This document shows, piece after piece, positions 1 through 64,000 of a stretch of 64,000 bases of DNA. The first letter of the stretch is position 1. Each line of letters begins with the position of its first letter. Location: contig CACVBU010000824.1 in the NCBI GenBank assembly GCA_902728285.1, forward strand, positions 389,307-453,306, in the 5' to 3' direction. The position numbers and the translations under genes were made by a program. This DNA is from Clytia hemisphaerica. Lineage: Eukaryota > Cnidaria > Hydrozoa > Leptothecata > Clytiidae. The notes beneath the pieces were generated by a model, which saw nothing but the letters and a program-made list of their open reading frames with translations, did not search any database and had not been told where the DNA came from.

Positions 1-1996
1 TTTGTTTTCTTCACACAAACACCGGCTTGAAAGTAAAACCCATCGCTAGATTTCGAAAAGTGTGCCGCGTAGAAACAAAGAAGGCGATAGATTTAATCCG
101 TTATTCTAAATACCGTGACATTTTAAAGGCTTCACTTTTTCTCGCTTGAAAGAGGTTTAAAGATTCCTCTTCGGGTTAAAACTCAACGGTAGCAACCTCA
201 AAGTTTTTTCAATCCTTTTTTTTGTATGCCGTCATCTACCCTTTCTGTGTGGGACTTTCAATTATCCCAAAGATAACAAAAAATAATGACAAAATCCAAG
301 TTTAATGTAAAACAATATTCTAATGTTGACATTTTTTTTCAACTTGATACAAAATGCCTGCATTGCATCTCTGATTTGTGTAACCTTCCTCTATGTGAGG
401 TCTTACATTTCAACAAGATATGAAGACATTGTTTGTCGTCTTGTCGTATTTGCGGAGGGATAAATGTTGCGATTGTTTTGAAGTTCGCACATATTGGATT
501 GTGATTTAAACCGTTACGAAACGCCGAAACGGTTAGAGGAAAACACGCTTTTTTTATAAGAATGGCGTAAATCCATTTCATCATGGATATTCTTAACTTT
601 TTTGGGAAAATCATCCTAAAATATTCTTACAGCACATTCTTAGGTTAGGATACTAATTCAGACTAGATTTAACATTTATTACATACGTCTCAAACATAAA
701 ATGGCACTTTTGTAAAATGAGTGAGCCTAACTTGGGGATAATTCATAATTTATAATTGAAAATGCTCTTAAAATGGCATTCTTAGCTTGAGTAGCAAAAT
801 TCCACGATGGTGATATTCTTTAGCATATTCTTAATTTTTTGGCCATTTTCATCATGGACATTCTTATAAAGTGTATTCTTATACAAAAAAAGCGTCTACG
901 CCTTTTTATAAACTACGTCATGAACATCACTTGCCTCGTATTCAAACAATTGAGACATGAAATTATTTTTTATGAATAGAAACTTAGTTTTAATAAAAAC
1001 CCGCTTAGAGTTAATTACCATGGCAATAACTCTAAAATGAGGCAAACGATGTTCGTGACGTAAATTATGAAAAGGTCTATTCTCTTGGCTAGGAAAAGTA
1101 CCATATCCGCAGGAATTCTTTCGAAAGAAAAATGATCTCCCAAGGCGTTCCACGTTAAATCACGCAATTCTTTTTCAAGATTCACGCATTCACAAAATCT
1201 TCATGCAAGTGAAAAAGTCCATTTACGCATTCACGCAAACCGCCTAGGGAAGAGTCCCGACAAATTAAAACTTCGCACAATAGCTCATCCTCGCAAGTAA
1301 TATTAACCCGCCTCTCCGAGAAAACAAGCCAATAACTATCATTAAATAACATTTAAACAAAAATTGGGCTTTAACTTCCAAATCATACAACTTGGTATGG
1401 GGGAAGCAAAGTAGACTGAGACAAGTATGTTTAAGTTTTGACATTGAAATATTTGGTCAACCCATAATCAGTTTTGGTGAAAATTAATCCCCCCTGCTAG
1501 TGATAAACTAACATAAACTAGAAAAGGGTTGGCGGCAACCAATATCCGTAGGGCGGGAGGGTGGTAATAACTTTCGACTTGACTCGTACGCCTCTATTTC
1601 GGATCTTGGAAGTGCTTTCAGAGTATAGCCAAAGAACCAAAGAAGAATAGCACTAAAATGACGGGACCAGGTGGACCACGTCGGGCGGAAGCTATTAAAC
1701 TCTAATTTAAACTCTTAAATAAACATTAACCTGGGCTCGAGGTTAAACTTATCACCATATCTCCTGCCATAATACTAAGCCTCATTCTCCGTGCCTGATA
1801 GCAGAAAACGTCCGTTCAAAAAGAAAAATCTCAGGATCTTTTGACCTTCAATGGCACGTTTTAAAACCTCAAAGCAGAAAAAATACCCTTCAAAAATATT
1901 CAATTATGTTTCCGATACATTACAATATTTGATAAAATAATGAAAAAGGATAAAAAAAACCCTTTTAAATCGACGTTAAAACGACCACGTTATTCC
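1..1996. other. gene-free stretch
   Basis: I see no exon, domain or RNA gene. Short open frames at 339-614 and 896-1153 (minus) are uninformative in composition. Around 780-890 there are pieces resembling the TTATAAGAACA-type MITE family described below (attcttataaag, ttcttatac), so part of this stretch is old repeat DNA. Confidence 0.5.
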
Positions 1997-2243
1997 AAGG
2001 TCGGTCTCCACTTGTGCGCACTTCGGTGGCACTTTTTCGAACAAACCTTCCAACCTATTGGTCAAAAGAAAAATGAAGCAACTCCATTGGCGCGATCTGA
2101 CGTAACGATTGAAAAAAGTTGAAATGTGTTCAACTTTTTTTTTCGAGCGCGCGCTACATTTTTATGACGTAATCTTTTTTCTAAGCAAAAAGGATTGAAG
2201 CCAAAAAGTGCGACCACAGCGTACACAAGTGGAGATCGGCCTT
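1997..2243. repeat. MITE-like inverted-repeat element
   Basis: The ends form an imperfect terminal inverted repeat: AAGGTCGGTCTCCACTTGTG on the left matches the complement of CACAAGTGGAGATCGGCCTT on the right, followed on each side by a second block (GGCACTTTTT and AAAAAGTGC). No coding capacity is visible; the open frame 1940-2122 lies across it and is not a gene. I infer a non-autonomous DNA transposon. Confidence 0.7.
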
Positions 2244-2689
2244 TAAGATCTATACAAAATCCAAACCACTAAAACGTTAAGTTATGTACAGCGTATATTA
2301 GGAACTTAACATACAAGCTCTCCATACATTATTTATACGAAAATCATCCCACCAAGCTCAAACGCACAACACTAAACTATTTGAGTGAACTAAACAGGGA
2401 AGTGCATTCTGCTGGCCTTTTCAAATAAAAAACGCAAAAAAGATATTTGAACTTTGATCTCATACAACTTGTCATCATTGAAATCCTCATACAAAATTGT
2501 TGACATCAATCAAAACTCAGGGACAAGATTCTTTTTGAACAAGTTGACGCGACAATTTGCTTATAAGAACATACAATTCAATATTTATTATTTATGTGTT
2601 CTAATTTAGAAGATTCAAACAAAGTAGTATGAAGCATTGAAGTCACCGTTAAAGTAAATAAGTAAATAAGTCTGTGACCGCAGTCAGAG

Positions 2690-2926
2690 GCGATCCGAAG
2701 GCTCCTCTTTCGATAGCTATCTACCCGAAGGTAGGGGAGGGCGCCACTCTTTCTCCCTTGATTTTACCACTTACCCTTGATCCTTCTTTTAATTGCTGAG
2801 CATCAAACAAAGAGGCGTGAAGTAAAATTTTGAGAATCTTTGGTATGACCCGGCTGGGGGTTGAGCCCAAAACCTTGCGAACCGTAGCCGGATGCTTTAC
2901 CACTGTACTAAGGTCACTATTTTAAC
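2690..2926 (-). mobile_element. tRNA-derived SINE
   Basis: Read on the minus strand, the head has an A-box-like segment (TAGTACAGTGGTAAAGCA) and a B-box-like segment (GGGCTCAACCCCCAG) at tRNA-like spacing. The 3' part does not close an acceptor stem, so this is not a functional tRNA. Body and tail run down to about 2690. The exact ends are uncertain. Confidence 0.55.
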
Positions 2927-2929
2927 TAA

Positions 2930-4989
2930 ATGATGGCTGAGAGTCACGTGATTTCTTAAAATGAATTCCAAGCCGATGGGTGCTCTAAATTGGACCACTC
3001 TTTCCGACATAACATCAGTAGATATCTAGACTTGAGTCTACTTCTGATTGAAATTTGCTTTCTGATAATTTTTGATGACGATGTGACGAGTGAAGTAGAC
3101 TAGAAGCATTCGACGAGGTTGCCATTTTGAAAAAAATGTTTAAAATCCAAATAACAAAAAAAGTTGCTTGAAGTTAGGTGTCAAAATCTTTTAAGACCAC
3201 TTGAAGCTCCAGATCAAGAGCTCTTAAATATAAATTTGGTTACTTTTGATTAGCAACAGTGCTTATAAACTCTACTAAACAAAACACAGATTTGGTGCGT
3301 CTGTAATATAAACCCAATCTTTTGAACAGGCCTCTCACATGATCCCATGTGACGTAATCATATAATGTTTTTTGAGTTAAAATACAAAATATAGTCGCGT
3401 AGCGTGCAGGTTGAACTAAAACTAAAAGAAACTAAAGGAATAACGGAATCCCGAGGAGTATTTTACTTGAAAAGTGTGAGGATAATATCTAAAATCAGCT
3501 CTTTTGTGAGACTAAATTGAAAAGGTTTTAAGACGATTTCATGATGTTTTTAGTAGACTGACTTCTTTTCAAAAATCTCAGAAAATATTTAATTTGATCA
3601 CTTTACCTTTATGGTCTGAAAACAGATATCGTCGTCATACACAGGCTCATTGCACGCGTCATTAATTAACGTGTCACTCAGACCTAATGACTAAACACCA
3701 CGACCCCAGTGGAACCTTTTTCCTCAGTAGGGTTAAAAAATCTTATTTAAATCCCAATGGGCATAGAAGTTTTATTGCTCCATGGTTAAAAATTCCAGTT
3801 GGAATGGTTTTAGAGTGCAATTTTTGAACATTGAATTTCAAACGGGGTTGAAATCATAGCATGGAGGTATAAAGAAACAGGAGAAGTATGCTATTGTAAC
3901 CATGCTCGCCCTACGATTAAAAAAATTACGAGGTATGCATGCTCATAATCTCATATATCGTGCATTTTTAATGAGCTCTTTTGTTGATAGGTGAAATCTT
4001 ATTGGCTAACTTAAGTGTTGGAAATAAGATGAGACGAGATTCATTGTTTCTGACATTGGTGTAAGAAAATATTTGGATTAAAAAAGGCCTGTAAACTTTG
4101 TAATCCTTCATCAAATGACAAGATTTTTCGATCAACATTTTCTTCAAGGTGAACTCTATTGCTTAATACTTTCCTCCAAAATTCTCCAGCGACTTTTTGT
4201 CTACAAATTGGGTCTGAAATTGTGTGTGCTTATACATAACTTTTAATTTTCTGGCTGGAGAAAATATCTTTTCAAAACAAAATTTAATGGATGACAAAAT
4301 TAAACGCAAACTTATTTCGTGGAGCTAAATTTTATTTTATTCTCGTATATTAGAAGGCTAGAAATCTTCGATGCTGATAGTAAGAATGTTCAGAGCAAAC
4401 TTGAGTTCTACTAAAAAGTCGTATTTCTTCGGGCGAGCCTAGAATTTCTTTTGATTTATTACATAAAAGAAATCAAAAGACTTTAACGACCAATTACCGA
4501 CAAATTCATCTCCTGTCTTTCTTTATACCTCTATGATCATAGTTAATTTTCCAGTGGGGTTGCCATTCCAGGATATTTTCCCACCGGGGACGACATTTCT
4601 GGCAAATTTTCCAGTGGGCTGTGATACAGGGGTGTACTACGTATGCGGAAACACACAGAAACAAAAAATCACAACTATGATCGAAGTTCCTATTCTATTT
4701 ATTGTGTTTGGAATTAAATTGTGGAGTCATATGTATAGAAAAGAAAGTTGTTGTTTGAAAAGATCTTATTGGTAAAAATGATTTATGAGAAGAAAATATT
4801 TTTGTCTGAAACAACTCAAAGAATTGAGAAAAAATTTTGGGTGGCAGTAAATAGGAGCAAGCGATAATAACACAATCTCGCGTTACGAGTTCAAATACCT
4901 CTTAATGTGTAAATAGATTATGTCATCAGTGTAGATGGGATTGCATGCTTAATCTGATGGCAACAAAGACGTTTTAAAAACCCTTTCAA
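2930..4989. other. gene-free stretch with a diverged duplicate
   Basis: No gene is recognisable. The segment 3030-3190 is a diverged direct copy of 5100-5270: both contain a stretch ending in ttgccattttgaaa.../gtcaccattttgag... followed by aaatccaaataaca and a ttgcttg/ttggagttgg tail. This is a dispersed repeat. The open frame at 4533-4775 has no supporting features. Confidence 0.45.
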
Positions 4990-5080
4990 CCCACCTGGCA
5001 CACAACGTAGTTTCAACGTTTATTTAACGTTCACAACGTCCATATAACGTTAATTGAAACAACGTTGTGTGCCAGCTGGG
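4990..5080. repeat. ACGTT palindromic MITE, copy 1
   Basis: This roughly 90-bp palindrome has ends CCTGGCACACAACGT and ACGTTGTGTGCCAGCTGG and internal repeats of AACGTT. Further copies are at 5548-5646, 22624-22722 and, partially, 25257-25311. The whole unit can fold into one hairpin. Confidence 0.8.
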
Positions 5081-5547
5081 AAGGGACAAGTTAGACTAGA
5101 GTTTACTTTTGGCAGAACTTTGCTTTTTGATCATTTTTTATGACGCTGATAGTCCAGTGTTTAGTTTTAGTTCCAGTTCCAGTTTTTGACTAGGAGCGTT
5201 TGGAGAGGTCACCATTTTGAGAGAAAATGTTACAAATCCAAATAACAATAAAACTACTTGGAGTTGGAGAAAGAAACATCAATAACAATCGTTTAATGTT
5301 TATTCTAAGACTACAAAGACTTTTCAAGGGAGTTTGACAGCCAAAATAAGTTTAATATTGGACCCTTGATTATTTTGAGCTCTTCCTGATCCACATCTCC
5401 CAGCCGGTACACAGCGTTGAACAAGCGGTTCAAGCGCCATCTGGATATTATTTATGTTAAGAGAACGTTATTTGGACGTTGTTTGGCAGTAATGTGAGAA
5501 TTGACTTTTGATGGATTGGATGATACAAGTCAATGATGACTGGTACC

Positions 5548-5646
5548 CCAACTGGCACATAACGTTGTTTCAACGTTCATCTAATGTTATATGAACGTTG
5601 TGAACATTAGATAAACGTCGAAACGACGTTGTGTGTGTGCTAGCTG
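5548..5646. repeat. ACGTT palindromic MITE, copy 2
   Basis: Same family as 4990-5080: AACTGGCACATAACGTTG on the left, and on the right AACGACGTTGTGTGTGTGCT, where an extra GTGT shows slippage. Between the arms are the same AACGTTCATCTAA-like blocks. Confidence 0.75.
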
Positions 5647-5973
5647 ACTGGTATACATGCTACAACTTAAAAGAATCACTAAGGCAAGTTTTATCAATCA
5701 GAATATTTTATCCAATGGGAACGTTTCAAATCAATAAACCAAGCACCAGCTAGATGAAAATAATCGAAAATACTCCATCTTTGACGTTGAACTATATTAA
5801 GGAAAAAAGTTGAATGGCACAGCATTTATCCTCACGCTTTTGCAAACAGTAGTATAGAAAGGGTGTTGAATGAATTGTTTTTTTTCCAAAATTTAGTACT
5901 GTAAATAACTTAATCTCTTTCATTTTAAGTAGAAAATTTGTTTAACAATTTATAAAGTTTGAAATAAAATTAT

Positions 5974-6899
5974 TTAGTGGGATGGTTCGGTGAGGTATTT
6001 GCCTTCGTACAAGCAAGCGTTTTCTTGTTGGTTGAATTTCAAGTTTCCTGGACAAGCAACACATCCAACAGTGACTCCCTTCCAACAAGCAACGTATTGT
6101 CTTGGTTGAGCTGGGTCTTCAATGTTTCCACTGAATTCTGGTCCATAATGGGGGCATTTGTCTGGACATTCAAAGGTGGTGGCTGGGTGCCATTTTTGTG
6201 TGGTGACACAGTCGTCGTGTTTGCTGTACAAACATTGGTTGCAAGTTTGACTGAATTCCAAAGAGAGAGGGAAGCAAGCTTGACAGTAAGCTAATCCACC
6301 GACACATTGGACGAAGTAGTTTGTGTAGTAATCAAGAGCAAAATTGCCATCATATTTTCCGTTACATAATGAATTAGGACATTCAATAGCTGGTGGTGTT
6401 GTTCCAGTGATGGGTGGGTTGGTGATGGCTGAAGCAGCTGAAAAAATAAAATAAAACTAATGGTTATTACCCGGTGCCTTGGTATGCGCTCCGTTTATTC
6501 GATAATATTGAAAGCCACCGTCAACAAGAAGCTCTCATAAAAAACCCGTCAATATGTCACTTGCAACCAATGAGCTGTTGGCGGCCTATAGTGTAATGTC
6601 AGAAAAATGTAGTGATGCCATATCATGAATTCGCTACTCTCCCTTATTCGATGAAACAATTTAATTTCTATTGAAAATATCGAATTAGAGAGCGTCAACT
6701 GAATATAAGAAAGTCAATGCCACTGAACTTTACTAGCTTGCGTCAATACCTAATGAACATCAAATACCTATTTCGAGAAAAAATGATAATCTAAAAGAAC
6801 ATAAAATAAAAAATAAACACATTTTAAAAGACATATCCAGTAAAATCAATGTGAAATAAACTTACCAGCGATAAGAGCAAGAGCAATGATGGTCTTCAT
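5974..6899 (-). CDS. secreted small protein with two peritrophin/CBM14-like cysteine domains (two exons)
   Basis: Exon 1 (6899-6866) encodes the start MKTIIALALIAG, a typical signal peptide, and ends at a GT donor in phase 1. Exon 2 begins at 6437 after a TTTTTTCAG acceptor and runs to a stop at 5974. Together they give 498 nt, 165 residues. After a short Pro/Thr linker (NPPITGTTPP) there are two cysteine modules. The first starts CPNSLCNGKYDGN and continues with YYTNYFVQCVGG and FSQTC. The second has CPDKCPHYGPEF, QYVACWKG, CPGNLKF and ACLY. A C-x-G, aromatic-x-C, C-x-G-L-x-F order is typical of chitin-binding peritrophin-A (CBM14) domains, so binding of extracellular glycan or chitin is likely, but I infer it. 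A TATA box lies 90 bp upstream. The plus-strand frame 5977-6294 is its antisense shadow. Confidence 0.8.
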
Positions 6900-6987
6900 T
6901 TTCGGTTTTTTTGGTTGTTCTTCAGTGTTTGCTTGTTAGTGTTGTTGTTTGAGTTTGATGATGATTTTGATTCCCGAAGAAACAACG

Positions 6988-6995
6988 TTTTTATA
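6988..6995 (-). promoter_or_regulatory. TATA box of the secreted cysteine-rich gene
   Basis: TATAAAAA on the minus strand lies 90 bp before the ATG at 6899. This leaves room for a transcription start about 30 bp downstream and a 5' leader of about 60 nt. A strong TATA box fits a highly expressed secretory-cell gene. Confidence 0.5.
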
Positions 6996-7415
6996 CCAAG
7001 ATGAGATAATCACATTTCGTAAGGAGATAATATATGTCCATGGAGATAATTAATGAAACATCCTTACATGATAATATTTCTGATTTCTCGCGTTCGAAGA
7101 TGAAATATAGGCCGGAACAAAGAAAATTACTTTAATGGGAGACATACAGGAGGCAGTTTACAGACATTACAATATTTTTGATGAACATAATTAGTTTGTT
7201 TGTAACTTGCTTGAATCACGGCGTCATATCCGTCCTCCGTTTATTCTATATTTGTAATATTTCTTTCAATTTCCACTTAACTATCATCCCTTTTAGACCG
7301 TTGCTAAGAGCCACCTAGCAACCGGCTATATCGTTTCAGATACTAGCTATTTCAAACTTGGACTTTAAGTTAGTTTTTGATTAAAACTAAATTGACTTTA
7401 CCATTTAGCCCTTAA

Positions 7416-8909
7416 ATACACTCCCTTCTCACAGCCCCACTGGGACCCCTTTCCACTGAAAAAAAGTGGCCAAAATATCGTCCTGGGTGGAAAATGTTCC
7501 TTATTTTATTATTCATAGAATTATATTTCACAGGTCTATCGACCTCTACGAAATAATTTTAGATTTATAAATTGTCTAATTCTTCATCTGTCGTCCAGTC
7601 GTCAGAAGATATGGACAGAAGAGAAGACGTTGTTTTGGTCTTTGTCCTAGGTTTTCGAACTAGGCGAAGGTTTGTTCTAGGGCTTCCTCTTACATGCCAA
7701 ACGAAATCATCATTTTTTAAATTCATTTTATTCGCCTTTTGGCACATATCTTTAATAATTTTTCTTTCGTTGATGGTGAAGTCGTCTGTGATGCTAAAGC
7801 CACCAATTTCATTGAATCGTTTCAGCTTATGCAGATTTTGCATTATCCGTTCTTTTTCCTCTATACTTTTTAAGATCAACTTGATTGGACGCCAATGTAG
7901 CCCTTTTCGGCTTTGTCCAATGCGATGATGGTGGGACGGTTTGATATCTTGGACGCCAATGTTACCTAGTATACCTTCAATATCTATTTTGTCTTGTTCC
8001 TGTTGTTCTTCTTTGTTGTCTACCTCTAATTCCACCATTCCATGTATAATAATATTTCGTTTTCTTGATTCGATGTCTCTTTCTTCATTCTTGTTTTCTT
8101 GTTGGTGTTCTCTCACTGCTGATTTGAAATTATCCTTGTGTTTCTTAGTTATTTCAGCGTATGTTTTTTCTGATGTTTTTTCTATGTAATCGTCGTTTGC
8201 TTTATTTCTTCTTTTATAATCTGCTTGGTTTTTATTTCAAAGTCAGCCATCTTATTGGTTAAGATGTTTTCGATATCGTTCTTAAGGCTGCGGTTCTTGG
8301 CTAGCTGGTTTTTGAGCTTTTTAATGACGTCGTCCTTCTTCTCAATCTCCCTCTGCATCATATGATACGAGTTCTCACCTATTTTACTCATTAGAGATCG
8401 TGTTATCCGCACGCAATTCTGACATAGATATTGTTCGTTATAAGTGTTGGCAAAAATTTGCAGCTGATAAAGCGGTAATTGTGTGCACTCGTAGTGTACC
8501 ATGCGGTGGCATTTTCGGCATTTTAGAAGGTTTTGGTCATCATCATCTGAGCAGGAGGTGGGAGTGCATGTTTGGTTTTGTTTAGCTTCTTCAAATGGTT
8601 GTTTTTCTTGCTTTTTGTCGGTTTTTTCGTTCATGTTTTTGATTTTGCTAAATTTCAACCATTTTTGAAGAATTATTATACTTACATATTATAATTTATG
8701 TTCCCATTGAAAATAATCAAATAAACCAATCCTCACTTCAAAATATTGTGTTATTTTTCCCATCATCAGTCAATTTTCGGACTTGAAAACAAAAGAATTT
8801 AAATCCCCGGCCATAAAAAATATGGGAACATCAATCCCCATCGAGTTTCAGTGCATTATTTTTATCCGCACTGGCTGAAAAAATCGTCTGTCTGTGAGAA
8901 GGGGATATT
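7416..8909 (-). mobile_element. TTAA-flanked inverted-repeat element carrying an ORF1-like gene
   Basis: The element is bounded by TTAA at 7412-7415 and 8910-8913. Its ends are inverted copies: CCCTTCTCACAG inside the left end and CTGTGAGAAGGG inside the right end. TTAA target duplication is known for piggyBac and Kolobok superfamilies; no transposase of either is present here. Left flank 7470-7495 (GGCCAAAATATCGTCC) and right flank 8700-8890 closely match a short element at 23611-23882, which lacks the internal 1.2 kb. The internal part holds a frameshifted PHD-finger/ORF1-like gene. Confidence 0.65.
7565..8658 (-). pseudogene. LINE ORF1-like gene: PHD finger, coiled coil, RRM-like domain (frameshifted)
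   Basis: The first frame (8658-8182) starts MKFSKIKNMNEK and has a zinc-finger pattern C-x2-C (CRKC), HYEC, then CQNC, the order of a PHD-type finger, followed by a Lys/Glu-rich coiled coil. The second frame is open from about 8215 to 7565. It carries RKRNIIIHGM, HHHRIG, RPIKLIL and ITDDFTINERK, which match the RRM-like core of ORF1 proteins of CR1/jockey-type non-LTR elements (baculovirus FP-like family). The two frames differ by one base near 8200-8215, so this copy is broken. No ORF2 (endonuclease or reverse transcriptase) follows; the frame ends 150 bp before the TTAA boundary. ORF1 proteins bind RNA and chaperone retrotransposition; here the function is unknown. Confidence 0.7.
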
Positions 8910-8917
8910 TTAATACT

Positions 8918-9140
8918 CATAGATTTATAAAGGCCGAAGGGCTAGATGTAAAGCTTTTGCTAAAAAGTGTACTGTGGTTAGGTAGGAAATCCTACCTAAT
9001 TTACGTGACATTACTATATAGAATTTCAGCGATAGACCAATCAGAAGCTTGAAGCTCGAAAACAAAAGCAACAATATTTTTTTCCGATATTTGCGGAACG
9101 TGCGTTTGAGCGCGCGCAGCGCGCTCAAACGCGCGTTCCG
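8918..9140 (+). repeat. repeat with an inverted relative at 19880-19917
   Basis: The segment beginning CATAGATTTATAAAGGCCGA is matched in inverse orientation at 19884-19918 (TCGGGCTTTATAGATCTATG). Both are followed inwards by a TTGCGGAACG block. They are two opposite copies of one repeat family flanking the Helitron region. A perfect small hairpin, AGGTAGGAAATCCTACCT, lies near 8982-9000. Confidence 0.45.
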
Positions 9141-9141
9141 C
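9093..9141. repeat. GC-rich 23-bp hairpin
   Basis: The arm GCGGAACGTGCGTTTGAGCG... (9093-9115) pairs with 9119-9141 around a 3-base loop GCA. The only non-Watson-Crick pair is one G-T. This is an isolated GC-rich palindrome in AT-rich DNA, part of the repeat that starts at 8918. Confidence 0.8.
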
Positions 9142-9543
9142 ATCCTTTGGCAAGATCTGCGTACGCGGGACGTAAATTTGTATATGTTCAAGAAATGCTA
9201 CCGATTTGGTTCACGAAAAAAACCCGAGCAAAGTAGACTTTTCATTATCTTATAAAATAAAAGTTATATCGAGTTTGACTATCCAATCAAGTGCGACTTT
9301 TTGTGATGTAAATTGTTTCATTTTTTCCCGCCGGTCCAAATTAGCGAGATTATGTTAGATCCAACCCTCCAGTTTGTAATTTCACAAACAAATCACAATT
9401 TTGAATGTTGAAAAGTATTTCAAGAAGAAAAGTGTATGCAGAAGTGTAAAAAAGTGTATGCAGAAGTGTAATCATTTGAACATTACAAGATTTAGATAAG
9501 TATTATTATTTTCGTCTCAAAGATATATACATATAATTTTGAA

Positions 9544-10530
9544 ATGTTTATCCCCAGCCTTAATGTTGATAATATTAGAAACTTAATTGGGAGTACCAGA
9601 AGAACTCTTGTTGGGAATTTTAGAAAACTTCCAAGAACAGTCTGGCCCAGGTATAGTTGTGTTCCCCAGATTTTAAGAACTGCCCGTAGCCATGGCTTAA
9701 ATGTTTTTTGTGTGAGTGAAACCCCCGGAGATGGTAATTGCTTTTATCACGCCATTGTAGAACAACTTAACGATCGTACAGATTTTGGTGATGTTTCAGC
9801 CTTAAGGTTACAGTATCCAAACCATCTTATCTTACGCCAGGCAGTCGTCAATTTTGTGCGCGATCAAAGTCGTCTAACTGTAGAGGAGTCTCCATACATT
9901 GTTGGATATAGAACTTTCTTTGAACAGGGGGCAATTGATATTCGCAGGGCTGAAGGATTTTCTTGGGAGCAGTTTTTAACCCAGCAGTTGTGTGATACTG
10001 TGTACACCACAGAGGTCTTTATCAATGCTGCAGCTATCTTGCTTGGTAGAAATATATGCATCAATTCTGAAAGCTGCAGCGTAAATAATCCCCTAAAAGT
10101 TACAAGTTGTTTCCGGGATTCTCCTCACTTAGAATTTCATGTAGAAATGCCGGTCAGCTCTTACTTTCTTTTGGCCGGAATTAACAATAATCATTTCCAA
10201 TCATTGTTACCTGGTGATGGGGGGATTTTAGCCAATTTTAACCAGCAAGAAACTGTTGACTTCTCGATTGAAAATGTAGAGATAATAAGAAAACGAGAGT
10301 CTCAAGGTGAGAAAGATCAAGCAGCTCCTCCCAGCAAAAAAAATAAAATACGAAAACCTCCTTTACAAAAGGTGTCTGTTGACCCTGAAATAGAAATACA
10401 GGCAAAGTGTACCCTTTATGGTTTGAAATATATTGAGCCTTCTGCTGAAGAGTCTGTTTCAGACAAGCGGAAAAGAAGAAGATCTCTTAGAAGTAAGATA
10501 ACAAGTGCAAAGAAAAAAAGAGCAATGTAG
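9544..10530 (+). pseudogene. Helitron OTU-like cysteine protease domain
   Basis: A 328-residue frame. The OTU catalytic block GDGNCFYHAI is at residues 62-71 (Cys66), and the histidine region INNNHFQSLLP puts the catalytic His at 217. Both ends of the fold are therefore present. The C-terminal third is basic and ends with a repeat unit (YIEPSAEESVSDKRKRRR). An OTU domain in front of Rep is known from animal Helitrons. The frame stops at 10530, but the same repeat continues in another frame (10533-10640: IAYIAPSNNETV), which shows a frameshift rather than a true end. The original start is not certain; the first ATG is used here. Confidence 0.8.
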
Positions 10531-11072
10531 AAGAAGAACTTAAATTATTATGTGCTCGTGATGGTATCGCATACATTGCACCTTCTAATAATGAAACTGT
10601 TCGCGAACAAAAAAGAAATCGTAGAAATAGAATGAATCGTGTTATGAGAGAAAAATCTATTCATAATGCTGAAGAAAGGTCTGATAGTAACAACAGTTGT
10701 TTACATTCAAATCCTAGGGTTGTTGAAGCAGCAGAATCTGTTCATAATGCTGAAGAAAGACCTCTCAGTAATAACAGTTGTTTACATTCTAATCCTAGGG
10801 TAGTTGAAGCAGCGAGCATTTTTGAGGAAGGGGAGTTAAAACACAACATCGATCGATGTAAAATTTGTAATGAAGTTAGACCTGTTTTTCATGAAACTGT
10901 TCATGTTGAGCCTGAATTGAACAACAATGATTTGTTTTCCCCAGCTTCATGGTCGGTAGGGGAGGATGGTAAGTGCATTAGATGTCGCCAAGAAGAAAAA
11001 AATAATCGTAAAAGAAAAAAATCCACCTGCCGCCCCCAAATTTTCTGGTATTTTTTCCATGTACGGGAATGA
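10531..11072 (+). pseudogene. Helitron linker with internal duplication and zinc-binding-like cysteines
   Basis: Continuation of the Helitron protein after a frameshift. It contains a 28-residue direct duplication (HNAEERSDSNNSCLHSNPRV, then HNAEERPLSNNSCLHSNPRV), DNA repeat period 84 bp at about 10657-10820. This is followed by CKICNEVRP and GKCIRCRQE, two C-x2-C pairs likely to bind zinc. The frame then shifts near 10970-11040 and continues in the next feature. Confidence 0.7.
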
Positions 11073-11991
11073 TGATAGTAGTAGTCATGGAGATGGGACA
11101 TTACATAATAATATGCATTTTGAAGAAATTCCCCCATACCTGAAAAATCTGAGTATTCTGGAAACAGCCATGATTTCAAAAATCAACATAATAACTAATA
11201 TTACCATCCTTAAATACGGCATGCTGAAAGGACGCGGCCATTCTATTGCAGTTCCACATGACATGAAAATTGCAAAGACTTTGCCAAGCCTCCCCCAAGA
11301 AGTAGGAATTATATTGGTTCGAAAGAAAGGCGAGAATGGGGAAGTTTTGAAAGACTTTATTGTCAAACGAGATAATGTTGAACAGGCTTTGAAAGGGCTC
11401 GTCTTTGGTTTTCCACATGGTGGAATGGGTACTGCCTTTCCTAGTTCTAAAGTTTATGATGGACCAGATCATATTAACACACCTCTAAAAGGCAGGTTTT
11501 TTCTATGGCTTCCCAACCCTTTTTATTTTGATGTTATAATTGACCATGTAAGATTAGAGAATTTGCCTAATGATGGCCGACAAATTTGTCCAGGTGTTCC
11601 AAATCTTGAATACAAAACAAAGGTTCCCAACTTGAATAAGAATTTATCTGAAGGTCAACCAGGATCCTCAGATTTGGAAAATACACATTCAGGTGTTGTC
11701 TCACCACTTGAACCTAATGATGTTGATAAGAATCTTGAGAAACTTTTACAGAAAATTGTAGATGATGAAGAGACTGTACAAGATCTTGTACGCCTTCAAA
11801 GAGTTGGGGTGGCCGAAATAACAAGTGAAAAACGTGAACTTGTGCCCGAAAGGAAAACATGTGGTTTTTTTGCAATGGCTTTTCCAACAATATTTATCAA
11901 TGGTTCAGCAGACATCACCATTCCTCAACTAACAACCCCTGATTATCAAGAGTGGTGGATCATATCTACCACTGCGGTGACAACCGTGTGA
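10966..11991 (+). pseudogene. Helitron N-terminal region
   Basis: The informative part begins near 11029 (FSGIFSMYGN). It includes IPPYLKNLSILETAMISKI, then LPQEVGIILVRKK, and ends in FFAMAFPTIFINGSADITIP. The last two match the region that precedes the Rep domain in Helitron polyproteins (the F-P-T-L-F-P/G-x-A-D block). The frame ends at 11991 and the protein continues in an overlapping frame from 11952. Confidence 0.7.
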
Positions 11992-13761
11992 GCTCCCATC
12001 CAACACTTCGATTTTTTCTTTTAAATCTTGGCCTAAGGGAAAGGGCTTTAAACCAAGGTTCATTTATTGTTGCACAACAACTTCATGACGCACATCTTTC
12101 TGTTGAAGAATTACGTGAAAATTTAGAGAATAATGATACTTCTGTACCAAGAAAATTGATAAGTGTTGGTGCTAAGTTTGCTAATAGTGATCCATATTTG
12201 CGAGACAGGAAAATTGAACTTGACAACCTTGCTTTGTTTAGAAAGATTGGATATGGGGACCTTCCAGCCTACTTTGACACAAACTCTATGGCTGAATACC
12301 ACTGGGATCCCCTTAAGCAATTGCTTGCCAAGTATGAATCTGTTGTTAAAGGGGTACCCGCGAGACCGTCCTTGAGTGCATTAATAATGATTTTTCATAC
12401 CATCGTAAATTAGTTTTGTCAAATCTCCATATTGTCACCAAGTACTTTGAGAGAAGGACCCTTAATTATTACAAAACTGTCGGGAAAGAACTTTTCAAAC
12501 ATCTGACATGTGGATTAGGTATGAGTTTGCAAAAGGTCGTGGTGAGATTCATAGTCACGCTATTGTTTTTAGTGAATCACACGCAAAGAAAAATAGAAAA
12601 TGCAATGGCTCTGATTACCGATGATGGAAAAGGTAATGTAAATACATCTGATGCAGCATTTGAACTTCATAGTTTACTTCCGACTGATTTACAAAATACA
12701 GAAGATTTTCACTCTCCTAATTTTGTATCTATGCACCCTGCAGGTGGCCATGAAGAAATTGACGAGAATGGCAAAAGGGTCTGGATCCCAACAAATCTGA
12801 ATGGCCCAAACCTGATGGAGATTATGAACCTCCAGATTATAATCCATTGTCAGAAAACTCTCTGACCACTCAAGCCAAGAATCCATGAGAGATTTTCATA
12901 TGCTTGACAAATAAGGTGGGCTTGCATAAGTGTAATAATACTTGCTTAAATGTGAAGTCTGATGGTGCTAAAACAAAATATTGTCGTTTCCATTTTGGTA
13001 AGTTTTGATATCGAAAATAGAACTTCAGAAGGAAAGAAACTCATCCTTTCCATTCACTAATAACACCAGGAGAACATCCACGTTTTGAAGGCAACAGAGA
13101 TCATTCTTTTCTGATATCTCATGTCAAAACACGCCTGTTAACATGGTTAGCCAACTCAGACACGCAAGCCATCATTGATCAAGACTTAATGGCTCTGTTA
13201 AGATACATCACTCAGTATGCCTGCAAGGGTGCCAAATCTACAGACGATTTCATTCGTCTATATAAACATTTATTAGATGTTAATAGTGATGTTGCATCTG
13301 TAAGAAGTATTGCCCAACAACTAATTTTGAAAATTATAGGATTGATTGATATGCCAGCAGCTGCTGTTGATTTTCTGAATTGTGGGGGTCGTTTGTTTCA
13401 TTGCACTCGACAGTTCAGGAGAATTGGTCTTAGTGGTTTTCGTGCAATAAATTCAAAGTTTTCCGATGGGGATGCAACAAAAGAAACACCTCTAGAAAAG
13501 TTTTTGAGTGAAAAACGTCGAATACGTTATCCCAATATGACTTTGTATAATTGGGCTCAAATTTGTGTTTGCACCCCTAAGTGTGCTAAAAACCATGTTC
13601 CTGTTTTTACTGGAATTCCAACTCTTCCCATATGGCCACTAGAAGAGGACTATTGTAAGGGTCAATTAATGATTCACTCGTTGGGAACATGGGAAAATGT
13701 AAATGACCTTAAGAACGGAAAAGACTCTTATTTAGAATCATTCATGGAGTTTAGAAAGTGA
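11952..13761 (+). pseudogene. Helitron Rep (HUH-type) endonuclease, broken
   Basis: Three frames together cover the Rep domain. 11952-12413 has HPTLRFFLLNLGLRERAL, typical of the Rep start. Around 12510-12600, in a frame different from the 12416-12865 one, there is IRYEFAKGRGEIHSHAIVF, whose HSH is the metal-binding H-x-H. 13189-13761 begins MALLRYITQYACKG, the Y-x3-Y catalytic tyrosine motif. The stops and frameshifts between them make this non-functional. Other short frames (12163-12375 and the minus-strand ones) are shadows. Confidence 0.75.
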
Positions 13762-13990
13762 CCTATGTCCTATGATTGTGAAAGAACTTGTCAAAAAAGC
13801 AAAATTAGAGCATGACAAAAAACTAGAAAGGGATCGTCAAAGAGCAAAAAGAGGAAAAACCTTGATGTTGATGATAGCTCTATTGACCACGAATCTGGAT
13901 CTGAAGATGAGTTTGAGAATGAAATCAGAAACGAACATGAATTTTTAAGATACTTGGCTGAAAATAGACCCCAAGATTTTGAAGATTTGA

Positions 13991-15792
13991 ATGCTTTTAG
14001 AGATCTGCCTGATGGTGGAGAAGGTTTTTGATTGGCATCAGTATGCAATTGAATCTTTTGGAGGTGCTTGGCCTGATAATGCTTCAGATTGGCTAGAAAA
14101 CATCTCAAAGGTGGCAGCTGCACAGCAACAGGCTCGAAATCAGAATTGTGATTTGCCACCAAATATTGATTTATTGAAGGCTAATGCTCTTCAAAGAGTA
14201 ATAATAGCTATTAACATTCTTAATATTATGTCTGTTGTGAATAATGAACACCAAAATAAAGTGCGTCTCTTAGTGCAGGGGACGGCTGGAAGTGGTAAAA
14301 CATTTACAATTGTTGCCTTGACCTATTTGTCGCGAAGAATTTGCAATCGAAACAATGCTGTAATGAATTTAGCACCTACTGGAGCAGCATCTATTCTCCT
14401 ACCCTTAGGACGAACTGTTCACTCAACAACAAACATCCCAAGAGTGAAGAGAAAAGAATCCAAAACATTGCAGTTAACTGATAAGCCATTGAATAGCATA
14501 TCTCTCACTGCCTTACGTGAACTAACTGGTAGCACTCTGGAAGGTAATTCTATGAAATTGATGACCTTGAATTTAGATGAAAGAGGTATGTATAGTCATC
14601 GTATGTTAGCATGGTGTAGCCAACGTTTTAAGGAGGCAACATGTGATTTTTTTTCAACAACTTTGGTGCAATACCAACTGTCAATTTTTTTGGATAGATT
14701 TAGGGCAGCTAGGTCCAGTTGATTCTCATGATTTGCATGTTGAGCCATTATCCTCAGACGCCCCAGATAAGCTTGCCGGTTATGGAATCTATCGTACATT
14801 TTCACATTGTATTCTGTTAAATGAAACTATGCGACAAGGCCCAGATCAGTTGTCTTTTTTGGAAATGTTGCTGAGAATCAGAGAGGGCAAACTCAATTTG
14901 AATGACTGGAAGACAATAAAATTCAAGATATGAAGGTGAGCTTCCTGAAAGTGCCAAAGAGGGATTTAGATCAGACACATGTTTGACCGTTATGGAAACG
15001 TGGCAAGAGGTAAATGTTGAGAACCACAACAAACTAGCTGATTTGGGGATCCCTGTTGCTACTATACCAAGCAAAGGAAAAGGACGTCATCACACTCAAT
15101 CTGTTAATCAGATGGGTCAAATTCCTGCAACCTCTCACATTGCTGTTGGAAGTCGTGTGCTTTTGACTAAAAATCAGCTCAGCTTAACACCTCTTGGATT
15201 GAATAATGGAGGAGCAATTGGGAAAGTGATTGCAATATTATATGCTGAGGGAGAAGCACCTCCATCATTTCCCAGAAGCAGTTGTTTTGTAGATTTTCCA
15301 AGATACAAAGGCCCAAGCTGGCTTCCAGAACACCCAACATGGGTTCCTATACCTGTCAATGAAGCACGTTGTGATACTAACTGTTGCTCTAGAAGGGGGT
15401 TTCCCTTGATGCCTGGTTATTGTATACCTATATCAAAAAGCCAAGGTATGACAATAGGTCCTAATGAGCCATGTACTCATATTCGGATAAAGTTAAATAA
15501 AGAGATTTTTATGGAGAAACTTAACCTTGGCATAACTTATACAGCCCTCAGTAGGGCATCTAAGCTAGAAAATGTTGCTTTGGTTGAAAAAGTGCCATAT
15601 GATAGGCTAAATTATATCAATAACCATCCATGGATGCCACGAAGAAGGGAAGAAGAAGAAAGATTGAAAATTTTGAGTGGCGAGACTCTTCAAACATATG
15701 GCCATTACAGCGATTTGAATACCTACAGAGAACTATTATGTGAATTTGATCGCTTTGTCAATGATGGTCTAACATGTTTTGAAGACCCTTGA
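13991..15792 (+). pseudogene. Helitron Pif1-like helicase, broken
   Basis: Motifs appear in the correct order. Walker A is GTAGSGKT near 14280. Motif II is degenerate (LNLDERGMYSHRML, about 14565). Motif III is GQLGPVDSH (about 14700, another frame). Then come LNETMRQGPDQL (about 14818), the C-terminal CIPISKSQGMTIG (about 15420) and TYTALSRAS (about 15540), the SF1 motifs V and VI. Three frames are needed to cover it, and motif II (usually DE.SM) has become DERGM. It unwound DNA during rolling-circle transposition in the ancestral element. Confidence 0.8.
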
Positions 15793-16270
15793 ATCACATT
15801 GCCTCAACATCGTTTCAGGGCATCGTAATGCTTTTTTTATATGCAATTGTTAAATTTTCTGCTTAGCATAGAAAGGCGTTTTCAATTACATGTTTTATAA
15901 ATAAGACTGATAAAACCTTAAAAAGTTAAGACAACAATTATAACTTAATTTATTCTACATTAAAACAGAGATGTAAGACCTTTTAACAATGCATGACATT
16001 TTCAAATGTTACTGTTATGAATGGAACAGAAGCTCAAAGATAGAATTCTGAGTATTTCAATCAAGGAACTATTAAAACAATTAAACATGGGAAAATGAAG
16101 GCTCTAAATCAACTCAAACAAACGTTAATTCGGCAGTATTTTGAAGGCTATGAATCATCTAAGCTTGAAATGTTTTTTGAATAATAAACATCTAAGCTCA
16201 ATTTTTCTTCTTTTGAAAAGGAACTGTTAAAACATGTAATTGAATTTGTCTCACTATCATTAGTTTAAAT
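15793..16270. other. AT-rich spacer between Helitron and hairpin array
   Basis: No gene. It contains weak direct repeats: AAGGAACTATTAAAACAATT near 16062 and AAGGAACTGTTAAAACATGT near 16219, each preceded by similar AT-rich text. It could be the Helitron 3' non-coding region. Confidence 0.4.
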
Positions 16271-16549
16271 CAAGGCTGTTCTGTCTGTCAAGCTGCAAAT
16301 GACTTTAAGTTGATGATTGATGGATGTTGATAGTTGTTTCCATCAATAGTGGATGTTGAAAGTTGTTTCCACCCTCTGGTGACATGTTGATAGTTGTCTG
16401 TCACATACAGAGTTTTTACCTATGAATGTTGATAGTTGTTTTCATAGTGGTGTGGTCTTATCCATGCCACCCTGGAACATGCTGATAGTTGTTTGTTTCA
16501 GGGGGTACATCAACTTTTGTCTAAAGTCAAAAGCAGCTGAACAGCCTTG
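16271..16549 (+). ncRNA. candidate structured RNA (or DNA cruciform array): five constant-loop hairpins inside one long stem
   Basis: An outer stem pairs 16271-16280 with 16540-16549 (10 of 10), 16291-16295 with 16534-16538, 16301-16307 with 16522-16528 (7 of 7) and 16307-16315 with 508-516 of the same block, i.e. 16508-16516 (9 of 9). Inside, five hairpins share the loop TGTTGATAGTTGTT or a one- or two-base variant. H1 is 16317-16346 (8-bp stem TTGATGGA). H2 is 16349-16372 (5 bp, GTGGA). H3 is 16379-16404 (6 bp, GTGACA). H4 is 16420-16447 (7 bp, CTATGAA). H5 is 16470-16503 (10 bp, CCCTGGAACA, one G-U). A sixth arm with a different loop fits at 16447-16470 (9 bp, two G-U) but shares end bases with H4 and H5. 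Stem sequences are unrelated while pairing is kept; loops are kept. No known RNA family is recognised. Strand is assigned from the downstream gene and is not proven. Confidence 0.75.
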
Positions 16550-16604
16550 TACCCTAAAGAAATTGTTTTATTTTTGTAATTAGTATTTTTAGGATGGGGT
16601 ACAA
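16547..16604 (+). repeat. hairpin directly after the array
   Basis: TTGTACCC (16547-16554) pairs with GGGTACAA (16597-16604), 8 of 8, extended by AAA/TTT after a bulge. The 3' arm could instead pair with TGTACCC near 16636-16642, so two alternative hairpins are possible. Confidence 0.6.
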
Positions 16605-16696
16605 AATCCTATGGCTTACCTTCACGTGGTGTACCCTGTTCCACATTTTCAAAGCAGTAAAAGTGTAATTTGAAAATGTCAACTAAAAAGCCAAGG

Positions 16697-16792
16697 CTAT
16701 CCAAAAGGTGATAAGATCTTTGAAATTTTTACTCAAACAACAGTGGTAGCTAAATTTAAACGGTCATTATAATTTTATCTCCTTTTGGATAG
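16697..16792 (+). repeat. 12-bp plus 5-bp hairpin upstream of the lysine-rich frame
   Basis: CTATCCAAAAGG (16697-16708) pairs perfectly with CCTTTTGGATAG (16781-16792). After a T-T mismatch GATAA pairs with TTATC. The loop is about 60 nt. A possible splice donor AAAAG|GTGATAAG (16707) and a strong acceptor TTTTCTTTCTTAG (to about 16841) would remove most of it as a short 5' intron; this is inference. Confidence 0.6.
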
Positions 16793-16868
16793 ATCAGCTG
16801 CTATCATACTTGATGGTAACATAGAGACTTTTCTTTCTTAGTGTAAAATCTTAAAAAAAACACACAAT

Positions 16869-17360
16869 ATGAGCTTGCAGGATGAGTTAATGGAGGTGGA
16901 ATCCAACGATTCGTTTTCTGATGAACTTGCAGCCGAGGAGCAAAGAGAGAAAAGATTTGCTTCAAAGACCGAGCTCAAACAATCCAAAAAAACTAAAAAG
17001 CAGGAAACTAATGATAAAAGTAACGATGAAAAGAAAAAAGATCAAAATGATAATAATAATAAAAAGAAATTTAATGCTTACAAACAATACAAAAAAATGA
17101 GAAGGGCAAATGGGGGGCCTAGATCTTTTTCCTCATTTAAATTTTGGACGGCCAATGGGTGTAAAGATGAGCCAGGTTTCTTAGATTCTTGGCTCAAAAA
17201 CGACAAAAGTAAAGAGAACAACAACAACAAAGAAAGAAACAATAGAGGTCAAAAAGGCAGTAGTAGTCAGAAGAGAGTCGGTGACTTTACAAAAAGTTTT
17301 CAATGTAAACCTGTATGGAGAGAACTCTGTAGGTGTTCAGCTATAGCTATGATAACATGA
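16869..17360 (+). CDS. lysine-rich, low-complexity protein of unknown function (possibly first coding exon)
   Basis: A 163-residue frame, starting MSLQDELMEVESNDSFSDEL. The N-terminus is acidic; the middle is very rich in Lys, Asn, Gln and Asp, including runs of Lys and Asn (KKTKKQETNDK, NDNNNKKK). It has a more ordinary segment, KFNAYKQYKKMRRANG then FKFWTANGCKDEPGFLDSW, and an Asn/Ser-rich end. I recognise no domain; charge suggests a nuclear or nucleic-acid-associated protein. A strong acceptor (TTTTCTTTCTTAG) lies 28 bp before the ATG, which favours a spliced transcript. Donor-like GT sites inside the last 80 bp (TTTCAAT|GTAAAC, CTCTGTAG|GTGTTC) would lead to later exons, but the phases do not directly match the exon at 18607. 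It could alternatively be a gene of the neighbouring element. Confidence 0.45.
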   Translation: MSLQDELMEVESNDSFSDELAAEEQREKRFASKTELKQSKKTKKQETNDKSNDEKKKDQNDNNNKKKFNAYKQYKKMRRANGGPRSFSSFKFWTANGCKDEPGFLDSWLKNDKSKENNNNKERNNRGQKGSSSQKRVGDFTKSFQCKPVWRELCRCSAIAMIT

Positions 17361-18606
17361 AAATGTCATCATGGCACGTAGCAATAATTGGGTCTCAAAA
17401 ACATACAACAGTTTGAATCTCACTGTTGAAAAGAATTTATTACTAAAATTTATAATACAGTTTTCTCTCCATACTGGAAAACTTTGAGTTTAGATAACGT
17501 TGAACGTGTTGAATAGTGTACATATTGTTTATATAATGGAGTTTTAATAGTATATAACTTTTAGTTGCGTATAGTTGTGTATAGTTTAGCTCTATATGAT
17601 GAATTTCCGTTATTAATTAACTCTTGAAACTTGTTCAGAGCATCCCTAACGGGGAAGGGAGGCTAAACTAAACCCCTTTAAATATCTATGGGGAATTGAA
17701 TTTTCAAAATTTTAAGGGCTGATTCTACAAACATGTCCCCAAATTATCATGCACGTCTGGGGAAACATTAAGATTTGAAAAAGATATTCAATAATTTAGA
17801 AAAATCATATTTAAAAAAAAAAGTGGCACTGGTACTAGTTGAGTTGGGTTCACCTACCAAATTTTGGGGATACATCGCATCTTCCGATTCACAAGGAGTG
17901 TAAACCTTTCTAGATACAATGTAAATTAATCCATTTACTTTCTCCAGTGTTGAATTTAAAGCATTTTTTATTTATTTAAATATCAAATTGTTATCATTAT
18001 TATCAAATTATAAACTAATTTTGATTTAAATCATGAACAAAAAAAAGGAATATTTATGTATTTTTTCCAGTGTTGAATTTTAAGCATTTAATGCATTTTT
18101 TAATTTATCTAAATATCAAATTTTATCATAATCAAACATAAAAAAATTTCAGCATTGTTTTTCCTTCTCCCTTTTTTAATAAACATTGGTATGAATATTA
18201 TATGATTTGGAATATAATCTGGAACTTTTCTAGTCACATTATTTAAGTGAATACAATTGTATTGTTACTTTCATTTCATTTCAGCATTAATAACAAGAAT
18301 AACAAATAACGAATAACACATCAATCAAATACTGTACATTCAGGAAATAGAAATCAGCATTTCTAACTGCAAGATCATGCAATAATTTCAAACAGTAAGC
18401 ATAGAAATTTCACTTTATCGTCTGACGAAAGAACAATATAGTCCAATATACGTCATTTTCACAATGACAGGTTTTTCACTTTACCAAGGTAAACAAGCTT
18501 ATTAAAGAGTAAAAAAGTTACCAAGAGCAACCTTTGTACTTTAGTGAACTTTTTGTAACCATATTGCTTATTTTCCCTTTCTTATAATAACTTTTACCTA
18601 TTTCAG
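17361..18606. other. AT-rich stretch without clear gene
   Basis: No domain or long frame. 17940-18130 contains an imperfect direct duplication: tccagtgttgaatttaaagc at 17944 and tccagtgttgaattttaagc at 18067, both followed by attttttatttatttaaatatcaaatt-like text, period about 123 bp. A strong acceptor-like TTTCATTTCATTTCAG ends near 18283 but no open exon follows. Confidence 0.5.
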
Positions 18607-18840
18607 ATTGGTTTGGTTGAATATTGTCTGAAAGATTATCCAAGAGTACCCATGTATCGAATTATCAAGAAATCGAACATAAATTTTACAATGGTTTCGA
18701 TATCTCCATATACAGTACTAGTAAGTCTATCTACGTTCCTTTATATAGCTAAGCACACTCACTATTATTTAAGTCTTTGTCTTTTCTTTTTTTAGATAAT
18801 TTTTGTACATTCTCTTATCCAAGATAAGTGCAATAATTAA
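18607..18840 (+). CDS. two small terminal exons of an unidentified gene
   Basis: Exon 18607-18720 (114 nt, phase 0-0) follows TTTTACCTATTTCAG, reads IGLVEYCLKDYPRV and ends at GTACTA|GTAAGT. The next exon starts at 18796 after CTTTTCTTTTTTTAG, reads IIFVHSLIQDKCNN and stops at 18840. Both splice boundaries are strong and the phase is maintained over the 75-bp intron. AATAAA-type signals follow near 19074 and 19206. The upstream part may be the lysine-rich frame at 16869 through an exon I have not found. No domain is recognised; spurious splice-like sequence in AT-rich DNA remains possible. Confidence 0.4.
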
Positions 18841-19607
18841 CCCTGGGGCATAATAGAATCATGACCTTGTAAAAGTTCTCTGAAATGTGTTTGTACATCA
18901 AAACTTTCAATATTACTTTAAATTTATATCTGATTCAATAACAATGAATTAATAACATTTCAGGTTTTGTTGTTTCAACGGATGGCTTGAGATAGAAAGA
19001 TTGGTGTTTTAATGGTCAAATTGTTCCCTTTTCTTGAATCTATGACTTGGATCATTTAATACGCAACATCTCAAATAAACGATTGGAAGCTATTGTCTAC
19101 AATTTAATTCAATTATTGTGAACAAATCATTTTTTGAGATTATTAACTACACAGTAAATTTATCATGTAATTGTAAAGTTTATTGTGCAGTATAAAGATT
19201 ATCTTTTACTTTTCTATTAATAAAATTTAACTTCGTTGTTCTTCACTTATTATCGAATCCAAGTAAAAAGGCATTTTATTAGACCAAATGATATATTCGA
19301 ATGCCTATTGTGGCGAATAGAGGCAAGGTAAATTAAAATTAATTTCCATTATTAGGAATTTTTCCAAATCACACCTTATTTCAATAAAATGCATATTATC
19401 GGGTACCTAATAGACAGGGGGGTGGAATAAGAATGTCCTGGGTGGAAAATTTTCGAAAAATTAATTAGCGGGGACGCTTATACCCTAGAGTAGTAAACAG
19501 AAAAGGGAAGATTTCTCATTTAATTGTCAATTTAAATCAAATTAAATACATCGAAATACCTTTCTCACAATTTAGAAATAAAAGTACCAAAATTCTTTAT
19601 CTGTTAT

Positions 19608-19672
19608 TCCGATGGCGTATTGGCGGCCGCCCACGCTGTAGCTCTAAAGGGGCGGGCCAATATCCCATCGGA
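19608..19672. repeat. GC-rich imperfect hairpin
   Basis: TCCGATGG..TATTGGC.GCC (from 19608) is complementary to GGGCGGGCCAATAT...ATCGGA (to 19672). It belongs to a repeat running to about 19918 that is related, in inverse orientation, to the repeat at 8918. Confidence 0.55.
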
Positions 19673-20367
19673 GAGGGATGGTAGTCGTCCTTTGATGTGC
19701 TGCCTCACCAGTCGGTCTCAACTGCTCTGCTTGTGGTAGCCTAAAAAAATTGGCAGTTGAACCCGACAAGCACGGAAAATCGGTTCTCAGAATTCTCTTT
19801 CTTCGCTTTGCGAAAACAGAACGCTCGTTCCGCAACCCCTTTTATGTTGATCACTTTTTTTTGCCTGTAATGGCTTAAAGCCCGACATCTAGCTCTTCGG
19901 GCTTTATAGATCTATGGTTAAACTGAGTCAAATTCGTCAAAGAATCAAGATAAAATAGTTATGTTGAAAAAGCATATTGTTCGATCATGCGTGTTTTCTT
20001 AACGAGAAGTCATGTAATAAGATTTAAGAGCCCCCCCCCAAGTGGTAAGTCTGATCACGATAATTTTCTGTCTTAAATCGCGATCACCTAAATCAGAAAA
20101 CAATTTGGATAATCACAAAAGCCCGAATCACGCATCACGGCTCAAAAATCTTTCAAATCACGATCGCGTTTTGACCTCTAGTCTAATCACGCAATCACGA
20201 AAAAAATTCCAAATCACGTATAATAACGCTAGAAAAAATTCCCTATCACGTCATCACAAAAACTTCTTGGGGGCCTCATTTAAAACCAATATGATTCAAT
20301 CCTTTCGAGCGGATAACTCATTAAAAGAATCTATCATTAGTAAACGAGTACACGTTTTTTGTATAAG

Positions 20368-20655
20368 CCGTATGGCTACGTCAATTGTTAAGTGATATTG
20401 GTTTTAAACAAACAAAACCAACAACGTTATATGAGGATAACCAAGGTGCTATCGGACTTAGCGAGAATCCGAAACTTAATTCCAGAACGAAGCATATTGA
20501 CATAAAGTATCACTATGTCAGACAAGCTGTTGATGAGAAAGTTGTTCAAGTGAAGTATTGTCCAACTAACGACATGGTTGCTGACATTTTCACGAAAAGT
20601 TTGTCGAAAGTAAAATTTGAACAGTTGCGAACATTACTTGGAGTACAAAAGTAGA
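20368..20655 (+). pseudogene. copia-type retrotransposon fragment: end of RNase H
   Basis: The frame reads VWLRQLLSDIGF, then TTLYEDNQGAIGLSENP, SRTKHIDIKYHYVR and DMVADIFTKSLSK up to a stop at 20654. This is the C-terminal RNase H of Ty1/copia Pol, including the DNQGAI, KHID and ADIFTK blocks. Everything upstream (gag, protease, integrase, most of the reverse transcriptase) is missing, so this is a 5'-truncated copy. It is followed by a polypurine tract and an LTR. Confidence 0.85.
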
Positions 20656-20738
20656 AACTTTATACTGTTAACCCATTTAAGGGATATTTGGACTTGGTGA
20701 CAATGATGACATGTCACTATCATATTGTCAAGTGGGAG

Positions 20739-20905
20739 TGTTAAATAATTAATGAGTTCACTGTCGCGACCATAGTATGCGTAATATGCGCTATTATTTT
20801 TTAGAGCATTTTTTACGCTCGATACTATCTTTTTTCTCTTGTAGAGTAGTTCTTGTTGTGTTTTCTTCCTGAAGAGACGTTTACGTTCTGATAAAAACTT
20901 TAACA
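20739..20905 (+). repeat. copia LTR (3')
   Basis: A purine tract AAGTGGGAG directly precedes TGTTAAATAA..., the expected LTR start. The LTR would end at ...ACTTTAACA (20905), giving inverted TGTTAA/TTAACA ends and a length of 167 bp, short but normal for copia elements. The 5' LTR is absent. Confidence 0.65.
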
Positions 20906-21684
20906 GTTGGCGATTTCTAGATTCTAAGCCGGCGAATTCTTAGAAAGCACAGTGTATTGATTAGCGTAAATATGTACTTAAGGTGGCGAACCGAACTTTT
21001 CGAACGGCGAATTCTAATTTTTGTTCGTGCTTTGGACCGGCGAAATTCGCCGTTCACCAGGCCTGATTAAGACCCTTGGGTTCTAAGAGTAGTCTCCAGA
21101 CAACAATCTTCGACACGATTTATACTGCCTGTCAGCTTGTGATGCTGACACACAGTTTCTGGCACAAGTGAGTAAGTTAATTCGGCATGAGTTATAAAAC
21201 GTAATATATAAACCATAGTGCTAAAAGTGTTTTCACTCAGAGCTGATGTCAAGAAATTGCAGAGAACACGACATTATTTCAAACGTCGAACGTGCCATCA
21301 GCCTCGTCCCCGTGTAGAAAATTATGTAATCTTTCGCATTCGAAAACAGACAGTACCAGGGTGTAATCTGGCGCTATAAGTAACCATGAAAAACTGGAGT
21401 TCCCTGTAATACACAAGGAACAAGGTTGACATGCCATATACTTAACATTACGGTGCTTGAATAATAAGAATTTTCGAAGGTTTGGGATTGAAGTTCGTAG
21501 CTATTTCATAAAGTAACAATAAAAAAATGACTAAATTAAAAAACTTACCGTTATTACAGTAGATGTGCTATTGACCGAAACATCTCCATTGTACTGTAAA
21601 CATTTAATCCTTTTCAACAAAGATTTCTTTCACGTCTGACATGCGAGGCTCTGGAAGACTGGTAACTAAAAAGATAAAGGTATA

Positions 21685-21770
21685 CAGTTGACTCTCTCTA
21701 GTTCGATCTTCGAGGAGCCAAAAAATATTATTCGAATTAGAGAAAGATTCGAATTAGAGAGAGTTGACTG
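21685..21770. repeat. pogo/Tigger-like MITE
   Basis: Ends CAGTTGACTCTCTCTAGTTCGA and TCGAATTAGAGAGAGTTGACTG are inverted repeats next to TA. Related copies or pieces are at 21895-21940, 25012-25080, 31624-31725, 50617-51018 and, partially, at 6672-6705. CAGT..ACTG ends at TA sites are typical of pogo-type elements. Confidence 0.7.
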
Positions 21771-22623
21771 AAGCTGTAAGTAACGAGCGTAAAACTTTTA
21801 CTCGAGAGTAAGGCCTTAAAGCCTGGTGCTTTCTATTTTGTAGACTAGAGGTGTCCGGGTGATTGGTGAATAGAAAAATAAATATATATATACGCAGTTG
21901 ACTTTCTCTCTAGTTCAATCTTCAAAGGATAAAAAAAATGAGTGAACTTTGAACAATAAAATAAAAAATATAACAAAACATAAGCCTTACCACAGCACCG
22001 ACCGCCACATGGGTTCCAGGGTACCTTTATTATTTGTCCATTTTGTCCATACGTAGAGGCGATTAAAAACCATTCAACTTATTGGAGCCAGAGCAGAGGA
22101 ACGCGATACTTGAACCGGTAAACGCTGGTTAGCAGTGCCGACGCTTTATAAAACTATGCCACCATTTTTGAACAATCAAGAAAAAAATGTCTGAGGCCAT
22201 TAGAAACAAAACTTCCATCATACCTTTATTTTTCCAATTTTGTTGACCAGTGATGATTTGTTGGTCATCATATTGTAACCAATTAACACCAAGACCTCCA
22301 CTATCTAATCTGTGCACGTGATATTTCCCGCTTCTCCAATTACAATGCAATGTCTGGAAAAATGTAGAATATAGCGTTTTTTATAAGAACATCCGAAATT
22401 TTCGAAGCCTTGGGATATTCTTAACTTTTTGGGTTTTAAGTTTAAAAATGTTCTTAACATGTTCTTATTTTCGCAATTTTCTGAGTATTTCTATCCATTT
22501 TCTTATGAAATGCTGTGTTCTTTGACTCTCTTTATTGGGCTTTTCCAGAAAAATTGATATGTGGTGGAATTCCATAGGGAAATACAAAAATCTGTCAAAA
22601 ATAACTGGAATTCTATGGGGGTA

Positions 22624-22722
22624 CCCAGCTGGCACGCAACGTTGTTTCAACGTTCATCTTATGTTCACAACGTCCATATAACGTTAGATGAACGTTAAAA
22701 CAACGTTGTGTGTCAACTGGGT
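22624..22722. repeat. ACGTT palindromic MITE, copy 3
   Basis: CCCAGCTGGCACGCAACGTTG on the left and CAACGTTGTGTGTCAACTGGG on the right, with internal CAACGTTCATCTTATG and TAGATGAACGTT. Same family as 4990-5080. Confidence 0.8.
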
Positions 22723-23610
22723 GGCCTTTTAAATCCTACTAAAATTCAGAATTGCAAAGGAATTTAAGCCTGAAATTGCCTGGAATTCCAGGGGGTTGCA
22801 TCTTTCCAGCCACAAAATGATGGACCTCCTCAACAGGGGGTATACAGTTTTTTTCTGGAAAAGCCCAATCTTATTTTTCTAAAGCGAACTTTTTATGATG
22901 CAGTTGAAACGTTCCAGGAAGATTTTTTTGGCAGTTCTTAGGGTAGTTGTACTCAAATATTTGAAAACTAATTCCAATGGCATAGATCTGAGGGAAAACA
23001 GTGAAAATTAAGATCGGAGAGATGGAATACACTTTAAACGTAGGAGGTCAGATAGCACATTAAAAGTTGGTACACGTTTTTTTTATAATAACAAACTATA
23101 TAAGAACTTTAAATTTTCATTTCAATGTCCATAATATTAAGAACAAGTTAAGAATAAATTTTAAAGCTTTGCGGAATTCAAAACTTTAATTTTAATACTC
23201 ATGGTGAAATAAGAACATGACAAGAACATTTTTATGCTTAAAACTCGAAAAAGTTACGAACATCCGAGAAATCTTCAAAAATTTTGGAATAAAAAAATTG
23301 AAGGTTAGATTCACATAGGAGACGAAAAAATTCTAACTTCAAACTGAAATTATTTATTAAGGATTTATCTTGGGCACAAATCCTATTAAAAATGCTAAGA
23401 AACAAACAAACACAAGCTTACTATAAATGTAAAAAGCATGAGATACCTTGTAAATATAACTTTCATTGTCTTTAAAATTGGTCCGACATCAATTGCATTT
23501 GTTACACATTAATTAGCTTTTTAAATGTTTCTTTTTATATTTGTATCTAGTTCTGAAAAAACAAAAAAAGTTGTTCTATCTTGATCTATGCTAAAAAGTT
23601 GTTGAATTAA

Positions 23611-23882
23611 ATATACACCGTTCCACCTGGACAAATTGGCCAAAATATCGTCCGATTGGAAAATTATACTCTAATTTTTGTCCCCGCTGAAAATAATCCT
23701 CACTTCAAAATATTGTGCTATTTTTCCATCCTCACTGAATTTTCTGGCCAGGAAATAATGGAACTCAAATCCCCAGACATAAAAACATGGGAGTATCAAT
23801 CCCATTGAGTTTTGGTTCGTTATTTTTACCCCTCCCCCCCGCTGGCTGAAAAAAACCTACAATACCCGGTACGAGAAGGGGG
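23611..23882. mobile_element. short non-autonomous relative of the TTAA element at 7416-8909
   Basis: Starts after TTAA (23607-23610) and ends at GAGAAGGGGG before TTGA (23883-23886), a diverged TTAA. GGCCAAAATATCGTCC, CCTCACTTCAAAATATTGTG and CTGGCTGAAAAAA are shared with the long element in the same order. Coding sequence is absent. The pair shows either gene loss here or gene gain there. Confidence 0.65.
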
Positions 23883-24119
23883 TTGAAATATGCAATAAGC
23901 TTTTATGGAAAAACCCACCAATGACATCCAATAAAATGTCGTAGGAAGCTTTGATATTGGGAGCGAGGGTTTGTTTAGGTTTAATTGAACAACCATGGTT
24001 TGGACTGAGGGGCGAAAATTTGAAAAGTTCAAGATGGCGGAAAAAGCACATAAAACTAAATTTCATTAGGAGAAACAGAAGGAAAAATATGTATTTATCA
24101 GAAAATCCTTAAAAAAACA

Positions 24120-24475
24120 TCTCTCAAAAAAATAATTGGAGGCAAAACATCATCAAGTCCCTTCGCACTCTATGGCACCCCCAGTACCTTTTGGTAATTT
24201 TTGTATCAAACTATTTACAGCTACAAAAATCTAAAGATATAAAAACATAAGAAATTACGAAAATCAATACAAACTATAATATGTGTATAAAATGGCTATC
24301 GAAAGGTTATTGGAGGCAAAGCCCCACCAGGGACCAGACCCTCTCGTCTGAAAGTTTTCTGTATCAAATATTTAATTCAAAAATCTTAAGATATAAAAAA
24401 CATAAGAAAGTGTTCATAATCAATGTAAACTATATGTGTAAAAAATGGCTGTCAAAAAAATGTTCCATCTTTTGA
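24120..24475. repeat. tandem duplication, two units of about 185 bp
   Basis: The text from attggaggcaaaacatcatc (about 24136) to aaaatggctatcgaaagg recurs from attggaggcaaagccccacc (about 24310) to aaaatggctgtc. Both units contain ttttctgtatcaaa-like, aaaaatct(t)aagatataaaaa(a)cataagaaa and caatgtaaactat-like blocks. Confidence 0.6.
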
Positions 24476-24555
24476 AAAAGGTGTTCAGCTTCAAGCGGTG
24501 GCAGGAATCGAACGCCAAAAGTCTTTTCTTAACAATGTGTGGAACCATGAAGACT

Positions 24556-27500
24556 CTATTTGCTATTTTTACGGCCTTGATGTTGACTTATCTTTTCTTC
24601 ATCGAAATCATATATCATAATCGTGCCATCACTATTCCCAGTCATTATAATGAAGTCGTCAAATTGTAAGTGATTGGTGTTTGCGAAAGTATTTGCAAGT
24701 ATGCTACCATCGCTGTGATATTCCTAAGGTATGACAATATACACATTTTTTATAAGAACACCCAAATTTTTTGAAGCCTTCGGATATTCTTAACTTTTCG
24801 AGTTTTAAGCCTAGAGATGTTTTTAACACGTTCTTATTTTGACCATTTTGTGAACACTTTTGACCATTTTCCTAAAAAATATAGTGTTTTTGAGACCACA
24901 AAGCTTAAAGTGTTCTTAACTTGTTCTTAGAATTTTGCAAGCGAAGCCTTGTGTTCTTATATAGTTTGTTCTTAAAAAAAAACGTGTAAAATTTGCCTCG
25001 CTAAAACAAAGTAGAGTCAGCTCACCCCAGTCGATTTTCAAGGGTCTCAGAATTTTCTTCGAATTAGAGAAAGATTCTGAAAAGTTCCAAAGCATTTTAT
25101 GTAAACAAACCTGAAAGGATGCCAAAAGAAGATCTTCCTCCTTTCTTTGCTGATCCAAAATGGCTTCCATATCCCAGATTTTACAAACTCCGTCACCATC
25201 AGCACTCACCATGTATTTGTTGTTGAAACGTAAAAACCTGAAAATGAAAAGCTAGAACACAACATTGTTTCAGCGTTTATCTAACATTCACAACGTCCAC
25301 ATAACGTTAAAGGGACATAAAAGTAGTAAAATGTAAACATTGCGCGAACCACGTGTTATTAAAGAGAACAATTAAAATCACGTGTCCAAAACAAACTTGT
25401 AAAACAATTGAACAATCAAAATTAGCCATATTTGGTTTTATTTTTTATTTTGACATGTGACATTTGTTTTGATTTTATATCCGTAGCATACAGTTTGTTT
25501 ACAAATTTCGTAAGTACTGGGTTCCTCGATTCGAATCCCCGCTACTTCCAATGTTCTGTTCAGTTCATACCGCTTAGCCAACTTGTCGCTAAAACGCATG
25601 AAAATAATCGAAAGACTCTGGGCTATCCTCTTAAACTATCGACTCTATCCATTTAAAAGTTACAATTTAAAAAAGCATCCAGCCACCGTGTAGGTGTTTT
25701 TAATAGTGAGGTTAAGTAAATCGGCAAAATCACGACGACGAACGAAAATTTAACAGACTAGTGAGTTTCAACCAATCAAATTTCGTATTTTCACTAGCCT
25801 ATTACATTTTTCGTCCGTCGTCGTGATTATCCTTGTATGCTTAACCTCAGTAATAGAAGATAGTAAAGAACATGATTTCTTCACAATTAGACAATAAAAC
25901 TAAAACTCTAATACAATAAAGCAATCATACATACCCTAAAAGCTTAGGATGTCCTTTGAAAGTTCGCAAACAGGTGCCATTTTCGACGTCCCAAACTTTC
26001 ATATCAAAAGAGAAACAACAGGTGACGATTAAAGGATATCGATATTGTAAAGTGATAGTGCCTTCTTCACTTCCAGTAATGTCGCGAACGTGCTCGCATG
26101 TCTTGGTGTTCCAAACCTTTGAGAAAATAGAGAAAATGATCTGTTAGCTATAGCTGTAGTTTAACCTGTACCACCCTACCCACGGGCGTTTTTTATATTT
26201 TGAAGGTGTTCTTCGTGTTATCTTTTCACTTAGTGAAGAAGAGTTTGGTACAGGGTAGCTGTGGTTTAGACGGCCAAATTTTTGCCTTGTCCTGTAATTG
26301 TAGCGAGTTCATGTATTTTCATTTTTGAGAACGGTAAAGTGACTGAAGCGATTTGGAAAAACCCGCGACTCTAGCCTGGAACATTGAGTACGGTAAAAGT
26401 GTTGGTTTACAATCGTTCTCAGTGAGTCAAGATCTAGAAAAATCCAGAAGTTTCTGACGCCAATGCAATGGCTTTTTTTTATCTTTTTTAAGCAAAGATT
26501 TTAACTTACTGTCAACTTGTTTCTTACTCTAACAAATAAAATAGGCAGGGCACACTTTAGATAGTGATTTTTGAGGATTTTACTGTTATGATGAAATTTG
26601 TCCACTTTTTTAAGACACACTGTAGATGAAGTATCTAGTGCTCGAAATTACATGAAAAATCTTTACGTCGAACATGATAAACTCATACATAAATTTTAAG
26701 AGAAGAGAGAAGAGAAGCAAACCCTCTGATATCATCAGACCGGACCCTATCCCAGGATAGTTTCCTACCCCTAGATAGGGAAATCACAGCGCTTACCAGA
26801 CACTGTACTCTGTGCTCGCGACACATCAGAGCCGTGCTGTATCGATGATGGTACTCACACAATACGGGAGAACCTTGCGTTCTCGCAGGTACTGAACATA
26901 TGAGTACCACCACCATATCACATTCAATTTTCAGCATATCTCCCCATACTCTTATATCAGAGTGATGGTACCCTATTCCCCTCACATGGTATGGGTTGAC
27001 CCGGGCTACGGTACATTCACTTGCCAAGTGAATCGCAGCACCGAGTGGGAATCGAACCCTGACCTCCATCACGGAAGTCAAGAACGATGACCACTACACT
27101 ACTGCACCATAAATTTTAAGTCATAAAAAATGTCAAAGATATACCAGGATATACGTACTTTGATATCTGTATCTCCACAGCGTTGTGGAAAATCTCTTGC
27201 AGCGGTAACTATATATCTTTCATCTAGATCTAACGCGAGACAATCCGTGCGGTATCCAAGTAGCTTCGAACGCAGCTTAATATCTTTGGACGAATGAACA
27301 GTGAATACATATATGACATTTTCAAGAGCAGCGCTCGTAACTAGAACGCCATGTTTGTATACTAAAATGGCAACTGGTTTTGTGTGATGTTCAAGAGTGT
27401 TCATTAATTCACCACTAGTTAGACCCCAAACTCTAAAAAAAAATAGTCAAATTAAAAGAATTAAAGTTGACGTGCCCTCTAATTTGATTTTCAAAGGGGG

Positions 27501-30500
27501 TTAGATTTTTATCGAATAAGGGAGCGTACCGAATAGTGAAGCGTTTTTTACCTCTACCGCAAAACTCAGGAAAATGTCTCTAGATTTTTGGCTAGACTTG
27601 CTTGGATTTGATTTAGTTGTAGCCTAGAAATGCATTGGTAAACCTTCCTTGTAAAGTCATTACCAGTCCCTTAAAAAGCCGACCGCGTCGTTAAAGGTTG
27701 ATAAGTGTTAAGCTATCCGACAACTTTTCTGATTCAGATTTCTTTGCGTCGGTAAAAATCCTGTGTTTTTTAGTACAATAAGCACTCTTACGTCGGCAAA
27801 ATACAAATTACGTCGGTATTTGTGTCGGCAATAGCCGAATGCCGACGCGAATTAGAATGGCTGGAATGCTAAAAATAGTTTGCACTACATTGCTGAGACT
27901 CGGAAAAATATGTCTACAGTTTTGGTGGGAATTTGATTGGTTTGATTCAGTTGTTGCCTAAATATGCCGTGAGCCGAGAATAAATCTCCTTAGAAAATCC
28001 ATTACCAGTCCCCTAAAAAATCGACCGCGCCGTTAAGGGTTGGCAAGTGTATACTCTCAGAAAGGAAATTTCTTACTTTACTGTACCATCAATTGAACCA
28101 GTGATAAGTATATCTCCATCATATTGTAAACAAAGAACACCTTTTGTATGTCCATCCAAAACTTTATTACATGCCAAAGTGTGTCGGTCCCAAACCTTGT
28201 AAATAAAATGATACAAATATAATCATAAACCACTTAAGTAATTTTTCATCACGCTGAAAAATTGGTGAAATGCTAATCCGAATAGAGGAAGGAAGGAAAA
28301 GTGTGGCCAGGTAGCTCAGTCAGTAGAGCATTCGCCTTACAATCTAAGGGATGTGGTTTCAATTCCCATTCACTGCCAACTCCACGAATGTGAAATTGGG
28401 TAATCTGATCTAGGCGGTAAGTTACTGAGTGACCACCTCAGACCTCGCAGGTCTAGTGCAAATAGAAAAGTGAATAGTGAATGACTCCCACACTCCGGCT
28501 CCGCCGACAGTCCGCCGACTGAATATACCACTACTATAAGTATATTGGCCAGTAGGATAAGTGGGATAAGTAGCGTAATTTAGAGATCGATAGCCAAGTG
28601 GTCAAAAGGTATCAATGTCTTAAACCAGGGGTTCACGTTTCGGATCTCCGCTCCTTAAAATTTTTCATTCAGCTCGGGTAAGTTATGGCATGTCTCAAAA
28701 ACTTAAAATTACCATAAAAAAATATAAGGATTTTTCGTTTTCTACTAATTTCTGCTGACGTCATCAAAATTTCGAAAAAATTCTTTTTTCAAATGATCGA
28801 CTTGAGTGCAATACATCTCTGGTGAAAGTTTTAAGACAATTAGATAAACCATTCTTGAGAAATTCAGTTTTTAATTTTTATGACGTCATCGATTATGACG
28901 TCATAGTCAGTTTTTGCGGTTTTTCGCAAAAATCAGCGAAAAAACAATTAGGCTACACATCAGGTTAGAAACTACATCATAGTACCTTTAAAGTTCAGTC
29001 ATTAGTTTGGTTGTTTTCTGTCGGCTAATGCGATCTAAAAATTATGGTAAGTTTAGGTCATGCCATAACTTACCCGAGAGTTCATAGATAGCCGAGCCAG
29101 CTGGTCGTGGACCCCGTAAAAGCAATCGAAAGACTGCCTAAAAGTCCTAGATTACTGGGCTTTTCACGTAAGATATCGATTCTATCGATCTATAAGAAGG
29201 TCATTCGTTTAACTGGTTCAGCAAATCTATCAAACTGATTGGAACCAGAGAAACGGGGGGCTTGAACCGGTAAACGTTGGTTACTTTCGCCGACACCTTA
29301 TAAAACTATACCAAGATTTTTGAACAATCAAGCAACTATGAATACTTAAGGCTATTAGAATCTTCCATCACATTTCGGCAAGTTGCATGGAATGACAGCA
29401 ATGCAAAATTCCGCAACGAAATTGCTCTAAAAATGCACATGATTTGGAGACCCCGTCCGTCACCCTACGATCCCGTTCTTGGTTCAATGACAAGCGTTTT
29501 CAAATTTCACAGCAGATAAGCTGCGATAATTGACAACGTTACGGATTCGGAACGCTAAAGCTGTGGGATTTTGCAGCCCTGCTATTCTATGCAATTTGCC
29601 TAACCGATCATACCTTTATTTCTCCATTTTGTTGACCAGTGACGATTTTTTGGTCATCATATTGTAACCAATTAACACCCAGACCTCCACTATCTAATCT
29701 GTCCACGTGGTATCTCCCTTTTCTCCAATTACAAACCAATCTCTAAAAATGAACCGTATTTTATAACATTTCGCCGTGTCAATTCAAGACAGCCTTAAGT
29801 CCATTTTTTACATTTTGAGATAATTGACTTTAAAGGTTGAGATGTGCTGGACTTAAGGCTACACATTTCATGGTAATGCTTCATAGAAAATAAAATTTGC
29901 CCTAAAATTTAGGACTTAAGGCTGTTTATGGTTCATATATTATGGAACATTCTAAATTCTTTTTCTTTTTTTGAATTGCAAAATACACCTCTTTCCCATT
30001 AGAATTATGTGGACTTAAGGCCGTTTTTGGAAAGCGTGCATGCTGAAATAGGGGGTTATAGTCTTAAGTTAATTTTCAAAAAATTGGACATAAGTCTGTC
30101 TTAAATTAACACGGCGATTTATAAATGCCCGATTAGAAGGACTGTCTCGTCTGATATGCAGCACAAATCTTAAAGCTGACAGGGTTTTTTATCTTGATAG
30201 GCTGGCGAATGAAAAAGTAACTCCGGCATTTCTAGATTCTAGACCAACAAATTACCAATTACGTTCACTCGTAATTTATGAAAAGGTTTATTAGCGTGAA
30301 TATGTACTTGAGCTTCAGTTAGCTGGAATTTTTAGACCGGCGAACAGCAACTTTTCTTGTGCCTTGGAACGTGCATCACTTACTCAAGCCTTCGGTTATA
30401 TTTAATTGATTATAATACAAACCTTAATATCTTTCTCAGTCTTCGAATACAGAGCACGAAAATATTTGTGATCGAATTCTTCAGATAAAGTGTTCAATGA

Positions 30501-31194
30501 ATCCATCCAACCACGGCGTTTACCGAGACCTTTCCATACAATCTCTCGGTGAGCTTTTTCCTTGATCTGATTTTTCCAAAGTCTACTATTTATAATGCAG
30601 TTCAACCATTTCTTGCAAACTTTCTCAGCAGCTCGTAAAGAAATTGCATCCAAATATTTGAAAATTAATTCCAGTACAGGGCCAAGATCTAGGAAAGAAA
30701 GAAATGCTGCTGGTAAAAGCTTGAGGACACGAGAAGTTTTTTTTCGCGTGGTGCAATGCCCCATCCCACCAGCACAAGAAAAAAGTGCATGTCCCAGGGT
30801 TTTTTTATTGTTTCATGGGACAAAAAGTGAAGGAAATACCCAACAGACACGTCGATTTTGTCCCAGGGACAAAAGTGAGAGACACGCAAATGTTATTGAA
30901 CGTGTTTTTCACTTTTATTGGAGAAATAAAAATGGGGTGGAGACACGAGAAAGCGTTTCAGGTTGGTGGGGTGGAGCATGTTGCATTGCACCAATGCGAA
31001 AAAACGTCTTGTGTCCCCAAGCCTTAAGAGTCGAAATTGATTAAAAATTCAAAATTGAGAATTATTCTAATCCAACATAATGCTAAAAGAATAGTGATAC
31101 CTTCTGCACTAGCACGAGTTTTCTTTGTTTTCAAAGATCCAACATCAATTTCATCTTTCATGTTTTTGATTGGCTTATCAATTGTATCCTGCAT
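24556..31194 (-). CDS. F-box/WD40-repeat protein, gene 1 (eight coding exons)
   Basis: Likely substrate receptor of an SCF-type ubiquitin ligase: the F-box binds Skp1 and the WD40 propeller binds the target. Exons are 31194-31101, 30688-30423 (F-box: GPVLELIFKYLDAISLRAAE, then WLNCIINSRLWK), 29742-29614, 28195-28077, 27432-27159, 26116-25935, 25237-25111 and 24723-24556. All have GT-AG borders, the phases join without a stop, and the sum is divisible by three, giving about 452 residues from the ATG at 31194. That start is a choice: the frame is open upstream and an earlier exon is possible. About seven WD repeats are visible (VWDRHTLACNKVLDGHTKGV...GSIDGTVK; VWGLTSGELMNTLEHHTKPV; VWNTKTCEHVRDITG; KIWDMEAIL; DFIIMTGNSDGTIMIYDF). 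One (about 27300-27200) is degenerate. A paralogue lies upstream at 33-51 kb and a decayed copy downstream. Exact substrate unknown. Confidence 0.85.
24740..24990. repeat. TTATAAGAACA-type MITE, full copy
   Basis: The left end ACACATTTTTTATAAGAACA and the right end GTTCTTAAAAAAAAACGTGT are inverted. Inside are repeated TTCTTAAC and GTTCTTATTTT blocks. Other copies: 22365-22480 (partial), 23075-23260, 33640-33706 joined with 34904-35030 (interrupted by a Penelope insertion), and 63715-63960. Confidence 0.7.
25257..25311. repeat. ACGTT palindromic MITE, partial copy 4
   Basis: AACACAACATTGTTTCAGCG and CACAACGTCCACATAACGTT match the left and middle of the family at 4990-5080; the right end is missing. 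It lies in an intron of the F-box/WD40 gene 1. Confidence 0.6.
25480..25655 (+). mobile_element. tRNA-derived SINE fragment (family shared with 28583-29210)
   Basis: Contains a B-box-like TCGATTCGAATCCCCGC, then TTCAGTTCATA, AACTTGTCG, AATCGAAAGACTCTGGGCT and CTATCGACTCTATC. All of these recur in the same order in the copy at 28583-29210. Confidence 0.5.
25704..25852. repeat. MITE with GAGGTTAAG ends
   Basis: AGTGAGGTTAAG on the left is the complement of CTTAACCTCAGT on the right. A second inverted block is ATCACGACGACG / CGTCGTCGTGAT. It is related by its ends to the element at 36262-36409. It lies in an intron of the F-box/WD40 gene 1. Confidence 0.7.
26701..27107 (-). mobile_element. tRNA-derived SINE with 13-bp target duplication
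   Basis: Flanked by CATAAATTTTAAG at 26688-26700 and 27108-27120. On the minus strand the head has an A-box-like TAGTGTAGTGGTCATCG and a B-box-like GGGTTCGATTCCCACT. The body shares GATTCACTTGG, CACTCTGATA and AAGAGTATGGGGAGAT with the copy at 33115-33270. The tail is a GAGAA-rich repeat. It is recent enough to keep a perfect target duplication and interrupts the gene 1 intron next to exon 27432-27159. Confidence 0.8.
28305..28480 (+). mobile_element. SINE with tRNA-like head
   Basis: GGCCAGGTAGCTCAGTCAGT is a near-consensus A box and GTGGTTTCAATTCCCATTC a B box, with an anticodon-arm-like CCTT/AAGG hairpin between. The acceptor stem does not pair over seven positions, and the body continues past 28379. 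I therefore call it a SINE head and not a tRNA gene. Confidence 0.6.
28583..29210 (+). mobile_element. tRNA-derived SINE interrupted by a MITE
   Basis: The head GATAGCCAAGTGGTCAAAAGG and GGGGTTCACGTTTCGGATCT resemble a leucine/serine-type tRNA front. After the inserted MITE (28673-29078) the element resumes with TTCATAGATAGCC, AATCGAAAGACTG and TATCGATTCTATCGATC, as in the copy at 25480. Confidence 0.55.
28673..29078. repeat. MITE with CTCGGGTAAGTTATGGCATG ends
   Basis: CTCGGGTAAGTTATGGCATG at the left is the exact complement of CATGCCATAACTTACCCGAG at the right. A second block AAAATTACCATAA pairs with AATTATGGTAAG. It is inserted inside a SINE, so it is younger than that SINE. Confidence 0.8.
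29772..30116. repeat. MITE with CGCCGTGT ends and ATTT duplication
   Basis: CGCCGTGTCAATTCAAGACA and its diverged complement TGTCTTAAATTAACACGGCG form the ends, flanked by ATTT on both sides (29768-29771, 30117-30120). Inside are several GGACTTAAGGC copies, possible transposase sites. It lies in an intron of gene 1. Confidence 0.75.
30719..31022. repeat. MITE with GCTTGAGGACACGAG ends
   Basis: The left end GCTTGAGGACACGAGAAG and CGTGGTGCAATGCCCCATCC are inversely repeated at the right as ATTGCACCAATGCG and CTTGTGTCCCCAAGC, with GTTGGTGGGGTGG between. It lies immediately upstream of the F-box exon of gene 1. The frames at 30595-31044 run across it and are not genes. Confidence 0.75.
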
Positions 31195-31209
31195 TTTTTT
31201 CACATTCAA

Positions 31210-32791
31210 ATCTTTTAAAAGAGAACATAAAAATATAGTGAGACAGTGTTAGGTTATGAAGTGTTAACTTTTTAGGAAATTTACCCTGGACAATCCCCCC
31301 GCTCAAATACCGCTCAGGAAAATTTCCCCCGGACGATTACCACAAGGGCAATTTCCAATTTTGAGGGAGTCTTACAAAAGGCACGGAAAAGAACGGCACA
31401 CTTCTAACCCCCACCCCCCCCATCATATGTGATTTTTAAAGTAAAAGAAAAACAAGCAAGACTCAAAGGCTTGGACGGGGCTGGACTCAAAAGCGAGTTT
31501 CTCACCAAAAACCGGGAACCAGAAAACCTAGACTCCAAACATTCTAAAAATTTGCAAAGTAGAATGATCTTCTTTATTAATTATCACTTTCGGTTTTGTT
31601 ATGACCACTGTAAAATAAACGTACAGTTGTCTCTCTCTCTAATTCGATATTCAAGGGTCCAAGAATTTTCTTCGAATTAGAGAAGGATTCGAATAGGAGA
31701 GGTTCGAATTAGAGAAAGTTGACTGTATGATGAAATGTTTAGCAGTCAAGATTTTCTCTAAAGAATAAATCGACCCCCCCCCTTGTAGAAAACTAAGTAG
31801 TGCAAGATTTTTATTATTTTTCGGTGGGGGAATTTCGCAGGGGGTAACTGGATATCATGCCACGTAGCGGGACTAAAACTTACATAAATACTATTGTAAT
31901 TTGAAATGTTACGCAAAAAAGGCACAAAATAAGTTTATATTAGTTATATCAAAAAGGTAGAAAAATAATAATATACCTTTGGCACATTGAATTTTGAAAT
32001 ATAAATTTTTAATAATATTCCAAATAAAAATTAAACGGAAGATTGGTCAACATCGATCCCAGCAACCAATTTCTGTAACCGTAATGTAGTTTTCTGCCCA
32101 ACGAAAAAAAATGACAGAAATAATTTTCAACGCCTCAAAGTGAATCGATGCTCCCAACTAGCGTGACAAGCACAATCAAAATTTCGCATCAGTTGAAAGT
32201 AACTTTTTTAATTTGATAATTTGAAAGTGATAAGGCAACATAATCCCATCCATAGAGAAAAAAGATTCACGCAGTAAAAAATAATAATTTCTTTTTCTCC
32301 AAAAATGACAACAGTTGAAGTTACTCTTTGGGAAAGAATGACAACAAATCTTGGAATGTTTTCCTTCATTTGGAACATGGCTGAATATCTCCCCTGCCTT
32401 GTCATGGTCTCCTATTGTTGTTGCTGGGGGACAAAACAGAACGATGTTGAGGAAGTTGCTACTGCAAGATGAATAAATACATTTATTAGGCTGTTGCTTT
32501 CACGACATGGAGTGATAGGCTTTGATGAGATTAATGACGATTCCAGAGGGAAGAGTGGGTTACTTCATACTCCTCTTCTTACTGGATAGTACTTGGACAA
32601 GACAACTGTTACACATGTTACAACACATTGTTGCCTATTTGATAGTACCCATGGAGTTGGTCAATACGGGCATTTTCAAATCATGGTTGATGTTTCCGCA
32701 GAATGGCCGATGAGCTCGTATATAGACGATTCCTGTCACACGGCACCCTTATTTTCTTGCTCGGTAGCGCACCACTGGGACAGGAGCATTA
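31210..32791. other. intergenic stretch upstream of gene 1
   Basis: Apart from the MITE at 31624-31725 no gene or domain is visible. 32634-32720 (tagtacccatggagttgg, ttccgcagaatggccg) is a diverged relative of the unit that forms the tandem array at 32792 and of its right flank near 33050-33090. Confidence 0.45.
31624..31725. repeat. pogo/Tigger-like MITE
   Basis: CAGTTGTCTCTCTCTCTAATTCGA and TTCGAATTAGAGAAAGTTGACTG are inverted ends next to TA on both sides; same family as 21685-21770. Confidence 0.7.
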
Positions 32792-33044
32792 GTTCATTTG
32801 ATAGCACCCCCATAGAGTTGATTTATTCGGGCGTACAGACCATGGAGTTGACTCTAGGAGTTCATTTGATAACACCCCCATAGAGTTGATTTATTCGGGC
32901 GTGCAGACCATGGAGTTGACTCTAGGAGCTCATTTGATGGCACCCCCATAGAGTTGATTCAGTCGGACGTACAGACCATGGAGTTGACTCTAGGAGCTCA
33001 TTTGATAGCACCCCCATAGAGTTGATTAATTCGGGCGTTAAGAC
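32792..33044 (+). repeat. 68-bp tandem repeat, about 3.7 units
   Basis: Units start at 32792, 32860, 32928 and 32996. Each holds two half-like segments, CATAGAGTTGAT and CATGGAGTTGAC, with TTCGGGCGTACAGACC between. Units differ by only a few bases, so expansion is recent. The array lies between two flanks that are themselves related (32634-32720 and 33045-33095). Confidence 0.85.
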
Positions 33045-33114
33045 TTTTCTAATCACGGTTGTTGATTTTTCGGCGCGGAATGGCCGTTATTCATCCCCTG
33101 TATCTCTTATAATA

Positions 33115-33270
33115 GGCGTAGTGGTGTAGCGGTTTCATCCTTGACTCCTGCCAGGGAGGCCCGAGTTCGATACCCACCGTGTCACTACGATTCACTTGGT
33201 CAACCTATGCCATAAGAAGGGAATATACGATACCATTACTCTGATACAAGAGTGTGGGTAGATTAGATAT
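33115..33270 (+). mobile_element. tRNA-derived SINE (same family as 26701-27107)
   Basis: A-box-like GTGGTGTAGCGGTTTCATC, B-box-like GAGTTCGATACCCACC, then ACGATTCACTTGG, TACCATTACTCTGATA and AAGAGTGTGGGTAGAT, shared with the minus-strand copy. It lies just downstream of gene 2. Confidence 0.75.
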
Positions 33271-33338
33271 GCCTTCCGATAACTCAGTTCTTTTATTATA
33301 ATACGTATCGGTCAACAAAGATGTAAGTGATATCTCGA

Positions 33339-36300
33339 TCATGTCACTTCAAAAGAAGCTTCATCGAAATCCAACATGCAAATAGTATCGTCCAGTGAAC
33401 AACTAACAATTTGAAAATGATCGATCGACAAATGACTGATCCGATTATTGTGGGGCTGAAAGGATGAAGAAAAAGTCAAAGTTTGCGTGAATACACACAA
33501 CATTGTTTTAACAGTTTATTTAATGAAAACTGATCTTAAGATATTCTTCACAACCGGGAGGCGGGATATTTAGGCATAAATGAGTGCTTGGTAAAAAGCC
33601 AGAAACCGAATCGACGTTATTTGTCAAATTGAATAAATGTTGTTCTTTATCAGAGCATCGAAAATTTTTGAAGCCTTCGGATGTTCTTAATATGTTCTTA
33701 TTTTAGATTTGTTTGTGATTGATGCTGCAGAGTGCTCAATGAAATCAGAGCCAATTTAAATTTTAAAAGTTATCTTTCATCATAAACAAAGTAAATAGTA
33801 CACTACTCCGAGTTTCATGCTTACTGCACTTGTCAAATGTACAAATAAAATGAATCTGTTTTGAAATTCTCATTTAAAAAGCTAAAAAATGTTAAAAAGT
33901 TGAAATAATTGGTGCGATAAAAAATTGATGTTCGTATAAAAGGGTAATAAAAGGTAGATAAAAGGAATGCATAAAAATTCTATCATTAGTCCGGTGGGAC
34001 TGCTTTGAAGTTTTTCAGTAGAAATTTATTTAAATGACGGCATTTTGATACTAATTCCGAACGTTTATCAATCAGGTCAAGTTCTGACGTCATAATGTGA
34101 TATTTCTCTGTCAGGCACAAATTACATCGTTATGAGCCATTTACATAAGGACGGGCGTGGTCAATTATTTCCCAGTTCAATTTAGGAGAGATATCCTTCA
34201 ATTGGAGGTCCCACACGTAGTTCGAAAGTTCGGTTGATTTCTTCTTGTCTTCATTCCTGAACGTATGTTTGTGGCCATACCAACGTTGTTTGAAGGAATT
34301 GGCAGTTAAACCAATGGTATCGATACCGAGGAAGGCAAACACTACATTGGTTTAACTGCCAATTCCTTCAAACAACGTTGGTATGGCCACAAACATACGT
34401 TCAGGAATGAAGACAAGAAGAAATCAACCGAACTTTCGAACTACGTGTGGGACCTCCAATTGAAGGATATCTCTCCTAAATTGAACTGGGAAATAATTGA
34501 CCACGCCCGTCCTTATGTAAATGGCTCAAAACGATGTAATTTGTGCCTGACAGAGAAATATCACATTATGACGTCAGAACTTGACCTGATTAATAAACGT
34601 TCGGAATTAGTATCAAAATGCCGTCATTTAAATAAATTTCTACTGAAAAACTTCAAAGCAGTCCCACCGGACTAATGATAGAATTTTTATGCATTCCTTT
34701 TATCTACCTTTTATTACCCTTTTATACGAACATCAATTTTTTATCGCACCAATTATTTCAACTTTTTAACATTTTTTAGCTTTTTAAATGAGAATTTCAA
34801 AACAGATTCATTTTATTTGTACATTTGACAAGTGCAGTAAGCATGAAACTCGGAGTAGTGTACTATTTACTTTGTTTATGATGAAAGATAACTTTTAAAA
34901 TTTATGTTCTTATTTTAACCATTTTGTGAGTCCATTTTCCTAATAGATCGGGTGAGCCTTGAAATGTTCTTAATTTGTTCTTAATATTTCGGCCATCAAA
35001 GTCTAATGTTCTTACAAAAAACGTGTATTATAGAGTGGTGGCAGGGGGCAGCTTTTTGGGGGCGCCTAAATACAAAGGGTATACTAATTTCGGCGCCCCT
35101 TGTTTGCACCTTAATATTGGCGGTTTTCAACCAAAAAGAGAAAAATTACCCAGAAAATTTCCTATACGAGCATTATTTTAACATTTTTTCTTTCTCTTAC
35201 CTTGCAACTATGGATAAAGAGCTCAGCTTCAGGTCTTCCATGCAAAGCAGCTTTTAAATTCCACACTTTGATAACACCATCATGCCCTCCACTCACAATG
35301 TAATGATCGTTGAATTGTAAACACCTGTCATCAAAAAGTCAAAAAGTTAAAAACAGTCAACACGTCTACTGTCGAGCCCTTTCTCAAAAATAAACGGGTT
35401 TCGAATTAAATATCAAGTAAACACAGCGAGCTACAAGCGTAAATGCCTTAAACGCCGTAAATGCTATACAATCGCCTATCATCTTTATGTTTTTTGGCTG
35501 TTACAGCGACCCATACAGTATGCCAAAATGGGAAAATGAGCTAAAATTACTTGTCTGTCGCACGGTCACTTTTTGTTTTGGTACTTGATTTTTTGCGGTG
35601 AAAGCAAAAGCCATGCAAAGATTTAATTTGAAATCCGTGTATTTAAAATCCAACCTCTTGGAATTACATCGAAAGTTTGAATTTTAGAGGCTCCTGTGCC
35701 CTGATGTTTTGCGCTTTAAATGAACTTCAAATCGTAAACTAAGCATATTCGAAATCTGGCGAAGGACTTTACTCATTGCGTTCTAAAATAGTCCGTGACT
35801 TTACTCTTAATCTGGCTTTGGTGTGAAACCCACACAGGTTACGCGTTTTGGGTGGGGAAAAGAGTTGCTTCAATGTCCATTAAAGAGCTTCTCGTTCGCT
35901 GTGTATTATCAGCTTTTTTATTGCTTACTGATAGTGCTAGATTCTCTGGCATTTATCAGTAACGTAAATAAAGCCTGGAATACACGGGGACGAGGTTGAG
36001 AGCTTCTTATCTAGTCCATTTCGGGACTTTAAACTCAATGTAGACTGCTCACCTGACGAGCATCTCACTGTAAGTTTTAAAAACAGTCAAACATGTTCCT
36101 TGCTCCACATTCCACAGCATAATTGTTTGATCAGTGGAGCCGCTCACCACCAGTGGCGTCCGATATTGTAAACAATTTACGCCACGAGAGTGACCTGCCA
36201 AGTTACGGATAAAATTGAATGTATTGGAATCCCAAACCTATGGAGAGAAAATCATCATAACAGCGAGGTTAAGCACCGCTTTATTTTGACCGTAAAGTGC

Positions 36301-39300
36301 AATACCGTAGGCCTGTACATAACTTGCCAAAGCAAACCATGCAAGCGAAATCTTATGTACAGGCCTACGATATTGAACGGTCTAAATAAACACTTGCTTA
36401 ACCTCGCTAATAGAATAGTGAATAGTGTTTGATAAAAATTATACTCGACTTCACCCCTCCCCCTCCAGGCGGGAAGGGGCACTCGATCTGAAAACTATCG
36501 TATGTGCTGACAAAAATTGAAACTCAAAACTTGATCCTTTTACAGTGCAGAGAAAGTTTAGCTAAATTTAAGTAAATCTATTCAAGGAAAACCATTTATA
36601 CATCAGCAAACACTCTGATATCATTAGCTAAACAGCCTTGGAGTGGGAGGATTGCATTTGGCCAATCCATATTACACATGATTTCACCTAGTAAATGAAG
36701 CGGAATAGATTTTGATGTACTTTAGGTTGACCTAATATCCTGGGGGGGGGGGCACTCGATTTTGAAACGACGGTATGTGCCGCGCAAAATCTGCTTTTCA
36801 AAATCGTACCCTTACAGTGCAGTTCACAATATGAAAAGGTACCCTTTCAGTGCATTTTCTCTTGATTTACTACGATGGCCCCGAGGTTTCTCCACTTCTT
36901 AAAAAAGTTCTGAAAGTTTCAAGAAGAGAAGTAAAAATTTAAAGAAGGGAAGTAAATATTTCGAGAAGGGAAGTAAAAATTTTAAAAAGGGAAGTAAAAT
37001 GTCTTTAAGTATCGAAATTGTGATTTAATTTCTACATTGGCGAGCTGCCAAGATGGTTTTAACCCTTTTTAAATTGTTTAAAGCACAAGACAACGTCTAA
37101 AACACGTGATCCTACAACAAAGATTATATAAATATAAGTACTCTCCCAAAGTGTTTTTATAATTTATAAAAAGCTTTATAACTTTTGCTTAAGGGATAGC
37201 TTTAAACTTTCAATCACACTAATCAACATAATTGCCATTACAAACATCCTCTGGAGTCTGGTAAGGCGTCTCTCTGTAATAACAATAAACTTTCTACGTC
37301 AGGGGTTGTAATCAAAACCACGTGGTATTTTTGTCATTTTTTACTTCTCTTCTTCATTTTTCAAAGCTTGAAAGAGAAGTAAAAAATCAAGAAGAAAAGT
37401 AAAATTTTCAGTGAAGTAATACAAAAAAATTACTTCTCTTCTTTATAAAATTTTTACTTCCCTTCTTCATTTTTTACTTCTCTTCTTGAATTGTCTTTTT
37501 CTAGAAGTGGAGAAACCTCGGGGCCATCGTAATTTACCCAATCCTTATAGTGCACTATATTTCTCAGCTGTAAATCTGCGTGAAGAGAAGGAGCTTGGGA
37601 AATTTTTCTGTTTCAAAGAAAAACTGAGAAAATTATTCTTGTCAGCTGTAATTATCAGACAATAGAAACTTTTCCGAACAAACAAGAAGTAAAAACTTTT
37701 CTTTTTAACAATCATTTTGAACTTGTTTTAAAATTCGACAGTTGCAGTGCAATCTCACAGAAACACACCCTTACAGTGCATTTTGGGATGCAGAAAAACC
37801 CTGCCCTTAAGCGCGGCACATGACGTAGGCCAGATCATATGAGTGACCCCCCCCCTGGTCTAATATTGATAGATATTGTCTATGTTCTACGACGACATGA
37901 CTGTTGACCGTGACAAAATTTCAATAATATCGTTAAAACTTTTACTATATACCACAGATATCATATTCCTTAGCACACTAGGAAGGCTAACTACTAACAG
38001 ATTTTCTCTTTCTTTATATAGACAGCCCGATCCAGTGAAATAGTTACAGATCAGTGACTCACTTTAATCGTTCGATCTCCTGATCCCGAAACAATGTATT
38101 TGTCATCAAAATCGATTACATTGACTGCTTTTTCATGGCCCTCCATTTTCATACGTAAAGATGCAGCATTTGGTGAATGAACATCCCAAACAATGATTGA
38201 TCTGTCTTTTGAACCAGTGATCAGAGTGCTGTTTTGCAATCTTAACGTCAATACTGCATCGCTGTGTTGCATCAGTTTGTTTATCTCTTGCCCAGTTTCC
38301 AGATTCCATATCCTTTGGAGATTCGTCGAAATGAGATTAGATTGGGAGCTTTGTAATTCACAATAATTCACAAGGCAATTTCGTGATTTAGTCAACTCTT
38401 GTAGATTGGATATTTCAAAATTCGAAAATTAAGAAAAACTCGAATTAAAAGAGTATATCATTTGGATGATTTGAGTCTGAAGGCTAGAGAGGAACCTCAA
38501 AACTTTATCAAGCAAGAAAAAGCTTTATGGCTTGCGCTGCTCTTTGAATGAAGGGATAAATTCAGCTATTTCTTTGCTTTCACGACGCATAATTTTCGAG
38601 ATCTGGCGATGGATTTAACTTTCAATCTCAGGAGTTTAAGCGTTTTGAATGTGAAATAAGTGGCTTCGTTTCCCATCCAAGGGTTTCAATACAAGAACCT
38701 TCGGCGCTTTAAACTCAATATATCGGGTGCGCCACAAAAAAGTTTCTCTTTTTAAAGTGAACTTTCCCGAGATCTAAAGAGAACCAATCCTTTTTCATCG
38801 TAAAGAAAAAAGATTAACTTAGATTTTGATGGGTCATTTATTAAATTTGGTTTATGCTCGATTGAATAAAAAAGTTACTTTCTGAAAGTGCTCGAAAACA
38901 TTGAAAATCAGCCTATCAAAATAAATAGAAGCACGATCACATGATACATCAGTATTGTTGTTTTAGTCATTAAAAATTATAATTACCTGTCAAAGTGTTC
39001 TTTTGATTTACAAAGGAAAGTTGAATTTCAACTGAAAATTCTTCAGAAAATGCCAAAAATTCTGGCAAGTTAATCAAAATGTATGAAGTATGGATTTCGA
39101 GATAAATACAGCCTTACATTGACTTTATCCAGTCTAGAACCCGGGGGGGGGTACTTAGGCAAAAATGGATGATGGGTATGTGCGGACGGTAAGGGTAACA
39201 ATTAGACTTAACACCTCCATCAGTTTTTTTACCTTTCAAAGTCTGTCTAAGGGTCGGAAAATCAGTAAGTTTTAAATCAGTCTCTCTAAGGGTCGGAAAA

Positions 39301-42300
39301 TTCACGATTTTTAGGAAATTTTTTGATTTCCAGAGAATTTTGTAATAAAGTCTCTCTAAGGGTATGACTTTTTTCAAAAATCGAAAAAAAAAACTCAAAA
39401 AGTCTCTCTAAGGGTCACCTTTTCACCAAAAATCAGTCTCTCTAAGGGTCGATTTTCGGAGGTCCCTTCCGCACATACCCTCATTCGCCAACCCTAGTAA
39501 CCCCCCCCCCGGGTCTAGAACCAAAAAATTAATGATAAACTCGGTAAAAACAAATGAAAATGATTTTCATTAAGATCATAAACCCTTTTAGGGGTAAGTT
39601 TCAAAACCTATGCGTATAATTGCTAAGAAATGCTCTTATTCGTACAAAGGCTATCGCAACTGCCAAATTTTAAAAATGAAGATTTGATAGGTTGATTTTC
39701 AACGTTTCTGAGCACTTTATTCTCCCGCATTTCCAAAAGTTTTCCGATTTCCTGAAAACAAAATTTTGATTTTGGAAAAACAGTATGGCAAAATTTTCTG
39801 ATTTTGGAAAATTGGGATGAAAAATCCCCCGATTTCCCCAATTTCCCGAAAAAATTTCGGATAAAATTGAATTTCACGGAAAAATTTCCCCGATTTCCCC
39901 ATTCTCCAATTCAGAAAAATCAGATTATCGGGGAAAATTTTTCCGGCTTGAAGCTCTCTCGCATTTTTGTGAGGCGAAGTTGACAGCTATAATTGAATTA
40001 GTGTAACCTACTGAGATTTTACGATAGCAGTAACAATTAGACTGGACGCCTCCATCAGCTTTAGTCAATTATTGCTTATTTTGATTTTAATGATAAGAGC
40101 ACGTTTATGAAAACAATTAAAAGATTAACCTCATTCATTTCTCTTGATCAGAGAATTTTCTCACTGAAAAGCCTAGTTCATATAGAAAAATCAGTTCGAG
40201 ATGAAAGTTTCATTGGCAATAGTACCAGTGCTTTTATTGATCATTAGAAATGTCACTTTTTCACTTGCAGAAAACTTTTCATTTTGTGTAGACAAGACTC
40301 GCATCATTGTTATTTGGCAGCCACTCGTAATGTATAAAGTGTTGGTCCGCGCTGACAATGTTAATCCTGTCGAAGTTCATCCTAGAAATAAGTGGCTTAA
40401 ATTCTTTGACATGTTATTGAGAGAATTCCACATTGATGAATGTTATGAAATCTGTTTTTATGATCAGCTGGAACAGAAAGCAACGCATTTCCGAGATTCT
40501 AAAGATTTGGTTCCAAAGGTTCTCGATCAATATCACAATGACCTCATCACGATTAATTTGGACGAACCTAACCAATTTATCCAGCAACGTCCTGAGGTGA
40601 AAGATCCTATCAAAGCTCCTGTCTACCCTATTGGCTCTCACAAATTCTTTGAGGAAGAGCTGAGAAGAAACACTAAGGGAACGCGTAATGTTGTTTTGTA
40701 TATCGCTGGTCACTCAATCGACGATAAAACAACAGATGCTTTAGCAAAGCTTCAAAACAAAAAACAATATGCAATCATCCTATTGTCAATGGTTATGTAT
40801 GCTCCAAACTTCACTTGGCTTTCAACCCAGCACCGAAACTTGTGGTACCATCTTGGCAGGCATATGGAACAATTTAATGACATAAGAAACATATTACGTA
40901 ATCCTGACTACAAAGGAACTGAACTAGGGATAACAGAAAATTCGATAAATACAACTTGTTTGGAGAAAAATCAACTTAATATCAGTTTTATAATCACTGA
41001 AGGAGCGTCGAGTGATTTCAAAGATGGAATTGACGTTAGGAAAGTCTTTGATTTTATTGAGAGCTTAAATGACACTTTGCAATTGACCGGTGTTTCGTTA
41101 AACGTCAAGATACACCACGTGACTCGTGTGGAAAATCCTTATAAAGCTATGTATCATTCATACCGCTGGTTTGTGAACCAGCAAAAAGGACATATTAATT
41201 ACGATATTCAAACTTTCAGTTTCGATTATATTAGACCGGCACGGGCTTTTGTATTCGAGAATTGCAAAAAAGAGCTATTGTGCTATAGAAAAGAAAGGAC
41301 TATGGCAACCGGCAACCGCCATAATTGTGTAGTAAGAAAAGTTTGCACTAATAAGAACCTGTACTCTCCTCCAGGGTTGAAGAGAGTGAAAGAAGAAAAA
41401 GCCAGAAAATCGAATCAACTGAAGAAAGCCGTCTTTGATGATAAAATGATCAACATTATTATAACAGATGCAAATGATGACTCGAACCCAGCCTTCACAG
41501 CCCTCAAAACGCAAGAAACTGTTAAAATTCACGTCGTCGATAACGAGAAATTCATTCCCAGTATGACCGATAAGGATGTTATTCAAACACCGCGCACAGA
41601 TTTCACGTCGAAGCAGTTTTATGATCTCTTTTTTGAGCTACTCAATGAAGAAGTTGAACGTTCATCTTCTGATAGAAATTATTGTATCAGATAAGGCAAG
41701 TACTTTACATGTTTTTTTATAAGCATAACGTTTATAAGCATATACAGGCTCAGCTTTTGGTACCTAAACAATGGCTCTATTGTTTGAGAACAATAGAATG
41801 CCAAGCATAATGCGAGCCTGACATAGGAACAAACACTTGCTTATAAAAAAAACATGCAGATGATAAATACTTAGTGATAGATAAATTATCATCTTCAAAT
41901 CTGATTTTTTAAACATTGTATTGTAAGGAATTTCTTGAGTATACCAACCCAACATTAGTGAACATTAAATGAATGTTTGTTTAGAAAATCAATCTGGACT
42001 CTCCAAACGACTTCCGAAATCAAAAGAATATTGTATATTCACTTTCTCAATAGGTCATATTTTAAAAAGTTTGGACCAAACTGTGAGAAAACCGACCAAA
42101 TTTTTGAGAAAAATCTCTCTAAGGGTCCCAAAACAACTGATGATCTTCTGTTTAAAAAGTTCGGGTTTGAATTTGTAACTTGGACACATTCATACGTCTT
42201 CGCAAACTTAGTAATCACCAGGGGTGTAATACTTTAAGTGGATTGATTTTTGCGATTGGCAAAGATGATTTTTTTGGCGGGGATTTAATTTGGCGAATAA

Positions 42301-45300
42301 TCAATTTGTAAAATTTAGCGGGGATTTAATTTGGCGAATAATCAATTTGTAAAATTTAGCGGGGACTTAATTTGGCGAATGCGAAGGCTTTAGTCTCCGG
42401 TAAACTAAAACATACGTGGTATTTTACTAAGAAATGCATATTCTTCATAGAATTTCTATGTTAAAAAAAAATTCTTTAAATTTTGCGGGGATTTAATTTG
42501 GCGATTGGCCGATTTTTGAAATTTTAGCAGGAATTTAATTTGGCGATTTTTGACAAATTCGCCGAATTCGCCAAATTCAATCCCCGCCAAAAATTTTCCA
42601 CTTAAGGTAAATAGAAGAAATAAAATATCTTATCAACCCTTTTTGGTGGGTCGACCAAAATTCGGGCAAACTTGGGGAGCCAATTCACAAAGGTTAGGAT
42701 TTTGGCACCGCAGTTTTAAAACTAAGATATCGTTAGAAAACTTACACGAGCGAAGCGAAGACGAAGATTCTTGGGTATTTTTTCTTATTTGAGAAATTAG
42801 TAAATGAGACTTCAGAGGCGCCTTTCTTCACTTTTTGTTTTTCGGTGAACCGAAAATTTTGGACCCCCCCCCCATGCCTTTTTAACGAACGTTAAAACAA
42901 ATAAACCTGTAATAATCGCTTAATTGGCTTCAAAATAGTAAATATTGACTAAAAATGATTTAGAATTTGATCCAACGATTTGTAACTACTGAAAATTTCT
43001 GGAAATTTCTCTAAGGCGAGACCAATTTAATTTGTTGTTCTACGGGCAGATTGTTAGCAAAATATGGGTCGGTCGGTCGGTAAAATAAAAATAAATTTTT
43101 CATTTATCAGGGTTGGTAAGGTACCAAAAATGTTTTCCAAAAAATATCTGGTTCAAAAATTCACTTTTTTTTTATCTTCGATGAAGATCATAATAAAATC
43201 TTAGTGTATGGAATGCTTGATTTTCTAAATTTTCCAATTTCTTGAATTAATTTTCAGCTTTATTCAAATTTGATTCTTACAAACAAGTAGTGTGTAAAAC
43301 ATATTGTAGTGGAAATTCAATATTATTATTTTTTTGATTTTAGCAAAAATAGGGTCGGTCGGGCCCGTAGAAAAACAAATTAAATTGGTCTCCCCTAAAA
43401 GAAAAAATATTATATACTAGATATAGCTTACACTAACTGCCACCTTTCAAATAATATGTTTAAATATTATTACTATTATTTATTTATTTATTTATTTACT
43501 TACTTATTTTTATCCTTTTATTTCTAGACGGAAGAACGCTATTTTTATTTTAGGAAGTCAATTTTATGATGAAAAAAAGTTTCGTAATGGGAGATTAACT
43601 TTCTTTAAGAGTGGCAATTATAAGACAATAATTCGGCATGCATGGGGAATAAAATATAAGCATACGTTTGGTTACATGAAGAAATAAATGTGAAGATTGT
43701 TGTTGTTGAAGATTACTGTTGTTGTTGTGGAAAATTAACTCTTTTTGTACTACTTACTGAGCATTATCAATTTATTGGTGCATTCGCTAACTAAACAAAC
43801 ATAAAACCAAACATAAACCTCTTTAAATACTCTACAAAAGACCAGAAAACATGATAAACAAGCTAGATGCTGAATGGACCTACCTGATGATGAATTTTAG
43901 ATAGCAATGCGAGGAGAAAAATGAAAAATATCTGTCAGAAAATATAGCGTTTAGCGAAAATGCATAACGCAATAAATTCAGCATTGATTGTTGATGGGGG
44001 GACAGGGAAGGGTTGTAGGGAAAAAATAAATAGAAAGTTCTGGTCGCAAAAATCAGTTTATTGACAATTGAATCATGCTTGATGGTGAGCATTGTTATCA
44101 ATAATGTTTTTGTGTAAAAAAATAGAAATTAATATCAGGAAAAAATCCAATGAAAATCTGCAAATACGGCAATTTCCGGCATTTTCAACCGGAAAAATGT
44201 TTTCTCAAAAATCGAACACGGCCATGTTTTGGGCATTGTTGATACGCATCTTTGAGCAAAAAATCTGAAAAAACCAATGATAAAATCTTGAGAAAATGCC
44301 AAAAAACAATTTTTCCGGCACATTTCCGGCATTTTCGGCCGGAAAAAAATGTTTTTGAAAATCGGGCTTCGTCACATTTTAGGCATTACCATTTTGCATC
44401 ATTGTGCAAAAAATCAAAAAAAAATAATAAGTCAACATTGAGAAAAGCTATACTTTCTTATTTGGTTAAAGGGAATTTCCCCAAAATATGAAAATCCGTT
44501 TTCACAAAGGCGAATAAGAATTTTCCGGGAAAAACCACTTCAGCCATTCTTTAGAGAATCTTGCCCTCCATCTTTGTACAAAAAATCAGAAAAAAGTAAT
44601 GGCAGGATTTTGCACAAAGTCCAAAAAACCCTATTTTTAGGCAGTTGTTGGCCCAAATATATTTTTTTTCGAAAATCGGGCTCCGTCACATTTTAGGCAT
44701 TGCCATTTTGCATCATTGTGCAAAAAATCAAAAAAAAATAATGAGTCAACATTGAGAAAAGCTATATTTTCTTATTTGGTTAAAGGGAATTTCCCCAAAA
44801 TACGAAAATCCGTTTTTTAAGGCGAATAATAATTTTCCGGAAAAAACCACTTCAGCCATTCTTTAGAGAATCTTGCCCTCCATCCTTGTACAAAAAATCA
44901 GAAAAAAGTAATGACAGGATTTTGCACAAAGTCCAAAAAACCCTATTTTTAGGCAGTTTTTGGCCCAAATTTGCCCAAATATATTTTTTTTCGAAAATCG
45001 GGCTCCGTCACATTTTGGGTATTGCCATTTTGCATCATTGTGCCAAAAATGAGAAAAAACTAATGAGCCAATCCTGAGAAAAGCTGGTAACAGACGGACG
45101 GACGGACGGACAAAGGTTAATTTATAGGACCTCCAGGTAGGTCAAAAAATGAAGATCTTGTAGAAAAGTGCTATAACTTTCATTTTCACTGGAGAGATTC
45201 TTTGATCTTAGGAGGTCGGTCGATGCGTCAGATAGTCCCAGGTTGAAGCAGTTGACGGTTGAAAGGTAATGCTGGATCACCGTTTTTTTTTGTCGTCTTT

Positions 45301-48300
45301 CAGTTTCCGTATGTTTCACATTCCGTAGTTTATCGGAATATACGGTGACGAGACGTTCCACGAAAGCAGCCTGTTATAGCACGGCAGGCATTTATATTGG
45401 ATAGATTCAAGCTTACGAACAAAAGTCGAATTTCCAGGATGGTCGTATATGATATCCCCATAGTCTAAGTGAGGGCTAATGTAAGATTTTTATAAAGTAA
45501 GCAGAGATGTTCTCGGTACATGTTTGCGAAGTCTGTTAATGAGGCCAATACCTTTGTAGGCCTTTTTTATTTTTTCGTCTAAATGGTGACTGAATGAGAG
45601 TTTGGAATCCAAAGAAAGACCTAGATGCTTCTGACATTCACTAGTTCTTATGTCAGTATTATTGAAAGATAAAACAGGAGCATTAACAGGTAAGAGCCTT
45701 TTGGAAAAGTAAACTTCCACAGCTTGTTTTGCAGGATCAGGATTAAAAGACATCTTCCATTGACGAGCCCACTCATTTATTCTTGTAAGATCTCTGTTTA
45801 GTTCCTCACTGCTCAAAAGTTGGTCTATCATCAGCGAAGATCTTAGGCGTGGTCTCGAGATTGTTGGGAAGGTCGTTGATGTAGATTAGAAAAAACAGAG
45901 GACCAAGAATTGTTTCCACTCAGAGGTCGTTCCATTCAAAATAACCCTCTGATACCTACCTGACAGAAAATTTCTCAAAAGGGAAAGCAAGGGACGAGAT
46001 ACTGTCGCGCGGGAGAGGTTGATCGGTCCTCTTCTTGCACGTCAAGCGAATATTTATTTTTATGCCCCAGGCGTTTAATAACTGACCCGCCGCTAGAAGG
46101 CGGGGAGGACTTGAATGTACAGTGGAATTCAGAGTGACAGTAGAACGAAGTAGACTAGAGTTTTTCGGCTCGTGCATATTTATTTTAATCCATCCAAATG
46201 ATAAAGTAAAGTTACACACAATAAACAAACAAATTTAAATGTCAATATTTCACCTGCGTCCAGGCGTCGCCGCTCACTGCAGTTTATTGCGACTTGGGTT
46301 TTATTATTAACTCTGCGCAAGAACCCCATAACTCCGCAGTTCACCCCGTTTGGTTCACCACCTGTCTCATCCAGGTACTTCCCTCTACCAACCTTACGGT
46401 CCAACGTAAACTAAACGACTCTGCTTCAGCATTCTTTGTGGATGCACATGGCAGTCAGACTGGGGTCAACGGGGTCCACTTGTAGAACCAGGATAACCTA
46501 CGTCTGATGGCCACGCAATCCGTGATTCCTCAATACGTCTTGTCAGGACGAACGCTCGCTGAAGAATATCTGAATTTCTATATCTGGTTGAGATATTTTT
46601 ATCTCATGCATAATGCATATTTACAAACATTCAAACATACAAAATTCTATTTATAAATCCCTCATGACAATACCCCGTAGGACTGGAGTGGAGTAAATTA
46701 AACCCTCATGCCAGACTCGATAAAATGCCTATCAAGAAACACTCCCCTCGTGTCCAAGGGTGGATCAGCGTCAAACCCTGTAAAAATGTCATGAATTATG
46801 GAAAACAACTGAGAGAGACAAGAATCACCCTCCCGAAAACCTGACTGGCACGAAGTAAAGAGATTGTTACTTGCAAAATACTTGTAAAGTACATCATAAA
46901 TGCACTGTTCAAATAATTTGCTAAACACTGGAAGAAGAGAACTGGTCTGTAGTTTTTAGCAATACTTTTGTCCCCCTTTTTATAAATAGTCGAACGTGCG
47001 CAACGCACTTGGGCTCAACTTCAGTGGCTTCAAATTATTCATAGGCCCAATTGTAGACCCCCAGATAGTCACCCAAGGAACAAGTGTGCCAAATTTCAGG
47101 TATGTAGGCTCTGCTCTAAAGTTTTAGCCTCGTTTTGGCGAAAAACTCGTCCCCAGGCCCCAAAAATCAAGATTTTTGAAAAATGGGAAAAAAACTCCCA
47201 GATATTCACCCAAGGAACAAGTGCGCCAAATTTCAGCTAAATCCGACAATTTTTGAAGTCTCCAGGCTGCCCCAAAGTTTTAGCCTCGTTTTGGCGAAAA
47301 ACTCGTCCCCAGGTCTCAAAAATCAAAATTTTCAAAAAATGAAAAAATCACCCCCAGATATTCACCCAAGGAACAAGTGTGCCAAATTCCAGCCAAATCC
47401 AAGCATTTTTGAAGTCTCCAGGCTGCCCTAAAGTTTTTGTGACAGACAGACAGACAGACACACCCACATACACACACATCACAGCTCAACTGATGTTGAG
47501 AACAGGAACAACAGTCCCTTTCTTCCACTTGGAAGGGAAGATACCTGAGTGGAGTGAAAGATTGAAAATGCCACTCAAAGGTTTAACTAGATATTTACCG
47601 CAAATCTTAACCAAACGTGTAGAAATATATCGTCCCATCCATGAGCCTTGTTTATATTTAAAGAATTTATTAGAGTCTCAATCTTTATCGTCACCAAATT
47701 CTAAGATTTCCAACCTCAAGTCGGTAAGGAATTGTTCAGCTGGCAGAACACTGCCAGTTTTCAATGAGAGAGCATTGTTTGGTGAAAAAAGAATTAAGAA
47801 TGCTGGCTTTCTCAGCAACATCAGATACGAGGATATCTCTGTTATCACGTATGGGTGGGATTTTCGGTGTTTTGCGAATGCCCAAAAATTGTTTAAGGGT
47901 AGACCAGTATTTCTTACTTCCAATGTTCGGATCGTTAAGTGAATTGCCAAGACGAGTAAAATAATTTTCCTTGGCTTCTTTGATAGCCAGTCTAGATCTG
48001 CCGGAGATATCATCAAGTACCTGTTTATCCAAGGGATTCCCCCCCCCCACTTTTTCCACCGGCGATAAATTTTAGCTTTGTCGAGGAGCATTTGTTTAAG
48101 CTCAGGAGTCATCCATAACGCATCCTTATCCCTGATTGTAATTATTTTATTGGGAACGAAATTGGAAAAAAGTGTTTAATATATATTCAAAAAGAAGGGC
48201 AACATGCTCATCCACGCTCAATAAATCCATTGAATTTTAAATTAAGATAAAAATAAAATCAATTTTCAAGTGGCGCTGAAATGGATCATGGATAATCAGG

Positions 48301-51300
48301 ACTGACTACGCCTACATAACGGCTTTCCGTTGGCTAGACGAAAAAAAATTAAACGTTTTTCAAAATTTTGGACCAATAGTAAGTCGTCATTAGCGCGCAG
48401 TGGTCGATTACCCATTACGCTTTGCGATTGTGAAATGACCTATGGAATTTTCATAGATGCCAGAGACAAGGCGGCCGTCCACATAGTACGTACGCACTAA
48501 AATGTCGAAAATCGGATACCCCTCCCTCCTGTACGCAAGCGTACGCAAATGGCTATACCCCCTGGTAAGTACGTACTTTTCATCCCACACCCCCCCCCTT
48601 GGTTGAAGAAAATTTCGAGTTCAAATCGTTTGGTTCGGACCTTTATTTCATACATGAAACTCAATGGTTATTAAGAAACTTTTTCTTTTCCTTGATGCGT
48701 ATAAGAAGCGTAAAACTCGACAAAAAAAAACAAGTTAATGGGGCTATGAAAAAGTTTTCTCTGCGTACGTACATTTTCCTTTGACCACTCCCCTCCCCCC
48801 GTACGCAAGCATACGCTTTTGAGAAGACTCCCCCCCCCTTTATTGCGTACGTACTATGTGGACGGCCCCTTCTGAAAGTAACTTTTTTATTCCATCGAGC
48901 ATAACTTTTGATCTAATAAACCAAATTCAATAAATGACCTATCAAAATTTAAGTTTATCATTCTTCTTTCCAATGAAAAAGAAATGGTTCTTTTAAAATT
49001 TTCAGAATTCGAGAAAATTAACTTCAAAGAGAGAAACTTTTTTGTGTCGCACCTGGTATAGCATTATAAATAAAGTAATTTTATGAAGAGTATAAAAGCC
49101 CCATAATCGAAGTTGAAGGCTTGCAAGAAGATAATAGCGGAAAAGGTTTTATCTGGCAATTACCTATTAAAATCTGAAAAGATAGTTGTGGCGTTTGTTA
49201 AAATGACTAATTTAATGGGATTAAATTTCGCGGTTGAGCTCATCCACGAAATTGTAAGATGGCATGCGGATGGCACTACTTGGAGACAATATTGTCACGA
49301 TTTTGCGCCGTTTACTTCTAAATCGGGCATTATCATTTTGCACAACCAGTCAAAACCAGTCAAAACCAGTCAAAATCAGTCAAAATCAGTCAAAACCCGT
49401 CAAAACCCGTCAAAAACAGTCAAAATCAGTCAAAACCAGTCGAAACCAGTCACTTCCAGGCAAACTGAATCGCTTTTTAGCAAACGGAGTCAATGGTTTG
49501 ATCAATGGTCAATGGTTTGGTCAATGTTTGTTTGACATTATTTTAGTTTTGTTTAGAAATATTTAGCGGAGTTTTCATTGCGACTTATTTCCGCGAAATC
49601 CGCAATATTTAATCGCATCGAAATTTTATCCCAATAAACTACGCACCTGACTGTAGAATCGGAGGAACCAGTTATGAGGAGATTTCCTTCGTATTGTAAA
49701 CAAAGCACAGAGCCTGTGTGTCCCTTGATCATTTTCTTACAGGCTAGTGTTTTGGTATCCCATATCTAAAGAGAAAAGACAAAAACATCGGATGGGTGAA
49801 GTCTGGAGTTATAAAGCAAGAGGACAATTTTTAGCGAAAGCTGTTGAGCAAAAGTTTGTTTCAGAGTATCAAGATTCAAAATTGGCTCAAAAAGTAATGA
49901 CATAGGTTGAGAGGGTCAGTATAAACCGAGTCAAAAAACATATACACCAATTTTGCTTGAGTAAATATTGAGAAAATTCGTTCTGACGCTCATTGTGCTT
50001 AGAAAAAGTTTCAGTTTCAGCCTTAAGTTAAGCTCGGTCGTATGCTTACGAAACCCTTTTCGAAAGATCGTCAGTTTTCGACTGATTTTTATTTCGAAAC
50101 ATTCGTTGACTACCTCTCTGTCTCATTGATCCGATTCTCAAAACAAAAATTGAAGGATGAATTTCTTCAGCTTTGAGCTGTGCTTAGCATTATGCTTTTT
50201 TTACCGAATTTGAGCCACTGTATGCTTATTAACGACATGCTTATAAAAAAGAGAGCAAATTGTTTCTACTGATTTCCACATACATATACCTTAACAGTAT
50301 TATCACGATGTCCGCTGACAATTTGCTCTTCGTCTGATTGCAAGCAGTAAACACCTTCCCTATATTCAGCTTCACATGAAACTGTTGTCAACTGATGTTT
50401 CCCCGTCTTCCAGTTGGATTCAAGGTTCTAAAAGTTGAAAAAGGTTGGCAGAAAAAGGATAGTATTCTTTTACAAAACGGAGGTTTTATTAGAAACTACC
50501 CCTAGAGGTGTTTTTAACTTAGTTGAGGATTATGTTATTTTGCACCGCGGGTTTATCACCTACTTTGAATATTTGTTTAGTTTTGTGACAAAATATCGTA
50601 TCTAGTACTACATATACTGTCAACTCTCTCTAATTCGAACCTCTATTATTCGAATCTTTCTGTAATTCGAGCTAAATCATTGATCCACTCAGCTGGAATG
50701 TCATGTAAAAACACTCTCCGTGTTAAGATACCGCAGTGATTCTAAAAAAAGACATCCAAATTACTGTTTGTCCGAGTTTTAATCCAATCATCCTTTGCAT
50801 TAACTGCTTTTGCAAGTCAATTATACTTATATTGACAATACGAAAGTAATAACTTGCACGCATTACGAATCAAGATGAAGAGGATTGTGGGATTGAATTT
50901 CGGCCAAATGTTAAAAGTAATAATTATGACGTTTGCATAGCGGTGTGCTATTCGAATTTTTCTCTAATTCGAAGAAAATGTTTGGTCCTTTGAAGATCGA
51001 ATTAGAGAAAGTGAACTGTAATACTAGAAGAAAAATACAAACCTTAATATCTTTCTCAGTGTTTAAATACAGAGCACGAAAATATTTGTGATCGAATTCT
51101 TCAGAGAAAGTGTTCAATGAATCCATCCAACCACGTCGTTTACCGAAGCCTTTCCATACAGTCTCACGGTGAACTTTTTGTTTGATAAGTTTTCTCCATA
51201 ACATACTATCTTCAATACACCAAAGCCATTGTTTACAAACCAGTTCGGCTGAGCGTAATGAGCTGTCATCCAAATATGAAAAAATCACTTCCAAAACAGG

Positions 51301-51624
51301 TTCCAAATCTGTAGGATGAAAAAAAATGAATCAACAACATGATATTGAATGTGTTAAATCTAATTGAGTGATACAGTATTCTTTATCAACCACAAGGCTT
51401 AAATTTGCAAAAAATAATTTTCTTTTTTTTTCTTCAGAGAACTTCCTAGTTTTCCATATAAATCAGGCTTAACTATTTTCGGGCTTTTTAGATTTAGTTA
51501 ATCTCAGCTAATCTTATTTAAGATTTACAGGCAAACCAGGAAGGCTACGTAACAAATACCATTTAATTGTTCATTGTTACAATTAATAACTCCTAAAATT
51601 AAATATAATACCTTCAAAAATCAT
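33339..51624 (-). CDS. F-box/WD40-repeat protein, gene 2 (eight coding exons, 403 residues)
   Basis: A paralogue of gene 1, likewise a probable SCF substrate receptor. Exons: 51624-51612 (MIFE), 51308-51043 (F-box: [36 protein letters not shown]), 50427-50290, 49765-49647, 38312-38063, 36237-36053, 35324-35201 and 33455-33339. All borders are GT-AG, phases match at every junction (for example GTC AG|G ATA TGG), and the total is 1212 nt, exactly 404 codons with the stop. The tiny first exon is inferred from its donor (GAAG|GTATT) and correct phase. WD repeats read [90 protein letters not shown] and [10 protein letters not shown], ending in [15 protein letters not shown]. The 11.3-kb fourth intron contains a nested gene on the other strand (40201-41694) and a LINE relic. 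Confidence 0.85.
33997..34333 (-). pseudogene. Penelope-like GIY-YIG endonuclease C-terminus, left arm
   Basis: The frame reads [19 protein letters not shown], then [15 protein letters not shown] and [13 protein letters not shown], the C-terminal part of the GIY-YIG nuclease of Penelope-like retroelements. This arm has small differences that close the frame (TIGLT in place of HYIGLT, stop after NGS). Reverse transcriptase is absent. Confidence 0.7.
34320..34675 (+). pseudogene. Penelope-like GIY-YIG endonuclease C-terminus, right arm
   Basis: The open frame extends through [14 protein letters not shown] (the YIG half of GIY-YIG), RWYGHKHTF with the conserved Arg and His, [11 protein letters not shown] and [11 protein letters not shown] (the C-x2-C zinc pair and catalytic-region Glu), ending FKAVPPD at 34675. 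The upstream reverse transcriptase is missing, so this is a 5'-truncated copy. Confidence 0.75.
36262..36409. repeat. MITE with AGCGAGGTTAAGC ends
   Basis: AGCGAGGTTAAGCACCGCTTT pairs with AAACACTTGCTTAACCTCGCT. The inner block CGTAGGCCTGTACATAA pairs with TTATGTACAGGCCTACG (17 of 17). It lies 25 bp upstream of the acceptor of exon 36237-36053 of gene 2, so it is close to the splice branch region. Confidence 0.8.
36739..37858. repeat. element with homopolymer-G/C ends and 8-bp target duplication (outer)
   Basis: The left end CCTGGGGGGGGGGCACTCG and the right end GAGTGACCCCCCCCCTGGT are inverted. Next comes GTATGTGCCGCGC / GCGCGGCACATGACG. Flanks are CCTAATAT (36731-36738) and TCTAATAT (37859-37866). 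Subterminal repeats read CCCTTACAGTGCA. An 8-bp duplication suggests a hAT-type transposase acted on it. It is itself interrupted by a younger element (36871-37531). Confidence 0.7.
36871..37531. repeat. element with TACGATGGCCCCGAGG ends and arrays of GAAGTAAAAA (inner)
   Basis: TACGATGGCCCCGAGGTTTC at the left is the exact complement of GAAACCTCGGGGCCATCGTA at the right, continued by TCCACTTCT/AGAAGTGGA. The target ATTTAC is duplicated (36865-36870 and 37532-37537). Next to each end are four to six copies of (A)GAAGNGAAGTAAAAA in opposite orientations, likely transposase-binding arrays. Confidence 0.8.
39142..39512. repeat. homopolymer-G-ended MITE with GTCTAGAACC duplication
   Basis: Flanked by direct GTCTAGAACC at 39132-39141 and 39513-39522. 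Ends are CGGGGGGGGGTAC... and ...CCCCCCCCCCGG. The inner inverted block is GGGTATGTGCGGA / TCCGCACATACCC. The interior has five to six copies of TCTCTCTAAGGGTC, also seen once near 42113. Confidence 0.75.
40201..41694 (+). CDS. secreted two-module protein with von Willebrand A-like pattern, single exon, nested in an intron
   Basis: A 497-residue uninterrupted frame on the plus strand inside the fourth intron of the minus-strand F-box/WD40 gene 2. The N-terminus [20 protein letters not shown] is a signal peptide, and several N-x-S/T sites and cysteines follow, so it is probably extracellular. Residues about 60-240 show an order that recalls a vWA domain: [49 protein letters not shown]. From about 265 the pattern recurs ([51 protein letters not shown]). 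The metal-site DxSxS is not intact in either. A Lys-rich segment lies near residues 395-410. This family assignment is a weak inference from pattern only. The lack of introns suggests a retrocopy or a lineage-specific gene. A MITE follows the stop by 14 bp. Confidence 0.6.
   Translation: MKVSLAIVPVLLLIIRNVTFSLAENFSFCVDKTRIIVIWQPLVMYKVLVRADNVNPVEVHPRNKWLKFFDMLLREFHIDECYEICFYDQLEQKATHFRDSKDLVPKVLDQYHNDLITINLDEPNQFIQQRPEVKDPIKAPVYPIGSHKFFEEELRRNTKGTRNVVLYIAGHSIDDKTTDALAKLQNKKQYAIILLSMVMYAPNFTWLSTQHRNLWYHLGRHMEQFNDIRNILRNPDYKGTELGITENSINTTCLEKNQLNISFIITEGASSDFKDGIDVRKVFDFIESLNDTLQLTGVSLNVKIHHVTRVENPYKAMYHSYRWFVNQQKGHINYDIQTFSFDYIRPARAFVFENCKKELLCYRKERTMATGNRHNCVVRKVCTNKNLYSPPGLKRVKEEKARKSNQLKKAVFDDKMINIIITDANDDSNPAFTALKTQETVKIHVVDNEKFIPSMTDKDVIQTPRTDFTSKQFYDLFFELLNEEVERSSSDRNYCIR
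41708..41856. repeat. MITE with CATGTTTTTTTATAAGCAT ends
   Basis: CATGTTTTTTTATAAGC at the left is complementary to GCTTATAAAAAAAACATG at the right, with inner CAGGCTC / GAGCCTG and CTATTGTTTGAGAACAATAG. It may supply the 3' end of the nested gene. Related text (atgcttataaaaaag) occurs near 50236. Confidence 0.7.
42271..42593. repeat. MITE with TTTTTGGCGGGGATT ends and tandem inner repeats
   Basis: TTTTTGGCGGGGATTTAATT at the left is complementary, with one or two changes, to AATTCAATCCCCGCCAAAAA at the right. The left side holds three tandem copies of about 43 bp containing GCGGGGATTTAATTTGGCGA; two more single copies lie at 42484 and 42528. Confidence 0.8.
43014..43396. repeat. MITE with AGGCGAGACCAATTTAA ends
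   Basis: AGGCGAGACCAATTTAATTT and TTCTACGGGC at the left pair with GCCCGTAGAA and AAATTAAATTGGTCTCCCCT at the right. GGTCGGTCGG repeats occur near each end. Confidence 0.7.
43397..44194. other. intronic AT-rich stretch
   Basis: Contains a TTTA/TTAC simple repeat (about 43480-43515) and a TTGTTG run (about 43697-43735). No coding sequence is seen. Confidence 0.5.
44195..45110 (+). repeat. tandem repeat, period about 316-322 bp, about 2.8 units
   Basis: The anchor GAAAATCGGGCT(T/C)CGTCACA occurs at 44356, 44672 and 44994, each followed by ttttaggcatt(a/g)ccattttgcatcattgtgc. The array ends in a GACG tetranucleotide run (about 45092-45107). Units 2 and 3 are more alike than unit 1. Confidence 0.75.
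46003..46669. repeat. solo LTR with 4-bp target duplication ATAC
   Basis: Starts TGTC and ends GACA, flanked by ATAC at 45999-46002 and 46670-46673. Removing it and one ATAC restores a continuous LINE reverse-transcriptase reading across the junction (..[17 protein letters not shown]..), which proves an insertion. Length 667 bp. It contains a CCCGCC...GGCGGG hairpin near 46088-46106. The parent element (gypsy-type duplication size is usual for 4-5 bp) is not in the window. Confidence 0.8.
47058..47470 (+). repeat. tandem repeat of about 140-155 bp, three units, ending in microsatellite
   Basis: CCAGATATTCACCCAAGGAACAAGTG-like anchors occur at about 47059, 47197 and 47353, each followed by (t)gccaaattccag and tttgaagtctccaggctgcc...aaagtttt. 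The block ends GACAGACAGACAGACA then CACACC/CACACACA. It interrupts the LINE. Confidence 0.75.
48473..48868. repeat. element with GGCCGTCCACATAGTACGTA ends
   Basis: GGCCGTCCACATAGTACGTA (left) and TACGTACTATGTGGACGGCC (right) are exact complements over 20 bases. Inside are GTACGCAAGCGTACGC palindromes and C-rich runs. No transposase is present. Confidence 0.85.
49342..49452 (+). repeat. decamer minisatellite (AACCAGTCAA-type), about 11 units
   Basis: The motif CCAGTCAAAA repeats with point variants (CAGTCAAAAT, CCCGTCAAAA, CCAGTCGAAA). It lies in intron 4 of gene 2, 200 bp downstream of exon 49765-49647. It is not a CRISPR: no spacers of constant length. Confidence 0.85.
50617..51018. repeat. 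large pogo/Tigger-like MITE in gene 2 intron
   Basis: The left end CTGTCAACTCTCTCTAATTCGA and the right end TCGAATTAGAGAAAGTGAACTGT are inverted copies of the family at 21685. The interior of about 330 bp is unrelated and non-coding. Confidence 0.6.
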
Positions 51625-51760
51625 GATCTGATTCGCATTTGAAATTATAAATTTCAATATTTCATTTTTTACACTGAAAGAAGAAAAAACAAATGAGAAA
51701 TTTAGTATTACAAGAGGAAGAGAGAATTTGAGACGAAGTTCTCTCGTAGTTCCTAAAATG

Positions 51761-52225
51761 ATAGTGTCCTCCTGGGTCGGTTCCCCCTACTAAAAATCCA
51801 AATCTTTCTCGATCCCCCCTTTTTTATCCCCCACCATATTTGAAAATTTTTTGGCTCCCCCTCTTTTTTGCTTTCCCCCAGATTTTGCTGTTCCCCCATT
51901 ATGGTTAACATAAAAATGCCTCAAATCAAGTTTAAAATTTTGGAAAGCTTGAAAATATAGCCTTGAAACTGCTTGAAAATGAAGTTTTATTGAACAATTG
52001 GTTTGGTTCAAGTAAGGTTCGCTGATTTTATTGCTTTAAACAGATCTTTTACGAGATTAGATTGAGATTAGTGGAGTTCCCCAATCAAACTTTCCAAAAT
52101 TCATGGTTACTTTTCTTTATTTTCTCCCATCAAATTTCAAAAGTTTCATTTTCCCGCATAACTCAAAAAATGGGGCAAAATCAGAACCCCCCCCCCTTTA
52201 TAAAGGGGGGAGGACAGGTCACTAT
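51761..52225. repeat. C-run-rich inverted-repeat element
   Basis: ATAGTGTCCTCC at the left pairs with GGAGGACAGGTCACTAT at the right (two-base insertion). C runs of 5-9 nt lie just inside both ends. Between genes 2 and the DZIP3-like gene. Confidence 0.55.
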
Positions 52226-52781
52226 TAAATCCCCAACATGTTTGTAGTGTTTGGCTGTTTGAGGGAATTTTCGTCTTTTATATGAGCTAAAAAAATGTTC
52301 TATTATGCATAATAAAAATTATATAAATTACACTGATAAAATAATTACTACATACCTAAAATTACTTATACGTAATCAAATTTAAAAAAAGTTCTATCAA
52401 TCTATACAATTTATTAATTAATGGCATATAAAAGCAGATATCAAATATCAATCAATAAACATTATTAACTGAACCCATTAAGTACCACTGGCATCATATA
52501 TGATTTTTTGGTCCTGTACCGGTAGGTAGCACCACGAACCACACCACTCTATTTTTTAATCCACCCAAATAACACGAGATTGTTATTTTTTTCTCAGTTG
52601 GGGGTGTGTACTGTCCATTTGCATTTGAAATCAAAAAGCGATTTGGAAAATTTGACGTTACGTAGTGATGGCAATTGATACATAGTAAGTAAAACAGAGT
52701 TTTTAAAGGTACAATCTTGTAAACTTAATTTATTCACAAAAGCCCAATCGACGAAAAAGCATTAAAAAATATGGATATGGA

Positions 52782-55700
52782 CTAAAAGACATATGGACTC
52801 AATCTCTTAAATTTCTCCGCCAATTTGTAATGTTGTTCTCTGTTAGGCTTTTTTCTTGGGCTTCGTGCTTTTCTTGTTTGTATAGCTGCATGTTTTGAGA
52901 TTCTTCTAACGTGATATTTCTTTATGACTGGTCGTGGATTCAATGAAGGAACTGGTCTTGGATTCAATGAAGGAGCTGGTAATTGTTGGACAGCTGAGAA
53001 CAACAGCTCAGAATCTGTATCAGAGCCAGAATTTGTTGAATCACCAGTACTGCCTGTATGATATTTCGCTAAAAAATGGAGAAAAAAATGAAAATGAAAC
53101 AAATTGATCCGCTGTTAAGGATTTTCAGACCAAAATATTTTGAGATTTCACTCAGTTCGTTGTACTTTAAAAAACATATCCAAAAAAGAAAAAAAAACTA
53201 GTGGACCTTGCCCAACTCTTAAAACAGCTGGTTCGTAAAGCAATAACTAGCAGCTAATCATGATATCTGTGGTATTCCGCTCAACGTACCAACTCTTCTT
53301 TTTGTCTTTTTTGGAGAACTTGATGACAATGGAACAGTTTGGAACCAAATTTGAGAATCTGAGTTTGAACCAGAATCTGTTGTGTTTGGATAATCAGTTG
53401 TGTCTGTTAGACATTTACCTGAAAAATCAAAATATTAAAAATTGAATAAATTATAACAATAATAAATAATCTGGATGAAACATAATTACAACAGATTGTG
53501 TGGAAAAATAATTTCATTTGCTCAGCATCAGCCTCAAAAATGTTAGCAGACTTAGAATCCCAGGATCTAAAAGCTGAAAAATGTTTCAATAGGGATGAGA
53601 ACTATAGCCTGGAAGCCAATTAACCCCTTCCAAATTGAAAATTCCAATGAAACAAAGTGAAAATACTGAAACTGCAATTCTGAAATTCGTTAAAATACCC
53701 AAAATTGCCAATATTATTTTGAATTCAGGATTCATTGTCAATTTGAATCCTAAATTTCTTTAGGGAATAATTTGGAATTTGTCTTCTAATTTAGAATGAT
53801 TCCAACACCGTAAAGTTCCCAAATTAAAGTCTATTCACGATAAGTGTGCACTATTTTTTCTTTTACCTATAACTTTTGAAGGAATTCTTCAATCTTCATA
53901 AATTTAGTATCGTTGGAGAGATATTTGTGAGTGGAACAATTTAAAATCAAACAGTCTTTTAAAAAATTCTAAAAATGTAGATGAAAATGAAGAAGAAAAA
54001 AATGAAGATCTTGTAGAAAGGTGCTATAACCATCATTTTCACTTAAGTGAATCCTTGATCATCGAACGTCATCACTGTGAAAAAATTTCTAAAAAATAAT
54101 AATTGAGTCAAAAGATATCAAACAAAGTTGTAAGCAGATTGACGTCTAAAAACCCTGTTTTCTGCTGTTTTTCGGGGTCAATCGCTTATTAACTTTGTAT
54201 CATAACTTTATATTGAATAAATATTTCAGTGAAATTTCTTCACAGTGATGACCTCCTAAGATCAAAGAATCTCTCCAGTGAAAATGAAAGTTATAGCACT
54301 TTTCTACAAGATCTTCATTTTTTTCTTCTTCATTTTCATCTTCATTTTTAGAATTTTTTTAAAGACTTTTAATTTCAAATTGTTCCACTCACAAATATCT
54401 CTCCAACGATACCAAATTTATGAAGATTGAAGAATTCCTTCAAAAGTTATAGGTAAAAGAAAAAAGAGTGCACACTTATCGTGAACAGACTTTAAGAAGA
54501 TTCATTCAAAATTCAAAAGAATCCGGATTTAAATTAATCAGGGAAATCTTTCCTCTCTGGGCTGAGACTGGAAAGCTTACCCGTTCTTTGTCTTCCTTTC
54601 TTCCAAGTGGAGAAGAAAACATCAGAATCTGAATTTGCATCATAAACTTTTGAGCGTGTAACATCACTGATGTCTTTCTTTAATTGTTCTGAAATTGTCA
54701 AAGGTTTGGAAATGATAAACCTTACACTAACTATTTATGACGACAATACCATAAAATATTGACCGATGTCAAAAAATATTGTCCCTCATTTCCCGGTCTA
54801 TAACGTGGAATATAAATTCCTATGACGTCACTTTGATCAGAACAATTTGTGAGAATCGATAGCGTCATTTTGTTTATATCGACTATGGCCCTCTCACTCG
54901 GGTAATAAAAAATAATAACAATATAAATGATTTAAATAAATTTCCTGTTTCTACATTTGATTTGGTATTAATTGTTGTTAACTATTATTATTATTGATTA
55001 TTATTTTAATTTTTGAATTATACAAAGGTTTTCTATCTAAAAAAACCTAACAATGGGAAGATCCATTATAAGAAAAGAATACTATACCTGGAGATAGGAT
55101 GGGGCTCCTCACTTGTCCTTTAAAGCCTCTTCCCAATGAGGTTGGTGGTGTAACAGTCGGGGACAAAACTTCAGAGTCTGTATCGTAGCCAGAATATGTT
55201 GAGTCTCGATAGTCAGTTGAGTATGGATAATCAGTCGTGTCTGTATGAACTTTTTTGAAAAAACAGTGTTTAGAAAATTCAATTTGTTTGCCTGTTCATG
55301 ATATGCACCACTACAATGACCTCACGAAATTATGCAACTTTTCTGTTTTTGTTCCACCCAATACGTCACTTTTTCTATTGTTAAGTGACGTATTGGATGG
55401 ATAATTTTAAAAGTTCTCAGAAGACTCTCCAGTGGTGCATATCATGAATAGCATGCTGTACTCCTGTGCATTAAAATTTTTCGATGATTAATATACAGTA
55501 GAACTTTCAAGATTGTCGTAGTTTGACATTGTTCCAATGAATAGAGTACAAGACAGGCTAGCCAAAACTTTTAAAATAAAAAGTATAATAAATATACCAC
55601 TTTGAGAGTGCATTTCTCCTCTAGAAAATTCCATAACATTGTCTTGTGGGTTTTCTACCCATATCCAATCTTCAGTACTTTTGTTGAATTGTAAACTTTC

Positions 55701-57925
55701 TTCGCATTCTTCAGGTGTTGAATAACCAACTAAAAAAAGGAAGAATTCAATGAAAAAAAATATGAAACACTAAAGAATTTATTGGCAATCGATTATATTT
55801 TAAAGAGCATAGAGGAAACCTTCAATTTCCGTTCCCTAAACTTTTTTGTACAAAAAATAGTGATTTGCACACACTTTAATTCTCATTATGTTTTTTGAAC
55901 ATTTTTTGTGCAAATACTTTACCCTCAAGACAGATAACGAGTTGATTCTACTTCAATATTTTAATCATAAAATTTTTGTATCTTTTAATTTTAGCGCAGC
56001 CTTTAGTGCCCAAAAAAAGTCTTTTATTTTTGCACTTTTTTGACGTGCTAAAAGTATTACCCTGTGAATAGCCAAAAAAATAGAGCTTGATGAAATCAAC
56101 CAATATTGCCAATAATAATTTTCTTATTGTTTTATAATGAATATCCATAAGCTTGTCACTAATTTGTAATAAAAACTATGCTAATTTGTGTAAAATACAT
56201 TTATATACTAAACTTACGTTCAACTAACACCATTTCATTGAAAGTAGCTGGTTCGAAGTCTTCATAAAATGTGTCCTCCACAGTCGTTGTAATAGAAAAT
56301 TGAACAGCAATACCAGCCATTGAAGACAGTTCATTTTTCTCATTCATTTCTACACCATCACCAATTCGCTTGCATTGACATTCACACAAGGGTAAAAAAT
56401 CTTCAACCATTGATGGAAGGTTTAGAAGAAAGCTGTCAATTGTAGGGATGTCTTTTTCAGACCAAAGATTTTCGTCTGTTCTCCAAAGAGAGAGGAAAAT
56501 TAAGAGAGAACCTTGCTCCCAGCCCCAAAGCTCAACTTCAGCTATGGGTAATTCCTTCTTGACACACTCTTTCAATTCTCTCCATAAAGCTTTTGATTCC
56601 TCTGATTTACGGTTTTTAAATTTCTTGAAATCAATTTCAGATGATGTTATTTCAATCTTTAGTGGAACATTTTTTGTTTTGGTACTTTTCTGCTTCAATT
56701 TATTGAATCGTAGCATAGAAACTTCAAACGTTTCTTCTGTTATTGTTCGAAACTTAGAAAAGTATCTTTTAAGCAAATTTTTAAAAACTCTTTCAATATT
56801 GTCAGCCTCTGGGCATTCCAAATGAAAGCGGATTTTTTTCTTGAATTGGAAATGCACATCGACTTTCAAGTTCCCATTACAAAGAAGAGCTTGTGTAGCT
56901 TCAATCTTCTGGAATATTTGCGTTAGCTTATTTTCAGTATTTGAGAATGATTCTAGTTGCATAATATTCTGTATTCGGTTATCATAGATTAACAGGCTAT
57001 TTATAGTTGCAGCAGTGCACACAAGATCTAAAGTTTCAAGTTTTGCTTCCCTTTCAAGACTGGTGAGAATTGATGCAGTTGATAAATAATTCAACAAAAA
57101 CTTTACAGAAAACCAGATTGTATCTCTAATAGCTAGCCAAGAAATGCAATATATTGGTGCTTTTGGGTCATTAAATGTTCCTCTATCCATTTTCTCGCAC
57201 TCAAGTGGCGTCAAATGCATAGTGATGTTACGAAAGATTGATATAATGGATAGTGCCAACCGCAAAATTTGCATTTGACAGATGTTTTTTATGGATCCGT
57301 TGACGAGCTTCTCAAGAAGACTTTGCCAAGAACTCAATCTTGCTCCTCTCATTAGACAATGTAAACAAAGTTTACAATTTTTACAGCATATATTTTTATT
57401 ACTTTTACATTCAAAATTATTTTCAATACAGTGTTTGCATTTATGTTTCCCACATATCCCATCGTCGTTGACACAGCATCCTTTCTTACACTTTTCTTTT
57501 CCACAATTGGGACATTTGTGATCACAGTCAGAGCAACATTTATTCAGATGGTTGGCAGAATTTTTGCAACTCCACCTGGCTAAAAACTTTGTATCACATG
57601 TAGGAAAATCTTCTATTTCCCGAAGAATTTCAATGAGAAGATTTATGTCCAGTGATGAAATTTCAATTGATGGCTGAAATAAATCATTTCTTTTATCTTG
57701 ATAAACCAACTTGATAACTCCAGGGTTGTTGGTGATATTAGAAAAGTTTTTAACTTTATCCTTTTGTCTTGTAAAAATTTTACTTAAAGCAATACCACCA
57801 TCTGTTTCTGCTGGCTCAGCTAATAAGGCGAAATGTGCAAGAAGTTTGTGAAGTGCATACTGCCCTACAGAGATTACCACAAAAAGTTGTTGATGATGAA
57901 GATGCAATGTGTCATTTGAAGCCAT
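52782..57925 (-). CDS. DZIP3-like HEPN protein with cysteine-rich insert and repeated acidic-serine exons (six exons, 838 residues)
   Basis: Exons 57925-56218, 55729-55598, 55240-55088, 54688-54581, 53418-53290 and 53068-52782 join in frame (2517 nt, 839 codons with stop). The start MASNDTLHLH is the first ATG of the large exon. The first exon has SSLDINLLIEILREIEDFP, like the start of the DZIP3-like HEPN domain, then a Cys-rich block (residues about 120-190, with CPNCGKEKCKKGCC and CKHC) and FRNITMHLTPLECEKM, where R232-x4-H237 fits the HEPN R-x4-6-H nuclease motif. The later part has VELWGWEQGSLLIFLSLW, resembling the 'GS' strand seen next to such domains. HEPN proteins act in RNA cleavage or RNA-linked immunity; this is inference. 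The four middle exons are all phase 1-1 and multiples of three, and three of them plus the last carry S/D-rich motifs (DTDSEVL, NSDSDVFF, NSDSQIWF, DTDSELLF). The C-terminus is basic with a PSLNPRPV duplicate. Confidence 0.75.
53825..54495. repeat. long inverted repeat in an intron of the DZIP3-like gene
   Basis: 53825-54085 (ttaaagtct, gtgtgcac, cctataacttttgaaggaattc) is the inverted, about 90% similar copy of 54236-54495. Each arm is about 260 bp with a 150-bp spacer. Part of one arm (gaagatcttgtagaaaagtgctataac...cttaggaggtc) also occurs at 45148-45220, so it is a dispersed fold-back element. Confidence 0.75.
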
Positions 57926-58773
57926 CGTAAATCATTTTTAATGTTTCCTTTAAAAAACAAATTAAAAATAAGAGCCACTAAACATTATTCATCAGACATG
58001 TTCAAAAAGAGACTTAGGCGTAAAATCGTACCTTATTTTAAAGGAAGAAATTTTGGCAGGAATAAAATTTGGCAGATTTGGCCGGAATGCACCAAAAAAG
58101 TTCCTACCAAGTTTAACTTTTATTTTGCTCTTATTTCAAAGCTTCACAAAAAAAGAGCTATATACAACCATATCCTTGTGTAATGTTTTCATACCATGTC
58201 TAATCCCACCATAGCAATTAAGCCCCTTTTCTCAACTTCTTAACAGCTATAAAATTTTGGAAAAAATATACTTTTCAAGGCCTGAGATTACCCATCCAGG
58301 CTCTTTTGTATTCTTTAACTTCGCTAGCACTGAGGCAAATTTTTCTTCACCAGGAAAACTCTAACTTTCCAACTGTACTTTAAATCACTTGTAAATGCAA
58401 AGTTTTGAGGGAATTTCCCTTTTGTGACAAATTTTATGGCAATGATTGTAGCATTTCGCCGAGATGTGTATCAAAGATTAATGCAAAAGCATCAATTATC
58501 TTTTACTTGACTAGCAGGCAAAAGAATGCGCTGCAAAACAGATGGGATTTATAAAAACACGAGCCAACGCTTTTGAACTAAATTTTTAACATTAAACATG
58601 CTTTGAGAAATTACCTGAATTTTTAGTCATAGATGAAAAGATTTTAACCAAGCCAACCCTGAAAACTAATTTGAAGACGTCTTTCTAACCTAAAATTGAT
58701 TTGTGATTGACCCCTAAAAGTAAGTATTCTGTTTTGGGCCCAGTTGTTCAAAAATCAATTAGATTTAGCTTTA
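57926..58773. other. upstream region of the DZIP3-like gene
   Basis: No further gene is visible. The region just before the ATG (57926-57960) is AT-rich without a clear TATA box. The open frame 57941-58183 (plus) shows no domain or codon signal that I can trust. Confidence 0.4.
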
Positions 58774-59114
58774 GAGTACCAATTGATACTTGGTTCTTGA
58801 CTTTGCGAAAGCATCCTATAGATAGTGCAAGAATTTATCAGAAGTTGGAACCTTTTCCTTAGGGCTAGCTCAAAGCCTGTCTTAACTCTACTATCCCCAT
58901 GATACTTTCCAAAAACCAAGATTTCATTGTCTTAGGGGGCTCAATTCATGTTCAAAAATTCTTGTTTTGAGCATCATTGTGAAGATTTTTAGGATTTTAG
59001 AGTTAAGACAGGCTTTGAGCTAGCCCTAAGGAAAAGGTTCCAACTTCTGATAAATTCTTGCACTATCTATAGGATGCTTTCGCAAAATCAAGAATCAAGT
59101 ATCAATTGGTACTC
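58774..59114. repeat. inverted-repeat element with about 115-bp arms
   Basis: GAGTACCAATTGATACTTGG at the left is mirrored by CAAGTATCAATTGGTACTC at the right. The inner part (gcgaaagcatcctatagata / tatctataggatgctttcgc) is nearly perfect. The loop is about 110 bp. Confidence 0.8.
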
Positions 59115-59880
59115 ATTTTGGGCAAAAATTTCAGCCAAAAATGTACTTTTAAATCAATTTTACAAAACTAAGAGGGTCAGGGGAGTTAGAAGCCGCCTTT
59201 GAGTGAAATTTCAGCCTCTATAAGCTTTCAAAGAGTACCATATTTGATTTTCCTTGAAACCTTTCTGGAATGTAATGAGCAATCATGATTTTCAGATAAA
59301 ATTTACTTTTAACTGCCAATTACTGACTGCAATAGAATGACCTCAGCTCTAGTAAAAAAATGATAAAAAGCCTTTTTTGCCCAAAAAAAGCAGTTTCAAC
59401 AACTTTTTTCACCTAGTTTCATTGTTTTTTTATAAAAGATTTATCATAGCCCTTATATTATAACAAAGTCAGTGACCTACCCCTTTGAAGTTTGCCAATG
59501 GGCCAAAATATCCCAAATTTTAGTCATTTTTTGAGCATTGTTAAGAAAATTTTTAAATCAAGATTAAAAATTAATGGTAGATCACATATGTTTCTCTTTT
59601 GATCCTAAAAGACCAGAACAGAAGAGTTGGAGGTCAGACAATGTTGGGATTTCTCGGAAAATTGGGCTAAAGTTGGTACTTTTATGGTTCTATATCAAAA
59701 ACTTTTTAAGTGCAATGCCCAAAAATGTCAAAAACTTCAAATTGGCAAAAATCCGCCATTATGGATTTTCAGACCAAAATATTTTGGGATTTTACTCAGT
59801 TCATTGTACTTAAAAAATTTATCCAAAAATGAAAAAAATCTAAGTTTCAAACTATTGGAACTGACCCATTCTTAAAAAAA
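59115..59880. other. gene-free stretch
   Basis: AT-rich, with no domain or splice-supported exon. The text around 59766-59880 (cagaccaaaatattttggga, actcagttcattgtact) matches 53128-53220 (cagaccaaaatattttgaga, actcagttcgttgtact), a dispersed repeat also present in the DZIP3-like gene intron. Confidence 0.5.
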
Positions 59881-60725
59881 CTGGCTCTTAAATCCCGATT
59901 ACCGCTAATCGCGATTAAAATTTTGATTAGTTAATCCTGACGATTAGTTTCCGTTGTTCGAACGTAAGATTAACTAATCGTGGCAGACTTTTTGCCTGTG
60001 TTTTATCAAAGATCTTAATCCTGACATCACATTTTGAACGTTTCCAAAACATTCGAAAAGCTTTCTTTGTTTGAATATATCGCTTCAATGCAGCAACTTC
60101 ACCTTTTTTGTAGAAAAAAGCTTCTTAATCCTCGCTAATCCTGGGTCAGAGCAGGATTAAAATTTGGCTGATTTAATCGGAATTTTATCCAGATTTAAGC
60201 TTAAATTTTTTTGAACAACCAAGAGTAGTCTTGTGCTTACCGGCACTAAGGCGAAGGAAAGTTAGGTATTAGTTTACAGTTACCCGACCGCATGTGTTTG
60301 AGCTACTGCTTAAAAAATTTCATTATTTCTATTTTTTTTCAGTCCAATTATGAAAAACATCAATACATGACTTACCAATGGCTCTGAACAGCATGAAGTT
60401 GTGATGCTATCGTCTCAGCATACGCATTGTCTCCCGAAGCCTTCACGCAACTGACTTCATCCACACACTTTGTATCATCGCCACTCGCGCTCCCAAAGTG
60501 AAAAAAAGGATACAACAAGCACGCACCGGTACAAAATGAAGACGTTCTACTGCTGTTTACATTCGATCGTTCACGTGGGAGAGTTTATGGTAAAATAATG
60601 AATAACGAAATTTTGCCGCATCAAATTTTGAATTTATTGTAACGGTAAAAACTAATACCTAACTTCCCTTTGCCTAATCGAGATTTAATAAAAAATTATC
60701 CTAATCGGTCGCTAATCTACTTTTG
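59881..60725. repeat. element with GATTA-rich ends, containing a second element
   Basis: Both ends are rich in inverted CTAATC/GATTAG blocks (cgctaatcgcgattaaaa left; tcctaatcggtcgctaatc right). Inside, 60249-60676 is a separate element with ends GGCGAAGGAAAGTTAGGTAT and ATACCTAACTTCCCTTTGCC. Confidence 0.5.
60249..60676. repeat. MITE with GGCGAAGGAAAGTTAGGTA ends
   Basis: GGCGAAGGAAAGTTAGGTAT and ATACCTAACTTCCCTTTGCC are inverted copies with two mismatches, followed inwards by TAGTTT / AAACTA. Nested in the GATTA-rich element. Confidence 0.65.
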
Positions 60726-60734
60726 ATCAGGGGA

Positions 60735-60909
60735 TGTCAATTGAATCAATCAAACTCAATCGAAATGATAGATCGAACCCAATTGAAGTGATCGATCGGA
60801 CAATCGAAATCAATCAAAGTCGGAAAAAATGTAAAATTACGATTGGGGTCGATTGTCCCATCGATCACTTTGATTGAGTTCGATCGGGTTTGATTGATTC
60901 GATCAATCA
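60735..60909. repeat. imperfect palindrome of ATCGAT/CAATCA motifs
   Basis: TTGAATCAATCAAACTCAAT...GTGATCGATCGGACAATCGA pairs with TCGATTGTCCCATCGATCAC...TTGATTGATTCGA. The arms are about 70 bp with small indels. Confidence 0.65.
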
Positions 60910-60944
60910 TTTCCGATTGGCTTAGGCTTACATCTAGGCTTACA

Positions 60945-61531
60945 ACGACCCAAGGCATGGCCTGAACATGTTCGGGCCTCTTGATTAATACTTTTTAAAA
61001 ATGGCCAGATTTTCGAAAACTTGCTACAATCGCGCGTGTAATTTCAGGACCCAATATTTGTATTTTAAATTCCTTATTTTAGCAAACAAATTTAAAAATC
61101 TTCATCTTTATTCAAATGTATATTGTTCAAATATAAAAGTTAATCATCTATTTTCCAATTAAGTTAGGAAAATTATTAAAAAGAATGATTTGAATCTTAC
61201 ATAATATGGTCTTCTTTTTATTCTTTATCCCGTTCCCTTTTCTGGTGGTCTTCTCCTATTCGAAGCAGAATTTTTCTGGATTGTTTTTTGTACTGTTATA
61301 TATACAACTTTGTGAATCAAACTGGTATTTGGAACTTTGAATTTGTCTAATGAAAATATTTAAAAATGGATGATGATAAACCAGGAAAGGTAAATAAAAT
61401 CCGTATCAATTGTAAATACATGGCCCGAACATGGTCCGAACAAAATGTTCGGACCGATTCAATAATACTTTTTTGTGGCCCGAGCATGGTCCGAACAGGC
61501 CCGAACATGTCCGGGCCATGCCGTGGGTCGT
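60945..61531. repeat. hAT-like non-autonomous element with GGCTTACA duplication
   Basis: Flanked by GGCTTACA at 60937-60944 and 61532-61539 (8 bp, the size made by hAT transposases). The left end ACGACCCAAGGCATGGCC is the complement, with one change, of GGCCATGCCGTGGGTCGT. The arms continue with AACATGTTCGGGCC / GGCCCGAACATG, and further GGTCCGAACA blocks lie inside the right arm. Confidence 0.85.
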
Positions 61532-61802
61532 GGCTTACATCGTTGTAGCGTAGAAGCAACATGGGACTTGTTGATATCTGGCCTGTATTTTCACTTACTG
61601 TTAAATCTCTTTGACAACAAATTTGTTTTGATAACTCCACTAAGTTTATCAATCATACTTTCTGTCATAACATGTCACGATAGCTTTCACTGATAGCCGA
61701 ATGGATAATTAGAGAACGCTTTCCGTGGGGGGGGTAACACCCTAAATTTTTCCCAAAAAAGGAGGGGGCTGGAAGCACACCAGCTTTTTTGGGGGGACCT
61801 AT

Positions 61803-62126
61803 GTACTCTTAGGTTCCAAATAAACAGGCCCCCCCGCTTGTTAATTTTTCGAAAATTTTCCAACCCCCCGGACCTTATTAGGACCCCCCCCCCGTTTATT
61901 AATCTCTAAGAATATGTTCAGCTGTCAAAGAGAAGGCCCCTTATTTTGCTCTAAATAGCCTGATTTTAGCCTATCTTTACCTTATTTTTGGGTTTCAGAA
62001 GTACAATTTCCAACCCCCCGGCAATTAGGTCCCCCCCGTTTATTAAAAATCTAGAAAATTTTCCAACCCCCCCCCCCCCCCCGTTTATTCGAACCCCCCC
62101 CCCGTTTATTTGGAACCTAAGAGTAC
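61803..62126. repeat. C-run-rich element with GTACTCTTAGGTTCC ends
   Basis: GTACTCTTAGGTTCCAAATA and TATTTGGAACCTAAGAGTAC are exact inverted ends (20 bases), next to a TA-like site. The right part has four C-run plus CGTTTATT units, the longest C run 17 nt. Confidence 0.8.
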
Positions 62127-62307
62127 TTGGGGGAGCTAAAATCTTGTCACTTAAAACGTGAGGGTTAAAATAATTCAGCTTAATAGTTGGCTTCAATTAC
62201 TCAAATTGAAGCTCAAGAATCTGAAAAATTTATTGCCTGCCGCGCAATACTTTTATAGAAAGTGTCCAAAATATTTCATCTTTACAGTAACTTAGAACTG
62301 AACGCAG

Positions 62308-62655
62308 TGGGCTATTCCATTTTTAAACCATACAGTTACAGGCCATACAGGGGTATTGACGAACTTTTCCAGGGGGGTCTGAGCCTTGATTTTCCAAGGG
62401 GTTTTTGGTCATTTTCAGATTTTCCAAGGGGATTATTAAAGGTTTCAAGGTGTTTCCAGGGGGTTCTCCCCTCCTAAACTGGCATCAATAGTCGCTTTCC
62501 AGGCCCTTTTTCACAAAATTTCACTTTCCAGGGGTGTCGACCTGTGTCGACTCCTAATTTCCAGGGGATAGTTTGTTATCAAAGATTTCCAGGGGGGTTA
62601 GCGAAAAAAGTTTGTCAATACCGTACCCCTGTACAATTTTTTTTGGAATAGCCCA
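62308..62655. repeat. two nested MITEs
   Basis: The outer ends are GGGCTATTCCATTTTT and (A)TTTTTTTTGGAATAGCCC. The inner element 62346-62633 has ends TACAGGGGTATTGACGAACT and AGTTTGTCAATACCGTACCCCTGTA and six to eight TTTCCAGGGG copies inside. Confidence 0.75.
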
Positions 62656-62810
62656 ATAGACGATATCGGATTTAGATAAATGCAATGCATTCTGGTTTCT
62701 AGGGACTCTCAAAGGAATTATAATCTATTATAATTGATCTATTATAATTCCTTTGAGAGTCCCTAGAAACCAGAATGCATTGCATTTATCTGAATCCGAT
62801 ATCGTCTATT
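62655..62810. repeat. near-perfect 75-bp hairpin
   Basis: AATAGACGATATCGGATTTA (62655) to about 62730 is the complement of about 62736-62810 (TGAATCCGATATCGTCTATT). The only clear change is TTTAGATAAA against TTTATCTGAA. The centre is TATAATCTATTATAATTGAT. It abuts the nested MITEs. Confidence 0.85.
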
Positions 62811-63714
62811 TACATCCATTAAAAAACCCTTTTTTACTGGATCAATTTTTTGAGTGGAGCTAACAAAAAATTCATAAATCTTTAGGGGGACTTAACCTTT
62901 CCGCCATGCTGTTTTTTATAGACTTTCTTAGACTCTCTACTTTCTTTTTCTTCTTTTTTCAACGATCAGAAAGCAAGCCAATCAAAGATATTGCGCGAAA
63001 AAGACATGCCTATCAAATGCGTAGATGTACGGCATTCGGGACGTCTCAAGGACTTATATGTACGGCATTCGGGCTCAAAAGGTTAAAACTCAGGGGGGAC
63101 CTAATTTTTGCCTGGGAACTAAACCCATAGCATCAGCCTAGAGCTAAAAAATAAATAAAACTTATGAAATTTTAACAACAGATCTAACGGCACACGACAT
63201 GGACACGACATGAAAACCAATGCAAAAATATATAACTAGAATTTAAAACTTCCATGAATGATTGGCATTATATAAAGGTCTTACCACAGCATATGAGTGA
63301 AATGATGGTAGGGTAGGACGTAGATAAGGCGAAAATTCTGACAGAGTGCCTGTCCGATCCGAGTGGCAAGTGGCAAGGGGAATTCCAAAACGAACATTTT
63401 TTGACTGCGACTTTCACTTTCGTTTTCATGATAGCTTCGTGCGAAATCTCACCAATTTTAAGGAAGGCAAACAAAAACAAAGATGGCGGCTTTGATCAAA
63501 AACGAAAGTGTTTTTATCCTTCCCCGTCTCGCTTTACTGTTTGTTTTTTCTTTCTCCTTCATTATTCATCATAGTGCTAGTTTTTTAAAGTAATTTTTAT
63601 AACATAATCTTAGTTTTGAAATATCTTTTTACCCAGACCCGTCCCGCCCCGCCCCATGTAATTTTTTTGAAATGCAAATTTCATACCTGACAGCCAATCC
63701 CAATACACTATTTT
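62811..63714. other. gene-free stretch
   Basis: No gene. 62994-63075 holds a short direct repeat, TGTACGGCATTCGGG, at 63025 and 63059. The rest is unassigned AT-rich sequence. Confidence 0.45.
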
Positions 63715-63960
63715 CGTATTAGAACATAAAAAATTTTTAAGCCTTCGGATGTTTTTGATTTTTTGAGTTTGAGGCCTAAAAATGTTACATGTTCTTATTT
63801 TCCCCATTTTGTGAGTATTTTTGTGCATTTTCTTCCTGAGAAAGTTGGTGGTTGTTTTAGAGGGTGTCAAAAGCCTTAAAATGTTCTTAACTTTTTCTTA
63901 ACCTTTTGGCCATCGAATCCTTAGGTTCTTATATAGTTTGTTCTTATAAAAAAACGTATA
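63715..63960. repeat. TTATAAGAACA-type MITE, full copy
   Basis: The left end TTTTCGTATTAGAACATAAA and the right end GTTTGTTCTTATAAAAAAACG bracket the same interior as 24740-24990 (aagccttcggatgttttt, gttcttattttccccattttgtgagtatt, aaaatgttcttaac). Confidence 0.7.
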
Positions 63961-64000
63961 GCTTTTTTTAGGATAAATTTTCTTCCTTTAGTCTCAAAGA

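Follow-up and report, generated by a model that had tools for sequence, protein, structure and literature searches.

What kind of molecule presents one loop several times on stems that share no sequence? In a 64,000-nucleotide stretch of Clytia hemisphaerica DNA, analysed whole and called the window below, a sequence-only reading had singled out five such hairpins packed inside a long-range closing stem, and had proposed a folded RNA or cruciform DNA of a design for which it knew no family. Here we consider how the array has varied, in what element it lies, and what it may do there.

One loop on changing stems

All five loops lie where they had been placed, with the same four variants of the shared 14-nt loop TGnTGAnAGTTGTT (table 1), and the stems of hairpins 1–5 do differ completely from one another. 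The closing stem is also present, with its 3′ limit at 16549, yet its segments fold as about 11, 6, 8, and 8 pairs rather than the 10, 5, 7, and 9 first given. Between its arms the five hairpins span 16316–16503. The predicted energy of 16250–16620 is -122.2 kcal/mol (z -6.2), which none of 100 shuffled sequences equals; since the minus strand folds about equally well relative to shuffles (z -6.9, 0 of 100 as good), energy alone cannot pick the strand. An argument on strand from G·U versus A·C variants proved weak and was set aside. All eight arrays tested fold better, on the plus strand, than their shuffle mean (z -2.1 to -7.8). Folding and homologous arrays thus support a folded molecule in which one loop is displayed several times; nothing in Rfam matches within the array. 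Two points had to be corrected: the array is no single item, being repetitive in the genome, and its surroundings do not end with it, another conserved folded block continuing at 16551–16696.

Table 1. Features of the array and its host element in the window copy.
Feature	Position	Strand	Evidence or remark
Helentron-type Helitron bearing the array, 10.76 kb	9092–19851	+	shared 3′ end, 5′ pile-up, empty site
ORF1 region: OTU, DUF6570, Rep, PIF1 helicase	9544–15792	+	split into several frames in window copy
Hairpin array with long-range closing stem	16271–16549	+	fold; families A–E, family F
Hairpin 1, 9 bp, loop 16325–16338	16316–16347	+	
Hairpin 2, 5 bp, loop 16354–16367	16349–16372	+	
Hairpin 3, 6 bp, loop 16385–16398	16379–16404	+	
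Hairpin 4, 7 bp, loop 16427–16440	16420–16447	+	A-U to G-C exchange in families D/E
Sixth (extra) hairpin, other loop, between hairpins 4 and 5	16448–16469	+	absent from D/E
Hairpin 5, 10 bp, loop 16480–16493	16470–16503	+	three pairs changed on both sides
P0 hairpin, 3′ strand ending at predicted cleavage site	16551–16595	+	one mismatch in window copy
Predicted HDV-like self-cleaving ribozyme	16596–16696	+	Rfam match, descriptor, covariation
P1	16596–16602/16631–16637	+	
P2	16608–16617/16688–16696	+	one bulge
P3	16618–16620/16628–16630	+	
L3	16621–16627	+	
P1.1	16624–16625/16638–16639	+	
P4	16643–16653/16669–16679	+	
Candidate catalytic C	16683	+	
ORF2, small charged protein, conserved 45–50-aa domain	16869–17360	+	end frame-shifted relative to sister copies

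Across the 417-Mb genome searched, at least 52 whole or partial array places were found, forming six families (A–F); among them are the homologous arrays that the first interpretation called for, in which the loop is the same and the stems have changed. A 279-nt array query gave at least 43 matching pieces (40 scored of 54 candidates), with similarity to the window array of 98–100% in A, the window's own family, 88–90% in B, 84–92% in C and, over part of the array, 74–92% in D and E. Four of the 43, on contig C499, belong to the more distant family F, for which 15 array places are known, C499 among them; here eight hairpins, whose loop is shorter by one base and whose stems are mostly longer, form units of about 120 nt repeated in tandem. 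Throughout these families the stems and closing stem vary with pairing largely kept, and the loop persists. In 40 distinct hairpins from 32 loci, 274 of 298 stem cells are Watson–Crick, 8 are G·T, 3 A·C, and 13 other, and 7 of the 14 loop positions are invariant. RNAalifold predicts 52 pairs from 19 rows, 7 of them changed on both sides (five in hairpins 1, 4, and 5, two in a small helix that we do not trust). The closing stem of D and E (TTAGAGACAGGT with ACC-A-TGTTTCTAA) pairs in the same place as that of A–C with unlike letters; within F it differs between F1 and F3 (ACTGCATT/AATGCAGT; GCATC/GATGC), and pairs are exchanged in its hairpins too (GAAACA/TGTTTC with GTAACA/TGTTAC). Among A–C alone, 95.9% of cells are paired, versus 39–45% when the rows are slid; double-changed cells (6/500) and the covariation score (5/500) exceed shuffles, and the number of pairs with double changes does not (2 pairs; 135/500).

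Could the array be functionless tandem-repeat or palindromic transposon debris? Several other Helentron families carry repeats behind the helicase, and the F unit is itself tandemly repeated; yet unrelated stems, exchanges that preserve pairing, and the same neighbours in six families make this very improbable. A detector built to find a single loop on differing stems recovers the D and F arrays and finds none in 32 other loci, four of which have tandem units with one stem. Nor does an array stand behind other Helentron helicases at 20 loci (15 at 38–57% identity, five at 87–88%), where three related loci have one chance loop match each, with 4 mismatches. Viral collections gave no match and bacterial collections eight, none with such stems by eye; the loop complement has short matches only elsewhere in the element.

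A similar known design is that of the iron-responsive elements of the transferrin receptor, five hairpins with a shared loop and different stems in non-coding mRNA, which repeat a protein site; the Clytia array likewise sets one loop on five different stems. An iron-responsive element, however, has a 6-nt CAGUGN loop and a bulged C, whereas the Clytia loop is 14 nt long and lies in a mobile element. The loop composition of the 40 distinct hairpins is not that of an iron-responsive element, Rfam returns no match to that family, and no homology between the two is known.

The host Helitron and its second gene

The array sits inside a Helentron-type Helitron whose copies stop together at 19851 and pile up at a 5′ end of about 9087–9092; at an empty site on contig C97 the flanks join as ..CCGATATT to CAC... 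Because the target is TT, the ends are uncertain by 1 nt. The terminal inverted repeat TTGCGGAACG.. stands at the 5′ end, and on the other side it stops about 17 nt short of the 3′ end; the ends and the one empty site give offset inverted repeats, TT insertion, and no clear target duplication. A near-perfect palindrome (9092–9142; 24-nt arms, 3-nt spacer) occupies the 5′ end. OTU, DUF6570, and PIF1 are found by Pfam in the window ORFs; in the sister copy at C472, ORF1 is one open frame of 2126 aa, where Rep HUH and tyrosine motifs can be read by eye (EIHSHAIVF, with HSH; YITQYACK, Y-x3-Y). PF14214, precomputed for 12 of 21 related proteins, has no match in the 1711 aa of C472 ORF1 scanned. Rep/helicase with OTU, offset inverted repeats, palindromic 5′ end, and TT target all recall Helentrons or Helitron2, for which offset terminal inverted repeats and a TT target are described in the part of PMC4067079 available to us. 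An array, a ribozyme fold, and an ORF2 are absent from that part of the description. The C-terminal AP endonuclease of Helentrons in the strict sense does not appear among the Pfam matches of ten window ORFs and of the first 1711 of C472's 2126 aa, a stretch that stops 415 aa before the C terminus. The family F element is a canonical Helitron with upstream Rep fragments (EFQKRGLPHAH by eye) and PIF1, and the helicases of family E are 49% identical in protein sequence to that of the window.

Some observations concern such elements more generally. Three 5′ end pieces follow one another about 5.5 kb apart on C793 (467933, 473435, 478924), each 100% identical to the query, as expected of tandem rolling-circle products. 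In other Helentron families (L093, L094, L095, L084) the helicase is followed by 129-nt or 160-nt tandem units or by repeated ATCG-CAATAAGA-CGAT hairpins, and a GGAGTTGGGCAT-like stretch is common to L093, L094, and L084 by eye. L080 and L081 (helicase 87–88% identical) have small tandem GCATC-TTGTT-GATGC hairpins in place of the array (fold z -3.3 and -3.9) and a weak ORF2 match. One related Rep/helicase (P0007) comes from a source named like a transcript model (TCONS), which suggests that elements of this kind may be transcribed. Outside the element, a fragment at 20385–20654 reads by eye like the end of a copia-type polyprotein.

In those copies that were inspected in detail, the array stands between the Rep/helicase gene and ORF2. 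A relative of ORF2 also lies downstream of the family F array; its domain finds 47 genome places at E < 1e-3, ORF2 of families A–E included, and the D domain recovers F ORF2 at 1e-5. Beyond the Clytia genome no ORF2 was found, the three protein matches all being from Clytia. At 39 of the 47 ORF2 places the same strand carries an array no more than 3 kb upstream, and ORF2 lies within 3 kb downstream on the same strand of 39 of the 52 arrays listed, partial arrays included. These counts leave out C839:40416 and C207:460841, together with the four C499 rows of the 279-nt search (C499 being counted once, as F), as well as, from the F search, cross-matches to A–C, C504:2424806, and C456:543640. Of the 13 remaining arrays, those on C430, C3, and C566 have a weaker ORF2 match, and with the D domain query C430, C695, C74, and C414 match. 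One of the eight ORF2 places with no array within 3 kb, on C792, has an array 7 kb away. The prediction of unseen arrays at array-less ORF2 places failed a blind test: none of 12 such places (7 at E < 1e-3, 5 weaker) shows an array in 2.2 kb or the exact loop core, and four have a single chance match to the core with one mismatch. Among them are two with a ribozyme core, L118 and L124, and one, L121, with half a core.

The array does not simply follow ORF1 in descent. Families A and D share 98.0% of ORF1 over 5062 columns and 98% of the last 54 nt, but only 74.7% of the array over 324 and 80% of the ribozyme block over 130; behind ORF1, nothing else of their non-coding sequence aligned beyond these blocks and the two ends. 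Conversely, D and E agree at 89.2% over 464 positions of the array region versus 66.7% over 219 of helicase DNA. The array travels in company with ORF2 from one Helitron to another.

Helitrons move through single strands, and the array might work as single-stranded DNA in rolling-circle transposition, for instance as a second-strand start, or as a place on the displaced strand where Rep or the ORF2 protein lands. The last bases of the window element, ATGTTGAT, recur in the loop, and the minus strand folds equally well. Yet family E has the same loop and a different 3′ end (..ACGGCTTGTA), which rules out the identity of loop and transposon 3′ end noticed in A and D, and the 8-mer occurs four further times in the C472 copy. 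Moreover, two shorter copies that retain both ends of the window element (C41:402322–404681 and C69:95760–100124) apparently lack the array, neither contig having an exact loop or an array among the matches listed; the array is therefore probably not needed in cis for transposition. The adjoining ribozyme fold also speaks for RNA, and we consider a single-stranded DNA role quite unlikely. A hairpin near the 3′ end of Helitron DNA is described for Helraiser in the part of PMC4778049 available to us; the Clytia array differs from it in lying 3.3 kb inside the element.

A predicted HDV-like ribozyme behind the array

The folded block behind the array comprises a hairpin (P0) and, starting 46 nt after the array, a predicted HDV-like ribozyme fold. 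The P0 pairing ACCCTAA(AA)/(TT)TTAGGGT is the best partner found by our script in 9 of 31 distinct rows, another partner being preferred in the others; P0 of D and E was paired by eye. Two Rfam models of the HDV class match from the same first base, 16596, both below their gathering scores: drz-agam-1, weakly, over 16596–16696 (18.4 vs. 37) and HDV-F-prausnitzii (16.2 vs. 44). Nine loci of B–F, four with a complete core (L042, L051, L055, L137), gave no HDV match at E up to 5, a search so much larger that by our scaling the window's own score would also fail in it. A descriptor, written after the drz-agam-1 match had been seen, finds a single place when run over both window strands and no place in eight shuffled strands; of 60 other loci it matches only two related bacterial ones, and it misses the F-type cores of L112, L137, and L124 because it demands three P3 pairs.

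Over 12 distinct rows 94.8% of the cells of the fold are paired, versus 91.2% in shuffles and 29–56% when slid, and 6 of the 21 scored pairs are changed on both sides, a number reached by none of 500 shuffles; further pair types are no more numerous than in shuffles (477/500). P2 was kept outside the pair count because the alignment is shifted there. The nested double pseudoknot described for HDV-like ribozymes (PMC4908430, as far as available to us) can be drawn completely in the window and in family C, with all helices, P1 7/7, and G·U at the site, and two P1 pairs of C are changed on both sides. L028 has one P1 mismatch; in D, E, and F a U·U replaces the outer P3 pair, leaving two pairs plus U·U; family B has lost the catalytic 3′ half and with it the HDV topology. 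Of 31 distinct cores, 17 have CTAA or CTGA before a P2 strand, as expected of the catalytic C; among the remaining 14, eight end with their sequence stretch (L114, L130–L136), two are of family B, and the rest are broken or unjudged. The J4/2 pattern of HDV-like ribozymes is C-N-R-A, which the drz-agam-1 alignment supports. By reading of the list, 38 of the 40 core copies scored (75 candidates) adjoin an array, those on C850 and C456 being the exceptions. Directly behind the fold stands an inverted repeat (16697–16717/16772–16792), with a similar one in other letters in family D (L051, near 2100–2150). Rfam miRNA matches at 16690–16799 fall below gathering and rest on plain inverted repeat; we rejected that identity.

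HDV-like ribozymes of mobile elements are known from retrotransposons. The Clytia fold resembles those of drz-Agam, R2, and L1Tc in the predicted order of P1, P1.1, P2, P3, and P4, the seven-base L3, C-U-R-A before the P2 strand, a site 5′ of the first P1 base, and its place in a mobile element. It differs in lying between two genes of a DNA transposon rather than at a retrotransposon 5′ end, in being preceded by a hairpin array, and in its Rfam score below gathering. Judged by title and start of abstract, none of the literature matches listed deals with a Helitron ribozyme. Although the parts are of known kinds, the combination of array, ribozyme fold, and ORF2 in a Helitron is new to us.

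A proposed intercistronic RNA of a two-gene transposon

Within the element ORF1 is followed by the array, the P0 hairpin, the predicted cut, the ribozyme fold, a polypyrimidine-AG site, and ORF2, an order that suggests an RNA cut between genes. In A, B, and C this polypyrimidine-AG stands immediately ahead of the ATG of ORF2; in D it is less clear. We infer RNA rather than DNA from the ribozyme fold and the short array-less copies; of the original alternatives the folded multi-loop molecule stands, and those same copies make cruciform DNA less likely.

One may ask whether the array governs ORF2 only: as an outron, intron, or 5′ leader it would be bound by the ORF2 protein, for autoregulation or to control splicing, and the ribozyme would be of secondary importance or inactive. 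Array and ORF2 occur together across two Helitron clades, and the polypyrimidine-AG site would suit such a role; but pairing in the ribozyme core is preserved from family to family and the core adjoins the arrays, and this explanation seems to us rather unlikely.

We give an even chance to the array being a cis-acting intercistronic RNA of a two-gene Helitron, in which the predicted ribozyme cut would leave an array-tailed, protein-bound ORF1 mRNA. ORF1 and ORF2 would be transcribed together, and the ribozyme would cut their RNA between 16595 and 16596. Upstream of the cut there would remain an ORF1 mRNA with an unpolyadenylated 3′ end formed by array and P0 hairpin, a tail that may protect it; the repeated loop would bind a protein, of the host or encoded by ORF2, that takes over the functions of poly(A) or regulates expression. 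Naming this ligand is guesswork, the ORF2 protein being the obvious candidate because ORF2 travels with the array. Spliced-leader trans-splicing at the polypyrimidine-AG site could rescue the uncapped downstream product for ORF2; in the part of PMC3273482 available to us, trans-splicing is described for the ancestor that Clytia and Hydra had in common. A fuller version, possible if doubtful, would make array, 3′ end hairpin, HDV-like ribozyme, and ORF2 a transferable cassette that moved between two Helitron clades and forms a ribozyme-split operon, with a poly(A)-free ORF1 mRNA and a loop-binding protein, possibly ORF2.

If the intercistronic reading is true, array and ribozyme between genes would be an RNA-level way for DNA transposons to separate and stabilise their messages, and ORF2, with its uncharacterised domain, would be named as a partner. 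The array-ribozyme module points to a novel mode of gene expression in such elements, and the hypothesis is directly testable in Clytia, a laboratory jellyfish.
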